Source of the DNA: an uncultured Enterorhabdus sp.
GTDB taxonomy: Bacteria; Actinomycetota; Coriobacteriia; Coriobacteriales; Eggerthellaceae
Assembly: GCA_947649205.1 (NCBI GenBank)
Contig: CANSQM010000004.1
Coordinates: forward strand, 1-64,000
Reading direction: 5' to 3'
Length of the DNA: 64,000 nucleotides
Every line of letters begins with the position of its first letter. Position 1 is the first letter of the stretch. This document shows, in pieces, positions 1-64,000 of the stretch. The notes beneath the pieces were generated by a model. The model was given only the letters and a program-made list of their open reading frames with translations, had not been told where the DNA came from and did not search any database. A program made the translations under genes and the position numbers.

Positions 1-1
1 G

Positions 2-274
2 CATTGTCCCGCGGTGCTAGATCAAGCTGAAGAGGCAGCAGTTATGGCGCTTACGAGCATTCCCGTTTACTCCACCGTGGAGGTCTCGATTTGCAACATC
101 TGCGGACAGAACGTCACGGGCAACGCCTCTGCGCATGCGAAGGCTCATATGAAAGCTGGCGAAAGTTCGGGACACCACAGCGAGGTGCGCCGCGAGATCA
201 CCGGATACGACACAGTGAGCTATGCGGAAGAAGGACATTGGGAAACAAAGGTCGTGGGAGGGCATTGGGAATAG
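2..274 (+). CDS. 3' end of a protein with a Cys/His tail (partial)
   Basis: The frame is open through the left edge, so this is probably the C-terminal end of a longer protein; a GTG at 14 could also start a short product. The visible part has CxxC (CNICG) followed by spaced histidines (AHAKAHM), which looks like a zinc-binding knuckle. It ends with two short similar units, EEGHWETKV and GGHWE. Tails of this style are common at the ends of surface proteins in Coriobacteriia, but that link is inference. Function is unknown. No signal peptide or start can be judged. Confidence 0.5.
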   Translation, partial: HCPAVLDQAEEAAVMALTSIPVYSTVEVSICNICGQNVTGNASAHAKAHMKAGESSGHHSEVRREITGYDTVSYAEEGHWETKVVGGHWE

Positions 275-338
275 CTCCCAAGGGCTACCATTGCTCGCAT
301 GTCCGGCATCCCCGTTATCGCGAAAGTAGGGAACATTT

Positions 339-548
339 ATGACGGAATTGGAATTGCTAGCTTTCCAAGACCAGCTCCGAAACTCGTTGCCCAGCATCTC
401 GGGAGTCGCTGAAGCCCTCTCGCACGTGGGCACTGAATCAACCGATTACTGCATGTGCCAGATGCTCGCGAATGTGCTTAAGGATGATGTCGAGAACGTT
501 GTGTCCTTATGCCCGAAGGAGTGGGACATTTCCTACCCGGGGATCTAG
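339..548 (+). CDS. Small hypothetical protein, 69 aa
   Basis: An ATG follows a weak purine-rich stretch (GTAGGGAA). The product is acidic and soluble with three cysteines (C-M-C near residue 39 and one near 57) and no recognisable domain. It lies just after the Cys/His-tailed protein on the same strand and just before a hairpin terminator, which supports it being the last gene of that transcript. I do not recognise the family. Confidence 0.45.
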   Translation: MTELELLAFQDQLRNSLPSISGVAEALSHVGTESTDYCMCQMLANVLKDDVENVVSLCPKEWDISYPGI

Positions 549-557
549 CATGGAAAC

Positions 558-595
558 GGGAGCCGGTAGTCTGGCCAGTCGCACATCCGGCTCCC
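558..595 (+). terminator. Hairpin terminator between converging genes
   Basis: Perfect 9-bp arms GGGAGCCGG (558-566) and CCGGCTCCC (587-595) are followed by TTGATTC. It sits 10 bases after the stop of the 69-aa gene and faces the minus-strand gene ending at 653. The T tract is short, so its strength is uncertain. Confidence 0.55.
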
Positions 596-652
596 TTGAT
601 TCAAAGAATAGCCCGTACGGGGTATTCTTTCATTAGCTGGCGGCATAGATGA

Positions 653-940
653 TCATTCATCCTCATCGGACTTAGAATCCTCTTCGGTGTTAATGATCCC
701 TTTCTCTTCCAACAGTACCTTAATTCTCTCTTCTGCCAATGCGGCCTGATTACGCTTTTTCTTGACCTTGTCGCGCACGATTTTAACAATGCCTCCAATA
801 GCCAGCGTGATGAGGGTTGCCCCTACGGCACCTTCAATTCTACCGTCGATTACACCGCCGTATCGAATAGCTGATACATAGGCTTCAGGCCCTCCGCAAA
901 GTGAAGCCTCGTGTGTCATTTGTGCATAATCCCAATCCAT
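653..940 (-). CDS. Small membrane protein, unknown function
   Basis: The 95-residue product has one hydrophobic segment at about residues 38-53 (GATLITLAIGGIV), then a lysine/arginine-rich stretch and an acidic C-terminus (EEDSKSDEDE). An IRYGGVI motif precedes the membrane segment. Its AGGAGG ribosome site overlaps the last codons of the upstream MerR gene and only two bases separate stop and start, so the two are probably translationally coupled. A similar RYGGVV motif occurs in the unknown protein at 41231. Function is unknown. Confidence 0.6.
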   Translation of the reverse strand: MDWDYAQMTHEASLCGGPEAYVSAIRYGGVIDGRIEGAVGATLITLAIGGIVKIVRDKVKKKRNQAALAEERIKVLLEEKGIINTEEDSKSDEDE

Positions 941-942
941 AT

Positions 943-1986
943 CTACTTGCCTCCTAAATCGATATTTGCCGTTACGCCAATCAGATCAGCAGTTCTCTTT
1001 TGCAGAAGCATCACCTCGCCTTCGGTCAGTCTTGTTTCTGAACCCAAGCAAAGCGCTTTCAGCGTTTCTTCATCGTCTAAAAGCATCATCCCCGTCCAAA
1101 AACATACCCATACATAATCGAAATACTCTTGCAACGATGAACCTTCCAGTAGTTCCTTCCCGAAGCTTTTTTCCATTGCGTGCCATAATTCGCGCATTGT
1201 GCTGTCGCTGTTTTCCTCTATTGCTTTGTGAGCTAGGGGAATGATGCTTCTTGACCAGCTCTTTAGACATACAAGCAGAAGTGCGCACATCACCTCTAAG
1301 TGTGTTTCCTCGCCGCCGATTTCATCCACGGCGATAGAGAATGCACCGTCTTCAGAGAAGAACATGAACGCCAATCCGGTCAAGATCCCCTCGGTAACCT
1401 CGATGTTTCCAATCGAGGCGAAGGATTTGGCAAAATCGGTCACGCACGCTTCGATTACGCTGTAATCATTGAGATCGCTTACTTTGGCCAAGCGCTCTAG
1501 GGTGTCCCACAACTCTTCAACCATTGAACCAAGCTGGTTTTTGTCAAGCGACTGTACGCGTTTTCGAGTGGCTTTATACCCATGGGAGCTCCTTATTTGC
1601 TTCGCCATTTGGTCGATACCGCTTGGTGAGAAATTATTTCCTGATAGCAGTTCTGTTCCATACGCATAGATGAACTCGGCGCATGTGATGATGTTGCTCA
1701 GATGTCGGCGTTTAGCCTTCAGTTTCTCAATCTGCTCTTCTAAGGATCTCGATCTGTCATAACTAGGAGATTGCATGATCTCTTTAATTGTCTTGAGCGG
1801 GACGTCGAGCTCTTTGTAGATCATTATCGTGAATAGCTTCTCGATATCCTCATCTGAATAGAGCTTTCTGTCGTTTGATACACCTTCACCTGTCCGTTGG
1901 ACCTTCAATAAGCCTATGTCGTCGTAATGTCTAAGCGTTCTAATTGTTAGACCTGTTAGCTTGCTTACTTCATGGACCGTTTTCAT
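943..1986 (-). CDS. MerR-family transcriptional regulator
   Basis: The N-terminus is a MerR winged helix (VHEVSKLTGLTIRTLRHYDDIGLL), followed by a helical linker near residues 75-105. The roughly 230-residue C-terminal region is unfamiliar and is probably an effector-binding domain. I chose the ATG at 1986 because GGAGGTGA lies 5 bases upstream; the ATG at 2001 has no ribosome site. It likely controls itself and the coupled small membrane protein at 653-940. MerR proteins usually activate promoters with long spacers; the inducer cannot be read from the sequence. Confidence 0.85.
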   Translation of the reverse strand: MKTVHEVSKLTGLTIRTLRHYDDIGLLKVQRTGEGVSNDRKLYSDEDIEKLFTIMIYKELDVPLKTIKEIMQSPSYDRSRSLEEQIEKLKAKRRHLSNIITCAEFIYAYGTELLSGNNFSPSGIDQMAKQIRSSHGYKATRKRVQSLDKNQLGSMVEELWDTLERLAKVSDLNDYSVIEACVTDFAKSFASIGNIEVTEGILTGLAFMFFSEDGAFSIAVDEIGGEETHLEVMCALLLVCLKSWSRSIIPLAHKAIEENSDSTMRELWHAMEKSFGKELLEGSSLQEYFDYVWVCFWTGMMLLDDEETLKALCLGSETRLTEGEVMLLQKRTADLIGVTANIDLGGK

Positions 1987-2034
1987 CTCGATCACCTCCA
2001 TAAGGAGATCCTAAACTATGACGTAACGTCCGGG

Positions 2035-2730
2035 TCAAGCGAATTCCAGAAGTTTTTTCTGGAGGATCGCGTAAACAATCGTTCGAGAATTCCATGTTTG
2101 GTAGGAGCAGGTGGTGAAAGCGAAGAGCTGCTCTGCCTCTGTTGGGTCTAAAAAGTGCAAGTCCGCTGCTCCTAATATCTTTTCAAAGCTCTCTTCTTGA
2201 TTGATCACCAATCTTTCCCGACTGGCGTTCACCACGTCGACGGCGCAGACCTCAAGCTCAAGCGCCTCTCCGCTTCGCTTGTAGACGATGATGCGGCTGT
2301 GTTCCCGGGCGAACCCCTCATCTATGAAGTCGACGAACTCGGCAAAAGCTGTCCCGTCGGACATATGGTGGCCGTAAACCATGACGAGCCTGGAATCTAT
2401 CGAGCACTCGCAGTCTATGTAGGGCGTCCCGTACGCCCCCTGGCCGAACACGTCCCTGTGAAGGTATGCGTTCGGGGAATCGGGCGTGGCCTGCACGATC
2501 GGCTCGTCTATTCCCGTGCCTGGCACCTCCACCCATGCTATGACCTCTGCTGGTAGGCTGTCCCAATCGATCTGCCTTCCAGACTCTTCTTGGTCATGAA
2601 GGCCGTCCAACGCCTCGGTCAGTGCAATGCGATCCTCCTCCGGCGCGCAGAGGACGGTGACCACGAGCGCGGTGAGTATGGCGGCCATAATCACGCTCGT
2701 GACCCTAACTGCCTTCCCGATTCTCTTCAT
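2035..2730 (-). CDS. srtB: Class B sortase
   Basis: A membrane transpeptidase that cleaves sorting motifs and joins surface proteins to the cell wall or to each other. One N-terminal membrane anchor (about residues 10-29) precedes a sortase fold. The expected catalytic residues are present: His121 in YGHHM, Cys208 in TTCSY and Arg216 in NSRTIVY. The WDSLP and WVEVPGTGIDEPIVQ stretches are typical of class B. It follows the large YPKTG surface protein on the same strand and is its obvious partner. A terminator separates the two genes, so sortase expression probably depends on readthrough. Confidence 0.93.
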   Translation of the reverse strand: MKRIGKAVRVTSVIMAAILTALVVTVLCAPEEDRIALTEALDGLHDQEESGRQIDWDSLPAEVIAWVEVPGTGIDEPIVQATPDSPNAYLHRDVFGQGAYGTPYIDCECSIDSRLVMVYGHHMSDGTAFAEFVDFIDEGFAREHSRIIVYKRSGEALELEVCAVDVVNASRERLVINQEESFEKILGAADLHFLDPTEAEQLFAFTTCSYQTWNSRTIVYAILQKKLLEFA

Positions 2731-2752
2731 CTTTTGCTCCTTGTATCGAAAA

Positions 2753-2783
2753 AGGGTGGGACGCCCAGCGAGCGCCCCACCCT
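2753..2783 (-). terminator. Intrinsic terminator between surface protein and sortase
   Basis: Read on the minus strand, AGGGTGGG and CCCACCCT form an 8-bp stem followed by TTTTT. A second small hairpin (CTTAGC/GCTAAG, 2790-2806) lies just upstream. It should end or attenuate the long transfer operon after the surface-protein gene, before the sortase. Confidence 0.75.
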
Positions 2784-2835
2784 GCCGTCCTTAGCTCTCA
2801 GCTAAGGTTCCTGACGCTTGCGCGAAGGGTCGGTT

Positions 2836-5800
2836 CTAATCCTCGTCTGCTGCCGCCAGCGCTTCCTCCTCCATCTTTTCGATGGCGTCGGTCTGCTTGC
2901 GGAAGCGGCGGACGTAGGCGTAGGTCGCACCTGCGATGCCGCAGAGCAGGATCACAGCGACGCTGGCCGTGACGGGATCGACCTCGGCGAATGCTCCGGT
3001 CTTCGGGTATCCCTTTCCGGGGTTCTCGGGCTCGGGCACGGGCTCGGGCTCCGGGAAGCTCACGGTCTGGCCGTCGTCGTTTATGTCCTCGTGGGTGGCG
3101 ACGATGTTCTCCTGTGCGTCTGAGAGCTTCTCGAAGAACACGATGTCACGTCCTGCGAGCTCGCGCGTGTCGATCTCGACGTCGACATCAATAGTGCCGT
3201 CCGGGGCCTCGGGCACGAACTCGGTCATTCCAACGACAGGCAGGCCGTCATCGCCCGTGAGCGGGCTTCCAGTAGCCTTGTCCACGAGCATGGTGAAGAG
3301 CTTGTAGGTGCTGCCAGGCGCAAGCCCAGTGTAGGCAACGGTGTCGATGAGCTTCACGTGCTCGCCGACGATGCCTGTGTTGGTACCAGTCTCGGCGTCA
3401 CGCGCCTGGGTGGCTATATCCACGATGGCGACCGTCTGCTCCACGTCGTCGATGTCAGCGTGGACCATGTACTCTGCCCCCTCGATCTCCATCTTCTCGA
3501 ATGCGACGAGCGACTTGCCCGCGAGGCTCGCCCCTGCGAAGGTGAAGGTCACATCCACCGTTCCGCACGACTCCTCTGCCGTGAACGTGGTGGACGCCAT
3601 GACCTGATTGCCCGCATCGTCGAGCGCGGGCTCGCCCGTTGCCTTGTCCATGAGGGTTCCGCCCACGGTGTACTCGTTGCCCGGGATGAGGCCCGTATAG
3701 GCGATGGTGTCCACGATGGTGAGCTCTTCGCGAGCCTGTCCCTCGTGGGTTCCGCTCTCGGAATCCGTGGCGGTCGTCTTCATGGTCTTGGGCATGTTCT
3801 CAAGCGTGAACTCGTGCGCCTGCGCCATGGCACCGCTCTCGTCCCACTCGATCATTCCCTGGTCGTTCACCTTAAAGTCAGTGATGGTCGGGTTCCCTTC
3901 CTCATCGAGGTCAGCGATCACGTAGCCCTCGGGAGCCGCCACCTCTTGGATGTGATAGTTACCATGCTTCGCGTAGGCGAGCGAAATGACCCCATTCTCG
4001 TCGGTCGTCATCTCCGCATCGAAAGTCCCCTCGTCGTTCCAGATGCGGAACACCGCCCCTGCGACGGGGGTCTCGGGATCCAGCGCATCGACCTTCTTGA
4101 TCTCAGGGTTGGTGGGAGTGTTGGTCACGGCCTCCTCGTGGTCGTAGACGGCCACCTCCTGGCCCGCATATTCGAGAGCCACGGTCTTCTCGACAATGTC
4201 GAGCGAGTAGCCGTCCTTCGCCTTGGCCTCGTATACCGTGTAGGTGCCGAGGTAGAGCTCGGGCGTGGTCGCCTTTCCGTCCTCGCCGGTCGTGAGCGTG
4301 GCGACGATCTCGCCCTCGTGCGCCCGGATGGTGCCATCGGGTGTCCGGATGGTCTCCGCCGCCTTCACGATGTAGACGGACCCATCCACGGCCTCTCCCG
4401 TCCAGGAGTCGGACTTGGCAACGGTGATGGTCGCCTTCTGGGGCATGTTCGCGAACTCGATGACGAGCGGGTCGTTCCAGCCGTTATAGCCCTCGCCGAC
4501 ATGGAACGCCTTGCCCTCAAGCTCCTTCACGTAGCCGTAGGGTGCCTGGACCTCCTTGAGCGTGTAGTCGCCCTCTTCGAGCAGCATCGGCAGCATCAGC
4601 TCGCCGCGCCCGTTGGCCGTCCAGGTGTCGATGGTCTCGGCCACGGGATAGTGGGAGGTGTAGGTGACGAGGTTGCCGCTTGCGTCCTCAAGCTGGAAGC
4701 TCACGGGAAGCGGTACCTGCTTGCCGGTCTCGGCGTCGACCTTCACCACCTTGAGAGGGGTCTGCGGGATGCGGTCGCTCACGAGCTGCGGCGGGTCGTA
4801 CTGACCCTCCTCGCGGATCGTGGTCTTCCAATCCTCCACGGGAAGGAGCGTCTTTCCCCACTTCGCCTTGAAGGCATCAGCCACGTCCTGCGGGATCACC
4901 TCGTGGACGCGGTAGGTTCCGTAGGCGAGTGCTCCCGTCCAGTCGGATGGTTTGGACCAGCCGTTCACGTCGGCGTTGTCGTCTTTGGTGGTGGCGAGCC
5001 CGTTCTCATCGACCGTGATGGTGCACACGCGGTTGCCGGGCTCGACGAGCTTTCCGGTCTCGGGCGAGAGAACGGCCTCCTCGGAGTCGTTGTAGAGCTC
5101 GAACTTCACGCCGGGCACGAGGATGCGCACGACCTCCTGGGGCATGTCGCCGTCGGGCTCGTCGTAAACGGTCACGGGCACTTCCTTCACGAGGCGGAAG
5201 TCGCCGCGCTTGACGGTGTCTGGCACCTTGGGCGAATTGTAGGTGTAGACGGACTCGCCCTGAGCGCCGTCGGGCGTGATGCGCACGCAGAACACCCTGG
5301 GCGCTCCTCCGTGCCCGTCATCGAGGTTGTAGCCCTGCGGGGCTCTCGTCTCCTGGATGAGCACGGTGCCGAGCGGGATGGAGGCATCGCCGTTGGTCTG
5401 GTAGTAGAGCGCATCCCCCGAGTGCTTGTACTCGTCCGCGAGGTAGGCGAAGCCGTCCCCGTCGGTCTCGAACACCCAGGTGCGCGCGGGCGCGCCGGAT
5501 GCCTCTGCCGCAGCGGCATCGGCATAGTCGCCCGCGTAGTAGCGGACGGTGAAGAGGGCTCCCGCGAGCGTGGCGTCTCCCTGCGGTCGGCTCTCGCCCA
5601 TGTCTGCGTCGACCTTGCCGACGAGCATGCCGACGGGATCCGACTGCGGGATATCGGATACGGTCTGGCCGTTAACGCGCGCGGTCTCGTCCGAGGCCAC
5701 CTTAACCGGATACACGGTCGGGTCGATCGCGTGCCCCGGTGCCTGCTTGGTCTCCTTCACCCAGTAGTCGCCCGGCTCAAGCTCCTCCAGGATGCCCCAT

Positions 5801-6603
5801 CCGTCCTTGTCGGCCGTGATGGAACCAGCCGCGTCCGTGAGGCCCGAGTTGCGGTACACGGTGTAGACCGCGCCCTCCACGGAGTAGAGCGGGTTGCCCT
5901 CGCACATCTCCTCGTTGGCGGTGACCTTCACCAGGTCGATGTTGCCGTAGGGGGTGTACTTGAACGAGAGGATGATCTGGGTGCCCTCGCCGGTGTAGAG
6001 CTGGAACGCCTCGAAGTTCGAGGGAACGTCGGCCGTCCTCGCGGCGATGAGACGTCCCGATGCGTTCGAGTTGATCATGCTTCCGTCGGCGCCGAAGCCG
6101 ATGACGTTCTTCCGGGCCCAGCTCTTGAAGTCGGCGTTGCAGCCATAGAGCGCGTACGAGCCGTCGGAGGTATACGTGTCGGACACGAGGATGTGGGCGC
6201 AGGCCGCGTAGCGGGAAGAGGTCATTGCGGTGCCGTCGTACCACTTGTCCGGCCATAGGCTTGCATCGAATCCAGGACTCCCGTAGGCGAACCAGAGGTC
6301 AGCCACCACCTCGGCGTTGCGCCCGGAGGGGGCGTCGACGGGGCTCTTGGCGTAGCTGCCGGGAGAAGGCGTTGCCGATTGGGGGTCGGCGCAGTAGGCC
6401 ATCTCGCCGTCGGCCTCCATCCAGGTGGTGTGGTATCCGCCGTAGTGGATCTTGTCCCCGGTCGTGAGGTTAGCGCTCTCGGCGGCATAGGCGTTTTTGC
6501 CCTGGACGCCGAGCGTCCCGAGCGCCGATGTCAGGGCGATGAGCGCGGCGAGCATGCAGCGCACGACCTTCGAGGCCATCGCTGCTTCAGTGATGTCTTT
6601 CAT
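2836..6603 (-). CDS. Large VaFE/SpaA-repeat surface protein with YPKTG anchor
   Basis: A 1255-residue wall-anchored protein. It has an N-terminal signal segment, then a thioester-like adhesin region with a candidate Cys in MAYCADPQ. A long series of SpaA/Cna-B-like beta modules follows, repeating phrases such as YTVYR, GDYWVKE, YTLKEVQAP and YTVYEAK. Two VaFE repeats come next (LVAFEKM and IVFFEKL with IAYTGL and VAYTGL). The C-terminus has YPKTG (1199-1203), a membrane segment and a basic tail. Such isopeptide-rich fibres usually act as adhesins; in an element operon it probably helps mating-cell contact (inference). AGGCGAAAG precedes the start. The sortase gene lies downstream. Confidence 0.9.
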   Translation of the reverse strand: MKDITEAAMASKVVRCMLAALIALTSALGTLGVQGKNAYAAESANLTTGDKIHYGGYHTTWMEADGEMAYCADPQSATPSPGSYAKSPVDAPSGRNAEVVADLWFAYGSPGFDASLWPDKWYDGTAMTSSRYAACAHILVSDTYTSDGSYALYGCNADFKSWARKNVIGFGADGSMINSNASGRLIAARTADVPSNFEAFQLYTGEGTQIILSFKYTPYGNIDLVKVTANEEMCEGNPLYSVEGAVYTVYRNSGLTDAAGSITADKDGWGILEELEPGDYWVKETKQAPGHAIDPTVYPVKVASDETARVNGQTVSDIPQSDPVGMLVGKVDADMGESRPQGDATLAGALFTVRYYAGDYADAAAAEASGAPARTWVFETDGDGFAYLADEYKHSGDALYYQTNGDASIPLGTVLIQETRAPQGYNLDDGHGGAPRVFCVRITPDGAQGESVYTYNSPKVPDTVKRGDFRLVKEVPVTVYDEPDGDMPQEVVRILVPGVKFELYNDSEEAVLSPETGKLVEPGNRVCTITVDENGLATTKDDNADVNGWSKPSDWTGALAYGTYRVHEVIPQDVADAFKAKWGKTLLPVEDWKTTIREEGQYDPPQLVSDRIPQTPLKVVKVDAETGKQVPLPVSFQLEDASGNLVTYTSHYPVAETIDTWTANGRGELMLPMLLEEGDYTLKEVQAPYGYVKELEGKAFHVGEGYNGWNDPLVIEFANMPQKATITVAKSDSWTGEAVDGSVYIVKAAETIRTPDGTIRAHEGEIVATLTTGEDGKATTPELYLGTYTVYEAKAKDGYSLDIVEKTVALEYAGQEVAVYDHEEAVTNTPTNPEIKKVDALDPETPVAGAVFRIWNDEGTFDAEMTTDENGVISLAYAKHGNYHIQEVAAPEGYVIADLDEEGNPTITDFKVNDQGMIEWDESGAMAQAHEFTLENMPKTMKTTATDSESGTHEGQAREELTIVDTIAYTGLIPGNEYTVGGTLMDKATGEPALDDAGNQVMASTTFTAEESCGTVDVTFTFAGASLAGKSLVAFEKMEIEGAEYMVHADIDDVEQTVAIVDIATQARDAETGTNTGIVGEHVKLIDTVAYTGLAPGSTYKLFTMLVDKATGSPLTGDDGLPVVGMTEFVPEAPDGTIDVDVEIDTRELAGRDIVFFEKLSDAQENIVATHEDINDDGQTVSFPEPEPVPEPENPGKGYPKTGAFAEVDPVTASVAVILLCGIAGATYAYVRRFRKQTDAIEKMEEEALAAADED

Positions 6604-6614
6604 CTTTCGCCTCC

Positions 6615-7082
6615 TTAGCGCGCGACGGGCTCGGCGCGGCGAGCCTCGCGGTCCTGGTTGGCCGACGCCTCGCGGGCGTCCCTGGCCTTGTCGTCGAGCG
6701 AGGCGAGGTATGCCTCGCGGCCCTTGTTGATCGCCTCCTTGAGCTGAGCTGGCATGACCTTGACGATGTCCTTGACCTGCTTCCCGTCCTCGTCGAGGAC
6801 AGGATTCCCGTCGGCATCGAGGGCGTCCTTCTTGAGCCAGACCTCCTTGTCCGCCAGAAGCGGGATGTCGCGGAAGTTCTCGCCCTTGAAGCGTGAGGGG
6901 TTCACGAACAGGGGCGTGAACTGGTAGTAGCTGACGTCCACTCCGTCGATGATGGTGCCCTTCGGCAGAGTCACCGAGTTGAACGTCTTGGTCTCGCCGG
7001 TTCTGCGGTCGGGGTACTCGATGCTTTCCCTCACGAAGTTCTTGTGTACGGTGACGTAGACGTTCTTCTTGTTGTCTTCCAT
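6615..7082 (-). CDS. Conserved element protein, unknown function
   Basis: Starts at the ATG at 7082, with AAAGGAG seven bases upstream; the in-frame ATG at 7100 lies inside the leader repeat. The 155-residue product begins MEDNKKNVYVTVHKNFVR, has a compact region of about 110 residues (FNSVTLPKGT, FTPLFVNPSRF) and ends in a charged Ala/Arg/Glu-rich helix. It lies between VirB6 and the surface protein in the transfer operon. Proteins of this look recur in Gram-positive conjugative elements, but I cannot assign a role. Confidence 0.75.
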   Translation of the reverse strand: MEDNKKNVYVTVHKNFVRESIEYPDRRTGETKTFNSVTLPKGTIIDGVDVSYYQFTPLFVNPSRFKGENFRDIPLLADKEVWLKKDALDADGNPVLDEDGKQVKDIVKVMPAQLKEAINKGREAYLASLDDKARDAREASANQDREARRAEPVAR

Positions 7083-7148
7083 GTGAGTGCTCCTTTGCAT
7101 CTCTTGAATGCCTCTGGGCGCGGCGTTGCTTGGAGGTTCACCGCGCCC
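7083..7148 (-). promoter_or_regulatory. Repeated hairpin leader, copy 1
   Basis: On the minus strand, GGGCGCGG (complement of 7141-7148) pairs with CCGCGCCC (complement of 7116-7123). The loop contains GAACCTCCAAG. The conserved GAGATGCAAAGGAGCAC follows, directly before the ATG at 7082. Two more copies occur near 13850 and 13980 with different stems but the same loop and ribosome-site sequence. The loop's CCTCC could pair with the ribosome site, so a translational switch is possible (inference). Confidence 0.65.
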
Positions 7149-7211
7149 TTCTGCCTTACCGTTTTCCGCCCGATTCCATAGGCACCACCCCCTCTCAGGT
7201 CGTCTCCGTCA

Positions 7212-8216
7212 TCAGAAGCCGCTCACGATGTCGCGCGCCCAGGCACCGCTCTTCACGAGCGAGAGCACGAGAAGGATGCACATGGCCAGGTACTGGAGCG
7301 CGTAGGTGAGCCCGTTCGCGATGGCGTCGATGGGCGTCCCCGTCCCGGGGTTCACGGCGACGATTCCGCCCAGGATCACGGGGAAGCTGATGAGCAGGAT
7401 CAGGATGATGAGGCCTGCTATGCAGACGGCCCCGAAGCTCTTCAGGTACCCGAGACCGATCTGGCGCGTCTGGTCGAAGCCCAGGAACGCCAGCGGTATC
7501 GGCGAGAAGGCCGCCATGATGTAGAGCTGTATCGCTCGCGCCCAGCAGACGACGAGCGCCACGATGTAGGCGATGAGCACGACGAGCCAGCTGATGACTG
7601 CCACTATCAGAAGCGCCAAGAGCGCGGATAGGTCGTCATCTGCGGTCACGATGGACACCGCCGTCATATCGAGAGCGCCGCCCGTCCCGAACAGCGCCTC
7701 CACGCGGTCGATCGCGAGCCCTATCACCTCGTAAATCGCGGCCATCAGGTCGAAGGAATGCTGGATAAGGAACAGGAACACGGCGAAGAACGCGAGGAGG
7801 AACACGACCTCCTTCACTCCCGGGAAGGATTGGTTGCCATCCATGCGCTGCGAGATCTCGATGAGCTTCAAGGTGAACACGAGCCCGAGCACCCCGCATC
7901 CGATGGGCAGCACCGCCACTTGCCAGACGCCGCGCGCGATGTCGTACATCGACACGTCGCCAGCGCTCGTGAGCATCGTCTCGAAGGGAGCCGAGAGCAC
8001 GCCGTTGGCTCCGAGCGATCGCATGACGTCGGTCTGCGCCGAGAAGATCCAGTTGCACCAGTCGCGGAGCACCCCGCAGAGCCATGCGTTGATGTCGTCT
8101 GCGATCGAGCCCCATGCGAAGTGCGTCGGTATGAGGAGCGCCGAGAGGAGCGCGAAGGTGGCCGCGAAGGCCAGTATGAACCGTCTGCTTGAGACGAGGT
8201 TTCCTAGCTTCTCCAT
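7212..8216 (-). CDS. VirB6/TrbL-like conjugation membrane protein
   Basis: A polytopic inner-membrane channel component. The start is the ATG at 8216, five bases after the stop of the previous gene, giving 334 residues. At least six hydrophobic segments are visible: one near the N-terminus (FILAFAATFALLSALL) and clusters around residues 105-125, 137-157, 200-225, 235-255 and 270-300. The ARAIQLYIMAAFSPIPLAF stretch is characteristic of TrbL/VirB6 proteins. Neighbours are the membrane-anchored wall hydrolase and VirB4. It probably lines the DNA translocation path. Confidence 0.82.
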   Translation of the reverse strand: MEKLGNLVSSRRFILAFAATFALLSALLIPTHFAWGSIADDINAWLCGVLRDWCNWIFSAQTDVMRSLGANGVLSAPFETMLTSAGDVSMYDIARGVWQVAVLPIGCGVLGLVFTLKLIEISQRMDGNQSFPGVKEVVFLLAFFAVFLFLIQHSFDLMAAIYEVIGLAIDRVEALFGTGGALDMTAVSIVTADDDLSALLALLIVAVISWLVVLIAYIVALVVCWARAIQLYIMAAFSPIPLAFLGFDQTRQIGLGYLKSFGAVCIAGLIILILLISFPVILGGIVAVNPGTGTPIDAIANGLTYALQYLAMCILLVLSLVKSGAWARDIVSGF

Positions 8217-8221
8217 CGGGA

Positions 8222-8965
8222 TCAGAGTGCCTCGATGGTGCCGTCGGATGCGCGCGTGACCGAGATCATGGTCGATGCGCCGTCGTCGAGCGTGAAGGTC
8301 GTGGTCGCAGCCCCGTTCGCGTAGTCTATCCACGCCTCGGCGTCCCAGATGGCACGGCTGGCGTTGGGCGATACCGCCGCCGCACGTGCGGACACGGCTG
8401 CCTCGATCTTGGCGGCCTCTACCCCCATGGCCTCCTCCAGCTTGGAGGTCACGCCCGTGAACGAGAGCGTCCTCTCCCCGAGGAGCACCTTCTTGTACGA
8501 GCATGAGAGCGCGTCTGTCCTCAGAACGGTGTCTGCGCCCTCGGTGGCCACGGTCACGAGGGAGGGGCTCGCGGCCTCGGTCAGCGACTTCGAGGCGAGC
8601 ACGGTCGCCGTAACGGTCGTGTCGGTCGCCTCCTCTGCGTCGAGCGTCCAGTAGGTGACGCTCGTCTGGCCGTCCTTCGCCTCGACGAACGCGCCCTTGA
8701 CGATGGAGAGCGTGTAGGTGGGATCTTCTATGCCCGTCCAGGAGGTGCCGACGAGCGCCTCCAGGCCCGCCGTCGTATCCGCGTGCCCTTCTGCAGGTGC
8801 GCCTTGCTGGGACGTCGGCGCTTCTTCCTTCTCGACGGCCTCGATGGCAGAATTCGTGCTCTCGACGTCCTCACGGACGAGCGAGCAGCGCGCCACTCCC
8901 GACCCGACCAGCAGCAGCACGGCGATGACGGCGGCTGCGAGCATGAGCTTGTTCTTCTTCGACAT
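8222..8965 (-). CDS. Membrane-anchored or exported conjugation accessory protein
   Basis: The 247-residue product has a basic start (MSKKNK), one hydrophobic segment (about 8-22) and then VARCSL, which is only a poor lipobox. A Glu/Thr/Ala-rich linker follows, then a beta-rich domain of about 170 residues outside the membrane. It sits between the cell-wall hydrolase and VirB6, the slot of PrgL-like proteins in pCF10-type systems. No catalytic motif is visible. A structural role in the envelope-spanning channel is inference. Confidence 0.65.
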   Translation of the reverse strand: MSKKNKLMLAAAVIAVLLLVGSGVARCSLVREDVESTNSAIEAVEKEEAPTSQQGAPAEGHADTTAGLEALVGTSWTGIEDPTYTLSIVKGAFVEAKDGQTSVTYWTLDAEEATDTTVTATVLASKSLTEAASPSLVTVATEGADTVLRTDALSCSYKKVLLGERTLSFTGVTSKLEEAMGVEAAKIEAAVSARAAAVSPNASRAIWDAEAWIDYANGAATTTFTLDDGASTMISVTRASDGTIEAL

Positions 8966-8978
8966 TTCCTCTTCCTTC

Positions 8979-10622
8979 CTATCTGATCTTTATGGCGCTC
9001 GTGAAATACGACGCGCCGCTTGCAATCGTGCAGACCGCGCCTGTGTGAGGCTCGTGGATGTAGCGGTCTTCCCCGATGTAGATGCCCACGTGCCCAGGCC
9101 TCCACAGGATGTCGCCTGGCGTTGCCTGAGACACCGGTACCTTGCGGCCGAACGCCGCCTGGTCCTCGGAGTTGCGCGGGATCATGATGCCCGCCTGCCG
9201 GTAGCAGTACTGGGTGAGCCCCGAGCAGTCGAGGCCGACTCCGGGAGTGGTGCCGCCCCACACGTAGGGCACGCCGAGCTGGCTGTAGGCGGCGGCGATG
9301 ATCGCGTCTGCCGAGAGCGCGCCGCTCTCAAGGTCATCGACCGTCATCGAGTCGAACCTGCGCAGGTTGTACGCGTCGAGCGCCGCCTTGAGCGATTCGA
9401 CGTAGGACGACGACGTCGCCCATCCCGCGTCCTTCAGGCCCTCCGCCATCTTGTCGGAGGAGTGCTCGGCGATGGCCTGCCTGATGAGGGCGTTGTCCTT
9501 GTAGTGGGAGGCCTGGAGGAACACGCGGCTCCTGAAGCGTATGCACTCGACGTCTCCCTTGAAGACCGTGAAGTAGGCGGTGATCGTGGATACCTGCCCG
9601 GGCGTGTACTCCTCGTGGGTGGTCCACCCGGCCTTTCCCGACACCTCCGGTGCCGAGGCGAAAGATGACGCCCACTTCATCCCGAAGAGGTTGTGGTCGC
9701 GCGTCGCGAGCTGGCTCATGGTCTCTCCCTGGCCGGACTCACAGATGATCTGCGCGATCGTGCACCCGGCGGGGTGCCCGAACTCCTCCTGGCAGCGTAT
9801 GGCCTCCTCGACCATCTCGTAGGTGATGTAGGGCGGGAGCCCCTCCATGGAGCGCTTCTTGTCCTCGGCGTCCCAGAACCCGAAAAGCGCCGATATGATC
9901 TGTCCGACGAGAAGCGCGACGAGCACGAAGGCGATGATGCCCGCAAGCACGCCTCCGGCGGTCGCGAGCCCGCCTCCGCCGACGGCACCGGCGATTGCGG
10001 TGTTGCCCGATGCGGATGCCGCCGTCTTCGCGGCACCGCCTGCTGCCTGCGCGGACGCTTGCGCCGCGCGGGCCTGTCCCGGGGCCGCTGCAGATGGGGA
10101 TGCCTTGCCCGCTCCTGCGGCTCCGGCGCTCTTGCCCTTCGCAGCTCCTGCGCCCTTGCCGCCCTTGGATGCGCGCGCTGCTCCCTTCGCCTTGCGCTCC
10201 CGCGCTGCCGTGACGCCGCGCTTTGCGCCCCTCCCGGCGTCGTATGCGCCCTGCGCGCCCTCGAACTCGTCGGTGTCGTCGAGTTCTGACACCGCCTGGC
10301 GCTCCAGCACCTGGCGCACCTTGAGCCGCCCGTTGGTCTCGTCCGCCGCATGCGCCGCCTCCTTAGATGGAGCCTGGGCCGAAGATGGCTCTGCGCCTGC
10401 CTTCGATCCTGCGCTTGCTGTGGACGCCTTTGCCTTGCGGGTCGTGCCCTTCGCGTCCTTCTTCGGGCGGCGCGCGCCGAGGGCGTCCTCCCTGCTCGCG
10501 AGCGTGGAGAGGCTCTGGGCCTCGTCGTCTTTCACGATTCCCGAGCTCACGGCGTCGACCTTCTCCGCCGTCACGATGTCGGCGATGGAGGAGCGATCCT
10601 TGTCGAGTTCTCTCGGATCCAT
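8979..10622 (-). CDS. Membrane-anchored bifunctional cell-wall hydrolase (glucosaminidase-like plus NlpC/P60)
   Basis: A VirB1/PrgK-like enzyme that opens peptidoglycan for the conjugation channel. Residues 1-215 are a long Ala/Lys/Ser-rich cytoplasmic region; one membrane span follows at about 218-245. Then comes a lysozyme/glucosaminidase-type domain (ICESGQGE, HNLFGMKW) of about 170 residues. The C-terminal NlpC/P60 domain has Cys466 in GLDCSGL, His511 in GHVGIYIG and His523. The two-enzyme layout matches CD1107-type element proteins. The stop abuts the VirB4 end and the gene is part of the transfer operon. Confidence 0.9.
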   Translation of the reverse strand: MDPRELDKDRSSIADIVTAEKVDAVSSGIVKDDEAQSLSTLASREDALGARRPKKDAKGTTRKAKASTASAGSKAGAEPSSAQAPSKEAAHAADETNGRLKVRQVLERQAVSELDDTDEFEGAQGAYDAGRGAKRGVTAARERKAKGAARASKGGKGAGAAKGKSAGAAGAGKASPSAAAPGQARAAQASAQAAGGAAKTAASASGNTAIAGAVGGGGLATAGGVLAGIIAFVLVALLVGQIISALFGFWDAEDKKRSMEGLPPYITYEMVEEAIRCQEEFGHPAGCTIAQIICESGQGETMSQLATRDHNLFGMKWASSFASAPEVSGKAGWTTHEEYTPGQVSTITAYFTVFKGDVECIRFRSRVFLQASHYKDNALIRQAIAEHSSDKMAEGLKDAGWATSSSYVESLKAALDAYNLRRFDSMTVDDLESGALSADAIIAAAYSQLGVPYVWGGTTPGVGLDCSGLTQYCYRQAGIMIPRNSEDQAAFGRKVPVSQATPGDILWRPGHVGIYIGEDRYIHEPHTGAVCTIASGASYFTSAIKIR

Positions 10623-13217
10623 CTAGCCTCTGCCCCTCTTCGCGTTGCTCTCGAAGAGATGCGCGCGCTTGAGCTGCGCGATCTCCTCGGGCTTGGTGTT
10701 CCATAGGTCGTAGAGCGCACCTTTCGGGAAGTCGTCCCGGATGGGCACGCGCGCGCCTCCTGCGACGAGCAGGCCCTCTCCGGCCTTGATGGACTCGTTG
10801 ATGTACTCCCTCTCCGCCGCCGAGAGGGAGAGCATGTCGGCCCAGGCGGCGAGGTCTTGGCTCGCCTGCTTGTGCAGCAGCATGAAATCCGAGTTCAGCA
10901 CCATTGTGCGGGCGCGCTCGTGGGTGAGCATGTGGGAGGTGTTCTGCGAGATGCCGGTGCAGATGAGGTTGAACTTGCGCCCCTCCGCCCAGAACTTCGC
11001 GAAGTAGTCGATGATGGTCGGGTGCCCGAAGAGCGACTGCACCTCGTCGATGTAGAGCCAGGTGGTGATGCCCCGCTCGAAGTTCGCGTACATCCGGTTG
11101 CGCACCGCCTCAAGCGCGGTGAGCATGCCGAACACCCGCATGTTGGTTGAGAGGTCGTGCAGATCGATGTTGGTGATGCGGTTGTCGAAGCCCACGTTGG
11201 ACTGGCGGTTGAAGAAAGAGAGCGCGCCTGTGACGTAGCGCTCGTACCTGAGCGCGATGTCGCGCGCCTCGGCCTCGGGCTGGCCGCTCAGTATCTCGTG
11301 GAAGTCGGAAAGCGTCGGCATGCCCTGCCCGTCGGCGCACCTGGAGTATGCCGCCTCTACGCATCTCGTGATGATCGACTTGTCGGCTTCGGGAAGGCCT
11401 TCCGAGGACTCCGCCATCATCGCGCTTGAGAGTGCGAGGAACGCGTCGATCTTGAACGCGAGCTGGGCAGCGTCCGCGCGACCCTCCACGTCCGAGAGGT
11501 CGAAGGGGTTGAGTGCGGTGTCCGCGTCGGGGGCGAGCCGGACGTTCACGCCGCCCAAGGCCTCGATGAGGTTTCCATACTCTCCTGCGGGGTCGAAGAT
11601 GATGATCTCGTCCTCCGGGTAGGCGAGCACGGTGTTGGTGATCTCGCGCTTCACTGAGAAGGACTTCCCGGAGCCGGGCTTGCCGCAGACGAACCCCATA
11701 GGTGAGGCGAGCTTCTTGCGGTTGCAGATGACGAGGTTGCCCGACTGCTTGGACTGCCCGTAGTAGCCGCCGCCCTCCTGGTTGAGCTCCAGCGAGGCGA
11801 AGGGCATCTGCATGGCAATCTGGCCCGTGGTGAGGTAGCGGGTGACGTCGATGTGGTTCATGCCGAGCGGGAGCACCGAGTTCAGCGCCTGGCGCTGCCG
11901 GTAGTAGAGCGGCTCTATCCCGAGCGAATTGCCCTGCCCGATCGACACGATCTGGTCCACTTGGCGCTCAAGAGCCTCCACGGTGTCGGCGTAGGTGTAG
12001 ATGAGGCCGGTGTAGGTGAAGAGGCGCTCGTTCTTGTTGCGAAGGAAGTCCAGGAGCTCCTCGGCCTCCTCCTTTGAGTATCTGAGCTCCGGCGGCAGGA
12101 TCGTGTAGTCGTAGCCCTTCTTCATCGCGCTCATCTGCTCGTCGATGATTTCCTTGTCCATCCAGTCGAGCTGGCGCTTCACGAGCGCGAGGGCGTCGGA
12201 CTGCGCGATGGGCTGGATGTGCAGGTTCACCGAGAGCGGCATGGGAAGGTCGATGATGTTCGCGAGGTAGTCGTCTTCGAGCATCGAGCCGAATGTGCGG
12301 ATGGAGACCACGCAGCCGTATGCGTCGTCCACCCGGAAAATGTCTGCCCTGCCGTGCGGCTTGAAGTCGATGAGCGCTGGCGCTATGAGGTCCTTGGTCC
12401 TCGTGTCGGACACGGGGCTCACCTTGTCCCATGTGAACGTGAAGGGGGATTTCGGGCGCAGCTGCGACTGGATCGCCTCGATGCGCTCGGTGCCGTTCAG
12501 GGCGTGCGCCTCGCAGCGGATTCGCGAGAGCGTGTCGATGACGTCGCCCTTTATGCGCGATAGCTTCGGCACCGCCTCCCAGACGTCGTCTGCGCCCACC
12601 ATGTAGGTGAGGTAGCGGTGGCGCGTGAGGTTGGAGACCCCCTCGCGCATCTTGTCGTTGAGGATCCGGTTGTACTCCTTGGCGTACCTCTCCGTGTCGG
12701 GGTCGGACGCCTTGAAGAAGCGCTTCTTGCCGATCTCCTCGTCGGGGATGGGGACGTTGGCGATGGTGAGCTGGACGCAGGAGTCCGCGCCGAAGTAGTT
12801 GTAGAGCGAGGAGAGCACGGTGAAGATGTTCTGCTGGTTCTCGCGGCGCGCCGACTGGTAGGAGATGTCCGAGAACTCGATCGTCTGCGAGAAGAGGCCT
12901 TCCTCTACCTGGGCTATGCCGTCCTTGTAGATGGCGTCGTAGCCGATGTAGGAGGCGATCTCGCCCGCCTGGGCGCGCGCCTTCTTCTGTCGCTTGAGCT
13001 TCTCCTCGTGGGCCTTCTTGGATCGATCCGACTTGCTGGCCGAGCCCATCAGCTGCTTTATGAAGCTCGACGAGCCCGACCTCTCGCGCTTGGCCTTCGC
13101 CCTAGCTGCACGCTCGGATCTGATGCGATCCTTCGCGAGTTTCTTCTCAGCCTTGAGCTTCTCCTTGTCGCTCGCTCTCTCTTTCCTTGCGCTTTTCGCA
13201 TTCTCTCGTTGGCTCAT
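10623..13217 (-). CDS. VirB4-type conjugation ATPase
   Basis: Powers assembly and operation of the type IV secretion channel. The ATG at 13217 has AAGGAG upstream and gives 864 residues; longer in-frame starts lie inside the PrgI gene and lack a ribosome site. The first 90 residues are very Lys/Arg-rich. Walker A (GKPGSGKS) is near residue 510, with IIIFDPAGEY shortly after and WLYIDEVQSL as the later acidic motif. The start overlaps the end of the PrgI gene by 71 bp, a usual arrangement in this family. Confidence 0.93.
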   Translation of the reverse strand: MSQRENAKSARKERASDKEKLKAEKKLAKDRIRSERAARAKAKRERSGSSSFIKQLMGSASKSDRSKKAHEEKLKRQKKARAQAGEIASYIGYDAIYKDGIAQVEEGLFSQTIEFSDISYQSARRENQQNIFTVLSSLYNYFGADSCVQLTIANVPIPDEEIGKKRFFKASDPDTERYAKEYNRILNDKMREGVSNLTRHRYLTYMVGADDVWEAVPKLSRIKGDVIDTLSRIRCEAHALNGTERIEAIQSQLRPKSPFTFTWDKVSPVSDTRTKDLIAPALIDFKPHGRADIFRVDDAYGCVVSIRTFGSMLEDDYLANIIDLPMPLSVNLHIQPIAQSDALALVKRQLDWMDKEIIDEQMSAMKKGYDYTILPPELRYSKEEAEELLDFLRNKNERLFTYTGLIYTYADTVEALERQVDQIVSIGQGNSLGIEPLYYRQRQALNSVLPLGMNHIDVTRYLTTGQIAMQMPFASLELNQEGGGYYGQSKQSGNLVICNRKKLASPMGFVCGKPGSGKSFSVKREITNTVLAYPEDEIIIFDPAGEYGNLIEALGGVNVRLAPDADTALNPFDLSDVEGRADAAQLAFKIDAFLALSSAMMAESSEGLPEADKSIITRCVEAAYSRCADGQGMPTLSDFHEILSGQPEAEARDIALRYERYVTGALSFFNRQSNVGFDNRITNIDLHDLSTNMRVFGMLTALEAVRNRMYANFERGITTWLYIDEVQSLFGHPTIIDYFAKFWAEGRKFNLICTGISQNTSHMLTHERARTMVLNSDFMLLHKQASQDLAAWADMLSLSAAEREYINESIKAGEGLLVAGGARVPIRDDFPKGALYDLWNTKPEEIAQLKRAHLFESNAKRGRG

Positions 13218-13605
13218 TGGCCTCCGCTCCTTTTCGTCTTGCGATCCTCTTCGCCCTGCGCGTGGGTCTTCCCGCCTCGGTGCGCGGGAGCGACTTGTCT
13301 GCCGGGCTCTCATAGAGGAGCTTTTGGTCTTTCAGGTGGTGGTTGATCAGAAGGGGCGCGAACTTCTCAGCGCGCATCCCGAACGGCCGCCAGAACCCGG
13401 CGAGCCAGAAGGGTATGGATGCGCACATGACGGGGAACGCCGCGTCGGCGACCTCTATGCCGACCCAGAAGTGGCATATCGCCGCCACGAGGATCGCCGA
13501 TCCGAAGCCACCCGTCACGCACGCGAGCGTGCGGAAGGAGAGCTTCCCGACGATCTTCTCCTCGTACTCGCCGATGTCCTTCTGAATGGGGATCTGAAGC
13601 GACAT
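13147..13605 (-). CDS. PrgI-family conjugation membrane protein (VirB3-like)
   Basis: The product starts MSLQIPIQKDIGEYEEKIVG, the characteristic PrgI opening, followed by two membrane segments (about residues 28-45 and 53-70). Its C-terminal 50 residues are strongly charged. PrgI/VirB3 proteins sit beside VirB4 at the membrane and help anchor it. Here the two genes overlap by 71 bp and the Maff2 gene precedes it, which matches the family's usual order. Confidence 0.85.
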   Translation of the reverse strand: MSLQIPIQKDIGEYEEKIVGKLSFRTLACVTGGFGSAILVAAICHFWVGIEVADAAFPVMCASIPFWLAGFWRPFGMRAEKFAPLLINHHLKDQKLLYESPADKSLPRTEAGRPTRRAKRIARRKGAEANEPTRECEKRKERESERQGEAQG

Positions 13606-13620
13606 GGTCTGTCACCCGCC

Positions 13621-13836
13621 TTAGGCGGGCAGCCAGGACGTGTCGAGCATCCCGAAGTAGACCGCTGCGGCGATGATGATCGCGCCGCCAGCGATGGTGG
13701 ATATGGCAGAGGCAATCTGGCTGCCTCCCTGCTGCTCTCGTATGGCGAGGCCGAGCGAGACCGCGCCCCAGACGACCAGGAAGCCGCCGAGGAAGGTCAC
13801 GCAGCCCGATACGAGGCTGATGATGTTTGCGAGCAT
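13621..13836 (-). CDS. Maff2-family small membrane protein
   Basis: A 71-residue protein with two hydrophobic segments (VTFLGGFLVVWGAVSLGL and ISTIAGGAIIIAAAVYFGM), typical of Maff2 mobile-element proteins. These occupy the place of a VirB2-like pilin or channel subunit, though that role is inferred. The ATG at 13836 follows the conserved leader repeat; the upstream in-frame ATG at 13854 belongs to that leader. PrgI and VirB4 lie directly downstream. Confidence 0.82.
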   Translation of the reverse strand: MLANIISLVSGCVTFLGGFLVVWGAVSLGLAIREQQGGSQIASAISTIAGGAIIIAAAVYFGMLDTSWLPA

Positions 13837-13901
13837 GTGGGTGTTCCTTTGCATCTCGATTCGCCCGCGCCTGCAGTACTTGGAGGTTCCAGGCGGCGGG
13901 C
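13837..13901 (-). promoter_or_regulatory. Repeated hairpin leader, copy 2
   Basis: On the minus strand the stem is GCCCGC-C-GCCTG against CAGGC-GCGGGC (complement of 13890-13901 and 13863-13873), with one bulged base. The loop reads GAACCTCCAAGTACTG. GAGATGCAAAGGAACAC follows, then the Maff2 start. Loop and distal sequences match copy 1, while the stems differ but keep pairing. Confidence 0.65.
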
Positions 13902-13937
13902 TGATGGTAGAATTTCGGATCGAGGGGCACGTGCGTG

Positions 13938-14021
13938 CTCCCTTGCATCTCGGCTGCGACGGCCGGTCGCGGTACTTGGAGGTTCTGCCCCGGCCCTAGG
14001 GTCTAGGCACCTGTCGCAGCC
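13938..14021 (-). promoter_or_regulatory. Repeated hairpin leader, copy 3
   Basis: On the minus strand, an outer 9-bp stem GGCTGCGAC/GTCGCAGCC (complements of 14013-14021 and 13952-13960) encloses an inner GGCCGG/CCGGCC stem. The loop again contains GAACCTCCAAGTAC, and GAGATGCAAGGGAGCAC follows. It runs straight into copy 2 with no convincing gene between them, so either the leaders are in tandem or a short gene was lost here. Confidence 0.6.
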
Positions 14022-14026
14022 ATATC

Positions 14027-15853
14027 TCACGCTTCCATAAGCGCTCCCTCCCTTCTCGCCCGGTACTCCCTGAAGTCGAACGCCCCCGCGTCCTCTGCGG
14101 CCTTGAGCGCCCCGTACCTCGGGTGCGCCTCAAGCGGGTACTTCTTGTCCTTGAACGCCTGCGCGCCGTTTATGAGCACGAGCGCCTCGTCGCGCGGCAT
14201 CCTCGCCACCTCGGAGGCCTGCATGAGCTCCCGCTCTATGAGGCCGTAGTTGTGCGTGTAGGTGGGGTTCGCGCCCCGAGAGTCGTTCACGGAGACGTTG
14301 GCAACGGTCTGCTTGCCGATCATGTCGGCGATCTTCTGGTTGGTGTCCGCCGACTTGCCCCCGAGGAACAGCAGCGTGTCGCAGGCGTTCATGATGGTCT
14401 TCGCGTTGTTCTCCCCGTATGACTCCTCAAGCTGAGAGAGTGACTGCAGGATCATCGAGACCGCGATGTTGCGGCTTCGCGTGACGGTGATCATGCGCTC
14501 GAAGTCCGGTATTGTGCCGATGTTTGCGAACTCGTCGAACACGAAGTGGACGCATCTGGGAAGACGTCCCGAGAAGCGCGAGAGCGCCGTCTCGCAGAGC
14601 GAGTCGAGCGACTGCTGCATGAGAAGCGCGAACACGAAGTCGAAGGTCGAGTCCGTGTCCGACATCGAGCAGAAGAGAGCTACCTTTTTGTGCGCGTCGC
14701 CCATGTGATCGAGCTCCATCTCGTCGTAGCGCAGGAGTTCCCTCATCTCGGCGATGTCGAACGGCTTCATGCGCACGTTGCACGAGACCATGATGGATTT
14801 GAGGGTCTTTCCCGCCGCCACCTTGAACTGCTTGTAGCTCGATAGCGAGAAGTCGTCCTCGGGGCGCACGGGGGCTGCCACCTTCACCCATTCGAAGCCT
14901 CCGGTGCCGTTGTCGAACGCGCGGGACGCCCGGTCGTACTTCTTGGCCGAAGGGCTCCTCACGAGCCTCTCTCCGGTCTCAAGCTCGTTGAAGAGCATGT
15001 CGAGCGGGCTCAGGTAGTCCTCGTCGTCCTCGCGGGCGTCCGCGAGCGAGAGCAGCGACAGTAGCCCCGGCACGTTCCTGTCCTCCTCGGGGCAGTGCAG
15101 AAGGAGGTAGGAGACGAGGGCCGTGTAGAGGAGCTTCTCGGCGTTCTCCCAGAACGGGTCCCCTGCATGGTCCTTGTCGCCGGTGGTGTTCTTGATGAGG
15201 CACTCCACGAACCTCAGCGTCGCCGCCTCGCCGTCGATGTATGCGATGGGGTTGAAGTGCATGGAGCTCGCGAAGTCTATGGTGTCGAAGGTCTTGATCT
15301 CGTAGCCGAGTCCTTCGAGGACGTGGCCCATGTCGTGGATGAGGGTGCCCTTGGGGTCGGTGATGAAGTAGTTGGCGTTTCCCTGCATGAGGTTCGGCTT
15401 CACGAAGTAGCGCGTCTTTCCCGTGCCGGGGCCGCCTATGACGAGCACGTTGTCGTTCGTCTCGGTCCTCTGGTCGTGGGTGGCATCGATCATGCGGATG
15501 CTCGCCTGCTTGGTGAGGATGATGTTGTTGTCGGCGTCCTTCCTATCCGAGTACGCCTCGATCTCCTTCGCCGTCGCCCAGCGCGCGCTCCCGTGCTCCT
15601 CGCCCTTGCGGTAGCGCCCCCTGCGCTCCCACCATCTCACCCATACGAGCCAGACGGCGCACGCGCAGGCGCATCCGATAGCGAGCGGCAGCGGATCCGT
15701 TGACGGGATCGCCCCTTGCGCCGCGAGGTCCATCGCCGTGGATACCAGGTCGGCCTCTGAGCTTCCTGCGGCCATGACGGCTGCCGTGGCGGCGTTGCCG
15801 ATGAGGAGGGCTGCGCCCGATAGCGCCGCGATGAGGATGAGCTCCGACTTCAT
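14027..15853 (-). CDS. VirD4/TraG-type coupling ATPase
   Basis: Brings the relaxase-DNA complex to the conjugation channel. The N-terminus has two membrane segments (about residues 5-30 and 55-75). Walker A is GGPGTGKT (140-147), followed by YFITDPKGTL. The Walker B region is VHFVFDEFANIG, and the family's MILQSLSQLEE motif is present. At 608 residues it is full length. Its ATG overlaps the upstream DUF3801 stop by four bases, the PcfB-PcfC arrangement of pCF10-type elements. No relaxase gene is visible nearby. Confidence 0.94.
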   Translation of the reverse strand: MKSELILIAALSGAALLIGNAATAAVMAAGSSEADLVSTAMDLAAQGAIPSTDPLPLAIGCACACAVWLVWVRWWERRGRYRKGEEHGSARWATAKEIEAYSDRKDADNNIILTKQASIRMIDATHDQRTETNDNVLVIGGPGTGKTRYFVKPNLMQGNANYFITDPKGTLIHDMGHVLEGLGYEIKTFDTIDFASSMHFNPIAYIDGEAATLRFVECLIKNTTGDKDHAGDPFWENAEKLLYTALVSYLLLHCPEEDRNVPGLLSLLSLADAREDDEDYLSPLDMLFNELETGERLVRSPSAKKYDRASRAFDNGTGGFEWVKVAAPVRPEDDFSLSSYKQFKVAAGKTLKSIMVSCNVRMKPFDIAEMRELLRYDEMELDHMGDAHKKVALFCSMSDTDSTFDFVFALLMQQSLDSLCETALSRFSGRLPRCVHFVFDEFANIGTIPDFERMITVTRSRNIAVSMILQSLSQLEESYGENNAKTIMNACDTLLFLGGKSADTNQKIADMIGKQTVANVSVNDSRGANPTYTHNYGLIERELMQASEVARMPRDEALVLINGAQAFKDKKYPLEAHPRYGALKAAEDAGAFDFREYRARREGALMEA

Positions 15854-16398
15854 CGGGTCTTCACCTCGACCTTCTCGATCTGCCTCGTCGCCTCCTTGGC
15901 CTCATGCGCCGCCTTGGATGCGGCCTTCGCTGCCTCGGCCTTCTTCTCCAGCGGCTCCTGGTCGCGCTCCTCGGTGAGTTCGCGCTCGCGTGTCTCGCAG
16001 GCGCGCTCCGCCTCCGCATCGACGTCGTGCTCAAGGTTTTCGAACACCTCGTCGACCTCGGGGGCGTCGGCTACTCTGAACACCAGGTGGTCGCGCCCCT
16101 CGACATCGACGAAGTCGTGCTCGATGGCGGCTTCGGTGAGCCTCTCGTCGATGATCTCCTTCAAGGTCGCGTAGTCGGGAAGCTCCTCGAACTCCGAGAG
16201 GTTGAGCCGTGCGTACTCGCGTACGCCCTCGTGCTCGGCTTCCGCGGCGGGACCCTCGATCTGGCCTCTCAGGTTCCTGATGGCGCTCTTGAGCCTCTCG
16301 GCGCTCGCCCTGATGGCGTCCTGGCTCGCGTCCTGGCCCATCCTGAGCATCCAGTCGAAGAGCTTCTCTCCGCTCTCGTCTCCGAAATCGCTTGCCAT
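15850..16398 (-). CDS. DUF3801 (PcfB-like) conjugation protein
   Basis: A 182-residue soluble protein. The first half is a compact alpha/beta domain (LFDWMLRMGQDAS, ARLNLSEFEELPDY, HDFVDVEGRDHLVFRV); the second half is a charged Glu/Ala/Lys coiled coil. The domain and the 4-bp overlap with the coupling-ATPase gene match DUF3801/PcfB proteins, which help deliver the relaxosome to VirD4. Family assignment rests on gene order plus the N-terminal pattern. Confidence 0.75.
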   Translation of the reverse strand: MASDFGDESGEKLFDWMLRMGQDASQDAIRASAERLKSAIRNLRGQIEGPAAEAEHEGVREYARLNLSEFEELPDYATLKEIIDERLTEAAIEHDFVDVEGRDHLVFRVADAPEVDEVFENLEHDVDAEAERACETRERELTEERDQEPLEKKAEAAKAASKAAHEAKEATRQIEKVEVKTR

Positions 16399-16412
16399 GT
16401 CGTCCTCCTCTT

Positions 16413-17156
16413 CTATCTGGCCGTCTCGCGCGTCTCGCTTGCGCGGTCGGCGCGCTGCTGGTTCTCGGACGCGCGCAGCGCCGCCTGCGTGCGGTCTGCG
16501 AGGCTCTCCGTCATCCTCTCTACCTTGTACTGCTCCGCCCTCTCCACCTGGGACTTAATCACGTCGAGAAGGGACAGGCCCTCCTTCGCCTGGTCGACCA
16601 TGTAGTCCGCAGACGGGGCGTTGACGGTGAGGAGCTTGCCCATGTGGTTGAGCGCCACGTGGATCCTGAAGTCGCAGTTCCTCGCCGCCACCCAGCCGTC
16701 GTCGAGATAGGGGAAGGCATTGCCCGTCCACTGCATGTCGGATTTGGGAGGAAGGTAGTCCAGGTGTTTGCACTCATCGACCGTTGCGAGGCGCATCCCC
16801 GCGACGTAGCGGGTGAGCTCCGATATGTCTCCTGCGAGCCTCTTGAAGCTGAGGGACTCGAAGGGGACCCAGCTCTCTCCGTCCTGCTTGAGCGTCCACC
16901 ACTCGTCGCCCCCGTCCACCTGTTGGATGAACGCGAGGTCGCCGTAGACGACTCCCTGCCTGATGGCCCAGTTCCCGGCCTTGAAGAAGTCGGAGAGGTC
17001 CTCCAGCGAGAAGCAGCGGTCGAACTCGTAGGGGTACTCCTCCAGATAGGGGTCGTCCTGCCAGGCGTATCCGCTGCGCTTGAGCCAGCCGTTCTTCTGG
17101 CAGATCGCCTCTAGGCTTTCCTGTTCTTCTGCCGTGACCGGCACCATGTTGTACAT
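16413..17156 (-). CDS. Conserved element protein, unknown function
   Basis: The ATG at 17156 has AGGAGGAGA just upstream, giving 247 residues; earlier in-frame starts lie in the hairpin-rich leader. The sequence is rich in aromatic residues (WLKRSGYAWQDDPYLEEYPYEFDRCF, split here as two segments around residues 20-46) and ends in a charged helix. No catalytic motif is recognised. It is the first gene after the replication block and leads into DUF3801 and VirD4, so it is probably an accessory of transfer or plasmid-like maintenance. Confidence 0.7.
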   Translation of the reverse strand: MYNMVPVTAEEQESLEAICQKNGWLKRSGYAWQDDPYLEEYPYEFDRCFSLEDLSDFFKAGNWAIRQGVVYGDLAFIQQVDGGDEWWTLKQDGESWVPFESLSFKRLAGDISELTRYVAGMRLATVDECKHLDYLPPKSDMQWTGNAFPYLDDGWVAARNCDFRIHVALNHMGKLLTVNAPSADYMVDQAKEGLSLLDVIKSQVERAEQYKVERMTESLADRTQAALRASENQQRADRASETRETAR

Positions 17157-17171
17157 TTCCGTCTCCTCCTC

Positions 17172-17289
17172 GGGAGCCGACTCGCGTCGGCTCCCCTCGG
17201 TTCGGTGTTTCGGCGGCGAGGCGCTGTAAGTCGTCCTCGCCCGGTTGCGTTTTGAGAGTGTTTCGGCTGACCCGCTTCTCCTCGCCGCC
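17172..17289 (-). promoter_or_regulatory. Structured leader with two inverted repeats
   Basis: GGGAGCCGAC/GTCGGCTCCC (17172-17195, 4-base loop) is a perfect 10-bp hairpin immediately before the ribosome site of the 17156 gene. It has no T tract, so it looks more like a translational element than a terminator. A second pair, GGCGGCGAGG (17212-17221) and CCTCGCCGCC (17280-17289), encloses 58 bases further upstream. Confidence 0.5.
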
Positions 17290-17340
17290 CCGCAACGGTT
17301 ATAGCGTGGTCGATTCCCAGATGGGACGGGGATTTTTCGC

Positions 17341-17370
17341 ACAGTCCCGCATAGTCACGGACAGTCACTT
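17341..17370. repeat. 10-bp-period direct repeat array A
   Basis: Three consecutive 10-mers, ACAGTCCCGC, ATAGTCACGG and ACAGTCACTT, are in exact 10-bp register. They follow a T5 tract and overlap the stop of the DnaC-like gene. The same unit recurs at 19281-19310. One repeat per helical turn suggests a protein-binding array in front of the transfer operon. Confidence 0.6.
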
Positions 17371-18153
17371 ATCCATCAAACCCACATTTTTCCTCGGCGG
17401 GAGCACGACCAGTCGGCATGTCTCCTTGAGCCTCTCGACTATCGCCTCGGCGCTCTCGCGCTCGCCGCTGCGCCCCATGCGAGACTTGAGGGCGTCGGGC
17501 GCGTACTGCGACGTGACCACGGTCGGCTTCATGTTCTCGTAGCGCTCGTTGATGATCTGGAAGAGCGTGCCCACGACCCATGAGCTCGCGTTCTCCTTGC
17601 CGAAGTCGTCGATGATGAGCACGTCGTATCCCGCATAGCGCTCGACTCCCTGCTTGGACGGGGCGTCGTAGCTCGCCTTGATCTCGTCGAGCATGGAGAA
17701 GGACGACGTCATGAGCACGCTGTACCCGCTCGCGAAGAACGCCTTGGCAAGTGCGGTGGCGCAATGCGACTTGCCCGCGCGGGAGGGGCCTGTGATGTAG
17801 AGTCCAACGCCTGTTCTCATATCGAAGGTGTCCAGATACTCGGCGATCTCGCGCCTATCGACCTTGGCATGGGAGAATCGGGGCTTCACGCCGCATCTCA
17901 TGAGCGCCTCGGCCTCGGCTTTGGCCCTTCGCTTCCTCTCGGCCTCTTCGGCGCGCGCCCGCTCCTCGCATGTGCCGTCGCACTCGCACTCCTTGGCTCC
18001 GATCCAGATGATCTTGCCGTTGAAGCCGATGAGCCCGATAGGGTCGAGGAGGTTCCCGCACCATTCGCATCTGCGCTTTGCGGGCTCCTCGTATTCCATG
18101 CCGCGCTCCTTGGCCGATGCCAAGGTGATGATGCGGCTCTCCGCCTCTGCCAT
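17365..18153 (-). CDS. DnaC/IstB-like AAA+ helicase loader
   Basis: The 262-residue product begins with a Cys-rich region (CEWCGNLLDP, then CECDGTC) that looks like a zinc knuckle. An AAA+ domain follows with Walker A GPSRAGKS and Walker B VLIIDDFGKEN, then SQYAPDALKSRMG near sensor positions. GGAAAGGAG lies 8 bases before the ATG. Such proteins load a replicative helicase; paired with the winged-helix protein upstream it implies autonomous replication of the excised element. Confidence 0.87.
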   Translation of the reverse strand: MAEAESRIITLASAKERGMEYEEPAKRRCEWCGNLLDPIGLIGFNGKIIWIGAKECECDGTCEERARAEEAERKRRAKAEAEALMRCGVKPRFSHAKVDRREIAEYLDTFDMRTGVGLYITGPSRAGKSHCATALAKAFFASGYSVLMTSSFSMLDEIKASYDAPSKQGVERYAGYDVLIIDDFGKENASSWVVGTLFQIINERYENMKPTVVTSQYAPDALKSRMGRSGERESAEAIVERLKETCRLVVLPPRKNVGLMDK

Positions 18154-18168
18154 CCCGCAGCTCCTTTC

Positions 18169-18624
18169 CTATCCTTCTTCTTTGTATTCTTCTTTGCTTT
18201 TAAGGTGCCAATCTGGCACCCCCTCAGGCGACATCCCGTCATCTACTCCATGCTTGGAAGCGGACGATTTGTCAGGGAGTGACAACTTGTCAGGTGCGCA
18301 GAACGTCCTCATCGCACGATGGCCGAGCACGTAGCTCCTCGTTGTCATCCCGTCCCTTGTCCAATCACTTCCGGCCTCGGCGATAAGCCCTCTCTGCTCC
18401 AGCTCTGATACCGCCCTGATGACGGAGCGCTCGGACACGCCGAGATAGGTTGCGGTCCTCTTGCGGCTCTCGTAGAACGTCCCGCCGTCCTTGCAGAATC
18501 CGTAGATTCGCGCGAACACGAGCAGCGTCGTACCCTTGAGCCCGAGCTCCTTCCACATGAAGGGGTGCAGGATCAGGAAGGCGTCGCTGTCTCGCGGGCG
18601 CGCAGGTTCTCTCTTCGCATGCAT
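18169..18624 (-). CDS. Replication-initiator-like winged helix protein
   Basis: A 151-residue protein. The first 95 residues resemble the RepA N-terminal winged helix: FLILHPFMWKELGLKGTT, IYGFCKDGGTFYES and YLGVSERSVIRAVSELEQRG. The rest is a polar tail. It lies 15 bp upstream of the DnaC-like gene, an initiator-loader pairing common on plasmids and replicating conjugative elements. A purely regulatory role is also possible. The start has only a weak ribosome site. Confidence 0.7.
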   Translation of the reverse strand: MHAKREPARPRDSDAFLILHPFMWKELGLKGTTLLVFARIYGFCKDGGTFYESRKRTATYLGVSERSVIRAVSELEQRGLIAEAGSDWTRDGMTTRSYVLGHRAMRTFCAPDKLSLPDKSSASKHGVDDGMSPEGVPDWHLKSKEEYKEEG

Positions 18625-18633
18625 CGCCGCCGC

Positions 18634-18873
18634 CTACCCGACGCCGATTTTCGAGAAGTTGCGCATAGCCCAGTCGAGCAGCTCGACCCTGAATGCGATC
18701 GACCCCTTCTTCTGGCCCTCCATGCGCCTTAACGGCAGGGGGTCGATGCCCCTCTTCGAGAGCTCCCATACCTTGTTCTTGCTTATGCCTAAGAGCCGGG
18801 CTACCTCGTAGGCGTTGTAGATGTCCTGCACGGGCACCGGCTGCTTCGATGAATCGTCAAAGATCTCGGGCAT
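18634..18873 (-). CDS. Excisionase-type helix-turn-helix protein
   Basis: The ATG at 18873 follows AGGAG by five bases, giving 79 residues. It contains a MerR/excisionase-like helix-turn-helix (YEVARLLGISKNKVWELSKRG) and a winged segment (LPLRRMEGQKKGSIAFRV). The next gene on the minus strand is the initiator-like protein. It could direct excision or repress the replication genes; the sequence does not decide. Confidence 0.75.
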   Translation of the reverse strand: MPEIFDDSSKQPVPVQDIYNAYEVARLLGISKNKVWELSKRGIDPLPLRRMEGQKKGSIAFRVELLDWAMRNFSKIGVG

Positions 18874-18914
18874 ATACTCTCCTGTTCTTCGTTCGAACAG
18901 ACAGCCCGAGGCTC

Positions 18915-19172
18915 TCAAGACCCTTGCTGGCCTGAGCCCGATAGGCGATCGAGCATCCGCTCGATCGCCGATGGAGTCACCCTGTAGAGGCGGCCGAGGT
19001 TCACGGCCTCAAGCTCGCTCTTGCGGATCAGCTGGTAAACTTTCGCTGTCGAGACGCCGAGGCTCTCGGCGACCTCGCCGACGCTCAGGAGCCGTGGCGA
19101 CCTCATGTCGTTGGCCTGGTGGGACACCGGCTCTTCGCGTTTCATTTCCCTGATATCTTTCGGCATTTGCAT
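18915..19172 (-). CDS. HTH_17-type DNA-binding protein
   Basis: 85 residues with a clear excisionase-like helix-turn-helix (LLSVGEVAESLGVSTAKVYQLI) and wing (VNLGRLYRVTP). GAAGG precedes the first ATG; a second ATG two codons later is also possible. It is the first gene of the minus-strand element operon, about 110 bp downstream of repeat array B. It probably acts as excisionase or as regulator of the operon. Confidence 0.75.
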   Translation of the reverse strand: MQMPKDIREMKREEPVSHQANDMRSPRLLSVGEVAESLGVSTAKVYQLIRKSELEAVNLGRLYRVTPSAIERMLDRLSGSGQQGS

Positions 19173-19280
19173 TCCGCCTTCTTCTCGCTCGTTTCTTCAA
19201 CTTCTGTCGAATGCTCTCGACTTTTCTTGATGGCGGCGATGATTGCAGGTTTTCCGGGCTGATGCTTCGTGATTTTTTCG

Positions 19281-19310
19281 CACAGTCCCGCATAGTCCCG
19301 CATAGTCACA
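19281..19310. repeat. 10-bp-period direct repeat array B
   Basis: Three 10-mers, CACAGTCCCG, CATAGTCCCG and CATAGTCACA, preceded by a T6 tract. The array matches array A at 17341-17370 in unit, period and flanking T run. It lies upstream of the HTH gene that opens the element operon, while array A lies upstream of the transfer genes. Confidence 0.65.
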
Positions 19311-19378
19311 AATTCGCTAAACCCACACAGCTGCCTGATTCGAGATGGCCCATCTGTCTGTTCTTTCGGACAAAAAAA

Positions 19379-19398
19379 GCCCCGACTCTTGTCGGGGC
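19379..19398 (-). terminator. Strong intrinsic terminator
   Basis: On the minus strand, GCCCCGAC-AAGA-GTCGGGGC is followed by TTTTTTTG. It is a textbook stem and T tract, 18 bases after the stop of the small gene at 19417, and insulates the HTH-led operon from that transcript. Confidence 0.85.
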
Positions 19399-19416
19399 TT
19401 TGTGTGGCACCTTGAA

Positions 19417-19500
19417 TCAGTGCGCGGTTCTCGGTGACATGTCTGGCTTCCTCGCGTCCGACGGCGAACTGGCCATGATCGTGTATCTCTCGGTTCTCAT
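19417..19500 (-). CDS. 27-residue small gene before a terminator
   Basis: GAAGGAGG lies seven bases before an ATG that opens a 27-codon frame (MRTERYTIM... ending RTAH). The strong ribosome site and the tight intrinsic terminator after it suggest a real small protein or leader peptide with its own transcript. The peptide is polar with basic residues. No family is recognised. Confidence 0.45.
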   Translation of the reverse strand: MRTERYTIMASSPSDARKPDMSPRTAH

Positions 19501-19732
19501 GCCAGTCCTCCTTCCCGGTCTTGTCGACGCTGTTGCGTCGGACACTTGGAACCAGTTTCGGGCAAACGCCCGTTTGAAACACTTCTTGTGTCGATAATAA
19601 ACCCGATATCGAGAGACAGTTGTTCCAAAAAGGGACATCCATCTTGATTGCATGATTTATTATGCGATGTTGACATGCTGTAACAATTCGACGTCATCGC
19701 ACGAGAGGTCGGATGAGTTTCGCGGAAGAGAG

Positions 19733-20650
19733 ATGAGGAGATTGCAAGAGGCAAGCGCCCCGAAAAAGCAGCACTACGTGCCCCAGTACTACCTGAGGCG
19801 CTTCTCGGATGATGGCGACAGCCTCTGGGTTTTCAACCGCAAAGCGGGCAAGACCTACAAGAGCAGATCGGAAGATGCGTGCGAGCGGAAGTACCATTAC
19901 GAGATGGAGGCGAGATGTCAGAGGAGTTGGCATGGGCGTCACCTCCTCCCCGGGAAGATCGAGAAAAAGCTCTCCGAGATAGAGGGCGAGCAAGCGCTCC
20001 TCCTTCGCGAGATAGATGCCCAGCTCGATGTTGGACGCATCCACGAAAAGGAGCGAAGGGCGCTTTTGTGGCTGGTCGGGCATTTGATCGCGAGGCACCC
20101 TGCAATGCTTGCGGACTACGAGCCGGATTACGAAGCAATGTACAGTGATCCCGAAGTGAGATGGGGCTGCGAGGTTCTGGCTCAGGCGGGAATGGCCGAC
20201 GAGATCGAGGTGCTGGCGCAAGGTGCTAACCAGATGGTGCTCGCGCTTTGGCGATGCAAGGGGAGCCCCACGTATTTCGCCAAGAGCGATCTCGAAAGGC
20301 TGCGATGCCACTTCATCAGGCCGCAGGGGGAGGCTCGCTTCATTACCTCTTCCCTCCCTCCGCATTTCAACACGACGCTTCAGAAGGATGGGAAGTACCA
20401 CATCGACGACCTTACGCTTCCGCTGTCCTCCACCCTCGCGGTAGTCTATTCCGACGCGGGGCCGACGAAGTGCGACGTCCTAAAGGTTCCAGATAGCACT
20501 GTCGTTAGGCTGAACTCCGGCTACTTCGTCTCGGAGCCCACATGCGAGCAGGTGGTCTCCGGAAGAAGAGAGGATCTCGATCAAGCCCGTATTCTCGCCC
20601 AGCGCTTTCGCATCAGTGCAGCTATGGCGCGAAGGGAAAATCATTGGTGA
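19733..20650 (+). CDS. DUF4238 domain protein
   Basis: The ATG at 19733 follows GGAAGAGAG and gives 305 residues. The N-terminus has the DUF4238 signature KKQHYVPQYYLRRFSDD, then LWVFNRKAGKTY. The middle has a helical region with a conserved-looking LLWLVGHLIARHP. The C-terminus contains FITSSLPPHFNT and beta strands. The family's role is not established, though its members often lie in mobile or defence islands. It is on the opposite strand to the transfer module. Confidence 0.8.
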   Translation: MRRLQEASAPKKQHYVPQYYLRRFSDDGDSLWVFNRKAGKTYKSRSEDACERKYHYEMEARCQRSWHGRHLLPGKIEKKLSEIEGEQALLLREIDAQLDVGRIHEKERRALLWLVGHLIARHPAMLADYEPDYEAMYSDPEVRWGCEVLAQAGMADEIEVLAQGANQMVLALWRCKGSPTYFAKSDLERLRCHFIRPQGEARFITSSLPPHFNTTLQKDGKYHIDDLTLPLSSTLAVVYSDAGPTKCDVLKVPDSTVVRLNSGYFVSEPTCEQVVSGRREDLDQARILAQRFRISAAMARRENHW

Positions 20651-20682
20651 CGTGTTAATTTGCGAATATTCGCAGGTCATCG

Positions 20683-20707
20683 CCACTGTGACAATGTGTC
20701 ACAGTGG
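20683..20707. promoter_or_regulatory. 25-bp perfect palindrome (candidate operator)
   Basis: CCACTGTGACA-ATG-TGTCACAGTGG has perfect 11-bp arms around a 3-base centre. A near copy lies at 22450-22471 with ATT at the centre. The two bracket the polymerase gene and its small partner. They look like operators of one dimeric regulator. Confidence 0.65.
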
Positions 20708-20817
20708 GTTTGGGCGAAACCTCCTTTCGAGCCTCCGTCCTTCTCGCTTCGGAAAATCCACAATCTGTTCGATTGACTGAATAAGCGATCGGGTGCATCA
20801 TAGGGATTCACGATAAT

Positions 20818-20831
20818 CGAACACTTGTTCC
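20818..20831 (+). promoter_or_regulatory. LexA (SOS) box
   Basis: CGAACACTTGTTCC differs from the Gram-positive/actinobacterial LexA consensus CGAAC-N4-GTTCG at the last base only. It lies 23 bp upstream of the Y-family polymerase start, where LexA would block transcription. Confidence 0.7.
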
Positions 20832-20853
20832 CATTTGATAACAAGGAGGTGCC

Positions 20854-22128
20854 ATGGGCGACAGGGTCATCATGCATGTCGACATGAACGCCTTCTACGC
20901 GAGCGTCGCCCAGCACCTCGACCCGGGGCTGAGGGGCAAGGCCGTGGCGGTGGCGGGCGACCCCGAGCGCAGGAGCGGAATCATCCTCGCGAAGTCCCGG
21001 GAGGCGAAGGCCTGCGGCGTGAAGACGGCCGAGGCGATCTGGCAGGCCAAGCAGAAATGCCCGGACCTCGTCGTCGTGCCGCCCGACTACGCCGCCTACA
21101 AGCGCTATTCGCGTCTGGCGCGCATGATCTACTACGGCTACACAGACCTCGTCGAGCCCTTCGGCCTCGACGAGTCGTGGATCGACGTCACGGGATCGCT
21201 TCAGCTGTTCGGGGCCGACGCCATGCTCGTGGCGAGGGAGATATCGGAGCGCGTGAAGTCCGAGCTCGGGCTCACCGTTTCCGTCGGCATCTCGTGGAAC
21301 AAGGTATTCGCCAAGCTCGGGAGCGACACCGATCCGGGCGACGGCATCATCGCCATAACGCGGGAGAACTTCCGCGACGTCGCATGGCCCATGGCCGCTT
21401 CCGAGATGGTCTACGTCGGTCCTGCCACCATGCGCAAGCTCCATTCCGCCGGATACGAGACCATAGGGGACCTCGCACATGCCGGGGACCAATTTCTGAA
21501 GAGGCGCTTCGGCAAGATCGGCATCATGCTGCGCGCGTTCGCGAGGGGCGAGGACGCGAGCCCCGTGAAGGCCATGGATCCCTCGAAGGCCGATGTGGAC
21601 TATGTTGTGAAGGGAATCGGCAACGGCCTCACCGCCCCGCACGATCTCGAATGCGACTCCGACGTGAAGGCCCTCGTATGGCTCCTCTCCGAATCCGTGG
21701 CGCAGAGGCTTCGCGAGTCACGGATGCGCTGCCGGACGGTGGCGGTGGGGGCGCGGTTCGCACGCGACCTTTCCGGCTACTCAAGGCAGAGGACGCTGAG
21801 GACCCCGACCTGCCTCACGAGAGACGTCGCGAACGTCGCCATGGAGCTTCTACGCTCGAACCAACCGATCGACAAGGAGCATGCGCTCAGAGCCGTGCAC
21901 GTGCGCGTGACCAATCTCGTTCCCATGGACGCGCCCGTGCAGTGCGAGCTCTTCGGGGACGCCGAGGAGGCGGAGCGCCTTGAGAGGCTGGACCTCGCGA
22001 TCGACGCGCTGAGGGAGCGCTTCGGCAACACCTGCGTGAAGCGGGCGGTCGAGCTCACCGACGAGGTCATGTCAGGCTTCGACATCAAGCGCGACAATAC
22101 CGTCCACCCCGTAGGGTTCCTCAGGTAG
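20854..22128 (+). CDS. Y-family (DinB/UmuC-like) translesion DNA polymerase
   Basis: A 424-residue error-prone polymerase. It opens with the catalytic MHVDMNAFYASV, and the second acidic motif is FGLDESWIDVTGS. Thumb and little-finger regions follow (VSVGISWNKVFAKLGS, GIGNGLTAPHD). The C-terminus has QCELF, a beta-clamp binding motif. AAGGAGG lies 5 bases before the ATG. The upstream LexA-like box predicts DNA-damage induction. Plasmid and ICE-borne Y-family polymerases typically help repair or mutagenesis after transfer. Confidence 0.93.
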   Translation: MGDRVIMHVDMNAFYASVAQHLDPGLRGKAVAVAGDPERRSGIILAKSREAKACGVKTAEAIWQAKQKCPDLVVVPPDYAAYKRYSRLARMIYYGYTDLVEPFGLDESWIDVTGSLQLFGADAMLVAREISERVKSELGLTVSVGISWNKVFAKLGSDTDPGDGIIAITRENFRDVAWPMAASEMVYVGPATMRKLHSAGYETIGDLAHAGDQFLKRRFGKIGIMLRAFARGEDASPVKAMDPSKADVDYVVKGIGNGLTAPHDLECDSDVKALVWLLSESVAQRLRESRMRCRTVAVGARFARDLSGYSRQRTLRTPTCLTRDVANVAMELLRSNQPIDKEHALRAVHVRVTNLVPMDAPVQCELFGDAEEAERLERLDLAIDALRERFGNTCVKRAVELTDEVMSGFDIKRDNTVHPVGFLR

Positions 22129-22137
22129 GCGGGCATC

Positions 22138-22413
22138 ATGGTCGAAGGCATCTCGGGAAGGGTCAAGCGGTACGTCAGCGTCACGGCGCGCATGGACGAG
22201 GACGGGCGCGTGCGGCCGCTCTCCATCCAGTGGTACGACGGCAAGACCTATCCCATCGACGAGGTCAGGGACGTGCGCCGCGCCTCGTCGCGCAAGGTCG
22301 GCGGAGACGGCATCTGCTACACCGTCCGGATCGGCAACAACGTCACCTACCTGTTCTACGAGGATCCGCGCTGGTTCGTGGAAGAGGTAGTCAAGGGCGA
22401 CATGTCCGCATAA
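22138..22413 (+). CDS. Small protein coupled to the Y-family polymerase
   Basis: 91 residues, nine bases after the polymerase stop. It is a beta-rich domain: SIQWYDGKTYPIDEV, CYTVRIGNNVTYLFYEDPRWFVEEV. The pattern of a modified-residue-like W-DGK-YPI followed by a small barrel resembles proteins such as DUF6504 that follow translesion polymerases in actinobacteria. That similarity is from memory and not verified. It is probably an accessory of the polymerase. Confidence 0.65.
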   Translation: MVEGISGRVKRYVSVTARMDEDGRVRPLSIQWYDGKTYPIDEVRDVRRASSRKVGGDGICYTVRIGNNVTYLFYEDPRWFVEEVVKGDMSA

Positions 22414-22449
22414 AAGCTTGCATTTCTTGAGCAAAACGCCAGTTCGGAG

Positions 22450-22471
22450 CCACTGTGACAATTTGTCACAG
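22450..22471. promoter_or_regulatory. Second copy of the CCACTGTGACA palindrome
   Basis: CCACTGTGACA-ATT-TGTCACAG repeats the element at 20683-20707 with a shorter right arm. It lies after the polymerase partner gene and before the next plus-strand gene block at 22793, so it may be that block's operator. Confidence 0.6.
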
Positions 22472-22792
22472 CGAATGCGGGCACCGTTCCTATCTGTTGG
22501 GCTGATACGCTCTTTCCCGTGACCTCCGTCGCCTCAGGTGCGCCCTGCCCCGCCTCTCATCCAGGCACGCTCGCACAGAACCCGCCATGTGCGCCGCAAG
22601 GCGCGCCCTTCCTGCGCAAAACCCGCACATGCACATCCAGTGCCTTTGACTTTTGCATGTGCAGGTTGCGGACGTGCGTCCTTTGCGAAGAAGCCCGCTT
22701 TCCTCCTTGCAGCGCAGGCGGAACCTGCGCACGACCCCGGATCACGAGGCGGTGGCACAGGGCGACCGCCGAAAGACAAGGAGGTCTTCAAA
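22472..22792. other. Gene-free region with three hairpins (candidate transfer-origin or leader)
   Basis: No convincing gene. Perfect inverted repeats are GCGCC-GCAA-GGCGC (22591-22604), GCACATGCA/TGCATGTGC (22625-22633, 22654-22662, 20-base loop) and GCGCAGG/CCTGCGC (22712-22718, 22724-22730). Clustered inverted repeats ahead of small conserved element genes resemble an oriT with its leading region, but no nick site can be recognised and no relaxase gene is nearby. Confidence 0.35.
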
Positions 22793-23449
22793 ATGGGAAA
22801 TCGAGCAGTCATCACCACGCCGGACAAGAACCTGGCACTCTACCTCCACTGGAACGGCGGCCGCGACACGGTCGAGCCGCTGCTCAAGTACTGCGAGCTT
22901 CAGGGCTACCGTCCTCCGAGCCAGGACTGCTACGGATGGGCGCGGATGGCCCAGGTGGTCGGGAACTTCTTCGGCGGGTCGCTCTCGGTGGGCATAGACC
23001 GGTACCGAAACCTTGGCGACCAGGGCGACAACGGCGTATACGTCATCGACGGTTGGAAGATAGTCGATCGCTACACCACGGATTACGACGAGGGCTGGAA
23101 CGCGATCGGCCTGAGACACATCGACCCTTCCGCCGAGCAGAGCGGATACGACTTCGACGAGATGCTTCACGCTTTCGATGAGGCAATGCCCGAAAACCTG
23201 AGGCTCGGCGCCTTCCTGGACGCCGAAGAGGTGCCGGTGTCCGATGTCCGCCTGGGCGACAAGGTTTGGATGAGCGCGTACGAGTCCAACCCCGAGCTCT
23301 TCGAGGTCGTGGGCTTCGGCGCAGACGATGCCCCCAGGGGCTTCAAGGGAATTCCCTTCGTCAACCGCTACGAGCACGACGGCGACTACTCCTGGAACGG
23401 CAACAACTACATCGACGCCGACACCTGCCGCATCGCCCCGCGCGTGTAG
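22793..23449 (+). CDS. Conserved mobile-element protein, unknown function
   Basis: AAGGAGG precedes the ATG at 22793, giving 218 residues. The sequence opens MGNRAVITTPDKNLALYLHWNGG and has YCELQGYRPPSQ, DNGVYVIDGW and a C-terminal region with VGFGADDAPRGFKGIPFVNRY, separated here into short motifs. It is soluble with many aromatic residues. Proteins starting this way are common in Gram-positive conjugative elements, but no function is established that I can name. Confidence 0.75.
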   Translation: MGNRAVITTPDKNLALYLHWNGGRDTVEPLLKYCELQGYRPPSQDCYGWARMAQVVGNFFGGSLSVGIDRYRNLGDQGDNGVYVIDGWKIVDRYTTDYDEGWNAIGLRHIDPSAEQSGYDFDEMLHAFDEAMPENLRLGAFLDAEEVPVSDVRLGDKVWMSAYESNPELFEVVGFGADDAPRGFKGIPFVNRYEHDGDYSWNGNNYIDADTCRIAPRV

Positions 23450-23515
23450 AAGCCTCCAGCTCCGCAACGACCAGGGGCGCGGCCAAGCCGCGCCCCCTAC
23501 AGAAAGGACAGACAC

Positions 23516-23797
23516 ATGAACGGAAACCACATCTTCGCGACGCGCAGGGAGGATATAGTCGATCCCTCCAGGCTTACGCGCAGGGAACTGCTCAGCGCCA
23601 TCTACTGGCTCAACCAGGAGCTCACGGGCCGTGTGATATTCGGCGGGGCTGCGGCTTGCGATTACGTCGGGCGCGAGCTGAAGAGGACTTCCGCCAATTC
23701 GAAACCGGTGCTCATCGAGAGGTTCAACGATATGGTGGACGAGCTGATCGGGACCGACCCGTATTCCCGCGTGCTGCGGATCTACAGGAAGAAGTAG
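23516..23797 (+). CDS. Small conserved hypothetical protein, 93 aa
   Basis: AGAAAGGA lies nine bases before the ATG. The product is helical and basic (RLTRRELLSAIYWLNQEL, then SKPVLIERFNDMVDELIG). It follows the 22793 gene by 66 bp on the same strand and is probably cotranscribed. No domain is recognised. Confidence 0.65.
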   Translation: MNGNHIFATRREDIVDPSRLTRRELLSAIYWLNQELTGRVIFGGAAACDYVGRELKRTSANSKPVLIERFNDMVDELIGTDPYSRVLRIYRKK

Positions 23798-23863
23798 CGG
23801 CAATCGACGAGCAGGCTTCGGATCGCTGGCGGTCCAAGTCTGCTCGCTCTTTCGGCATGGTAC

Positions 23864-23908
23864 AAACAATCACACTGAATCTATGCTAATATATCAGTGT
23901 GATTGTTT
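23864..23908. promoter_or_regulatory. AbiE operator palindrome 1
   Basis: Perfect 15-bp arms AAACAATCACACTGA (23864-23878) and TCAGTGTGATTGTTT (23894-23908) flank a 15-base centre holding TATGCTAAT, a likely -10 region. The right arm ends at the base before the antitoxin ATG. AbiEi antitoxins are known to bind inverted repeats in their own promoter, so this is a likely autorepression site. Confidence 0.8.
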
Positions 23909-24508
23909 ATGGCAAATAGAAGCGAACAGAAGATCGAGCGACTGCTCGACGAGAACAACGGCGTCCTCATCGCCTCGGAGGCGATAGGCTCGGGGATCCC
24001 GAGGAACGCGGTCTACGACTTCGCGAGGGAGCGGGGACTGGAGAAGGCGTCCCCGGGCATCTTCGTGGAGGCCGACATGTTCCCCGACGAGCTCTACCTG
24101 CTCCAGGCGCGCTACCCCAAGGTCGTGTTCTCGCACGAGACGGCGCTCTACCTCCACGACATGGCGGAGCGCGAGCCCGTCCCCATCGCGCTCACGGTGG
24201 AGTCGGGCTACCACTCGGGGTCCCTCAAGGACCAGGGCGTGAGGATCTTCTACGTGAAGCCGGAGTGGTACGGCCTCGGGATCTCCGAGGCGGAGTCGCC
24301 GGGCGGCCATGTCGTGAGGGCGTACGACAGGGAGCGCACCGTCTGCGACGTCGTGCGCAGGAAGGCGGCCATGGACCCCGCCGCCTACGGGTACGCCCTC
24401 CGCAGGTACGCGGCGAGCAGGGAGAAGGACCTCGCCAGGCTCGGGCGCTACGCCAGGGAGATGGGGGTCGAGAGGCAGGTGCAGCAGGTGATGGAGGTAC
24501 TTCTGTGA
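23909..24508 (+). CDS. abiEi: AbiEi-family antitoxin (type IV toxin-antitoxin)
   Basis: The 199-residue product has an N-terminal winged helix (IERLLDENNGVLIASEAIGSG, SGIPRNAVYDF) and the AbiEi antitoxin core (ARYPKVVFSHETALYLHDMAE, VTVESGY-like SGYHSGSLKDQGVRIFYV). It represses its own promoter and neutralises the AbiEii toxin without stable binding. I chose the ATG at 23909 rather than the TTG two codons earlier. The start lies directly after the operator, so the mRNA may be leaderless. Its end overlaps the toxin start. Confidence 0.9.
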   Translation: MANRSEQKIERLLDENNGVLIASEAIGSGIPRNAVYDFARERGLEKASPGIFVEADMFPDELYLLQARYPKVVFSHETALYLHDMAEREPVPIALTVESGYHSGSLKDQGVRIFYVKPEWYGLGISEAESPGGHVVRAYDRERTVCDVVRRKAAMDPAAYGYALRRYAASREKDLARLGRYAREMGVERQVQQVMEVLL

Positions 24509-25362
24509 TCAAGGGTGCGCGCAGGGTGAAGGACCTGATCCGCAACAAGGCCGAGGGAGACAGCAGCAGGTCCCAGTCGCTCTTGCGCCACTACGCCATG
24601 GAACGGTTCCTGGAGAGGCTCGCGAACTCCCCATACCGGGACAACTTCGTGCTCAAAGGCGGCATGCTGATGTCCTCGCTCGTGGGCGTGGATCAGCGCA
24701 GCACGATGGACATCGACGCGACCGTCAAGGGATTGGCGCTCTATACGGGCAACGCCCTCAAGGTCGTGGGGGAGATCGCCTCCATCGAGCTCGACGACGG
24801 AATGGAGTTCCAGGTCGGCGACGCGGGAGAGATCATGGAGGACTCCGAGTACGGCGGCGTACGGATAGCGCTCACGGCACGCATGGAGAAGACACGCATC
24901 CCCATGAAGATCGACATCTCGACGGGGGACGCGATCACCCCGGCCGAGGTCATGCACAGGTACCGCCTCATGTTCGAGGACCGCGACATCGGCATATGGG
25001 CGTACCCGGTGGAGACCGTGCTCGCGGAGAAGATCGAGACCGCCCTCACGAGGGGGACCCTCAACACGAGGATGAGGGACTTCTACGACGTCGTCATGCT
25101 CCGCGAACTGGACGAGGGCCTGGAGCCGTCGAGCCTGCGGGCGGCGCTTGAGGCCACCATCGAGAAAAGGGGCAGCGGCATCAGTGCGTCCAACTACACT
25201 CAGACGTTGGCCGAGATAGAGGGCAGCGCGACCATGGCGGAGAGATGGCGGTCCTACGGCCTATCGAACTCCTATGCCTCCTCGATCGCGTGGACGGACG
25301 CCGTCGGGTCGATTCGCCTCCTGTGCGATGCGTGCTGGCAGGGTGCGCGAGATCCCGATTAG
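24505..25362 (+). CDS. abiEii: AbiEii-family nucleotidyltransferase toxin
   Basis: Starts at the GTG overlapping the antitoxin stop (GTGA), giving 285 residues. It has the DUF1814 nucleotidyltransferase signature: KGG (51-53) and MDID (Asp69, Asp71). A conserved AEKIETAL motif and a DFYDVVML segment follow. AbiEii-type enzymes block growth by adding nucleotides to target RNA such as tRNA. Both parts of this locus look intact. Confidence 0.9.
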   Translation: MIKGARRVKDLIRNKAEGDSSRSQSLLRHYAMERFLERLANSPYRDNFVLKGGMLMSSLVGVDQRSTMDIDATVKGLALYTGNALKVVGEIASIELDDGMEFQVGDAGEIMEDSEYGGVRIALTARMEKTRIPMKIDISTGDAITPAEVMHRYRLMFEDRDIGIWAYPVETVLAEKIETALTRGTLNTRMRDFYDVVMLRELDEGLEPSSLRAALEATIEKRGSGISASNYTQTLAEIEGSATMAERWRSYGLSNSYASSIAWTDAVGSIRLLCDACWQGARDPD

Positions 25363-25439
25363 CCGTTCTTCGGTTAGACAAACGAGCAGAAACCTCTCGC
25401 ACGAGCCGCGAAGGACAATGCTTTCGTGTCGACAACCCT

Positions 25440-25681
25440 TGAACTCATCGTGAACTCACTTTGAACTCATGGTTTCACGTTTGCGCAGGTAGAGGATTTA
25501 CACCCATACCCTGGTTTTACTCCTGCGTTATTCCTGGGTGTAAAAATGCGTCATATACAATAGATAGCTGAACTCAACTATAATGTGTGCAGAGAGTTTC
25601 TGCTGGTCAGGCAGTGAGTTTTCTGGTTTTCTGATTTACTCCCTCATGCTAGGACCAGAGATTGCGAAATGAGTGAGTTCA
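25440..25681. repeat. TGAACTCA repeat set with a consensus -10 box
   Basis: TGAACTCA occurs at 25440, 25451 and 25462 with exact 11-bp spacing, again at 25569, and inverted (TGAGTTCA) at 25674. A perfect TATAAT (25579-25584) lies two bases after the fourth copy, without a good -35 box, as in activator-dependent promoters. No gene is seen between 25363 and 26024. Confidence 0.55.
25497..25544. repeat. Inverted repeat TTTACACCCA/TGGGTGTAAA
   Basis: Perfect 10-bp arms at 25497-25506 and 25535-25544 enclose 28 bases that contain a smaller CCCTGG/CCTGGG pair. It lies between the two groups of TGAACTCA repeats and could be an operator, a recombination site or an RNA stem. Confidence 0.45.
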
Positions 25682-25708
25682 AAACGGTACTGGGAATGCT
25701 CGGCACTG

Positions 25709-25738
25709 TTGGGACGTCCTGTAACGAGGTGATATGAT
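25709..25738 (+). promoter_or_regulatory. Promoter of the candidate structured RNA
   Basis: TTGGGA (25709-25714) and TATGAT (25733-25738) are 18 bases apart. Transcription would begin near 25745 and run into the terminator at 25849-25896. Confidence 0.55.
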
Positions 25739-25744
25739 ACGGCA

Positions 25745-25896
25745 CTGATCGTACAACTATCCGCCCCGGCTACCATCGAATGGGAGTAGGTAGCTTCGGA
25801 AAGCTGCATTACTTTCTAACAAAGGATGCCATAGAATATATGCTTGTTAGCCCCGGTTCGACTGCTGATTCAAGTCACCGGGGCTCTTTGTTTTTC
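25745..25896 (+). ncRNA. Candidate structured RNA or attenuator with terminator
   Basis: The 3' end is a terminator: AGCCCCGG (25849-25856), CCGGGGCT (25878-25885), then CTTTGTTTTT. A second GCCCCGG at 25763-25769 could pair with the same 3' arm and close the whole RNA instead. Inside are GCTACC/GGTAGC (25769-25774, 25789-25794) and the overlapping AGCTT/AAGCT (25792-25805). Mutually exclusive pairings suggest a switch. The RHH-Fic operon starts about 130 bp downstream. I do not recognise a known riboswitch class. Confidence 0.5.
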
Positions 25897-26024
25897 CTGG
25901 CGTGCGCGGAGAAAGCGAGCGAGTCATGCACCATAGCAGATGACATCACCCCTTGACAAAAGTCATAAAGGGAAGAAAAATGGAATGGTAGATTTCTAGA
26001 AATCTTCCTTTGAAAGGGATTATC

Positions 26025-26351
26025 GTGCCTAAAGCCATCAAGCCAGCATCGTTCGAGGACTTCCTTGGAGCAGCCGCTCGCCTCTCGGAACAGAAGGTTC
26101 TCCATGCCGGTAGCTCCAGCAGGGAAGAGCCAGCATCCGCAGTCAAACCCTCTTCTGCGCCCAGCGCGAAATATCCCAAAGCACCCTCTCGCAAGGTAAA
26201 AGTAGGACTGACCATAGACGAGGATCTTATTGATGCCGTAGATGACTACATCTACCACGCGCGGAAGCAAGGGCGGAGACTTAAAAAGAACGATGTATAC
26301 GAAGCCGCTCTGCGCCAATTCCTTGAGGCAGAAGGGATCAATGTCCAATGA
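26025..26351 (+). CDS. Ribbon-helix-helix-like antitoxin partner of Fic
   Basis: The GTG at 26025 follows AAAGGG by six bases, giving 108 residues. The first half is a Pro/Ser/Ala-rich linker. The C-terminal half has a ribbon-helix-helix-like pattern (KVKVGLTIDEDLIDAVDDYIYHAR, KNDVYEAALRQFLEAEG). Its stop overlaps the Fic gene start (ATGA). It is probably the DNA-binding antitoxin or regulator of the pair. Confidence 0.65.
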   Translation: MPKAIKPASFEDFLGAAARLSEQKVLHAGSSSREEPASAVKPSSAPSAKYPKAPSRKVKVGLTIDEDLIDAVDDYIYHARKQGRRLKKNDVYEAALRQFLEAEGINVQ

Positions 26352-27016
26352 CCGCGAACGGAAAGCTCTCTCTCGAAGACAACATCTTCCTTGCCAAGCG
26401 AAACTTGGTGGACAGCATTTGGAAGGAGGCACGCCTTGAGGGCATCGCCGTCACGTATCCCCAAACCGCCGATGTGCTAGAAGGCCGCGTGGTGGCTGAC
26501 CTAAGCCTTGAGCAGAACCTTGCGCTCAACAACCTGAAGCAAGCATGGCGTTACGTCCTCGATGAGCCCCACTCCATAGGCTTCGATACGCTTCTGCACC
26601 TCAACCTGCTTATCGGCCAAGGCGGAGTGGTTCGCTATGCGGGCGAACTGCGCGACGGACTCGTGCGCATTGGAGGCACCGATTTCGTGCCAGCCGTTCC
26701 CGACGAGAATCAAGCCCGCAGCGAGTTTGCGCAAATTCTTTCCGTGGAAGAGCCCGTCATGTGCGCTTTGCTAGCATTCGCGTGGACGTGTCGCTCGCAG
26801 CTGTTCCGCGACGGCAACAAACGAACAGCGCAGCTTGTCACCAACGACATCCTCGTCCATTCGGGCGAGGGCATTCTAGCCGTGCCCATTGACGCCCAAA
26901 ACGAGTTCTTCGGACTGCTGGTGGCGTTCTACGAGAGCAACGTCCCCGATGAGCTCATTTCATTCCTGAGCGAGAAGTGCATCGAAAAGCCCGCGATTGG
27001 GAAGGCCGACGCTTAA
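26348..27016 (+). CDS. Fic/Doc-family protein with altered active site
   Basis: A 222-residue Fic fold. The core motif reads QLFRDGNKRT (151-160) where active Fic enzymes have HPFxxGNGR, so the catalytic histidine is replaced by Gln151; Asp155, Gly156, Asn157 and Arg159 remain. An N-terminal helix with RLEGIAVT (about 29-36) resembles the region that carries the inhibitory glutamate in self-restrained Fic proteins. It may lack AMP transfer or use another chemistry. Coupled to the upstream RHH gene. Confidence 0.8.
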   Translation: MTANGKLSLEDNIFLAKRNLVDSIWKEARLEGIAVTYPQTADVLEGRVVADLSLEQNLALNNLKQAWRYVLDEPHSIGFDTLLHLNLLIGQGGVVRYAGELRDGLVRIGGTDFVPAVPDENQARSEFAQILSVEEPVMCALLAFAWTCRSQLFRDGNKRTAQLVTNDILVHSGEGILAVPIDAQNEFFGLLVAFYESNVPDELISFLSEKCIEKPAIGKADA

Positions 27017-27035
27017 CGGCCGTAGTCTCTTGCAT

Positions 27036-27060
27036 GGGGAAGAGGTATACCCTCTTCCCC
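27036..27060. terminator. Perfect hairpin after the Fic gene
   Basis: GGGGAAGAGG-TATAC-CCTCTTCCCC has perfect 10-bp arms 20 bases after the Fic stop. It lacks a T tract, so it is a terminator or mRNA-end stabiliser of uncertain strength. The rest of 27061-27245 shows nothing. Confidence 0.55.
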
Positions 27061-27245
27061 ACAATGCCTGGGTCAAATCGAGTTCTACCCAAGCACAAAC
27101 CTATCGCATCGTCCACGAAGCCCCGATATCTGCCGCGTCCGCTACGATCTGGCCCCAAAGCCGGCAGGAACGGTCGAGCGAGAACGGGAAATGAGAACTC
27201 GGGATCGCAAGAAGGGTCTGATCTTGTGTTATTACCATTTGCCCT

Positions 27246-27689
27246 TTAAAGATAAGTCTTTAGAAAGATCGTGACCAATTCGCATATTCGACCAATGCGG
27301 AAAAGCACTCTAAACAGACAAATTAGCATTCGTGCAAATTGTCGAAATAGCTTTCGGAAGCTCGGCGGCTTTCTTTGAGATTCGAGGGGGCAATTTCTCA
27401 ACCACTCGATCAGCTCATCGCGCAGAACGAAAGACCCGCCGCCCCCATCGGGGAACCTGCGAATGGGCAGAGGGTTGCCTCTTATGGTCGAGAGGTAGAG
27501 AACTCGATTCCTGCTCATCCCCAGCAACTTCGACACCTCAGTGATACTGTAGACATCTTGAGAAACCATAAATTCCCGGATGGACTTCATGGAGAAGAAA
27601 GCTTGTTCCTTGCTAGACTTTACATCGGCCGACAAAGCATCGTTTACGAGATCGTTGATGGCGCCCTTCGGCACTTTCAATTGGGCCAT
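27246..27689 (-). CDS. Excisionase-like HTH protein with basic-hydrophobic tail
   Basis: 147 residues. The middle has a helix-turn-helix (YSITEVSKLLGMSRNRVLYLST) with a wing (LPIRRFPDGGGGSFVLRDEL), much like the element's HTH protein at 18634. The C-terminal 35 residues are unusual: alternating basic and hydrophobic (FARMLICLFRVLFRIG), perhaps an amphipathic membrane-binding helix. AAAGG lies 8 bases before the ATG. It stands alone between Fic and the ABC-3C genes. Confidence 0.65.
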   Translation of the reverse strand: MAQLKVPKGAINDLVNDALSADVKSSKEQAFFSMKSIREFMVSQDVYSITEVSKLLGMSRNRVLYLSTIRGNPLPIRRFPDGGGGSFVLRDELIEWLRNCPLESQRKPPSFRKLFRQFARMLICLFRVLFRIGRICELVTIFLKTYL

Positions 27690-27738
27690 GGCTTATGCCT
27701 TTCCCGGCTAAATCCAAGGCAGCACGCAGTCCCCGGAA

Positions 27739-27763
27739 CCCAGCCGTTTTTTTAAAGGCTGGG
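27739..27763. terminator. Hairpin with T7 loop in a gene-free stretch
   Basis: CCAGCC and GGCTGGG enclose GTTTTTTTAAA, and outer GCACGC/GCGTGC can extend the stem. It lies upstream of the minus-strand HTH gene. The rest of 27764-28011 is AT-rich, probably containing the promoter of the 28012 operon, but no clear boxes are visible. Confidence 0.4.
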
Positions 27764-28011
27764 CTGACGGGCGTGCTTCCATCAGCTCATATGCCAAAAT
27801 AGGTTTAAGTCATAACTGCCTCCTTGGGTATTTGCCGATTGCTTCAAGCAGGTATCTATTCGGAGCAATCGGCTTGTATAATTGAAGGTTGAAAGTTCGG
27901 GAACTTTTTCAGCCCCACGAACACTTCAAACGACGAGATGCATTCTTTCTTATTTGCTTTTCACGTCGGGGAAAGTCAGGGAAACATCAGGGAAGTTCGA
28001 AGAAGGTAGTT

Positions 28012-29208
28012 GTGAAAAAATCCATTTCATTCAGCCAGTTTGCAGAAGCTGTGCGCTGCCTTTTCCCAGGGGCCCTAACTAATGGCGAATACGTTAGAGA
28101 GCTCTTTCTTCAAATAGTAGATTTCGGAGAAGACGAACAAGGCAATCCTGTTTTTTCGAGAAGCCTAGATACATTGAAGAGGTATTTGTCTGGAAATTCT
28201 CTGAGAAAGTTTGCAGGTAGGTTAGTGGGCAATCTCGACAAGTTCAAGTTCACCAGCTATGTTGAAGCGCGACCTCCAGATGAGCAGGAAACCGCGAGAG
28301 AGAAGCTCGCTGAATTCCTCTCATCAAGCCAATTCGCCAAATTCCCTGATGCTGTAGCGGAATTGTTCGAAGAAATAATTAGAGCAGAGGCTGACGGCAA
28401 AGAGTATACAATCGCCGAGTCAGTGCAATATGCTCTGCCGTTGTCAATGGATTATATGCCAACTCCCGAAAATGATTTTTTGAGGGAAGAATGTGCGGGT
28501 AAATGCTTGATTTGCGGCAAGAGACTGCAGAACTACTCTGCCGTGGAAATTATTCCAAAGGCATCTAATGTGCAAGTTCGAAACGAAATACGCGAGGCCC
28601 TGAAGGCCCGTGGCGTCACTGATTTACCAGATTTGAATGGATCGTTTGATACCAGCAGCACCGAGAATCATGCTCTGCTTGATCCAAATTGCAAGGCTGA
28701 TTACGAGACGCTATTTAATCCAGAGAAAGCAGCCAAGCTACTCATCGCCAAACGCAAAGCAAGTCAGCGGATAGCGTTGATGGAGAAGATCGACTCCTTG
28801 GAGATAGACGAGTATCTTGAAGAGCTTTTGGACTCCATGGACAGCCTTATTGACCTTGAGAAAATGGAATCGTTGCAATACGCCCCTCACGACATCAAGG
28901 AAAAAATTGAACCCGAGTATGTCACGATAAGGAATGATGTTAGCAGTAAGGTCTCTATGTATTACGGGTTTATTGAAGAACAACTACACCAGCGAGACGG
29001 AATCAACGGGTTCGATTTCGATGACCTTGCCATGAGCGTAAGGCATTGCTACAAGAATCTTTCTAAGCAGGGTTTAAGCCAAGATCATATTTATAGTCAA
29101 ATGGCGTTATGGGTGCAACGAATGACCAGATGCGAGAATTTGGTCGCATGTCAGATTCTTGTCGCGTTCTTTGTGCAGGAATGTGAGGTGTTCGATGAAA
29201 TTGCCTAG
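28012..29208 (+). CDS. ABC-3C system effector with degenerate HNH-like domain
   Basis: The GTG at 28012 follows AGAAGG by five bases, giving 398 residues. After a helical N-terminal region, residues 165-240 look HNH-like: CLICGK (Cys165, Cys168), VEIIPK, ENHALLDPNC (Asn219, Cys227). Where HNH nucleases have D-H, this has V-E (Glu179), so catalysis may be altered. The helical C-terminal half fits an ABC-3C C-terminal domain. It overlaps the middle-component gene and precedes a DUF2326 ATPase, the three-gene layout of ABC-3C conflict systems. Codon use is more AT-rich than the neighbours. Confidence 0.7.
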   Translation: MKKSISFSQFAEAVRCLFPGALTNGEYVRELFLQIVDFGEDEQGNPVFSRSLDTLKRYLSGNSLRKFAGRLVGNLDKFKFTSYVEARPPDEQETAREKLAEFLSSSQFAKFPDAVAELFEEIIRAEADGKEYTIAESVQYALPLSMDYMPTPENDFLREECAGKCLICGKRLQNYSAVEIIPKASNVQVRNEIREALKARGVTDLPDLNGSFDTSSTENHALLDPNCKADYETLFNPEKAAKLLIAKRKASQRIALMEKIDSLEIDEYLEELLDSMDSLIDLEKMESLQYAPHDIKEKIEPEYVTIRNDVSSKVSMYYGFIEEQLHQRDGINGFDFDDLAMSVRHCYKNLSKQGLSQDHIYSQMALWVQRMTRCENLVACQILVAFFVQECEVFDEIA

Positions 29209-29419
29209 CAAGGTCACACCTTACAAGAAGAGCACACTGGCAACCTTCCCAATCATCTTGAAAACGTTAAGCACGGTTGATTTGAGCCCAGATCTTCTAT
29301 ACTCGAAAGTCAAGGAGGACTTCTCTGGCATCTCGCAGTTCGTCGATGCCCTCGACTGCCTGTTCGCTTTGGGCAAAATCGAATTGCTTCCAGAAGGGGT
29401 GATTCATTATGTTGAGTGA
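29195..29419 (+). CDS. ABC-3C middle component
   Basis: A 74-residue protein whose ATG lies 14 bp inside the upstream gene and whose stop overlaps the ATPase start by 11 bp, so all three are translated together. It looks like a small winged-helix domain (LATFPIILKTLSTVDLSPDLLY, FVDALDCLFALGKIEL), typical of middle components thought to link ATPase and effector. The subtype (possibly MC6) is from memory. Confidence 0.7.
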   Translation: MKLPSKVTPYKKSTLATFPIILKTLSTVDLSPDLLYSKVKEDFSGISQFVDALDCLFALGKIELLPEGVIHYVE

Positions 29420-31070
29420 AATATATTCCGAAGCATTCAAGGAAAAAGGAGAGACACGCGACAAAGTCGAGTTTCACGCAGGTTTAAATCTTGTTGTCGG
29501 AGGCAATCGTGCGACCAATTCCATTGGCAAGACTACCTTTCTCTTGGCTATAGACTTCGCATTAGGTGGCAGCACGTATATCAACGCCGCTGGAGATATG
29601 ATAAAAAACGTAGGTCACCATACGGTTTGCTTCGCACATTCTTTTGGCAATGTGGCGCACCATTTCTCTCGCTCAACTGACACGCCGAACATTGTTTCAA
29701 AGTGCGATAGCAAATACCGAGAAACAAGTTCTATTTCCCTTGAAGAGTACACTGCATGGCTTACCTCTTATTATGGGTTGAGCGGATTAGGTGGAACGTT
29801 TAGAAGCCTCCAGTCACCATTTTTCAGAGTGTACGGAATGAATCACGACAACGTGGATCGGCCCCTCATCAGTCATAACTCCGATAAGGTCTCTAAAGAT
29901 TTGCAGCGGCTGTTGAAGCTTTTCGGAAGATACGAAGGCATTGCATCCTTGGATGGACAGGTTGATGAAATAGAAGATAAGAGAAAGGCATATCGTGAGG
30001 CTGCTGCATACAAGCTTATAAAGCCCACGGGAAACGCAAACGACTATAGACGCAATGTAGAGAAGCTTAAAATGCTTCATTCCCAAATGGAGGACATCCT
30101 TTCGAGCTCAGACAACGGCACTACTGACTTCGATACAGCTAAGGAAGAAAGGGCAGCACAACTCCGAAATGCTCTAAAGAACCTTCGACGCCAGCGAATG
30201 AGGATAGACAGTGCTATCAGAGAAATAGGGGAGGATCTCGAGTTCATTGACTTCAAAGCGACAAACGACTTCGAGAATTTGAAGTCCTTTTTTCCTTCGG
30301 TTGATCTTGCTCGATTCGAAGAAATAGAGGCTTTTCATAGGGGAATTACCAGGATTCTCGAGAAGAACCATTCCGATGAGTTAAAGAATCTGAGAGCTGA
30401 GCGCGAAGAGCTTGAAGGGCAGATTGCTCAAGTGGAGAATAGCCTGTCCGATCTGGGAGCGACAACTAACCTATCTGCCATGGTAATCGAACGTTACGCA
30501 GATTTGAAAACCGTTTATGACGAACTCTCCGCCGCAAACTCCCTTTATGACAAGAATCGCGAGAGCTCGAAACAACTCAAAGCGCGAAAAGTCGAACGTG
30601 AGGAAGCATGGCGCGCGGAACTAGACATCATCCAACCTTTGTTAAACGACGAGATGGATGATCTCAACGAGAAAGCGACTGACCCATACAAGACTGCACC
30701 TCGTATTGACCTAGCCAGCTCCAAGGAGTATCGATTCAGCGTCCCCAACGATGGCGGAACGGGATCGAGATACAGAGGTCTGTTCATTTTCGATATCGCG
30801 ATGCTTCGTCTATCATCACTCCAGTTTGCTATTCATGATTCGCTGGGCTTAAAGCAGATAGAAGATGATCATGTGCTAGGCATCCTTCAACTTTACGGAA
30901 GTCTTAATAAGCAAGTCTTTGCAGCTATAGACAAAGTAGATTCTTTGACTGCCGAGAGCAGCATACCGGAGATTGTTCAAAAGAATATGGTGTTGGAACT
31001 TTCTGAGGGACAAGAATTATTCGGTTGGTCATGGAATAGGAAAACCGAACTGGACGAGAGCGAAGAGTAG
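29409..31070 (+). CDS. DUF2326-type ABC ATPase of an ABC-3C system
   Basis: 553 residues. The N-terminus holds an ABC/SMC-like Walker A (GGNRATNSIGKTT, with Gly40-Lys41-Thr42). Long coiled-coil arms follow from about residue 180 to 430 (EIEDKRKAYREAA, AEREELEGQIAQVENSL). The C-terminal part has the Walker B-like FIFDIAMLRL region and a DUF2326-like end (HDSLGLKQIEDDHVLGIL). SMC-like ATPases of this kind sense DNA or RNP structures and gate the effector. The motif layout and small partner gene support the ABC-3C call. Confidence 0.85.
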   Translation: MLSEIYSEAFKEKGETRDKVEFHAGLNLVVGGNRATNSIGKTTFLLAIDFALGGSTYINAAGDMIKNVGHHTVCFAHSFGNVAHHFSRSTDTPNIVSKCDSKYRETSSISLEEYTAWLTSYYGLSGLGGTFRSLQSPFFRVYGMNHDNVDRPLISHNSDKVSKDLQRLLKLFGRYEGIASLDGQVDEIEDKRKAYREAAAYKLIKPTGNANDYRRNVEKLKMLHSQMEDILSSSDNGTTDFDTAKEERAAQLRNALKNLRRQRMRIDSAIREIGEDLEFIDFKATNDFENLKSFFPSVDLARFEEIEAFHRGITRILEKNHSDELKNLRAEREELEGQIAQVENSLSDLGATTNLSAMVIERYADLKTVYDELSAANSLYDKNRESSKQLKARKVEREEAWRAELDIIQPLLNDEMDDLNEKATDPYKTAPRIDLASSKEYRFSVPNDGGTGSRYRGLFIFDIAMLRLSSLQFAIHDSLGLKQIEDDHVLGILQLYGSLNKQVFAAIDKVDSLTAESSIPEIVQKNMVLELSEGQELFGWSWNRKTELDESEE

Positions 31071-31351
31071 AGACGCTCGCAAGACCACCGTGACAAATTG
31101 TTATAGCAATGCAAGGGGCACTATGGTTCGACGCCCTTGTCGAAATAAGGTCAATCTACGAGAATGCCCATCCGGAGGCACAACAGTAGTAAACGATCAG
31201 CAAATCGAGCGTCTGGGAAGTGTAGGTTTCGCGGCGGACTTGACTGGGCAATAGCCTCAAAGTCGTGAAATAGATTGCAACTTGGTACAATCGCCAAAAC
31301 ATCACTAGTGCAAGACCGGCATCTTCGCATGCCGAACGAAAGGTGTGCAAC

Positions 31352-31915
31352 GTGGCTGTTGAGGAGCTAACATTTGAGTGCCGGTCAGATTTCAGGAGCT
31401 GGCTCACGGCTCATTGCGCGTCCGATGAGGGCGCGTGGCTCATCTTTGGCAAACCTGGTGGCCCGAAAACGCTCGCGGCATCTGAAGCGCTTGAGGAAGC
31501 ACTCTGCTTCGGCTGGATCGACGGCCAGATGCAGAAGATAGATGCCGCCGCCTATCGCAAGTACTTCTGCCGGCGACGCGCCAACAGCAAGTGGTCGGAG
31601 AAAAACAAGAAGCTCGCTGCGGAACTCGAGGAACGCGGTCTCATGACGGAACACGGACGCGCGAGAATCGAAGAGGCAAAGGCCAACGGCCAGTGGGATG
31701 CCCCCAAATCGCCCGCCATCACCGATGAGGACATCGAGCGCATTGCGGAGATGCTCGTGCCCTACGAGACGGCGCACGCGAACTTCCTCAGAATGTCCCC
31801 TTCGGTGCGGAAGACCTACACCCGAGCCTACTTGGACGCGAAAACCGACGCCGGGCGAGGGAAACGACTCGCCTGGATGGTCGACCGGCTCAACAAGAAT
31901 CTCAAACCGATGTAG
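31352..31915 (+). CDS. YdeI/OmpD-associated-family protein
   Basis: The GTG at 31352 follows AAAGGTG. The 187-residue product has family hallmarks: SDFRSWLTAH, EALEEALCFGWIDGQ, YFCRRRANSKWSEKNKK and a C-terminal FLRMSPSVRKTY ending in RLAWMVDRLNKNLKPM. Related proteins are small and widespread, with possible roles in bacteriocin resistance or stress that are not firmly known. It stands alone; nothing recognisable lies in 31071-31351. Confidence 0.85.
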   Translation: MAVEELTFECRSDFRSWLTAHCASDEGAWLIFGKPGGPKTLAASEALEEALCFGWIDGQMQKIDAAAYRKYFCRRRANSKWSEKNKKLAAELEERGLMTEHGRARIEEAKANGQWDAPKSPAITDEDIERIAEMLVPYETAHANFLRMSPSVRKTYTRAYLDAKTDAGRGKRLAWMVDRLNKNLKPM

Positions 31916-32039
31916 ATCGCGTATTGCCGGGAGAGACAGATCAACCTCGCTCAAATTCGCGAGATGCGCGGAGGCGAGATGGTACGATGGGAAACCGCAC
32001 GGCCAGGCAATGAGCTTTGCCCAACCGAAGGGAGACAAG

Positions 32040-32066
32040 ATGGCCTCATCTAAGGAATACGTCAGT
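32040..32066 (+). pseudogene. 5' stub of a TfoX-like gene cut by the IS21 element
   Basis: GGGAGACAAG precedes an ATG that encodes MASSKEYV and is then interrupted by the IS end at 32067. MASSKEY is a common opening of TfoX N-terminal domain proteins. The remainder of the gene is not seen on the other side of the IS, so the insertion was accompanied by loss of the 3' part. Confidence 0.5.
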
Positions 32067-32214
32067 TGTTTCCGTTATTTTGATACTTGCAGCATCGGCA
32101 TCATGAAGTTTCAGCTATGACAGTGAAAGTTTTCAGATAAGGCAAAGGCATGCCGACCAGCTAGGCCATCCTTGTCAGCGTAGCTACCAACTACCCGGCA
32201 AGGAGGCGGAAAGG

Positions 32215-33631
32215 ATGATCGACATGCCAACGATCGAGAGTATACGCGACATGAGCCGCCAGGGGCACACGAACGCGGAGATACAGAGGCGGACAGGGGT
32301 CTCGCTGCCGACGATCCGCAAGTACCTGGCGACGGACGACTTCTCGCCGCAGATGCCCGTGGAGTCCCGGCGCGGGTCGATCCTCGACCCGTACAAGCCC
32401 TTCGTCGACTCGATCCTCGAGGACGACCGACGCGTCTGGCGCAAGCAGCGCCACAGCGCCCAGAGGATCTACGAGCGGCTGCTCGACGAGACACCCTATG
32501 CGGGCGGGTACGGGACCGTGAAGAAGTACGTCCGCGAGCGCAAGGCCCAGATGAGGGCGTCGGAGGAGGCGTGCATCGAGCTCGTGTGGGCGCCGGGCGA
32601 GGCGCGGGCGGACTTCGGCGACGTCGACGTCGTCTACCGCGGCGAGCGCGTGCGCATGCACTTCTTCGCGCTGAGCTTCCCGTTCTCCAACATGGGGTTC
32701 TGCCAGCTGTTCGCCGGCGAGACCTCCGAGTGCGTCTGCCAGGGGCTCAAGGACGTGTTCGAGCACGTGGGCGGCGTGCCGCACCGGATCGTGTTCGACA
32801 ACGCCACGGGGGCCGGCCGCAAGATCGGCGGCAAGGTCACCGAGGCGGAGCTCTTCTCCAGGATGCACGCGCACTACGGGTTCTCGGTGACCTACGCCAA
32901 CCCGGACTCCGGCCACGAGAAGGGCAACGTCGAGCGCAAGGTCGGCTGGTCGCGCCGGCACATGTTCGCGCCGATGCCCTCGCTGGACGACATCGCGGAG
33001 TTCAACGCGCAGCTGATGGAGAGGTGCGACGGCTACGCCGGCAACGAGCACTACGAGAAGCGCGCGAGCTGGGGCGAGGCCGTTCGCTTGCGCGCGCTAC
33101 GGCTCCGCGGTCGTCGACAAGCGCGGCTGCGCCAGCGTCGACGGCGGCCACCGCTACCACGTGTCCGACGCAATGGCCGGGAGGCCGGTCACCGTCGCCT
33201 ACGGAGCCCACAGCATCGCGTTCGCGGACGCTGCTGGCGAGGTCCTCGCAGGGCACGGCAGGCGGTTCGGCGCGGCCGCCGGCTCCCCGGACCCCGCGTC
33301 CCAGCTGGGACTCCTCGCCAGGCGCCCCGGGGCCTGGCGCAACTCGCCCGCGAGGGCGGCGCTGCCCGCGGACGTGGCCGCCCATATGGATGCCATGGAG
33401 GCGCCAGCCCTCTCCGACTTGGTCAAGTGCATGAAGGGGTGGTGCGCGTCGTGGTCGTACGACGAGGTCGCCGCGGCCTTGTCGGAGGTGCTGGCGAGGA
33501 CCGGCGCCACGCGCGCGGCCGACGTCGAGATGATGCTCGCCCGCATCGGCGGCTTCGGCCTCGGGCCGGCCCCCGACGCCGGCCCCGACCTGACGGCCTA
33601 CGACGGCCTGCTGGGGCGCGATGCCGCATGA
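32215..33631 (+). pseudogene. istA: istA transposase, frameshifted
   Basis: The first 290 residues are a normal IS21 transposase: helix-turn-helix (QGHTNAEIQRRTGVSLPTIRKYL) and a DDE core with DFGDVDVV, IVFDNATGA and HEKGNVERKVGW. Near 33081 the reading frame changes: the natural continuation (FACARYGSAV, then GCASVDGGHRYHVSDAM) is in another frame down to the stop at 33631. A stretch of roughly 20 codons usual between these parts is missing, so an internal deletion caused the shift. Confidence 0.8.
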
Positions 33632-34374
33632 GCGCGAGGACGGAGCTGGAGGCGAGGGCCCGCGCCGGGTTCCGCGCCGTGATGCTGTCGAACCACACGG
33701 CCGAGAAGCTCGCGTCGGAGTCGAGCGCGGGGGAGCTCAGGTTCCTGTGCTCGGTGTTCGACGAGGAGCGCTCGTGGCGCGAGAGGTCGAAGCGGGAGAG
33801 GCTGCTCAAGCGGGCGAGGTTCCCCGTGCCGAAGAGCTTCGACGGGTACGATTGGTCGCGCATAAGGCTGCCGGAGGGAATGCCCAGGAGCAGCGTTGAG
33901 TCCTGCGCGTTCATCGGGTCGATGCAGAACCTGGCGCTGTACGGCGGCGTCGGCAGCGGCAAGACGCATATGGCGATCGCCTGCGGCACGGCCGCCTGCA
34001 ACATGGGCCCCTCGGTGATGTTCACGACGATATCGGACCTCGTCGCGAGGATGCAGAAGGCGGAGGAGGGCGGCTCCCTCGGGCGCGTGTTCCGGGAAGT
34101 CGAGCGCGCCGACCTCGTCATACTCGACGAGCTGGGATACCTGCCGATAGACCGGCAGGGCGCCAGGCTGCTGTTCCAGGTGGTGTCGAAGTGCTACGAG
34201 CGGCGGAGCCTGATCGTGACGACCAACTTCGAGTTCTCCAGATGGGGCTCGGTGCTCACCGACGACCAGATGGCCGCAGCCATGATCGACAGGATAATCC
34301 ACTACGGCCACCTGATCGTGTTCGAGGGTCCGACGAAGAGGATGGAGGCCTCGCCCATGGCGAGCAAGCGATAG
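33628..34374 (+). CDS. istB: IstB ATPase of the IS21 element
   Basis: 248 residues, starting at the ATG that overlaps the istA stop. AAA+ motifs are intact: Walker A GGVGSGKT, Walker B LVILDELGY, sensor VTTNFEFSRWGS. The N-terminal helical part (RERSKRERLLKRARFPVPKSF) is typical. IstB directs strand transfer with IstA. Because of the istA deletion, the IstA frame happens to stay open into istB, so one 719-codon frame spans both; this is accidental. Confidence 0.92.
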   Translation: MSARTELEARARAGFRAVMLSNHTAEKLASESSAGELRFLCSVFDEERSWRERSKRERLLKRARFPVPKSFDGYDWSRIRLPEGMPRSSVESCAFIGSMQNLALYGGVGSGKTHMAIACGTAACNMGPSVMFTTISDLVARMQKAEEGGSLGRVFREVERADLVILDELGYLPIDRQGARLLFQVVSKCYERRSLIVTTNFEFSRWGSVLTDDQMAAAMIDRIIHYGHLIVFEGPTKRMEASPMASKR

Positions 34375-34626
34375 GTGAGCGCCCAAGCGGCGTGCCTTGC
34401 CGAACATGAAAACTTGCAATGCCCGACCTGAAAGTTTTGGATGCCGCTCATGAAACTATGAGCTTGACGAAAACAGCCTACACTGGATAGCCGAAAGGGC
34501 GATTCATCAACAGCAAATAGCCATTGCTATCGCTAGCGAGCGGTCGCGTGTGGCTTGCTCGCGATGATGTTCTGGTTGGGCCCCGAGCCCTTGAGCCTTG
34601 TATGCACTCGTTCGCAGACCTACAAG

Positions 34627-35433
34627 CTATTCGGAGAAGTACTTTACGATCGTCGAAGTGGCCTTCCCTGGCGAGACCTCAAGCCAGTCGTTCTTGGCTC
34701 TTGAGAGTTGGCTTGCGAACCTTCGATTGGAGAACACACTTCGAAGCCTGCTTGCGATATCGCCATAACTTCGCTCGCGCATGGAAGTGTCGTTGAACAC
34801 GAGGGCATCTAGGGCATCGTCGAGTTTCTCCGAGTCCACGCCTCTGACGACGAGCAGATAGTAGACGTCGAAGACATCCTTGTAGCGGGTCGACGCGGCT
34901 CCGATACGGAGGAGCGAGCGCAGCTTTTCAGCAACCATCTGCTCGTTGCTGTCCGCTAGCAAGGTCACTGATTCGTCGAGCTTGGAAAGATCAAAGCAGA
35001 CGTCCTCGAGCTCGGGAGAAACGAGAGTGTGGACCCCTATGTCCACCTTGCTTTCGATGGAGTTGCCTGAGCTATCCGATATGATCACGTGGATGCGCTT
35101 CCCGCTGTAGTCTTGGTGCTTGAGCTCCTCGATGCTCCCAGTGAGCTTGACGGAGAAGGCAGAGCCCCCTGCATTGAGAGCATCGATGAACTTCCTGATC
35201 GAGGCGTCCGCTATCGGATAGCGTACGAAGTCGAGATCGAAGTCCGTCGTGGCACGGCGCGCATCCTTGGAAACATGCTGCATGAGCACGCCGCCCTTGA
35301 TGGTAATGTTGTCGATGAGCGTCGACTTGGCGACGAGGTCAAGCATCGCATCCTGAGCGCATCTAGCCTCCGCCTGTGCGTAGCTCATGCCGTCGTTTAT
35401 GTAGGAGTCCCTGATCCTTGCGAGGCCTTCCAC
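34627..35433 (-). CDS. abiEii: AbiEii-family nucleotidyltransferase toxin (second locus)
   Basis: 268 residues from a GTG directly after the antitoxin stop. Nucleotidyltransferase hallmarks are IKGG (45-48) and TDFDLDF (Asp64, Asp66, Asp68). AEKLRSLL and RYKDVFDVYYL complete the AbiEii pattern. It is only distantly similar to the toxin at 24505, so it is an independent acquisition, not a local duplicate. The 150 bp between its end and the IS hold nothing recognisable. Confidence 0.88.
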   Translation of the reverse strand: MEGLARIRDSYINDGMSYAQAEARCAQDAMLDLVAKSTLIDNITIKGGVLMQHVSKDARRATTDFDLDFVRYPIADASIRKFIDALNAGGSAFSVKLTGSIEELKHQDYSGKRIHVIISDSSGNSIESKVDIGVHTLVSPELEDVCFDLSKLDESVTLLADSNEQMVAEKLRSLLRIGAASTRYKDVFDVYYLLVVRGVDSEKLDDALDALVFNDTSMRERSYGDIASRLRSVFSNRRFASQLSRAKNDWLEVSPGKATSTIVKYFSE

Positions 35434-35985
35434 CTAGAGCACCTCCCTTTGCAGTATGTCGAACATCGCGTCTTGCCTCTTGAACAGTGCCATGTAGTCC
35501 TCCACGAGCCTCACATCCAAGTCTTCGGATATGCGCCTGTAGGAGGCTATGACCTCCCTATAGTAGTCGAGCGGGAGCGTCGCCTGACGGCGCATCACCT
35601 CGACGAGCAGGCGCTCCCGATCGTATATGCGAATGGTGCCATGCCCCATGTCCTTCTCGACCGCCCCTGGATCGAGGAGCTCTCGCTCTGTGAAGTACTG
35701 ACGATAACCCGGGCGCGAAATCCTCGTCGCGTCACGAGCGGTTGCAAGGTGCACCTTGTCGGGAGGGACATCGGTCATCCCGTACGATGCGAGCGCGCTG
35801 TCCATGGTAATGACCGCATCCGGGTAGAGGGCATGGGCAACGACAAGAGGATCGGGATGCTCGCTTGAAGCGTAGATTCCGCGGCCAATCTTGAAGAGGT
35901 CCCCGTTTCTGACTTTGATCTCGAGTGCACCCCTCGATCCAGCTTCCTCCAGGGCACTTTCGTATGTAAGCACTACGTCTCTCAT
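35434..35985 (-). CDS. abiEi: AbiEi-family antitoxin (second locus)
   Basis: I chose the ATG at 35985, which begins MRDVVLTYESALEEAGSRG and leaves 183 residues. Earlier in-frame starts lie within the operator. The product has a short HTH (GALEIKVRNGDLFKIGRG), the core HALYPDAVITMDSALASYGM and YFTERELL, YDRERLLVEVM. There is no clear ribosome site, so translation may be leaderless, as suggested for the first locus. It is expected to repress itself through the palindrome at 35997-36043. Confidence 0.85.
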   Translation of the reverse strand: MRDVVLTYESALEEAGSRGALEIKVRNGDLFKIGRGIYASSEHPDPLVVAHALYPDAVITMDSALASYGMTDVPPDKVHLATARDATRISRPGYRQYFTERELLDPGAVEKDMGHGTIRIYDRERLLVEVMRRQATLPLDYYREVIASYRRISEDLDVRLVEDYMALFKRQDAMFDILQREVL

Positions 35986-35996
35986 AGAGCAGATGA

Positions 35997-36043
35997 TAGC
36001 ACAAACATACACACTAACTCGATTCGTGTGTATGTTTGTGCTA
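35997..36043. promoter_or_regulatory. AbiE operator palindrome 2
   Basis: Perfect 18-bp arms TAGCACAAACATACACAC (35997-36014) and GTGTGTATGTTTGTGCTA (36026-36043) flank 11 bases. It lies 11 bp upstream of the antitoxin start. The layout equals the operator at 23864-23908, but the sequence is different, implying separate specificity. Confidence 0.8.
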
Positions 36044-36074
36044 ATGCCACCGGTTGAAGCAGCCAACCGATTCG

Positions 36075-36863
36075 TCACCTTTCGCAGAAATCCATCACCG
36101 CACTTTCCCACTCATCAAACAACGGCACAACCTCCGTCTCTCCATGCCCCGCCACCAACGCCGTCGCATCACCGATAGGCCGACCGCTGCGATACAGGCT
36201 CATGGTATCGAGGAACCAGAAACTCTCGCCTGATTCAGCCTCGTAGCTCGATGCTGTCTCGATTGGCGTATGCCCTACAATCTGAGATAGGCCAGGGAAC
36301 GGATCACACAGCAACTCGCGTCGATCAGCCCACAACGGTCCCGGCAAGCCCCAACCGTGGCGTGCCGGGCCGCAGGAAATAAGCGATCGCCACTGCGCTC
36401 GATCGACATACATGTCGTTCAAGTGCGCGGCAATGCCCCCCGCCTCTGTGTCTTCCTCAATGCCGGCACGATGCGCCCACGCACCTGTAAGACCCGCATG
36501 GGTTACCAAACGGCCACCTACGACTGCGGCCACCCTTACACCCAGCCCATCGGAAAGCAGCGCTGCAACTTCTTCGCGCACGTCTTCGTTGGTGAAGCCA
36601 TAGCTCGCAAGCCCCAGATAGGCCGCATCATGGTTCCCCATGAGCACGGTCGCCCGCAGCTTCAAGGCCTCTGCCTTCGCCTTCCATTCCGCTGCATATT
36701 CCAGCTGCCGCACCATGGCTCGGCCGTCCACGCCCCAGTCGTCGCACAGGTCGCCTGACAGCACAATGGAGTCGCAGCAATGGCTCAGTGCCGTATCTGT
36801 CACCCGCGGCAGCACCAACGACATCTTGCAGTGCAGGTCACCTACCACCAACGTTTTTCCCAT
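36075..36863 (-). CDS. Calcineurin-like metallophosphoesterase
   Basis: 262 residues from the ATG at 36863 (GTG at 36869 is also possible; GGGG lies just upstream). All metal-binding motifs are present: GDLHC near the start, SGDLCD, MGNHDA, THAG and GHTP. Such enzymes cleave phosphomonoesters or diesters. The gene sits directly downstream of a broken RNA ligase, a pairing that suggests a former RNA or nucleotide repair cassette (inference). Confidence 0.9.
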   Translation of the reverse strand: MGKTLVVGDLHCKMSLVLPRVTDTALSHCCDSIVLSGDLCDDWGVDGRAMVRQLEYAAEWKAKAEALKLRATVLMGNHDAAYLGLASYGFTNEDVREEVAALLSDGLGVRVAAVVGGRLVTHAGLTGAWAHRAGIEEDTEAGGIAAHLNDMYVDRAQWRSLISCGPARHGWGLPGPLWADRRELLCDPFPGLSQIVGHTPIETASSYEAESGESFWFLDTMSLYRSGRPIGDATALVAGHGETEVVPLFDEWESAVMDFCER

Positions 36864-36871
36864 AGTCACCC

Positions 36872-37202
36872 CTATTTCTCTCGCAACAAGTAGTCGTTGT
36901 TAATGACCTTCATGGAAAGCGGACCTTGAGCGATCTGGCTGTAAACGGGCTCCTGCGAACGCACTACGATGCCTTCCTTGGGCACACCGCTCGAATAACA
37001 TCCCCGCGCCCGTTCAAGCAGTTCGTCCACGGTAGCATAGGGCAGGCCATCGCCCGTCTCTTCAATTGGGGCCATTTCCAGACCCAGATCATCACTTGCA
37101 TTCCCAATCGCCGGCGGGCCTCGATGTCATACTGCAATCGGCTCCCTCAATTGGCGCGACATCGTGGACGTATTGAACCGAAGCCAGCTTTCTTTCAGCC
37201 AT
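36872..37202 (-). pseudogene. RNA ligase remnant (internal deletion and frameshift)
   Basis: The N-terminal stub starts at the ATG at 37202 after GGAGAGG and reads MAERKLASVQYVHDVAPIEG before breaking. The C-terminal part, in another frame, reads DDLGLEMAPIEETG, PKEGIVVRS and MKVINNDYLLREK. EGIVVR and the final lysine-rich motif are ligase motifs IV and V of Rnl-type RNA ligases. The lysine-nucleotidylation core is missing, so no active ligase can be made. Confidence 0.7.
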
Positions 37203-37334
37203 GCCCTCTCCTTCATATGCAGTTGTCCCTAGATGTTTCGCGCAAAACGTGCTTCGAGGTTACTGCGTATTACAGGCCAGAACAATAGTCGCATTAGTCT
37301 GATTTTTAGGAGAATTGAAAAACGCATAAATAGC

Positions 37335-37365
37335 AAGGCCTGCCGGTTTGTCCTCGGCAGGCCTT
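37335..37365. terminator. Strong hairpin terminator
   Basis: AAGGCCTGCCG and CGGCAGGCCTT form perfect 11-bp arms around a 9-base loop, followed by CTTCT on the plus strand and, on the minus strand, GCTATTT. It should end the minus-strand GyrI-like gene at 37402. Confidence 0.7.
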
Positions 37366-37401
37366 CTTCTGGTCAGATATGCGGCTTACGGCACGCTTGC
37401 C

Positions 37402-38037
37402 CTAGGCGGGCTTTACGGGGATGCGGAGAACCGTTTTCAGGCGCTCGGGGGCAACCCGTCGCGGATCCGAGAGGTAGATCTCGTGGTGGAGGCGCTTTCC
37501 GTTCTGGTCGAACCGCAGGCCCTCCGACTCGGCATAGCTTCTCAGCGCATCGATCGTCGCAGGTTCGTCGTCGTAGGACCCGAGGTGCATGCACTGTACG
37601 CAGAGCCCTTCGTCCACCGTGATCATCTCCGCCTTCGAGAAATCTGCCATCTTCTTGCGCGTGGCCTCCTGCACCGCCCAGTCGAACACGTCGGGCGTTA
37701 CGAACTCGGGCAGCCGGATGCAGCTTATCCACCCAAGCTCGGCCTTGCGCTTCGGGTCCAGCCGATCGATGGGCTCCGGAAAAGTCCAGAAGCCTTCCAG
37801 CGGCGGAACGACGTAGGGCGCATACCCCTCGATGTCGTGGCCCGACTTGGACGACATCTTGATGGTGAAGGAAATGCCGTAGAGCATCTGGAGGGCACGC
37901 TGATATTCGCCGCCTTCTTCGTTCGGATCCCCTTTACCGCGCACCGCCACATAGTTGATCGGCGGCATCTCTATGAGAGCCGGCTTCTTCGACGGCTGAT
38001 AGATGTCCTTGCACTCTTTCTTGTAATCAAACGGCAT
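37402..38037 (-). CDS. GyrI-like small-molecule-binding protein
   Basis: The ATG at 38037 follows GGAGCAAGGA, giving 211 residues. Family features are MPFDYKKECKDIYQPSKKPALIEM-type opening, PPINYVAVRGKGDPNE, YGISFTIKMS and LHHEIYLSDPRRV near the C-terminus. These stand-alone GyrI-like/SOUL-related domains bind small hydrophobic ligands. It lies 71 bp downstream of an AraC-type regulator that carries a related domain, so the two probably form one unit. Confidence 0.82.
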   Translation of the reverse strand: MPFDYKKECKDIYQPSKKPALIEMPPINYVAVRGKGDPNEEGGEYQRALQMLYGISFTIKMSSKSGHDIEGYAPYVVPPLEGFWTFPEPIDRLDPKRKAELGWISCIRLPEFVTPDVFDWAVQEATRKKMADFSKAEMITVDEGLCVQCMHLGSYDDEPATIDALRSYAESEGLRFDQNGKRLHHEIYLSDPRRVAPERLKTVLRIPVKPA

Positions 38038-38108
38038 GGGTTCCTTGCTCCTTACGTGATGGTTGCTGCTGGCTATCAGCTCGCCGTCGGCGAACGCGGC
38101 CAGGGGCC

Positions 38109-38966
38109 TTAGGCCTTGACCACGGGAAGCCAGACCTCGCTCCTGCTGTCCGGCGCGGTCATGACCGGCGTGAAGTATCTCTCGACGTCGGTGCCCGAAG
38201 CCCACGTGTACCCAGAGGCCGGCAGCCACTCGGCGAGGACGCGATGCCACAGCTCGTTCATGGCATCGGGCATCGGCCCAACGCACTCGAAGACCGCGTA
38301 GGTGGCCGCCTCGACGACGCGCTCCCCCATGCCCTCGGGACACGGCTGGCCTGTGGCCACGCAGGCCATGTAGCAGTCGAACTCGCCGTCGTCGCAGAAC
38401 TGGACGCCCAGCAGGCCCGCAGGCTCGCTGCCGTCCATCAGGTCCAGCACCTTGTGGATGTCCGCCCCGATCTTAGCCCAGTACTCGGTGGCCTTCGCCC
38501 CGGCGCTCTCGACGTCCCATGTCCCGTTGTCGGACGGTATCCCGACCACGCGGAAAGACGGCTGCTCGATGATCTTGTAGTCCATTGCCTCTTCTCCCTT
38601 CACGGATAGCGTGAACGCGAGGCGTGGGTGGAGTTTGAGCTTGGTGCCGGGCAGGCGCGCCTCGCTCGGCGACGCGCCGTGCACGTTTCGAAACGCCCTG
38701 CTGAACGACGTCGGAGAGTCGTACCCGTATCTCAGGGCCACGTCTATCACCTTCGCATCGGTTGACGCAAGATCGTATGCGGCGCTCGTCATCGCCCGGT
38801 GCCTGACGTACTCCGAAAGCGTCACGCCCGCCAGGTAGGGGAACATCCGCTGGAGCTGGTACTGGGAGCATCCGGCGATGCGGGAGAGCTCCTCCAGGTC
38901 GAGCGTCCCGTCCAGGTGCTCCTCAACGTAGCCCATGGCTCGGTTCAAGTTCTCAAGCTGGCTCAT
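38109..38966 (-). CDS. AraC-family regulator with GyrI-like effector domain
   Basis: 285 residues from the ATG at 38966, with AAAGGAGG upstream. The N-terminus has two AraC helix-turn-helix units (LEELSRIAGCSQYQLQRMF and VIDVALRYGYDSPTSFSRAF). From about residue 125 a GyrI-like ligand domain follows (IIEQPSFRVVGIPSDNG, ending EVWLPV). It probably activates itself and the GyrI-like gene when a small ligand binds, as in Rob/SoxS-style multidrug regulators. Confidence 0.9.
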   Translation of the reverse strand: MSQLENLNRAMGYVEEHLDGTLDLEELSRIAGCSQYQLQRMFPYLAGVTLSEYVRHRAMTSAAYDLASTDAKVIDVALRYGYDSPTSFSRAFRNVHGASPSEARLPGTKLKLHPRLAFTLSVKGEEAMDYKIIEQPSFRVVGIPSDNGTWDVESAGAKATEYWAKIGADIHKVLDLMDGSEPAGLLGVQFCDDGEFDCYMACVATGQPCPEGMGERVVEAATYAVFECVGPMPDAMNELWHRVLAEWLPASGYTWASGTDVERYFTPVMTAPDSRSEVWLPVVKA

Positions 38967-39189
38967 CCACGCCTCCTTTCGCATCCAGGTTACCGGGCAG
39001 GAGAAGGCGCGTCCTCTCATACCCCGTGCGAGTATTGGCTGGCCGCGACCACGCATCGCGCCCGAACCGGCAGCATAGTTTAACATTGCAAAGCATGCAG
39101 AAGAAACCCTGGGCATCGCGCTCCAAAGGACATATCCTTGCGCGATGGTTATACTTAAGGGAGTCTAATCTGTTCGGAAGGGGAGGAAG

Positions 39190-40236
39190 ATGAGCGTAGC
39201 CAGAAGTCAACGAGTAAGCTCGATCGCCTTCTGCGCACTGTGCCTGGCCCTCTATGCTTATGGTGTCGCCTCTGCTCCATGCATACCGAGCCACATCGAG
39301 GGCATCGCCCTGCCGCTTGATTTCATGGTGGGGATACCGCTTTGCTTCTATCTTCTCGTAGTTAGGCCGAGAAGGCTCACGCCGCTCTCGGTCATTCCCG
39401 TTATTTGGATCGGCTATGCGCTGAGCGCGCTTGCACTCGGGTCGCCGGATGCGGGCATCCTGCCGGCCCTGCTCTCCGCGCTGATTCCTGTGGAGGTCGC
39501 CATCGCCGCGCGAGAGTGCTTAAAGATCGTCCGCACGTTCAAAACCGCCAAGGCGATGGGCCCCGACCCCATGGCCTGGTTCAAGGAGACAATGCTCTAC
39601 CTCGTCCGCAAGGATGCTGCCGCCAGCATGACAGCGGCCGAGCTGAGTGTTTGGTACTACGCGCTCCTCTCGTGGCGCAAGAAGCCCTATGTCCTACCAA
39701 GCGAGCGGGCGTTCAGCTACCACAACGCCGGCGGCTACATGAACATGATGCTCGGACTTGCGCTCGCGCTCCCCGTGGAGATCGTCGCGGTGCACCTCCT
39801 GGTGTCGCAATGGAACGTTCCGGCCGCCATCGTCGTTACGGCGCTTTCCGTCTATGCAGCCGTCTGGCTCGTGGGCGACGCGCGTGCCCGCATACTGCGC
39901 CCCATTGTGGTCGGGGAAGGCTCTGTGCGCCTGGAATGCGGCATTCAGATGGAGGCCATCATCCCCGTCTCCAATATCGAGACAGTCGCGCTTTCGGATG
40001 GCGAGATTGGGCGTATTGAGGAGTCGGACAGACTCAACTACGGCACATTCTATCGCCCGGATGCATGGTTGGTGATGCAAAGTCCCGTTGAAGTTCGAAC
40101 GCTTCTGGGCACGAAGCACGTGCGCGCCATCGGTGTGAGCGTTGACGACCCGAAGGCATTCGCCGCCGCGATTAAAGAGGCTGCGGCAAGCGAGAGCCGA
40201 TTGACTTTGCCCTCCGTCAAGTCAACCGTCGGTTGA
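39190..40236 (+). CDS. Multi-span membrane protein, unknown function
   Basis: 348 residues with GGGAGGAAG just before the ATG. About six hydrophobic segments are visible: near residues 12-30, 45-60, 68-80, 90-105 in the first half, and two near 185-215. The C-terminal 130 residues are soluble (VSNIETVALSDGE, VEVRTLLGTKHVRAIGVSVDDP), resembling a PH-like tail. I do not recognise the family. It is transcribed away from the AraC regulator and could be its target. Confidence 0.65.
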   Translation: MSVARSQRVSSIAFCALCLALYAYGVASAPCIPSHIEGIALPLDFMVGIPLCFYLLVVRPRRLTPLSVIPVIWIGYALSALALGSPDAGILPALLSALIPVEVAIAARECLKIVRTFKTAKAMGPDPMAWFKETMLYLVRKDAAASMTAAELSVWYYALLSWRKKPYVLPSERAFSYHNAGGYMNMMLGLALALPVEIVAVHLLVSQWNVPAAIVVTALSVYAAVWLVGDARARILRPIVVGEGSVRLECGIQMEAIIPVSNIETVALSDGEIGRIEESDRLNYGTFYRPDAWLVMQSPVEVRTLLGTKHVRAIGVSVDDPKAFAAAIKEAAASESRLTLPSVKSTVG

Positions 40237-40476
40237 CTGCCAAGCCCCTCTGAACGAGAGCCGCAAAAACCGATTGGCAGAGGTGAGGGGCCTGAAGCAT
40301 CTGCAACAATGATCCCTCTCTTGCGCCATTGCCTCCGCCCTCCCTGCATCTGAAAGCCCGGAATACTCCAAAAGTGCTTGCAGCCACCGGTTCCGGTCAT
40401 AGAACATCCCTATAGACGCTATTAAATCTTGGCCTATGGGATTACTTTCACACTGATTTCAGGATAGAATATCCGT

Positions 40477-41079
40477 ATGAAAGTTAGTATTTACACGGAA
40501 CGGCTCGATAAGCTGCTCGATGAGGGGGCTGGGATCCTCACGACATCTGCCGCAATCAGATCAGGGATTCCAAAGGATGCTTTCTATCGCTATGTGCGCA
40601 ATCGCAACCTTGAAAGGGAATCCCATGGAGTGTATATGACGGAAGACGCCTTCCCAGATGAGTTCGCGCTGCTGCAGGCGCGCTTTCCGAAGGCGATCTT
40701 CTCGCACGACGCCGCACTATTTTTGCACGGAATGAGCGAGCGCGAGCCCATTCCGCTCTCGGTCAGCGTGGAGTCGGGCTACAACTCGCGAGCGCTCAAA
40801 GAACAGGGAGTGAAGATATACTACGTGAAGCCCGAGTGGCATGCCCTTGGTGTGTGCAGTGCGGACACACCGGAGGGCAACGCGGTCAAAGCTTACGACA
40901 AAGAGCGCACGATCTGCGACATTATCCGCAAGAGGGCTTCCCTCGACGTGGCTGAATTTAACCATGCCGTCAAGTCCTATATCTCTTCGAAGGACAAGAA
41001 CCTCGCTCGACTGTCGGACTACGCAAGGACGATGAACATGGAGTCGCGCGTCTGGGACGCAATGGGGGTGCTTCTATGA
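40477..41079 (+). CDS. abiEi: AbiEi-family antitoxin (third locus, toxin lost)
   Basis: 200 residues, close in sequence to the antitoxin at 23909: LDEGAGILTTSAAIRSGIPKDAFYRYV, ARFPKAIFSHDAALFLHGMSERE, EQGVKIYYVKPEWHALGV. A weak inverted repeat ACTTTCA/TGAAAGT (40444-40450, 40478-40484) surrounds the start. Its ATGA overlap with a toxin start is kept, but that toxin is truncated after 40 codons. It may now act only as an orphan regulator or protect against related toxins. Confidence 0.88.
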   Translation: MKVSIYTERLDKLLDEGAGILTTSAAIRSGIPKDAFYRYVRNRNLERESHGVYMTEDAFPDEFALLQARFPKAIFSHDAALFLHGMSEREPIPLSVSVESGYNSRALKEQGVKIYYVKPEWHALGVCSADTPEGNAVKAYDKERTICDIIRKRASLDVAEFNHAVKSYISSKDKNLARLSDYARTMNMESRVWDAMGVLL

Positions 41080-41198
41080 TCGACAATCCCGGGAAGGTAA
41101 AGGATCTCATCAAGAATCTCGCCAAGGGCGACAGCGGCAAGGCACAACTTCTGCAGCGTCGCTATGCCATGGAGCGAAATCATGACTGCATAATCTGA
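41076..41198 (+). pseudogene. abiEii: Truncated AbiEii toxin
   Basis: Starts in the ATGA overlap and reads MIDNPGKVKDLIKN, then RRYAMER, matching the first 34 residues of the toxin at 24505. It then diverges to NHDCII and a stop. The whole nucleotidyltransferase core is absent. The breakpoint lies near 41175, where unrelated DNA begins. Confidence 0.85.
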
Positions 41199-41230
41199 AC
41201 TGTAAGCTTTAGCTTTTGTAGGTGATCATC

Positions 41231-41566
41231 TTGTCTCTTCAGCAAATTGCTTTCTTGGTACCTCCTGAGCTTGATCTTGGTCTAGCAACTGGCAAACTCA
41301 TTCGTTATGGTGGCGTTGTGCGCAATCAAGCAGGCGAGATCGTTGCGCACCTTGAAGAGGTGGATATCTCACTTGGCGATGCTGTTAGTGAAGCTGTTAG
41401 CAAAGCAGTTGCAGTTGCTCGCGACAACAAGGGTAAGGTAATTATCGCTGGGGCTGCTGTGGCTGCTGTTACTAGAGCGATCGCCTATGCTTCATACAAA
41501 CGCATGGCAAAGCGTCAAGTGTGCCAAATCGAATTAGCAGAACGGTTCCAAGAAACAATGAACTAG
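41231..41566 (+). CDS. Hypothetical protein with an in-frame amber stop
   Basis: The TTG at 41231 follows AGGTGA by five bases; a GTG at 41222 is also possible. The product has LIRYGGVVRNQAGEIVAHL, then Ala/Val-rich helices with a hydrophobic stretch (VIIAGAAVAAVTRAIAY). The TAG at 41564-41566 is followed in the same frame by 45 sense codons (YFQAISNGALDEAVV...) that continue the acidic-helical style. The gene therefore looks truncated by a nonsense mutation. Function is unknown. A related RYGGV motif occurs at 653-940. Confidence 0.5.
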   Translation: MSLQQIAFLVPPELDLGLATGKLIRYGGVVRNQAGEIVAHLEEVDISLGDAVSEAVSKAVAVARDNKGKVIIAGAAVAAVTRAIAYASYKRMAKRQVCQIELAERFQETMN

Positions 41567-41676
41567 TATTTTCAAGCCATTTCCAATGGTGCTCTGGATG
41601 AGGCTGTCGTCGATGAAGCTATTGCCGTCATCGACGAGGCTAATTCCCACTTGCGCGGAAAGAGCGGCGAGGTTTC

Positions 41677-41793
41677 TCTGTCTGGACCATCTACGGCTTC
41701 ATGAAGCCCCAGCGCGACATCCCCATCATCGTCGCCAACATCCCCGGCATCATCCTCGGGCTCGTCACCTTCATCACCGCCATCGTGCACTAA
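41677..41793 (+). pseudogene. C-terminal remnant of a SemiSWEET sugar transporter
   Basis: The frame reads SVWTIYGFMKPQRDIPIIVAN, then PGIILGLVTFITAIVH and stop. This is the last membrane helix and the PQ-loop-like region of a SemiSWEET (MtN3-like) protein. Nothing of the first two helices is present, and it abuts the unrelated gene upstream, so it is a deletion remnant. 41794-42027 holds no gene. Confidence 0.65.
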
Positions 41794-42027
41794 CGCTGAT
41801 TCGCGGCGGGGAAGCGGGCGAACCTGCGCGACGCAGAGAGCCGTCCCCGTGTTGGGCTGGTGAAACCCACGTTGATCATGCACTACAATTCCAGTTTGGC
41901 CCCTGCGCACCGCGCGACGTGAAGAAGGAAATCTGTCGCCCGCGCAGGCGGCGCCCCTATCATGGGCGGAATAGCGTATTATCTCGTGGGCAGGAGACGG
42001 GCGTGAGCGAGGACACGGGGTGGCATC

Positions 42028-42723
42028 ATGAGCAAGGTTTTGATCGTTGAGGACGAGCGGGAACTGGCGCAGCTCATGGCCCGCGCGTTTGAGGCGGACG
42101 GCATCGCGGCCGTTATCGCTGGAAGCGCCGAGGAGGCGTACGACCTTCTGACCAGCGCCATTTTCGACTGCCTGATGGTGGACGTGAACCTCCCGGGCGA
42201 CGACGGCTACGCCCTCTGCCGCAACCTGCGCGAGCGCAGCGGAGTGCCCGTGGTGTTCGCCTCGGCGCGCATCGAGCCTGATGCGCGCATCCGCGCCCTG
42301 GAAGAAGGGGGCGACGCCTACCTTTCCAAGCCGTTCAGCCTGCGGGAAATGCTCGCCCAGGCGAAGGCGCTCATGATGAGGCCCGAGCGGAAAACCGGCG
42401 CCGACGAGGCCGTGCTCTCCGCCGGCCCGTTTCAGCTTGACGGCAGGGCCAAGACCATCCGGAAGGGCGGCCGGCCGATCGCCCTGTCGCCGCGGGAATT
42501 CCAGCTTGCATCCGCCCTCATGGGCAACGCCGGCCAAAGCCTCAGCCGCGACGCCCTTCTAGCGAAGGTATGGGGCGCCTTTGCCGAGGTGGAGCCGCAG
42601 ACGGTTTCCGTCCACATGAGCTGGCTTCGCGCCAAGCTTGAGGACGATCCGGCCCACCCCGTCTACTTCAAAACCGTTCGCGGCGAGGGCTACCGTTTCG
42701 ATCTTCCCGAGGGCGACCGCTGA
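42028..42723 (+). CDS. OmpR-family response regulator
   Basis: 231 residues. The receiver domain has acidic residues at VEDE, phosphoacceptor Asp52 in LMVDVNLPG, and the conserved lysine in YLSKPFS. The C-terminal winged helix is complete (LSPREFQLASALMGNAGQSLSRDALL, VSVHMSWLRAKL, FKTVRGEGYRF). Its stop overlaps the kinase start (TGATG). The target is probably the ABC transporter promoter at 43919-43953. Confidence 0.95.
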   Translation: MSKVLIVEDERELAQLMARAFEADGIAAVIAGSAEEAYDLLTSAIFDCLMVDVNLPGDDGYALCRNLRERSGVPVVFASARIEPDARIRALEEGGDAYLSKPFSLREMLAQAKALMMRPERKTGADEAVLSAGPFQLDGRAKTIRKGGRPIALSPREFQLASALMGNAGQSLSRDALLAKVWGAFAEVEPQTVSVHMSWLRAKLEDDPAHPVYFKTVRGEGYRFDLPEGDR

Positions 42724-43901
42724 TGGCGAAGCAGGGAGAGTGCCTGACGAGGCGGCTTGCCGGTGCGGCCCTTGCCTCCGCACTCGCCGTGGCCGTTGCC
42801 GCCTGCGTGGGCATCGCGATTGTGGCCAACGGCGGCGAGGATACGCTACGCAACCAGGTGGTCGAGCTCAACGATGCCCAGCAGGAAATCGCGGAAGGCG
42901 CGCCCGACAGCTCCGGCGGCCCTCTCCAGGCGGCCGACCAGGCGCTCGCACGCGCCCAGGACGCGTTGCGGAACGCCGCCGAGTCCCGCAACGGCGCGGC
43001 GGTCGGCGCCGTAACGCTCACCGCGCTCATCTCCGTCGCCGCCCTCGCCTTCATGACCATCTACCTGCATCGCGCGGTAGTGCGGCCCTTCACGCGGCTG
43101 GAGGGCTTCGCCGAGGAGGTGGCATCTGGCAACCTGAATGCGCCGCTCGCCTATGAGCGATCCAACCCCTTCGGCAAGTTCACCTGGGCATTCGACCACC
43201 TTCGCAAGGAACTCGACCGTGCCCGAAAGGACGAGGAGCGCGCGAGGGAGGACCACAAGACCGCGCTCGCCTCGCTCTCCCACGACCTGCGTACCCCGCT
43301 CGCATCCCTGCGCGCCTATGCGGAGGCTCTGGACATGGGACTGGCAAACTCAGAGCAGGAGCGGGCGGAATACGAGCGCGCGATCATTCGAAAATGCGAC
43401 GAGGTATCGTCTCTGGTGGAAGACCTGTTCCAGCATGCGCTCTCGGACATGGATCGCATCGCGGTGGCGTGCAAGCCCGTGCAGGCCGCCCCGATCGTGA
43501 GGCGGTGCGCCGCCGATTCGTCCGGCCTGGCCCGAATTTCCTGCGAGCGCACAGACAATGCCCGCGTGGAAGCCGACGAGGCACGGCTTGCCCAGGCCAT
43601 CGGCAACCTCATCGGGAACGCTATCAAGTACGCGCGCGGTTCAGCTATCGACATCCAGGCCACGGCCGAGGACGGGCTGTACACGATAGCGATACGCGAC
43701 TTCGGGCCGGGCATGCCACCTGAAGATCTGCCGTTTGCCACCGAGCGCTTCTATCGAGGCGCGAACGCATCGGGTAGGCCGGGTTCGGGGCTGGGGCTCT
43801 ACATCTCGGCCTATCTGGTAGAGCGCATGGGCGGCCGCCTGCATCTGGCCAATGCCCACCCTGGGCTCAAGGCCACCATAGAGCTTCCCCTCCTACCCTG
43901 A
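42723..43901 (+). CDS. Sensor histidine kinase
   Basis: 392 residues. Two membrane segments (about 15-35 and 95-117) bracket a short 60-residue extracytoplasmic loop. A HAMP-like region follows, then the phosphoacceptor motif SHDLRTPLASL, the N box GNLIGNAIKYA, and ATP-binding boxes DFGPGMP and GRPGSGLGLYI. With the preceding regulator it forms a two-component system. The short sensor loop and adjacent ABC permease fit envelope-stress or antimicrobial-peptide sensing systems. Confidence 0.94.
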   Translation: MAKQGECLTRRLAGAALASALAVAVAACVGIAIVANGGEDTLRNQVVELNDAQQEIAEGAPDSSGGPLQAADQALARAQDALRNAAESRNGAAVGAVTLTALISVAALAFMTIYLHRAVVRPFTRLEGFAEEVASGNLNAPLAYERSNPFGKFTWAFDHLRKELDRARKDEERAREDHKTALASLSHDLRTPLASLRAYAEALDMGLANSEQERAEYERAIIRKCDEVSSLVEDLFQHALSDMDRIAVACKPVQAAPIVRRCAADSSGLARISCERTDNARVEADEARLAQAIGNLIGNAIKYARGSAIDIQATAEDGLYTIAIRDFGPGMPPEDLPFATERFYRGANASGRPGSGLGLYISAYLVERMGGRLHLANAHPGLKATIELPLLP

Positions 43902-43918
43902 GCCGCACATGCCGTACG

Positions 43919-43953
43919 CCTTAATGATTCCTTAATGGCCGTCTCTCTATGAT
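43919..43953 (+). promoter_or_regulatory. OmpR-type promoter of the ABC transporter
   Basis: CCTTAATG occurs at 43919-43926 and 43930-43937, an 11-bp direct repeat as used by OmpR-family regulators. A TATGAT (-10) lies at 43948-43953. The repeats take the place of a -35 box, so the response regulator probably activates this promoter. Confidence 0.7.
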
Positions 43954-43987
43954 GAATGCCGACGGCGCACAAGGGAAAGGATCAACC

Positions 43988-44767
43988 ATGCGCGAAACCA
44001 TACTCTCGACGCGAAGGCTGTCGAAGACCTACGTCGCGGACGGCGTGCAGACCCACGTTTTGGGAAGCGTCGACCTTGAACTCTATCAAGGGGACTTCAC
44101 CTCGGTTATGGGCCCCTCGGGCTCGGGAAAATCCACGCTGCTCTACTGCCTCTCGGGCATGGACGCCCCCACCTCGGGCGAGGTCATCTTCGAAGGCGAG
44201 GACATCGCCCGCCTTGGGCAGGGCCGGCTCTCCGAGCTGAGGGCGCAGCGCTTCGGGTTCGTCTTCCAGGCGGCGAACCTCGTGAGCAACCTCACCCTGT
44301 ACGAGAACATTGCCGTGCCCGGCTACCTGAAGCAGGGGCGCGGCGCTTCCGAGACGAGGCGTGCCGCCGACAAGCTGATTGCGCGCATGGGGCTCTCCGA
44401 AGTCGCCGCTCACCTTCCCAGCCAAGCGTCCGGCGGTCAGAAGCAGCGCTGCGCCGTGGCGCGTGCGGTGGTGAACGAGCCGGCAATTGTGTTCGCCGAC
44501 GAGCCCACCGGTGCGCTCAACCGCGCGAATAGCCTGGAGGTGCTCGGCCTTTTAGGCGAACTCAACCGCGACGGCATCAGCGTCCTCATGGTGACCCACG
44601 ATGTGCGCAGCGCTATTCGCGGCAACCGCGTACTCTATTTCGAGGATGGCGACATCCGCGGCGAGCTGGAGCTGGCACCCTGGGACCCGGCGGCATCTGG
44701 CGACGAAGCCTACGTTCGCGAGCGCGAGGCCATGGCGAATGCCTGGCTTGCGTCGCTTTCCTGGTAG
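43988..44767 (+). CDS. ABC transporter ATP-binding protein (MacB/LolD type)
   Basis: The ATG at 43988 follows AAAGG; an earlier in-frame ATG at 43949 overlaps the -10 box. The 259-residue protein has Walker A GPSGSGKS, signature QASGGQKQR (in place of LSGGQ) and Walker B IVFADEPTGAL, then the H-loop MVTHD. It pairs with the FtsX-like permease directly downstream. Confidence 0.94.
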   Translation: MRETILSTRRLSKTYVADGVQTHVLGSVDLELYQGDFTSVMGPSGSGKSTLLYCLSGMDAPTSGEVIFEGEDIARLGQGRLSELRAQRFGFVFQAANLVSNLTLYENIAVPGYLKQGRGASETRRAADKLIARMGLSEVAAHLPSQASGGQKQRCAVARAVVNEPAIVFADEPTGALNRANSLEVLGLLGELNRDGISVLMVTHDVRSAIRGNRVLYFEDGDIRGELELAPWDPAASGDEAYVREREAMANAWLASLSW

Positions 44768-44777
44768 GAGGTGCGCC

Positions 44778-47225
44778 ATGGAACCGTTGCGCACGCTCGT
44801 GTTCGCAGGGCTGCGGAAGGACAAGGGGACGTTCATCGGCCTTGCGCTGCTTCTGTCCCTCGCCACCCTCGCGCTGACGCTGACTACCAGCCTCTTCGTC
44901 GACCTCTCCAATCGCGAGGAGGCCTTGCTCGACGAGGTCGGGTCGGGGGATGTTGCCGCCAATGACCTTGTCTCGAACCTCACCGATGAGGACGTTGACG
45001 AGATAGAGGCGCTTCCCGCAGTGGAGGAGGTGGAGGTGACAGAAGCCTTCGCAGCTCCGACACGGGTTGAAGACGCCCGAGGAAGCGAGATCGTCAAGAG
45101 CGCTCCACCGTCATCGAGCGTCTATGAAGCCTGGGGTGCGTCCCTCGATTTCAACGTCCTCGATGATGACCTCTCGTCGTATCGAGACGCCAAAGGCGGG
45201 CCGGCCGACGACGAGGCCTACGTCCGTGTTGCGGAACATGCCCTGCATAACATACAGATAGGCGACTTCCTCGTACTCGATATCGGTGGGCGCGAGACCT
45301 CTCTACGCGTCGCGGGATTCTACGAAGATCCGCAGATGGGAACGCCCTTCATGGAAACAAAGCGTTACCTCCTGTCTGCCGGCACCTTTGAGAAGTTGCT
45401 GGCGGAAATCGAGATGACGGGCGCATCGGGCGCGGGCGTCTCCAGCGGTGCCGTGGCCATGGAGAAGGAGGCGTACCCCATCAGGGAAATCAACGTGATG
45501 CTGACGCCTGAGGCACGCTCCCAGGGCATCGATGGGCACGATCTAACGCAGATGATCGACGAGGGGACCTCGCGGGGCGCATCCGCGCACACGCTCTTCT
45601 CCCGGCAGACCCTTTCCGGCTACACCCTCATGGTCGTGCAGGTCATCACTGTGGTGCTCGCCGCCTTCGCGTTGATCCTGTTCGTGGTGGCCCTCATCCT
45701 GTGCCTGCATACGGCGTCCTCAAGCATACAGAGCAGCTATGCCGACTGGGGTGTACTGAAAGGAGTGGGGCTTCCGCGCAACGGGCTGCGCAGGGCCCTT
45801 GTCATGCAATACGCGCTCTCTGCGCTCATCGGCCTCGCTCTCGGCTTCCTCGCCGGCTGCCTTCTGGAACCGCTTTTCTGGCCGGCGTTCTTGCCCATCA
45901 CGGGCATCCTCGTGGTCGAGGCATCCTTTCCTTGGGCGGCCATCGGCTGCTGCGCCGCTCTGTTGGCGGCCCTCATGGCATGCGTTGCCGTGATGGCGCG
46001 CAAGATAGGACGCATCACACCTTTGGCGGCACTCCGGCAAGGCGACGGCGACATCCGCTTCTCTCCTCGCGGGGCGAGCGCGATATCGGGCCGTCGCTTG
46101 AAGACGTCGCTGGCATGGCGCGCGATCATATCTGAGAAGGGGCGCTATGCGGGCATTGGCATCTGCTCGCTGCTGCTGTGCGCTTTCGTTGCGTTGTGCT
46201 TCGGAATCGGCGGTGCGGTTGCTGGCGACGACGCGGTATACAAGGCTTTCGGTGTGTGGAAGAGCGACGGCTCGGTTCGCTTCGACGGGCAGGAGGTGAG
46301 CCTTGACGAGGTGCGCGAGACCATTGAGGGTATCTCCCCTATAACGCACGAGTGGGAAGAGGGCGCTGCGGTGCTCAACCTGAACGGCGAGGCCTGCACC
46401 TTCGTCGGGCTTTCCGACACGGGCGTTTTGGAAGAGGCGTCCATCGTCTCGGGACGCGCGCCCAAGCATGACAACGAGGCGCTCGTGGGATTGAGCCTCG
46501 CCCGCACCAAGGGTCTTTCAGTGGGCGATGAGCTGGAGGTGGAGAAGGGCGACGGCGAGGAGCGAACCTACATTGTGAGCGGGTTACTGTCATCGGTGCT
46601 CAACAGCGGCAATAGCGTTGTCCTCACCTATGAGGGGCTTCAGGAGTTGGCGGCGCCGGAATCGGAAGGCGCCGATGTTTCGCGCCAGTATCAGCTGGCC
46701 GACCCCGACAAGGCCGACGAGGTGGCAGAAGCGCTTGCAAGCCGCTTCGGGGACAGCGTTGACACCGAGTCGACCGGGTTGTTCGGATCGGCAACGAATA
46801 TGCTCTTGCTCGTCAGGGACATGCTTACGGTCATAGGCTACGCGATGTCTGCCTTCGCGTTGGTTCTTGCCTGCGTTGCCGTGATGCTGACAAGCAGACG
46901 GACGCTTCTCTCTGAGCGCCGCGATATGGGCATCTATCGCGCCATGGGGTTCACGGCGGCCTCGCTGCGCGCCTCGTTCGCACTGCGCTTCCTCGTCGTG
47001 TCGGCGGTGGGCGCCTTGGCGGGATCGGCCCTCACGATGGCAGCCGGGGGTGCCCTGATCAGCACGCTGTTCAGCCTGTTCGGTGTCGGCGCGTTCAGCC
47101 TCGCCCTGCCGGCCTGGGAGGCGCTTGCCATCAGCGCGGCCTTCGCTCTGGCCTTCGCGCTTTCGGCCTTCGGGATGTCGAGGAGAATCAAGGAGGTGAG
47201 CGTCCGCGAGCTTGTGGTGGAGTAA
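44778..47225 (+). CDS. FtsX/MacB-type ABC transporter permease
   Basis: 815 residues from the ATG at 44778, after AGGAGG. One N-terminal span (about 20-38) is followed by a large extracytoplasmic domain and then a block of three spans (about 290-430). A second half repeats the pattern with a span near 455-480, another external domain and three terminal spans. Two FtsX domains in one chain are typical of efflux or peptide-resistance permeases. It should act with the preceding ATPase under the two-component system. Confidence 0.9.
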   Translation: MEPLRTLVFAGLRKDKGTFIGLALLLSLATLALTLTTSLFVDLSNREEALLDEVGSGDVAANDLVSNLTDEDVDEIEALPAVEEVEVTEAFAAPTRVEDARGSEIVKSAPPSSSVYEAWGASLDFNVLDDDLSSYRDAKGGPADDEAYVRVAEHALHNIQIGDFLVLDIGGRETSLRVAGFYEDPQMGTPFMETKRYLLSAGTFEKLLAEIEMTGASGAGVSSGAVAMEKEAYPIREINVMLTPEARSQGIDGHDLTQMIDEGTSRGASAHTLFSRQTLSGYTLMVVQVITVVLAAFALILFVVALILCLHTASSSIQSSYADWGVLKGVGLPRNGLRRALVMQYALSALIGLALGFLAGCLLEPLFWPAFLPITGILVVEASFPWAAIGCCAALLAALMACVAVMARKIGRITPLAALRQGDGDIRFSPRGASAISGRRLKTSLAWRAIISEKGRYAGIGICSLLLCAFVALCFGIGGAVAGDDAVYKAFGVWKSDGSVRFDGQEVSLDEVRETIEGISPITHEWEEGAAVLNLNGEACTFVGLSDTGVLEEASIVSGRAPKHDNEALVGLSLARTKGLSVGDELEVEKGDGEERTYIVSGLLSSVLNSGNSVVLTYEGLQELAAPESEGADVSRQYQLADPDKADEVAEALASRFGDSVDTESTGLFGSATNMLLLVRDMLTVIGYAMSAFALVLACVAVMLTSRRTLLSERRDMGIYRAMGFTAASLRASFALRFLVVSAVGALAGSALTMAAGGALISTLFSLFGVGAFSLALPAWEALAISAAFALAFALSAFGMSRRIKEVSVRELVVE

Positions 47226-47291
47226 TGCCACTGCATATGCGGAAAGCTTCTCTGCCCGGCGGCCTGAGAGCCGACGGGGAGGCCCGTTCCC

Positions 47292-47579
47292 CGCCTGCGA
47301 AAGCTCGAACAGCGCCATCGAGCTTTCGCCGCCGAGCTAGCGGAAATCACCCGCGGCACCTGGGTAGGCGTCTGCAGGCTTCCCGAATAACGGGGCCTCG
47401 CACGGCGCCTGCTCGACCACATCCGCACCGAGGCGTCCGCCATGGGCCGCAGCCACCTGTACCTGGCTACCGTCCTCGTAGGGCTCTACGAGAAATGCGG
47501 CTGGGAGCACGTTGGAGAAGTGAACGAGCTCGGCGGCGGCCCAATCCGCCTCTACGGCACCAACGCTCTTCTGCAATAA
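47292..47579 (+). pseudogene. GNAT acetyltransferase remnant
   Basis: The frame reads LRKLEQRHRAFAAELAEI, then GVCRLPE, a TAA stop (47388-47390), and RGLARRLLDHIRTEA, YLATVLVGLYEKCGW. The stop sits where acetyltransferases have the tyrosine before R-G-x-G-x-A/G, so a TAC to TAA change is likely. The N-terminal half is also missing. The terminal Y-EKCGW motif identifies the family. Confidence 0.7.
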
Positions 47580-47618
47580 GAGGGAGGGAGTGCTCTCGGA
47601 TACCCCCGCCATCGGTCG

Positions 47619-48665
47619 CTAATCGAGATCGTAATGGGCCAGAACGTACTGGTCGAAGAAGGGCAAGAGCAAGCGCACGTAGCCGCGTTCCTCCCCTGAA
47701 ATAATGCCCTTGCGGATAAGGCGCTGGCGGTAGGGATTAAACTCGTTGGTGCTGAGCCCCAGCAGTGCACGTATGTCGCCAATGCAGCCCGACTTTACCT
47801 GGGCAATGCCGTAAAGCACCTCGCGATCTTTGCGCGAAAGTTCAGACCATACCTTGTCGTAGGCGTACTCGTCGAGGTACTGACGCGCAAGTTGCTGAGT
47901 TGTCCGGGCGTCGTCGGCGTTCTCCCAAGCGAAATAGCCGAGCACTTGAAACGCAAAGGAATACCCCTTGGTCAGCTTCGCAAGGGCCATCCCCTCTTGT
48001 TCATCCAGCCCAAGAACGGACTGGTAATCTTCGGCAATGGTTCCGACATTCAAAGGGCCAAGGTGGATTTTGGGCGCTCGGTAGAGGAAGGTCAGGCTCT
48101 TCTCATCCTGAAGGGCACTCACGTTCTCGTACAGCCCCGTCATCAGGAGGTAGACGGGGAGGTCTTGGCGGAGAAAAATCTGGAAGGCAGCGGCGAATGC
48201 CCTCATCTGAGGGGTGTTGGTAACCTCGTCAACGCTGATCAGCAGGCGCTTGCCCTTCTTTTTCAGGCTGAGCAGCATTTTCTGGAGAGCCGTCTCTATC
48301 TCGGTGATGGGAGCGGCGCCCTTGACCTCCAGACCGAACCCGAAGAACGAGAGGTTGATCTCGGCCGACTGGAAGAGGCGCGCGAGCTCGTTTTCGCTGG
48401 ACAGCTTCGCGGCAAGGCTGGTCAGCAAGTCTCGCTCGGGATTGAGCTCAACACTTATCCAGTCCTTCTGGGAGGCGATTTTGCGAGCGGTTTCAGTCAT
48501 GAACACCGTCTTGCCCGACCCGCGAATGCCGGTGACCATATACACTTGCTGAGTGCTTGGCTCACCGAGGAAGGCGTCAATGACCTGCTGAGACTGAGCT
48601 GCTCGCGCGATGAGTTGAGTGGGCTCCTTGCCGAATGTCAGGGTGTAAGGATTCTGCTTTCCCAT
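47619..48665 (-). CDS. AAA-type ATPase with winged-helix C-terminus
   Basis: 348 residues. Walker A is GIRGSGKT (about 46-53), Walker B LLISVDEV and sensor LLMTGLYENV. The C-terminal 80 residues resemble a winged helix (SGCIGDIRALLGLSTNEFNPYRQRLIRKGII). The layout matches prokaryotic STAND/archaeal-ATPase-like proteins of unknown role. A set of five TTTACTGT repeats lies directly upstream and is probably its own operator. Confidence 0.82.
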   Translation of the reverse strand: MGKQNPYTLTFGKEPTQLIARAAQSQQVIDAFLGEPSTQQVYMVTGIRGSGKTVFMTETARKIASQKDWISVELNPERDLLTSLAAKLSSENELARLFQSAEINLSFFGFGLEVKGAAPITEIETALQKMLLSLKKKGKRLLISVDEVTNTPQMRAFAAAFQIFLRQDLPVYLLMTGLYENVSALQDEKSLTFLYRAPKIHLGPLNVGTIAEDYQSVLGLDEQEGMALAKLTKGYSFAFQVLGYFAWENADDARTTQQLARQYLDEYAYDKVWSELSRKDREVLYGIAQVKSGCIGDIRALLGLSTNEFNPYRQRLIRKGIISGEERGYVRLLLPFFDQYVLAHYDLD

Positions 48666-48680
48666 AGCGCCTCCTCAAGT

Positions 48681-48746
48681 TTTACTGTTCTTCAAAGTTT
48701 TTACTGTCGTTTACTGTTTCTTGTATTTTTTACTGTCGTTTACTGT
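48681..48746. repeat. Five TTTACTGT repeats upstream of the ATPase
   Basis: TTTACTGT begins at 48681, 48700, 48710, 48729 and 48739. The last four form two identical pairs spaced 10 bp within and 29 bp between (TTTACTGTCGTTTACTGTTT twice). The 10-bp phasing suggests adjacent binding by a regulator, perhaps the winged-helix ATPase itself. Confidence 0.65.
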
Positions 48747-48749
48747 TTT

Positions 48750-49366
48750 GTCAAGAAGGGAGTGGAGGAGGCCGAAATCCCTACAAGTGCCGAAGGTTGG
48801 TGCGGTAGCTCCGCAGACGCTCCTCACCAATGTCAGCAATGACGGCGTCGAGAGCCGCGAGGAGCTCCTCCCCGCTGCTCGGGCAAACGACCCTGCAGCA
48901 TCACCGGGTTGGAGGCGCCCAGCATGGCGAACTCGGTCGGCACGAAAGGAGGCCCGGTGACCATAGGCGATCAATCCCGAGGCGATATTGAGCAGCTTGG
49001 TACGTGGATTCGCGCGTGCACACCCGCGCGCATGGTGTTTAGGAAGCCGAGCAGATACGCAAAGCGCTGATGGGATTCGATCAGAATATCACACTTGGCA
49101 CGCCCGCCGCCATCCCCTCCGACCCGGCGTCGATAGGCGCGGGCATATTGGGTAAGGCCCGCGCCATCAACCGTTCCGCCGTCGCTCCTTCGTCGTCCCC
49201 TTGTCACAGCGGCTACAGCTTGATGGCAACCCGGGCCTCTGCCGCACCGTGCCGCATTCGTCGCCTACGATACCCCGAAGCGCTCGAAAAACCGCTGAGA
49301 CGGCACGAGGCGCGAGGTACCGAGGACGCGACCGCCGAGGCGGGGCGTCGGGTGAAAGGAGCTGTC
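48750..49366. other. Gene-free stretch between the ATPase and the ferritin-like gene
   Basis: No convincing gene. Several frames are open on both strands because of high GC, but none has a ribosome site and a recognisable product. A minus-strand frame at 48971-49207 ends in a Cys/Ile-rich segment and may be a decayed gene. The promoter of the ferritin-like gene must lie here but is not clear. Confidence 0.4.
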
Positions 49367-49660
49367 ATGGCCATTATTTCTGATCCGTTTGTCATGGAAG
49401 TGCCGCGGAAGCTGACCGATCAGGAGCTCATCAACGCGATCCGCCAGGACATCATCGGCGAGCTGGAAGCCATTCACGAGTACGATGCCCACGTGCAGGC
49501 GACAGACAACGAAGACGCGAAGAAGGTGCTCTCCGACATTCGCGACGAAGAACGTGAGCACATGGGCGAGCTGCTGGAACTGCTGGAGCGCCTGGCCCCC
49601 GACGAGAAGGGCCTCCACGATGAGGGCCGCGAAGAAGTGCGCGAGATGCTGGACAAGTAG
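49367..49660 (+). CDS. Ferritin-like (encapsulated-ferritin/rubrerythrin-type) protein
   Basis: AAAGGAG lies 7 bases before the ATG; 97 residues. Two helices carry metal-ligand patterns: IIGELEAIHEYDAHVQA and DIRDEEREHMGELLELLERL, with glutamates and the E-x-x-H motif of diiron ferritin-like folds. The short length fits encapsulin-cargo ferritins that dimerise to complete the four-helix site. No encapsulin gene is adjacent. It probably stores or oxidises iron. Confidence 0.75.
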   Translation: MAIISDPFVMEVPRKLTDQELINAIRQDIIGELEAIHEYDAHVQATDNEDAKKVLSDIRDEEREHMGELLELLERLAPDEKGLHDEGREEVREMLDK

Positions 49661-49709
49661 CCCCATCCGCCGAATACCGCTGCGAGCCCCTTCGCCCGCA
49701 GCACGGAGA

Positions 49710-49741
49710 GGGCCCGGCACGTCATGACGACTGCCGGGCCC
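49710..49741 (+). terminator. Intrinsic terminator after the ferritin-like gene
   Basis: GGGCCCGGCA and TGCCGGGCCC form perfect 10-bp arms around 12 bases, followed by TTCC. It lies 49 bases after the stop. Confidence 0.65.
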
Positions 49742-49871
49742 TTCCACAATTGTTGGAGAAACGGGGTGATTGCCCTCTCGCCGTGCACCTGTCGCTTCCC
49801 GAAGGCCGGCCGCGCCTCCGTTCTTGGCCTGCTCGCCCACCGCGGTTCGCCCACGAAGCGGGGGAGGCCTC

Positions 49872-50522
49872 CTACGCCCCCAGCCGGTCGGCCAGATCAG
49901 CCAGCGAGGCGCACTCGATGGAGGGGTGCTGCGCGGCAAGCTCGTCGGCGGGGAACATGCCCCACAGCGCCGCCACCGTGGGGCAGCCGGCAGCGTTGCC
50001 CGCCTGGATGTCATAGGGACTGTCGCCCACGTAGAGGCAGCGAGCCGGTGCCACGCCCAGCCGCTCGCACCCGTGCAGAATAGGGCCGGGCGCCGGTTTG
50101 TGCTCGGGCCAGTCGTCGTGGCCGATGAGGAACGAGAAGTACTCGGCGATACCGCTCATCTCCAGCCCACGCTGGGCCATGGCGTGGCGCTTCGACGTGA
50201 CCACCCCCATGGGCAGTCCCGCCGCTCGCAAGCGCTCGAGAGCCGCCTTCGTGTCGTCGAAGGCGCTAATGTGCGCATCATGGACACCGTCGTTGTGATC
50301 GCGGTACATCTGCATGATTTCCGCCGCCCGCGCCTCATCGCCTTCGGTGAAGTGAAGCATCTGGTCGTACAGCGGCGTGCCCACACCAGCCATCAGCTCC
50401 CTGTCTGACAGCGAGCAACCGAGCCCGTCGTTCACCGCATAGCGCATCGACGTCAGAATGATGTCATAGGTGTCAATCAACGTCCCATCCGCATCAAACA
50501 AGATGCCTTCGATATGATTCAC
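49872..50522 (-). CDS. HAD-family phosphatase (PpaX/Gph-like)
   Basis: 216 residues with all HAD motifs: FDADGTLIDT (nucleophile Asp), VVTSKRHAM (motif II), KPAPGPIL (motif III lysine) and YVGDSPYDIQAG (motif IV). The helical cap follows motif I, as in pyrophosphatase PpaX or phosphoglycolate phosphatase. The exact substrate cannot be read from the sequence. It stands alone. Confidence 0.9.
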   Translation of the reverse strand: MNHIEGILFDADGTLIDTYDIILTSMRYAVNDGLGCSLSDRELMAGVGTPLYDQMLHFTEGDEARAAEIMQMYRDHNDGVHDAHISAFDDTKAALERLRAAGLPMGVVTSKRHAMAQRGLEMSGIAEYFSFLIGHDDWPEHKPAPGPILHGCERLGVAPARCLYVGDSPYDIQAGNAAGCPTVAALWGMFPADELAAQHPSIECASLADLADRLGA

Positions 50523-50690
50523 AGGCCAGCCTTTCTCGTAATCTCGTAAAACTATTCACCTGATGTTTTTGTCCACATCCAATATAGAGTCGCTCAAGAC
50601 ACCGCGCGCTCCATAACTATTGCCTAAATGGTCATTTGGCTGCGCAAGTTGCTCCAATCTGAGCCAAATGCCCTTATGTTAATCAGCACA

Positions 50691-50993
50691 TCAGCGAAAT
50701 AGCTCTACGTGAGAACTGGTTCTCTGGAGACAAGCGATCCCGCCGTCAACGCACCAGATGAGAAGCCAGTCTCCAACGTTGGCGACATGGCACTCGCTGC
50801 TTCCCTCCCATTTGCCTGAAAGCCGGTGCATGTTGTGCCGACGTTTCAATACCTCGATCGATTCGGCGCTGTTGCCCAAAATAAGATCGATCACGGACTC
50901 CAGATCGGAGAGATTCCAATTGCGCTTGGTGGCTTTCTTTTTTAGATCTCTGCTAAATGCTGGCGTGAATTTCGCCTCAAGACGGACGCTCAT
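50691..50993 (-). CDS. YafQ/RelE-family mRNA interferase toxin
   Basis: 100 residues. Family pattern: KFTPAFSRDLKKKATKRNWNLSDLESVIDLI-type opening, HRLSGKWEGSSECHV and DWLLIWCVDGG, ending with HVELF. The His, Asp/Glu and terminal Phe of YafQ are in place. Its start overlaps the antitoxin stop by 4 bp. It would cleave ribosome-bound mRNA when free. Confidence 0.88.
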   Translation of the reverse strand: MSVRLEAKFTPAFSRDLKKKATKRNWNLSDLESVIDLILGNSAESIEVLKRRHNMHRLSGKWEGSSECHVANVGDWLLIWCVDGGIACLQRTSSHVELFR

Positions 50994-51262
50994 GCCAAAG
51001 CAGCCTGAATAAGATCATGACCGCTGCGATAACTTTCGCCTGATCCGCTCGCAATCATTTCCTTTGTCTCCCGAATGGCGATCAAACTTTCTTCATTGGG
51101 CTGCTCGTAATCAAACGAGAGAGGAAGTGCGTTAGTGTTCACAATCTGCGTTAGAAATGCCCGCATCGCAGTTGAAATATCAAGCCCATAATGCTCGACG
51201 ACTCGCGAAGCCTCATCCTTAAGATCGCTATCAAGCCGGATGGTGAGAGTGCTGGCAGCCAT
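50990..51262 (-). CDS. RelB/DinJ-family antitoxin
   Basis: 90 residues. The N-terminus is a ribbon-helix-helix (STLTIRLDSDLKDEASRVVEHYGLDISTAMRAFL-type, beginning at residue 4) and the C-terminus is an acidic tail that would wrap the toxin. It precedes and overlaps the YafQ-like toxin gene. The palindrome at 51305-51324 is a likely autoregulatory operator. Confidence 0.9.
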   Translation of the reverse strand: MAASTLTIRLDSDLKDEASRVVEHYGLDISTAMRAFLTQIVNTNALPLSFDYEQPNEESLIAIRETKEMIASGSGESYRSGHDLIQAALA

Positions 51263-51304
51263 AATTGCCTCCCTGTTTGCGTGCGTATGACCGTCTATAT
51301 GATA

Positions 51305-51324
51305 ACGTTTGTATGTACAAACGT
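51305..51324. promoter_or_regulatory. Operator palindrome of the DinJ/YafQ pair
   Basis: ACGTTTGTA-TG-TACAAACGT is a perfect palindrome 42 bp upstream of the antitoxin start, placed where ribbon-helix-helix antitoxins repress. The following 51325-51652 holds no gene I can support. Confidence 0.65.
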
Positions 51325-51652
51325 CAATTTAGTTAATCATATCACAGCAAGGAAGTGTAAATACATGGTGCCTGGGACCGAGCTTTGGCACCGCGGCAGC
51401 CTCCGAAGGGAGGAGCCGAAGCTTTCGGCATGGGGCGGAATGGCCTCTGGCCTGTTCAAGAGCTAACGGTAAACGTCACGGCACAACCAACTACGAACTA
51501 CGCGACAACGCCAACGCATCAACTCGAACGTTCCACTGAATCCCCAAGGGGAAAGTTGCCCCATGCCCGGAAAAGTTCACGAGCGCGAATCCGACGAGGA
51601 AGCGGCCGCTCTCCATCTGAGGGCCCGACATCCGTCGCCGCGCGACCGCTTT

Positions 51653-52159
51653 CTACAGTTCCACCTCGAACGTCTGGGTCTGGTTCGCCAGATCAAGCTC
51701 AAGCTGGATGGCGGCGATCTTCTCAGAGAGGGCCTCGTAATCCCGCTCGGCCTGGCGCACGTCGTAGTTGGCATAGCGGTATTCCACCGTCGTGGCACCA
51801 CCGCCCACCAAGCGTTCGCCGAGGCGCATCTTGGGCTGCTGCGCCCGCAGTTCGGCCACACGGTCGCGCTCGTTGGATAACTGGGCCAGGGCAATCAGGG
51901 CCTCGTCGATGGTAAGCCCACACTGGGGAAGCACCGTTGCCATGTTGAACTGATGCAAGGCATGGCGCACGACCATCGTGGTGCGGTCGATTTCCGCCAC
52001 CTTCGCCCGCGTCTCCTCATAGCTATACGCTGGAGGATCGGCCACTTCCTTATCGCCGAGTACGTAGGTGCTGCGCTCTGCCTCAATACCGAGAATGAAG
52101 TCCTTCTCATCTTGCAGCCGGCGCAGATACTTGTTAGCGCTTGCCGACGTGAATTCCAT
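51653..52159 (-). CDS. DIP1984-family protein (septicolysin-like)
   Basis: The ATG at 52159 follows AAGGGGG, giving 168 residues. It is nearly all helical with heptad-like spacing (YSYEETRAKVAEIDRTTMVVRHALHQFN, RQAERDYEALSEKIAAIQLELD in two stretches), plus GERLVGGGATTVEYRYANYDV in the middle. These match DIP1984-like proteins, whose function is not settled. It stands alone. Confidence 0.72.
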   Translation of the reverse strand: MEFTSASANKYLRRLQDEKDFILGIEAERSTYVLGDKEVADPPAYSYEETRAKVAEIDRTTMVVRHALHQFNMATVLPQCGLTIDEALIALAQLSNERDRVAELRAQQPKMRLGERLVGGGATTVEYRYANYDVRQAERDYEALSEKIAAIQLELDLANQTQTFEVEL

Positions 52160-52337
52160 GGCAGCCCCCTTTCTTGGGCAGTCGCGGGTCGCCGCCCCTC
52201 GGGCAGAGCGACCGATGACAGCGCTCAGCATGCCCCAAACAATGCAGAAGTCGCAAGGGGCCGATTCTGCTCTGTTGGCAACTTGTAAGGCACCATGGCC
52301 CAAACTGCGCCCCTTGCAATACCGTCGCGCTTGGCGC

Positions 52338-52787
52338 TCACCCGATTGATGCCGTATCTCCGAGATGACATACGGCGTAGACGAACCGCGGCCGATCATC
52401 GAGCCGCTGGCGCAGAGCCAAGCGCCGGGCCAGGGCGTCGCGCTCCTTCCGGAGAGTCTCCAGCGCTGCTTCCAAGGCTGCCCGTTCGGCCCGATCATCG
52501 GCGGCACAAGCCCCCACGTCGCTACAGGATGCGGCAGGGCCGGCACGACCCGCAGCGCCACCCGCATCGGCTGCGGCCCGGCGACCCTGAACCACTACCG
52601 CCTTGAGATCCGCCCGGCGGTAGAGCGTGCTGCGGGCCACCCCTACGCGCTGGGCCACCTGGTAGAACGACGGAATCTTCCCCTCTGCCGCCAGGTCGTT
52701 CACCGCCGCCTGTACCCGCGCCTTCAACGACGATCCCCTTGCACCGGGCGTTACCTCAACGGCCCCCTTGTTCGTTCTCGCGCCCAT
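52338..52787 (-). CDS. HTH and coiled-coil protein of the Tn554-TnpC/DUF6262 style
   Basis: The ATG at 52787 follows GGAGGGAAG; 149 residues. A helix-turn-helix is visible at about 36-56 (PSFYQVAQRVGVARSTLYRR), followed by an Ala/Gly linker and a charged coiled coil (ERAALEAALETLRKERDALARR). The layout resembles small transposon regulators, but no transposase is adjacent. The family call is tentative. Confidence 0.6.
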   Translation of the reverse strand: MGARTNKGAVEVTPGARGSSLKARVQAAVNDLAAEGKIPSFYQVAQRVGVARSTLYRRADLKAVVVQGRRAAADAGGAAGRAGPAASCSDVGACAADDRAERAALEAALETLRKERDALARRLALRQRLDDRPRFVYAVCHLGDTASIG

Positions 52788-52941
52788 AACTTCCCTCCAA
52801 TTCCAAACATTTGTTCTTGTTTTGGAAGTTAGTGTAGCGCGAAAAAAGATTCCCCGTGACCCAAATTGAGGACACAGAACCTCGCGGAGGTCCCGTAGGC
52901 GATCTCCGCTGGACCATTGAGGGCCGCGACCGGACCAACAG

Positions 52942-53529
52942 CTAATAGAGAGCGGTTCGGAGCAGCGCGAACAAGGTTTCGTCGAGCGGCTTTTGATGGC
53001 GGGCAGCCTCCACCATGGTGTTCCAAATGAGGTTACAGAGAGGCTCGGGGGCAAGCGGGCCCACCAGCCGCTCGCGACGCACAGCCGCATCGCGCTCGAG
53101 CGCCACCTGCAAACCGCGCCGCACGTGGGCGAAGCTCGCGGCCTCCCGCCGACGGGCCACGGCAAGATCGTAGGCACCCATCGCCGTCAGCCCCTCGAGA
53201 AAATCACTACGAAACTCTTCGAGGGCCCGAGCCATCTCGCCAGCCAGCTGGCGGCAAAAGTTCACGAAATCGCATGAACCGAGAGCAGCCTCGCCGTCTT
53301 CCGCCGCACAGCACCCCATACGATCAGTGAACGCCCGCTGCCAGAAGCGACCCACCACATCGTTGACGAGATCGGACTTCGTGGGATATGAGTTGTACAC
53401 CGTGCCCACGGCCACGCCGCACGCGCCAGCCACCGCGCGAATGCTCAGCGCCCCGAGCCCCCGGGTCGTGGCAATCTCGTAGGCCGCATCCAGAATCTGC
53501 TCTTTGCTGATGACGGGACGGTTGCCCAT
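52942..53529 (-). CDS. TetR-family repressor
   Basis: The ATG at 53529 follows AGAAGGTGG; 195 residues. The N-terminal HTH is typical (ISKEQILDAAYEIATTRGLGALSIRAVAGACGVAVGTVYNSYPTKSDLV in sequence, split by the usual turn). The C-terminal helical domain binds an unknown ligand. It is divergent from the HsmA gene and flanked by ATGAAC-N3-GTTCAT sites, so it probably represses both. Confidence 0.9.
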   Translation of the reverse strand: MGNRPVISKEQILDAAYEIATTRGLGALSIRAVAGACGVAVGTVYNSYPTKSDLVNDVVGRFWQRAFTDRMGCCAAEDGEAALGSCDFVNFCRQLAGEMARALEEFRSDFLEGLTAMGAYDLAVARRREAASFAHVRRGLQVALERDAAVRRERLVGPLAPEPLCNLIWNTMVEAARHQKPLDETLFALLRTALY

Positions 53530-53650
53530 GGCCACCTTCTCTCTCGGACGATGAATCATGTTCATTATGAACGAACGCTCGGCAACGAAACTGTGGAAAC
53601 CGTGCGAACTCGCCCGATTATCCTTGCCACAGGCGCCCTTCCTTTCTATT

Positions 53651-53682
53651 ATGAACATCGTTCATTAATGAACAGTGTTCAT
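53651..53682. promoter_or_regulatory. Tandem TetR operators
   Basis: Two palindromes ATGAAC-N3-GTTCAT lie at 53651-53665 and 53668-53682, separated by two bases. A related GTTCAT-T-ATGAAC occurs near 53560. They sit between the divergent TetR and HsmA genes. Confidence 0.75.
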
Positions 53683-53729
53683 AATAACGGCGCGCCCATT
53701 GCGCGCGACCTGCCACAGGAAGGATCCAT

Positions 53730-54236
53730 ATGTCTCCAGAACTGATTTTCGCCACCGTGACCATTTCCCTGGCGCTCGTCTTCTACACCTGGGGCGTTTT
53801 CGGCGAGCGCCGCCATGGCACTCTGAGCCTGAAATACGTGTTGCTGTTCTGGGCCGGCCTGGCCTGCGACACCACGGGCACCCTCACCATGAGCCACATT
53901 GCCAGCCAATCGGCGGCCACTGGCTTCAGCATTCACGCCCTCACCGGCGTCATCGCCATCGGGCTCATGCTCGTGCACGCCCTGTGGGCCACGATCACCT
54001 ACCGCCGCGGCAGCCAGCGCGCCCAACAGCGCTTCCACACCTTCAGCACCGTGGTGTGGCTGGCGTGGCTCGTGCCCTACATTATCGGTATGCTCGTAGG
54101 CATTCCGGCCATCCACCTGCAAGCCGTCTGCGCCATCGGCACGAGCATCGTCGTCGTTTCGTTCCTGGCCCTCTTCCTGTTCACGAGGGACCGCCGCGGG
54201 AAAGATGGCGCGAGCGGCCACGCCCTCTCGCATTAG
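53730..54236 (+). CDS. HsmA-family membrane protein
   Basis: 168 residues with five hydrophobic segments (residues 5-22, 38-55, 70-92, 113-130, 135-155). Motifs such as FYTWGVFGE, WAGLACDTTGT and HALTGVIAIGLM fit the HsmA family. Its role is uncertain; family members accompany TetR regulators. Expressed from the operator region at 53651-53682. Confidence 0.8.
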   Translation: MSPELIFATVTISLALVFYTWGVFGERRHGTLSLKYVLLFWAGLACDTTGTLTMSHIASQSAATGFSIHALTGVIAIGLMLVHALWATITYRRGSQRAQQRFHTFSTVVWLAWLVPYIIGMLVGIPAIHLQAVCAIGTSIVVVSFLALFLFTRDRRGKDGASGHALSH

Positions 54237-54310
54237 GGAAGGCAGCACTTCCCCCGTCGGGCGGTTTGGCGTATGCTGGCTTTTCCCGCTGTCTCCTTGA
54301 AAGGACCGTC

Positions 54311-54949
54311 ATGGACATCGTCCTTGTGCAGAAGCGCACGCCAGAACTGATGAGCCGGCTGTTCGCCCTGTGGCGCCGCTCCGTGGAGGCGACCCACGAT
54401 TTCCTCGGCCCCGCCGACATCGACCGCATCGCCACCTATGTGCCCGACGCCCTGCAGGGTGTGAGCCAGCTGGCCATAGCCACTGACGGGACTGGCGCGC
54501 CCCTCGGTTTCGCCGGCGTGGATGGCGAAACCCTGGAGATGCTCTTCGTGGATCCGTCCGCCCGGGGCCAAGGCATCGGCCGGACGCTCCTCACGTTCGC
54601 GGCACAGAGCCTGGGCGCACGCCTTCTGGACGTGAACGAGCAGAACCCCCAGGCCCGCGGCTTTTACGAGCACTGCGGCTGGCACGTTATCGGTCGATCG
54701 GAAACCGACGGCCAGGGCGAGCCCTACCCCTTGCTGCACCTGGAGCTACCGCCGAGCCCCGAGGAGCTGGCCAAGGCACGGCGCCAGATTGATTCCACCC
54801 TGCATAAGCTACGGGCCACCTTAGAGACCCTTGAGGCCAAGGACGATCCGAACCGCTACAAATCCCAAATCACCCTGGCGCGCCGACGCATCCAGGCCTT
54901 CGGCCTTGCGAATCGCCTCATTGAACGCGAAATCAACCGCGAGGATTAA
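54311..54949 (+). CDS. GNAT acetyltransferase with C-terminal helical extension
   Basis: AAAGGACC precedes the ATG; 212 residues. The GNAT core has LEMLFVDPSARGQGIGRTLL (acetyl-CoA loop) and NPQARGFYEHCGWHVIG. Residues 150-212 form an extra charged helical tail (LAKARRQIDSTLHKLRATLETLEA) not part of the usual domain. The substrate is unknown. Its end overlaps the opposite gene by four bases. Confidence 0.88.
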   Translation: MDIVLVQKRTPELMSRLFALWRRSVEATHDFLGPADIDRIATYVPDALQGVSQLAIATDGTGAPLGFAGVDGETLEMLFVDPSARGQGIGRTLLTFAAQSLGARLLDVNEQNPQARGFYEHCGWHVIGRSETDGQGEPYPLLHLELPPSPEELAKARRQIDSTLHKLRATLETLEAKDDPNRYKSQITLARRRIQAFGLANRLIEREINRED

Positions 54950-55548
54950 TCGTCGATGAGCGGGTTGTGCACCATGCGCAGGCCGCGATCGAGCCCGGCC
55001 ACGATGCCCAGAACCCCGAGCGTCGTGTTCAACCATTCCGGCAGCGGCAGCGTCGGCACCGAGAAGCCCAGGGGGAATCCCAGCCACGCCGCCCCATTCG
55101 CCAGGCTGTTCAGCAGGTGGGGAAATTGCGTGACGAGCGCGATGGCGAGCACCGTCCAAGCCCCAACGGCAATGGCGCGGCTCGCCACGGGATGCTCGCG
55201 GTCGAAGGCGAACCGCAGTGCCTCGGCCGTACCCGGCAAGGGCAGCAGCGCCCGGGCCCGGCCACCCTCAACAAGGTGCGCCCGCTTCATGCCGTAAAGC
55301 GCCATGGCCGCCTCGATAACGGCCCCATCGCCCAGCGCGAATCGGGCCGGAGACTTCTGCTCGTCTACCAAGCGGCCATCGCGATAGAGGCGCACCTTCT
55401 CGCGAATATCGAAGAAGTCCACCTCTACCACGTAGGACGAGCCGCCGTGGCCGATGCCGAACAGACCCCGCCAGAATACGTCGGCCCCCTTGGCTGGACG
55501 CAAAAAATCGCCCGACTTCTGCCCGTTCTCGCATACCGTTAACTCCAT
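54946..55548 (-). CDS. Membrane protein with N-terminal soluble domain, unknown
   Basis: 200 residues. The first 125 are soluble and beta-rich (VVEVDFFDIREKVRLYRDGRLV, SPARFALGDGAVIEAAMALYG). Two membrane segments follow (about 128-145 and 158-180). It is divergent from the TetR gene at 55664, with the palindrome between them, so it is probably the repressor's target. Function is unknown. Confidence 0.7.
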   Translation of the reverse strand: MELTVCENGQKSGDFLRPAKGADVFWRGLFGIGHGGSSYVVEVDFFDIREKVRLYRDGRLVDEQKSPARFALGDGAVIEAAMALYGMKRAHLVEGGRARALLPLPGTAEALRFAFDREHPVASRAIAVGAWTVLAIALVTQFPHLLNSLANGAAWLGFPLGFSVPTLPLPEWLNTTLGVLGIVAGLDRGLRMVHNPLIDD

Positions 55549-55569
55549 GGTGCCTCCGACTCTCTTTTA

Positions 55570-55585
55570 TAATACGAATGTATTA
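55570..55585. promoter_or_regulatory. TetR operator between divergent genes
   Basis: TAATAC-GAAT-GTATTA is a perfect 16-bp palindrome, followed by a related TGTATTAG at 55595. It lies 22 bp before the membrane-protein gene and 79 bp before the TetR gene. Confidence 0.65.
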
Positions 55586-55663
55586 TATTACACTTGTATT
55601 AGAATGGAAGACCCTATCCGGCAACCGCGACGAACGCGCCGCGCCCTACCCCGAGGAGCACCC

Positions 55664-56326
55664 ATGCCCAAGATCATCGACGAGCAGGCTCGCCGCGCAT
55701 CCATTGCCGAAGCCGTGTTGGCCATTGCCGCCCGCAGCGGCCTCGAAGCTGCCACCGTGCGCGCCGTGGCGGCGGAATGCGGGCTGTCCACGGGGGCCAT
55801 TCAGCACTCCTTCCCCACCCAAGCCGCCTTGCAGCAATTCGCCATGGAGCTGATTGTGCAACGAGTCACCGAGCGCATAACGGCCCTGGACGGGCTGCCG
55901 GAAGACAACGACGGCGACGAAGCCACAGAAGCCATTGCCGCAATGCTCTTCCAGCTGCTGCCCCTCGATGATGAGCGGGAGGCCGAGGCCCGTGTGTGGG
56001 CCGCGTTCTCCACCGCCGCCCTCGTCAATCCAGCTTTGGCCCCCTACGCCCGCAAGATGGATGAGCTTCTGGTATCCTTCTGCCGCCGCTGCGCCGAACA
56101 GCTGGCAGCCGCATCGAGCAGCCGCGGCATCGGCGCCAACAGCGCCGCCATAGCTGCCCCGGCATCGGCGCCCGCAATCGCCCCCGATGACCGCTCCCTT
56201 CAGGGCGCCCACCTGCACGCTCTGCTGGACGGCCTCACCCTGCACCTGCTCACCGACCCCGCTACCGACCGCCGTCGCCAGGCCGAGGCCCTCGTGCGCT
56301 CTTTCCTGCGGCAGCTCGCGGCCTAG
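55664..56326 (+). CDS. TetR-family regulator
   Basis: CGAGGAG precedes the ATG; 220 residues. N-terminal HTH: SIAEAVLAIAARSGLEAATVRAVAAECGLSTGAIQHSF, split by the family turn. The C-terminal domain has an Ala-rich insert (about residues 158-180). Its end overlaps the end of the MFS gene by four bases, and it faces the membrane-protein gene at its start, so either could be its target. Confidence 0.88.
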   Translation: MPKIIDEQARRASIAEAVLAIAARSGLEAATVRAVAAECGLSTGAIQHSFPTQAALQQFAMELIVQRVTERITALDGLPEDNDGDEATEAIAAMLFQLLPLDDEREAEARVWAAFSTAALVNPALAPYARKMDELLVSFCRRCAEQLAAASSSRGIGANSAAIAAPASAPAIAPDDRSLQGAHLHALLDGLTLHLLTDPATDRRRQAEALVRSFLRQLAA

Positions 56327-58068
56327 GACTCCCGACCCGCGCCCCCGTGGTTGATAGTCGTGGCGAGGGAGTGGTTCTTCAGGAACAGCATCATAATCAG
56401 GCACGCCAGCATCAGCGGCACGAACCAGAGGAACAGGGGCAGCAACGCATCGGAGTAGCCCTGGGCAATGACCATCTGCGTGGCCGTCGGCAGCTTGTCC
56501 ACCACTTGGGGCGTCAACGTGGCGAGGGACAGGTTATCCACGTGGGAGATGCTCGCGGCCACATCGGCCGTCAGACGCATGGTGAACAGCGCCCCCACGA
56601 GCGCCGTGCCCACCGAGGCCCCGATCTGCCGGAAAAAGTTGTTGGCCGCCGTAGCCGTTCCCACCATGACGTGGGGAAATTCGTTCTGCACCACGAGCAC
56701 CAGCAGCTGCATCCCCAGCCCCATGCCGAAACCGAGCACGAAGAGGTACAGCACCGGCACCCACAGAGCCGTATGCACCTCCAGGCGCGACAGCAGGAAC
56801 AGGCCGGCGGCGCTCACCACGCACATGGCGATGAGCATGGGCTTATAGCGACCCGTCTTCGAGGCGATCCAGCCGGTGGCCGTCGAGGTGATGAGGATGC
56901 CCGCGCTCGTCGCCGTGCACACGAGGCCGGCCACTTCCGGCGCGAGGTTGTCCACAATTTGGAAGTACGTGGGCAGGTAGTTGAGCGCCCCCATGAAGCT
57001 GATGTTCAGCAACAGCCCCGTGGCGGAGCAGAGTACGAAATTGCGATTGCGGAACAGACCCAGGGGAATGATGGGCTCGGCGGCGCGGCGCTCGATCAGC
57101 ACGAACACCACCGCGGAACCGACGGCCAGGGCCACCAGGCCCATAAAGGGCAAACTGCCCCAGGGAACCAGCGTGCCGCCCCAGGCCATGGCCAACACCA
57201 GCGAGGTAACGGCCACGGTCATGGCCATCATGCCGGGCCAATCCAGGGGCGTGCGCCCGAAGGGCTTCTCGTCCTTGGGCAGCGTGAAGCCGAGCACCAC
57301 CACGGCCAACAGGGCCACGGGCACCGTGAACCAGAAGATGCCGCGCCAACCCGTCACCTGCACGAACCAGCCGCCCATCACCGGCCCCAGCACATTCGAC
57401 ACGGCGAACACCGCGCCGATGATGCCCATGTACGTGCCCAGCTTGCGCGGGGGCACCACGTCGGAAAGAGCCGCCTGGGACAGGATGATGAGACCGCCAC
57501 CGCCCAAGCCCGAGACGAGACGGCCGCCGATGAGCATCTCCATGTTCACGGCCAGCCCGCACAGCACCTTGCCCGCCGCGTACAGCCCAAGCGCGGTCAT
57601 GAGCAGGCGCTTGCGCCCGATGAGATCCCCCAGCTTGCCATACACGGGCATGGTAAGCGTGGAAGTGAGAATGTAGGCGGTGGACACCCACTGCATGATC
57701 TCCACGCCATTGAGGTCGCCCACAATGGTGGGCAGAGCCGTGGAGGCAATGGTCTCGGACAGCGAGCTGATGAACATGGCCAGCAAAAGCCCGAAGAATA
57801 CGAGAGCGAGCGCACGGCCATGCAGCCCGTGGGATACGGGGGATTGCGCAGCGGTCGCGGGGCGGTCCGAGGGCGATTCGACAGCGGTTGGAGCCGCGCA
57901 GGAGGCAGATTGCGCGGCAGTCGCGGAGCGGCTCGACGCCGACTGCGCGGCGGCAGCGCCCGAAGTGGCCAACGGTTGCGCGGCGGTCGGGGCCTCGGAA
58001 GGGGCAGTATGCGGAGCGGCCGAGGGACGGCTGGCCGCCGAGGCAGCGGGGGAAGACGGTTCGGCCAT
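56323..58068 (-). CDS. MFS multidrug exporter (DHA2/EmrB type) with Ala-Ser-rich N-terminus
   Basis: The ATG at 58068 gives 581 residues. After about 85 residues of low-complexity Ala/Ser/Pro/Thr sequence with repeated ATAAQSAS-like phrases, a 14-span DHA2 transporter follows. Motif A is GKLGDLIGRKR and motif C is in GPVMGGWFVQV. Substrates are probably drugs or toxic organics exported with proton exchange. The extra N-terminal tail is unusual and the ribosome site is weak, so a shorter start near residue 82 is possible. Confidence 0.9.
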   Translation of the reverse strand: MAEPSSPAASAASRPSAAPHTAPSEAPTAAQPLATSGAAAAQSASSRSATAAQSASCAAPTAVESPSDRPATAAQSPVSHGLHGRALALVFFGLLLAMFISSLSETIASTALPTIVGDLNGVEIMQWVSTAYILTSTLTMPVYGKLGDLIGRKRLLMTALGLYAAGKVLCGLAVNMEMLIGGRLVSGLGGGGLIILSQAALSDVVPPRKLGTYMGIIGAVFAVSNVLGPVMGGWFVQVTGWRGIFWFTVPVALLAVVVLGFTLPKDEKPFGRTPLDWPGMMAMTVAVTSLVLAMAWGGTLVPWGSLPFMGLVALAVGSAVVFVLIERRAAEPIIPLGLFRNRNFVLCSATGLLLNISFMGALNYLPTYFQIVDNLAPEVAGLVCTATSAGILITSTATGWIASKTGRYKPMLIAMCVVSAAGLFLLSRLEVHTALWVPVLYLFVLGFGMGLGMQLLVLVVQNEFPHVMVGTATAANNFFRQIGASVGTALVGALFTMRLTADVAASISHVDNLSLATLTPQVVDKLPTATQMVIAQGYSDALLPLFLWFVPLMLACLIMMLFLKNHSLATTINHGGAGRES

Positions 58069-58122
58069 GGCGCGATCTTCTTTCGTGAGGGAGGGGCGGC
58101 AACTCCCTCGATTGTAGAAGAC

Positions 58123-58157
58123 GGAAGGGCCCGCAACGCCTGGTCGCGGGCCCTTCC
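58123..58157 (-). terminator. Intrinsic terminator after the MerR gene
   Basis: GGAAGGGCCCGC and GCGGGCCCTTCC form perfect 12-bp arms around 11 bases, between the end of the MerR gene (58194) and the start of the MFS gene. It has only a short T run after it on the minus strand. Confidence 0.65.
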
Positions 58158-58193
58158 TCAACGGATCGTTGCCGTCACGTCGCCGATCTGCTC

Positions 58194-58973
58194 TTACGCC
58201 TGCTCCGCGCACCAGGCCACGAGCGCATCACGCAGAAACGCCGTCGCCCCCTCGCCCGCTGCGTCGTCATAATAGGCCGTGAAACGCGGGTCGGCGACGT
58301 AACCCTCGGCCAGGGCACTGTGGGCCGCCGGACTGTAGGTACCCGGCCCCCAGTGCATCTGCAACCAGCGGGCGTGCATGGCGCAGAGCCTCTGCGCCTC
58401 GGGGCCTTCCGCCTTGCCAGTGGCCATCGCAGCGCGCAGCTGCTCCAGAATGGCCGCGCCCAGGGCCTCGGCATCGTGCCATTCCGCCTCATCCATAGAG
58501 ACCAGGCGCTCATTGGCCCCGTCCATGGCATCGTCCCCGTAGGCCTCGCGCACCTCGGCGCCGTAGCGCTCCTCGTTCTCGGCAATGGCACGCTGTTTCA
58601 TGCCCTCGAATCGTTCTGCATCAGTCATCGTAGTTCTTCCTTCCAGGGACGCGATGGTCTTCTCCACCGTTCCCACCAGGGTTTCCAGTTCTCGTTGTCG
58701 TGCACGCAACGTGGCAAGGTGATCGGTGAGCGCACTGTGGAAGTCGAAGGCCTCGTCGGCCAAGGCCGCGCCGATCTCGCCCAAGGTGAGCCCGCAGGAT
58801 CGCAGTAGCAAAACCTGCTGGAGCCGGGCGACATCCGCGGAGTTATAGCGTCGGTAGCCGCTGGCGGTGCGCGCAGGCTTGAGCAGGCCCGCATCCTCGT
58901 AGTGATGCAGCGCCCGCACAGTCACCCCGGCCAGTTTCGCCAGTTGCCCCACCGTATAGGTAACCGCTTCCAC
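58194..58973 (-). CDS. TipA-like MerR-family regulator
   Basis: 259 residues. MerR HTH: YTVGQLAKLAGVTVRALHHYEDAGLLKPARTASGYRRY (in two helices and a wing), then a coiled coil to about 115. The C-terminal TipAS domain is recognisable by RYGAEVREAYG, LQMHWGPGTYSPAAH and VADPRFTAYYDD. TipAS domains bind hydrophobic peptide antibiotics covalently or tightly. It probably controls a drug-response gene, perhaps the MFS gene downstream. Confidence 0.92.
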   Translation of the reverse strand: MEAVTYTVGQLAKLAGVTVRALHHYEDAGLLKPARTASGYRRYNSADVARLQQVLLLRSCGLTLGEIGAALADEAFDFHSALTDHLATLRARQRELETLVGTVEKTIASLEGRTTMTDAERFEGMKQRAIAENEERYGAEVREAYGDDAMDGANERLVSMDEAEWHDAEALGAAILEQLRAAMATGKAEGPEAQRLCAMHARWLQMHWGPGTYSPAAHSALAEGYVADPRFTAYYDDAAGEGATAFLRDALVAWCAEQA

Positions 58974-59067
58974 CGTTGCTCCTTCCGTTTCCGCCTTGCC
59001 AAGACCAAGGATAAACCCTCACGCAACGGAAGGGTCAAGAGGGAAATTCTTCCATCGCCCAAAAAAG

Positions 59068-59095
59068 AAGAGACAGCCCCAAAGGACTGTCTCTT
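59068..59095 (-). terminator. Terminator of the oxidoreductase operon
   Basis: On the minus strand AAGAGACAG pairs with CTGTCTCTT around a 10-base loop and is followed by CTTTTTTGGG. It lies about 95 bases after the NrfD gene stop. Confidence 0.75.
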
Positions 59096-59189
59096 CCGCA
59101 TGGAGGAGACGGCGAGAACATTGGCGCCGAGGATTCCCTCTGCGAGAAAGCCCTCGGCGCTCGTGCTTCGCCCCAACGCCTTAAGCCGG

Positions 59190-60347
59190 CTACTTCCTTA
59201 GCAGCTTCTGGCACAGCACCGTGAAGGCGCACAGGCCCAGGGCGAAGATGCCCACCGTGAGCGCGATCTCGGGCACCGTGGGAGCATACACGCCCGCCGT
59301 CGCCCACATATCAGCCGCATTGGCCTGGGCCGCGGTCGTGCCGAGCGTGATGCCCGGACCCCCGGCGATGTTGGGCACCGCGAAGCCGGTGAACATGAGC
59401 CAGCAGCGCTTGCAGAACACACCCGTCACTACGAGCACCGAAGCCACGCCGACCACCTTCATGTTGCGGCGGTTCCTCTCGAATACCAGCAGGCAGAAGG
59501 GAATGGCTAGGCCGCAGATCACTTCGAACCAGAAGAACGGAGCGGTGCCGCCAAACAGCAGCGTGTTGATCACGGCCATGCCACCCTCGGTGCCGTTGTA
59601 GGCGGTCGTCAGAATCTCACAGCCGATGAAGTACGCGTCCACGGCAATGCACGTGCACAGAAGCCCCGCCAAGCTCGTGAGGAGTTCGTCCTTCGTTTCG
59701 AACACACCGCGAGAGCGCAGGCCAAGCAGAGCCAGCACCAGAAGCGCCAAGCCGGAATCGAGCGCGGAGGCCACGAAGATCGGCGCCAGGATGGCGGTAT
59801 GCCACGCCTCGCGAGCCACTTCCAGACCGAAGATCCACGCCGTCACGGAGTGCACGAGGATGGCCACCGGCAGAGCGAAGCGCGACACCGCGGCCACTTT
59901 GGAAGGGTCGGCTTTGCTTGAAGTCATGAAGTACAGATACACCAGGTTGATCACCAGGTAGCACGTGATCACAATCATGTCCCAGGCCAGAGGCGACATG
60001 AAGTTCAGCCCCGTGAACATGCGCCAGATGCGCTGGATGCCGCCGAGATCCACGAGCACGCAGATGCCGGCGCAGCAGATGCACACGAGCGACAGAATAA
60101 CGGCGGGCAGCGCCACGACCTTGTACTTCTTAATACCGAAGATGGAAGCCGAGGAGGCCACGATAAGGCCGCCGGCGGACAGGCCCACGAAGAACATGAA
60201 GCACGTGAGATACAAACCCCAGCTCGTGGAGTTGTTCATGCCCGTGATGCCGAGGCCGAACATCAGCTGATACACGTACACGCCGATGCCCACAAGAGCG
60301 ATGGCGCCTGAGCCCACCACGAGCGGGTTTTTCATCAAAGAAGTCAT
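59190..60347 (-). CDS. NrfD/PsrC-type membrane subunit
   Basis: 385 residues with about ten hydrophobic segments. It is the quinol-oxidising membrane anchor that passes electrons to the FeS subunit. Family features are WGLYLTCFMFFVGLSAGG near the N-terminus, LDLGG-like VDLGGIQRIWRMF and FWFEVICGLAIPF. It is the last gene of the three-gene operon. Separate genes for molybdenum, FeS and membrane subunits fit a complex-iron-sulfur molybdoenzyme linked to menaquinone. Confidence 0.9.
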   Translation of the reverse strand: MTSLMKNPLVVGSGAIALVGIGVYVYQLMFGLGITGMNNSTSWGLYLTCFMFFVGLSAGGLIVASSASIFGIKKYKVVALPAVILSLVCICCAGICVLVDLGGIQRIWRMFTGLNFMSPLAWDMIVITCYLVINLVYLYFMTSSKADPSKVAAVSRFALPVAILVHSVTAWIFGLEVAREAWHTAILAPIFVASALDSGLALLVLALLGLRSRGVFETKDELLTSLAGLLCTCIAVDAYFIGCEILTTAYNGTEGGMAVINTLLFGGTAPFFWFEVICGLAIPFCLLVFERNRRNMKVVGVASVLVVTGVFCKRCWLMFTGFAVPNIAGGPGITLGTTAAQANAADMWATAGVYAPTVPEIALTVGIFALGLCAFTVLCQKLLRK

Positions 60348-60359
60348 AACTCGCCTCCC

Positions 60360-60977
60360 CTAGCGAACGTAAAAGACTTGCGGGCGCGTGCCCTTCTCTT
60401 CCAACAGCACCTCGGCGCTCTGCTCGCGACGCAGGCGCGACACGGCGGAATCCGGGTCGTCCAAATCGCCGAAGATGCGGGCATCGGCCGGGCAGCAGCG
60501 CACGCACATGGGCTCGTCGCCCTCGTCGGTGCGCTCCTTGCACAGCGTGCACTTCTCCATCACGCCGCGGCCGCGCTCGGGTACGCGGGCGTCTCCATAG
60601 GAAGCGCCGGTCGCGCGCACCGGCTCGTTCCAGTTGAACGTACGGGCGCTGTAGGGGCAGGCGGCCATGCACATGCGGCAGCCGATGCACTTGTCGTAGT
60701 CGATTTCCACGCGGCCCTTATCGTCCTTATAAGTGGCACCCGTGGGGCACACGCGCTCGCACGCCGGGTTCTCGCAGTGCTGGCATGCCAACGGCAGATA
60801 CGTGCGCGAAAGGTTCGGATAGGTGCCCTCGGCACTATCGAAGCGCTCGCACCCCTCGGTGAGCACGCGGTTCCACAGCATGCCGTCGGACACGTTGTTC
60901 TGCATCTTGCACGCCACGGCACAGGTGTTGCAGCCGATGCAACGGTGCAGGTTAATGCCAATAGCAAGTTTCGTCAT
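60360..60977 (-). CDS. Four-cluster ferredoxin subunit (DmsB/PsrB type)
   Basis: 205 residues with four [4Fe-4S] binding sets: CIGCNTCAVACK; CQHCENPACERVCP; CIGCRMCMAACP; and CTLCK with CVRCCP. It transfers electrons between the NrfD subunit and the catalytic subunit. It lies two bases after the catalytic gene's stop, so the two are translated together. Confidence 0.95.
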   Translation of the reverse strand: MTKLAIGINLHRCIGCNTCAVACKMQNNVSDGMLWNRVLTEGCERFDSAEGTYPNLSRTYLPLACQHCENPACERVCPTGATYKDDKGRVEIDYDKCIGCRMCMAACPYSARTFNWNEPVRATGASYGDARVPERGRGVMEKCTLCKERTDEGDEPMCVRCCPADARIFGDLDDPDSAVSRLRREQSAEVLLEEKGTRPQVFYVR

Positions 60978-60979
60978 GG

Positions 60980-63376
60980 CTATTCACCAGCCTTCTTGAT
61001 CTCGATGAGCGTGTCGTTGAAGGGAATCATGGGGCCGAAGGGCATCACATAGCCGCGCTCGTTTAGCTGGTCATTGGAGACAGACTGCATAATGGTGCCG
61101 TCCAAATACTGGCGGTAGGTGCTCTCCACCATGAAGGCGCTATCGGGACGCACGGCCTCGTTCAGGTGCAGCACCGTGCGGAAGGAGCCGCGATCGTTGA
61201 AGACCTCCACCGCATCGCCGTCTTCCAGACCGCGGGTGGCGGCATCGGCCGGGTTCAGCTCGATGCAGGGCTCGGCCACTTCCTGAATCCATTTCGCGCC
61301 CGAGTAGGCCGAGTGCACGCGGAAGCGGGAGCGGGCCTGATTGAACTGCAGCGGGTATTTCTCGCGCAGCGGGTTCTCCGGATAGGCCTCGCAAGGCGCC
61401 TCCCAAGCGGGGAAGGCCTGGCCGAACTCCAGCATGTTCTCGTAGTAAGGCTCTTGGCGGCCTGAGGGGGTGGTGTATTCGAAACCGATTTCCGGCACTC
61501 GGAGCTCCTCCGACCCAATCAGTCGCTGGGCGCCGTTGTTCTCCTTCAAAGTCTCCAGCGTAAAGCCAGCCATCTGGGGATCGTCGCTCGACAGGAGCGC
61601 CCGGGCGTACTCTTCGCCATCGGCCGGGAACAAATCGCCCAGCCCCATGGCCTCGGCGATGCCCTTCTCGATGTAGAAGTCCGACTTGCTCTCGAACAGC
61701 GGATCGAGCACCTTCAAATTGGCCAAGATATGAGCGTTGGCGCACTTTACGCCGCCCACCTCATCAGCACACTCGAATTTGCTGCACACCGGCAGGACCA
61801 GATCAACGAAGTCGGCCACTGAGCTGTGATAGATATCGGCCAAGGCCACGAAGTCCAGGGAATCAATCCATTCCAAAGTCTTATTCCAGTTCGCAGCCTT
61901 CTGGGTGGGAATATCGCCGAAGAACATCGCGCCGTGAACGGCGTTGTCCTTCACCACATCGAAGAAGCCCTGAGTGCTCACCGGCGCCATGCCCTCGGGC
62001 AGCACCCAAGCGCCCAGCGCCGCCTCGTAGGGGGTCACATGGTAGCCGTAGATGCCGCAACCCGTGCCGCGCTTGCCGTAGTTCCCCGTCAACGAGGCAA
62101 TGAGCACGTAGCAGTGGCCGGCCACATCGTTGTTATAGAACTTGTCTATACCGCCGACGCTGTTGCAAATAATGGAGGGGCCCTTCGCGTACTGGGTAGC
62201 CACGTCGACTATAACCTCAACCGGAACATCGCAGGTCGCGGAAGCCCATTCCAGCGTATAGGGCTCCATGTCCTTCCGCAAGCGCGTGAACTGAGTAACG
62301 TAGCGCTTGCCGTTCACAGTGAACTCGCCTTCCAATGCCGGAGTCGCACCCTCGGTGGTGTGGGGCACCGCCGCGTTCGTCGCTTCGTCCCACATATAGA
62401 AAGTCTTCACTTCCACCGGTTCGCCGGTTTCCGGATCCACCGCTTCGGCCACATCGGCCAGGCAGAGTCCCGTTTCGGGATCAATCAAGAACGGCAGCGC
62501 GGTGTGAGCCAGCACATGCTCGCGGTCGTACAGCTCTTCATCCAAGATGTACTTAGTCATGCCGAGGAAGAACGCCGGATCGGTACCAGCGCGCAGGCCA
62601 ACCCACTGATCCGCCTTGCTGGCCGTCGGACTAAAACGCGGATCGAGGCAAATGATCTTCGTACCCGCTTCCTGGGCATTCATCATGGCGCGAGCCCAAG
62701 TCAAGCTCGTCTCAACCAGATTGCAATTTGCCATCAGCACCACCGCAGCCTCATCCCACTGCCAGATGGTGTTTTGAGCGAACAGACCGATCCATGGAGA
62801 AAATGCCTGAAACTGGCCGTTGCCCTGACCTAAATCATACCCATTCATGCTGCTCGTCTGAGCTCCCAGCACGCTCGGCAGCAGCGGTGGGAAGCGCTGG
62901 GAGGCCTCCGTGGAGAACTGGATCCACAGCGCCTCCTTGCCATACTTGTCCTGAATGGCCTTGAAATTCTCGGCGATCATTTGGAAGGCCTCGTCCCAGC
63001 TGATAGCCTCGAACTCGCCGCTTCCGCGCTCGCCCACGCGCTTCATGGGACGCTGGATGCGGGCGTCGCCGTAAATGTTCTGCACTTCGGAGATGCCCTT
63101 CAGGCATACGTTTTGGAAGCGCTTGTCCTCGTTCTCGCGCGGCTGGATCATGGCCAAACGCCCGTCGCGCACGGTGCATTGCAGCATGCAGTTGCACAGG
63201 CAGTGCTCATTGTGGTACGTGTAGCCGAGCGTCTCGCCGACGGCCTTTTCAGCCGGGGCCGCTCCTAGAGCCACACCCGTCAGACTCGTTCCGGCGAATC
63301 CGGCCGTGCCCACTGCCGCAGCTGTTTTCAGGAAGCTGCGACGGCTGAGCTTGGCGCCGTCAAATCTCTGCTCCAT
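60980..63376 (-). CDS. Tat-exported molybdopterin oxidoreductase (DMSO reductase family)
   Basis: 798 residues. The N-terminus has a twin-arginine signal (SRRSFLK, residues 11-17) and an Ala-rich hydrophobic stretch. A cysteine set (CLCNCMLQC) binds the proximal FeS cluster. Molybdopterin-binding segments include SWDEAFQMIAENF, WDEAAVVLMANCNL and DGDAVEVFNDRG near the C-terminus. It is expected to be exported and to reduce an external electron acceptor. Eggerthellaceae carry many relatives, including catechol dehydroxylases, but the substrate here cannot be deduced. Confidence 0.93.
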   Translation of the reverse strand: MEQRFDGAKLSRRSFLKTAAAVGTAGFAGTSLTGVALGAAPAEKAVGETLGYTYHNEHCLCNCMLQCTVRDGRLAMIQPRENEDKRFQNVCLKGISEVQNIYGDARIQRPMKRVGERGSGEFEAISWDEAFQMIAENFKAIQDKYGKEALWIQFSTEASQRFPPLLPSVLGAQTSSMNGYDLGQGNGQFQAFSPWIGLFAQNTIWQWDEAAVVLMANCNLVETSLTWARAMMNAQEAGTKIICLDPRFSPTASKADQWVGLRAGTDPAFFLGMTKYILDEELYDREHVLAHTALPFLIDPETGLCLADVAEAVDPETGEPVEVKTFYMWDEATNAAVPHTTEGATPALEGEFTVNGKRYVTQFTRLRKDMEPYTLEWASATCDVPVEVIVDVATQYAKGPSIICNSVGGIDKFYNNDVAGHCYVLIASLTGNYGKRGTGCGIYGYHVTPYEAALGAWVLPEGMAPVSTQGFFDVVKDNAVHGAMFFGDIPTQKAANWNKTLEWIDSLDFVALADIYHSSVADFVDLVLPVCSKFECADEVGGVKCANAHILANLKVLDPLFESKSDFYIEKGIAEAMGLGDLFPADGEEYARALLSSDDPQMAGFTLETLKENNGAQRLIGSEELRVPEIGFEYTTPSGRQEPYYENMLEFGQAFPAWEAPCEAYPENPLREKYPLQFNQARSRFRVHSAYSGAKWIQEVAEPCIELNPADAATRGLEDGDAVEVFNDRGSFRTVLHLNEAVRPDSAFMVESTYRQYLDGTIMQSVSNDQLNERGYVMPFGPMIPFNDTLIEIKKAGE

Positions 63377-63503
63377 GATATCCTCCTGCTCCTAGGCTTC
63401 TCTCGTGCCTCCGCCCGCGCCTTCCCCGGGCAGGGCGGTTTCTGGGGTGCAGTCTACGGAGCGTCAACAGAGAAATCACTGCCCATTTACCAGGGCGCGT
63501 GGC

Positions 63504-63534
63504 TTATGCCGCACTTTCTGGAAAGTGGGCATAA
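63504..63534. promoter_or_regulatory. Palindrome between the oxidoreductase operon and a TetR gene
   Basis: CACTTTC-TG-GAAAGTG (63512-63527) is a perfect palindrome, extended by outer TTATGCC (63504) and GGCATAA (ending 63534). It lies 71 bp before the TetR gene and 128 bp before the oxidoreductase gene, so it is the probable shared operator. Confidence 0.7.
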
Positions 63535-63605
63535 ACAGGTATGTTCCCCGAGGTGCGCAAGCCGTTAAGATACGGGGAGCCGAAAGAACACCGCAAGGAG
63601 GGGCC

Positions 63606-64000
63606 ATGACGGACAAGAAGAGCGATCTGCGCGTCGTGCGCACGCGCAACGCCCTGCGCGGAGCCTTCGAGGAGCTGATCGCCGAGACGACCCTCGACAA
63701 GATCACCGTGAAGGCCCTCACCGACCGCGCCGGCATCAACCGCAAGACGTTCTATCTGCACTACGAGACCATCGAGGCGTTCTACGACGAGATCATGAAC
63801 GGCATCATGGACGAGTTCTTCGCCTATTACGAGAAGACCCCCGACGATCCGTGGGACATGGACGGCCATGCGCGGCGCTTCTTCCGCTACCTGGCCGCCC
63901 AACCGCCCATGATCGAGCGGCTCGTGTGCTCGCCGAGCTTCTACGACTTCGGCGAGCGCATCTACGCCACCCAGATGGACCGCTACCGCGCCTTCGCCGA
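63606..64000 (+). CDS. TetR-family regulator (5' part, runs off the window)
   Basis: AAGGAGG precedes the ATG. The first 131 codons show a TetR HTH (RGAFEELIAETTLDKITVKALTDRAGINRKTFYLHY, with the usual turn) and the start of a helical ligand domain (FFRYLAAQPPMIERLV). The C-terminal part is cut by the right edge. It is divergent from the molybdoenzyme operon and probably senses that enzyme's substrate or acts as its repressor. Confidence 0.88.
   Translation, partial: MTDKKSDLRVVRTRNALRGAFEELIAETTLDKITVKALTDRAGINRKTFYLHYETIEAFYDEIMNGIMDEFFAYYEKTPDDPWDMDGHARRFFRYLAAQPPMIERLVCSPSFYDFGERIYATQMDRYRAFA

Follow-up and report, generated by a model that had tools for sequence, protein, structure and literature searches.

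A solo copy of an Abi_2-linked hairpin RNA of Coriobacteriia at a junction of three modules in an uncultured Enterorhabdus sp.

The window, by which we mean the whole 64,000-nucleotide stretch of contig CANSQM010000004.1 that was analyzed, carries the end of a mobile element, a short hairpin and an RHH-Fic operon side by side, with the following features.

25440..25788, + strand: att-like end module (~350 bp) of a mobile element; recurs elsewhere beside different cargo and ends in a guaA-3'-end-like core
25832..25837, + strand: -10-like box TAGAAT of the hairpin RNA, 11 bases 5' of the hairpin; expected start ~25844
25849..25885, + strand: 37-nt hairpin RNA, solo copy of the Coriobacteriia Abi_2-linked family; covariance model R1, covarying stem
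25886..25896, + strand: T tract (TCTTTGTTTTT region), which with the hairpin makes an intrinsic-terminator-like end
25953..25981, + strand: RHH-Fic promoter TTGACA-17-AAAAAT, conserved in five genomes that lack the hairpin
25990..26005, + strand: palindrome AGATTTCTAGAAATCT, probable RHH-Fic operator; TTTCTAGAAAT is invariant in six aligned copies
26025..26351, + strand: gene for a small RHH-like protein, start codon GTG; a unit of its own, without the hairpin RNA as leader
26348..27016, + strand: gene for a Fic/DOC family protein (PF02661, 25.2 bits, cut-off 24)

Three modules meet in this region, namely, the end of the mobile element (to 25788), the solo hairpin RNA (25849-25885) and the RHH-Fic operon with its own promoter. 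When 149 relatives were searched, the boundaries of the matches varied between genome sets: 25602-25788 matched in G001, G015 and G093, approximately 25846-25898 (the hairpin) matched in a second set, and the sequence from 25874 onward matched in a third.

Copies of the left module are 83-91% identical in G001 (where the module is repeated), G015 and G093, and the G093 contig terminates where the module ends. Positions 20001-25787 of the window are 95% identical to G093, and the part up to ~25360 is likewise 95% identical to G001 and G015, in which 3.9 kb and 1.1 kb of other DNA, respectively, precede the end module. An element of at least 14 kb is common to the window's genome and these three genomes at ~95% identity. 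The guaA-3'-end-like core at 25764-25789 reads ..PATIEWE*, and we considered guaA as the present integration site but rejected it, as the genome has a single guaA, which is intact and lies on a different contig. We detected no tyrosine recombinase on the window's contig. A phage or plasmid origin was also rejected, since blastn with a 771-base query matched no phage or plasmid, and the hairpin pattern did not occur in viral contigs. Other observations concern the module and its surroundings. A short frame ending in ..TIEWE* closes the module in the window (25735-25789), L048 (~19080-19140) and L046 (~18750-18805), with TAG, TAA and TGA as stop codons in three genomes and guaA not adjacent. The motifs TGAACTCA and TTTACTCC are repeated in the module (window 25440-25788; L046:14618-15020 and 18457-18840; L047:955-1325). 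In G001, the module ends several adjacent cargo segments, as if cargo had been successively added at the end of the element. An AbiEi/AbiEii type IV toxin-antitoxin pair lies directly 5' of the module (23903-25362), and ABC-three-component-like genes (CTD11 and DUF2326) lie at 27889-31070, making the window a defense island.

On the right side of the junction, relatives of RHH-Fic in five genomes share the TTGACA element (window 25953), the palindrome AGATTTCTAGAAATCT and the gene start, and the hairpin is missing from all five. Because these elements are shared without the hairpin, RHH-Fic is, as judged from its sequence, under its own promoter and probably its own operator, and the first-pass annotation of the RNA as an RHH-Fic leader is not supported. 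The RHH label of the small protein comes from that annotation and from inspection; searches of Pfam, PADLOC and NCBIfam returned no match to it.

The first-pass annotation had also described 25745-25896 as a riboswitch or attenuator with competing stems or as a small RNA, preceded by a promoter. All of the strings that it quoted are present: GCCCCGG at 25763-25769 and 25850-25856, the complement CCGGGGC at 25878-25884, GCTACC/GGTAGC (25769/25789), AGCTT/AAGCT (25792/25801), the T tract, and TTGGGA-18-TATGAT at 25709-25738. The pairing of the heptamers into a local hairpin with a T tract was borne out, as the local stem has a pair probability of 0.97 in the ensemble of 25745-25896. The alternative pairing into a 120-base closing stem (25763/25884) has a probability of 0.03, and enforcing it costs 3 kcal/mol. 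The first GCCCCGG lies within the 25440-25788 module, the heptamer is not conserved in the module's other copies, and comparison of homologous regions found no conservation of the long stem. When the 409 bases upstream are shuffled, the heptamer arises in ~1% of cases; its repetition in two unrelated modules is therefore probably coincidental. Folding of the plus strand of 25745-25900 is unremarkable (z = -1.30; 22 of 200 shuffles fold at least as well); the minus strand folds better (z = -2.91; 3 of 200 shuffles). The TTGGGA-18-TATGAT sequence exists, but as a promoter it is undermined by its absence from homologous copies of the module and by the number of such sites, of which it is one of three against 1.3 expected.

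Thus, a single switch RNA of 152 bases is not supported; the hairpin is good, and there is little sign of a switch. The complementary heptamers do speak for a riboswitch or attenuator ahead of RHH-Fic, but the halves of the supposed switch belong to different mobile modules, and the improbable long stem, the unconserved heptamer, the lack of an Rfam match and the occurrence of RHH-Fic without the RNA make this reading very improbable. The suggestion of a small RNA with ties to toxin-antitoxin biology came close to the truth, and the structured RNA with a terminator-like end is real. It likely runs from ~25844 to ~25896, a length of ~50 nt, instead of the ~150 nt from 25745 first proposed. Conservation beyond the strain, absent for the composite region, extends across the class for the hairpin.

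The window hairpin has a perfect 9-bp stem (25849-25857/25877-25885), and its inner GAC/GTC stem and loop are intact. Against covariance model R1, which was built from six sequences including the window copy, it scores 63 bits (E = 2e-12). The -35 of the hairpin RNA is weak, and this copy probably yields at most an RNA of ~50 nt ending at the T tract. A tRNA or tmRNA remnant, suggested by a 7-bp acceptor-like stem and a T-loop-like GGTTCGA, was rejected; ARAGORN finds none, and the conservation follows another architecture. No Abi_2 gene lies downstream of the hairpin in the window, and neither single-protein nor profile searches found an Abi of the linked subfamily described below in the window's genome. 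The window copy is therefore an orphan of an Abi_2-linked hairpin.

The covariance model gave 68 copies of the hairpin, spread over 57 of the 395 genomes searched from the order, and relatives across the order score 60-66 bits, far beyond chance. A scan of 84,980 species genomes for the exact pattern returned 34 stretches, all in Coriobacteriia or an unclassified actinobacterium; genera included Collinsella, Olsenella, Senegalimassilia, Gordonibacter, Adlercreutzia and Ellagibacter, among others. In this family, the outer stem spans 8 bp and the inner stem 3 bp, and the loop commonly has 11 nt, CKCUGAUUCAA. The inner stem, GAC/GTC, hardly varies among copies, and the conserved loop occurs in a few related forms. 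The outer stem covaries, with 20 cells in which both sides are changed versus 9.3 in shuffles, mainly at one or two positions (AGCCCCGG/CCGGGGCT, GGGCCCGG/CCGGGCCT and GGACCCGG/CCGGGTCT), a result to be read with the reservation that few positions carry it and that kin sequences can beat shuffles without structure. The Rfam scan proposed with the first-pass annotation gave no relevant match to the window or to the relatives at gathering or permissive thresholds. Likewise, the abiF model RF03085 matched neither at E values up to 5-10; the same model does find a true abiF copy in the same class (G068). A literature search, which covered part of the literature, found no report of this RNA family and no experimental work on these RNAs or the proteins linked to them.

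The hairpin is closely associated with one group of genes. An Abi_2 HEPN gene lies directly 3' in the same orientation of 33 of the 68 copies, and the other 35 lack one. In a search starting from the protein, 27 of 28 full-length subfamily genes had the hairpin directly upstream, three of these hairpins being weaker (23-31 bits). At the remaining gene, in G106 (L096 and L172), hairpin and Abi_2 appear to have been split by an insertion element with GGCTCT.. ends, which is flanked on both sides by the 8-base duplication TCAATTTT. Counting this locus, all 28 full-length genes carry the hairpin, and the linkage is near-obligate for these genes. A further subfamily gene, truncated at its start (G029), lacks the hairpin, and a distant relative (G376) has a variant hairpin in the equivalent position. 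A -10-like box precedes the hairpin by 9-12 bases in 32 of the 33 Abi-linked copies. Given this fixed distance, the transcript is expected to begin with the hairpin and to continue into the ribosome-binding site.

The partner proteins point to AbiF. PF07751 (Abi_2) was found in 18 of 18 aligned members, and the HEPN motif RNR..H (RNRxxxH, with the R-x4-H spacing) is invariant in all aligned members. NCBIfam has no model for these proteins, and a sequence search of solved structures returned nothing for them, so that the structural match is by fold only. An AlphaFold model (pLDDT 87.9) gave one clear match in the PDB, 8vz6, "PbAbiF dimer bound to ncRNA" (Foldseek probability 1.00, E = 0.016; VIA Z = 12.6 over 214 residues). 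A Z score near 13 can arise by chance for helical proteins; here the next entries are far lower (Csm6, 4.7; Cas13d, 4.4), and the domain family is concordant. By their Abi_2 domain and the AbiF fold of the model, we consider the linked proteins to be AbiF-type. The hairpin thus constitutes an RNA family that is absent from Rfam 15 and coupled to AbiF-type proteins in Coriobacteriia, a candidate second, lineage-specific AbiF-type RNA family.

The abiF RNA (RF03085), which includes RCd22 of C. difficile and AbiFr of PbAbiF, binds and neutralizes AbiF (PMC12373285; review, PMC12737573). Both families are hairpins of 36-38 nt with an outer stem (6 bp in Rfam abiF), a 3-bp inner stem and an 11-nt loop starting C-U/K-C-U, and both sit close 5' of an Abi_2 gene whose product has the AbiF fold. 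They differ in the loop (CUCUCAACGAU in abiF versus CKCUGAUUCAA) and the inner stem (AGC/GCU versus GAC/GUC), in the side of the larger internal loop (3' in abiF, 5' in the present family), and in the failure of the RF03085 model to match the present family. In addition, RCd22 has two hairpin copies versus one copy per gene here. Type III toxin-antitoxin systems (ToxIN, TenpIN and CptIN) likewise place a structured RNA 5' of a ribonuclease-type toxin gene; in contrast to them, the toxin in the present case is of the HEPN/Abi_2 type, and the RNA is a single hairpin instead of a tandem repeat array. In Cas13 with its crRNA repeats, too, a short hairpin is tied to a HEPN protein, and our model is weakly similar to Cas13d and Cas13b (Z = 4.4 and 3.2), but the present system lacks an array and spacers, and its proteins each have a single HEPN domain. 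AbiF has been proposed as the ancestor of Cas13, with the AbiF ncRNA as forerunner of the crRNA.

Computation establishes the RNA family with its covarying stem and conserved loop, the linkage to Abi_2 genes, and the AbiF-like fold and HEPN motif of the partner. We consider it probable that the hairpin is an AbiF-type RNA held together with an Abi_2 toxin and that the window copy is left over from such a locus beside unrelated modules. In this model, the mRNA of an AbiF-type Abi_2 HEPN ribonuclease would normally start with the hairpin at its extreme 5' end. By analogy with AbiF, the transcript would most likely supply a ~37-nt hairpin that is bound by the HEPN protein, and the bound hairpin may keep the toxin inactive until infection upsets the balance. 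Binding, processing and neutralization by the present hairpin are all drawn from this analogy. A 5'-terminal position on the mRNA would also suit a cis-acting 5'-UTR element for autoregulation, mRNA stability or translation control, and most Abi-linked copies lack a strong T tract ahead of the gene. Considering that free-standing copies with promoter-like boxes exist and that the nearest solved fold is an AbiF-ncRNA complex, we regard such an element in place of an antitoxin RNA as unlikely.

At the window itself, the hairpin would have been left over or separated from an Abi_2 locus and would now give at most the ~50-nt RNA, whose end at the T tract would also shield RHH-Fic from upstream transcription. 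There is an even chance that such shielding from read-through is all that it does, the hairpin being a plain intrinsic terminator and relic of an Abi_2 locus that supplies no RNA in trans. The T tract immediately 3' of the hairpin fits this explanation, as do the absence of an Abi gene from the window's genome, the decayed Abi genes behind copies L102, L103 and L104, and G012, in which the identical T tract is preceded at the same place by a different, longer hairpin. Against it, the loop and inner stem, which termination does not need, remain intact in this copy and in most of the other solo ones, and the -10-like box is retained at its usual distance. For the window copy, we rank a relic or terminator ahead of a trans-acting antitoxin.

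Solo copies are common beyond the window. Among 31 hairpin-containing genomes tested for a linked Abi, 25 had no match (the window's genome and 24 others). A further possibility, which we consider doubtful, is that solo copies are functional stand-alone RNA antitoxins against incoming toxin-bearing mobile elements (anti-addiction or immunity RNAs), kept intact without the toxin and often under their own promoter. A point against the main reading of the hairpin as an AbiF-type RNA is that about half of the copies are solo and some lack a promoter-like box, so that a general role as terminator or repeat is possible. In Collinsella, several solo hairpins have no clear -10-like box, and T-rich DNA then follows.

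Solo hairpins also occur in recurring surroundings. Those of Collinsella lie at recurrent places (L086:1560 and 2922; L087; L059, L060, L062, L065, L066, L072 and L116), many of them 5' of an RNase_T exonuclease gene and some paired ~1.4 kb apart. In Gordonibacter and relatives (L081, L084 and L122) and at L116:1460, solo hairpins lie 5' of AbiEi genes and of a type I restriction R-subunit-like gene, with 120-150 bases between these hairpins and the AbiEi genes. Orphan hairpins often adjoin other defense genes.

A second RNA family with an AbiF-like layout and a different sequence, in gut Coriobacteriia, would offer an independent case for studying how RNA-protein pairs evolve. With many orphan copies in toxin-free genomes, the persistence of RNA antitoxins against toxin-bearing mobile elements becomes testable.
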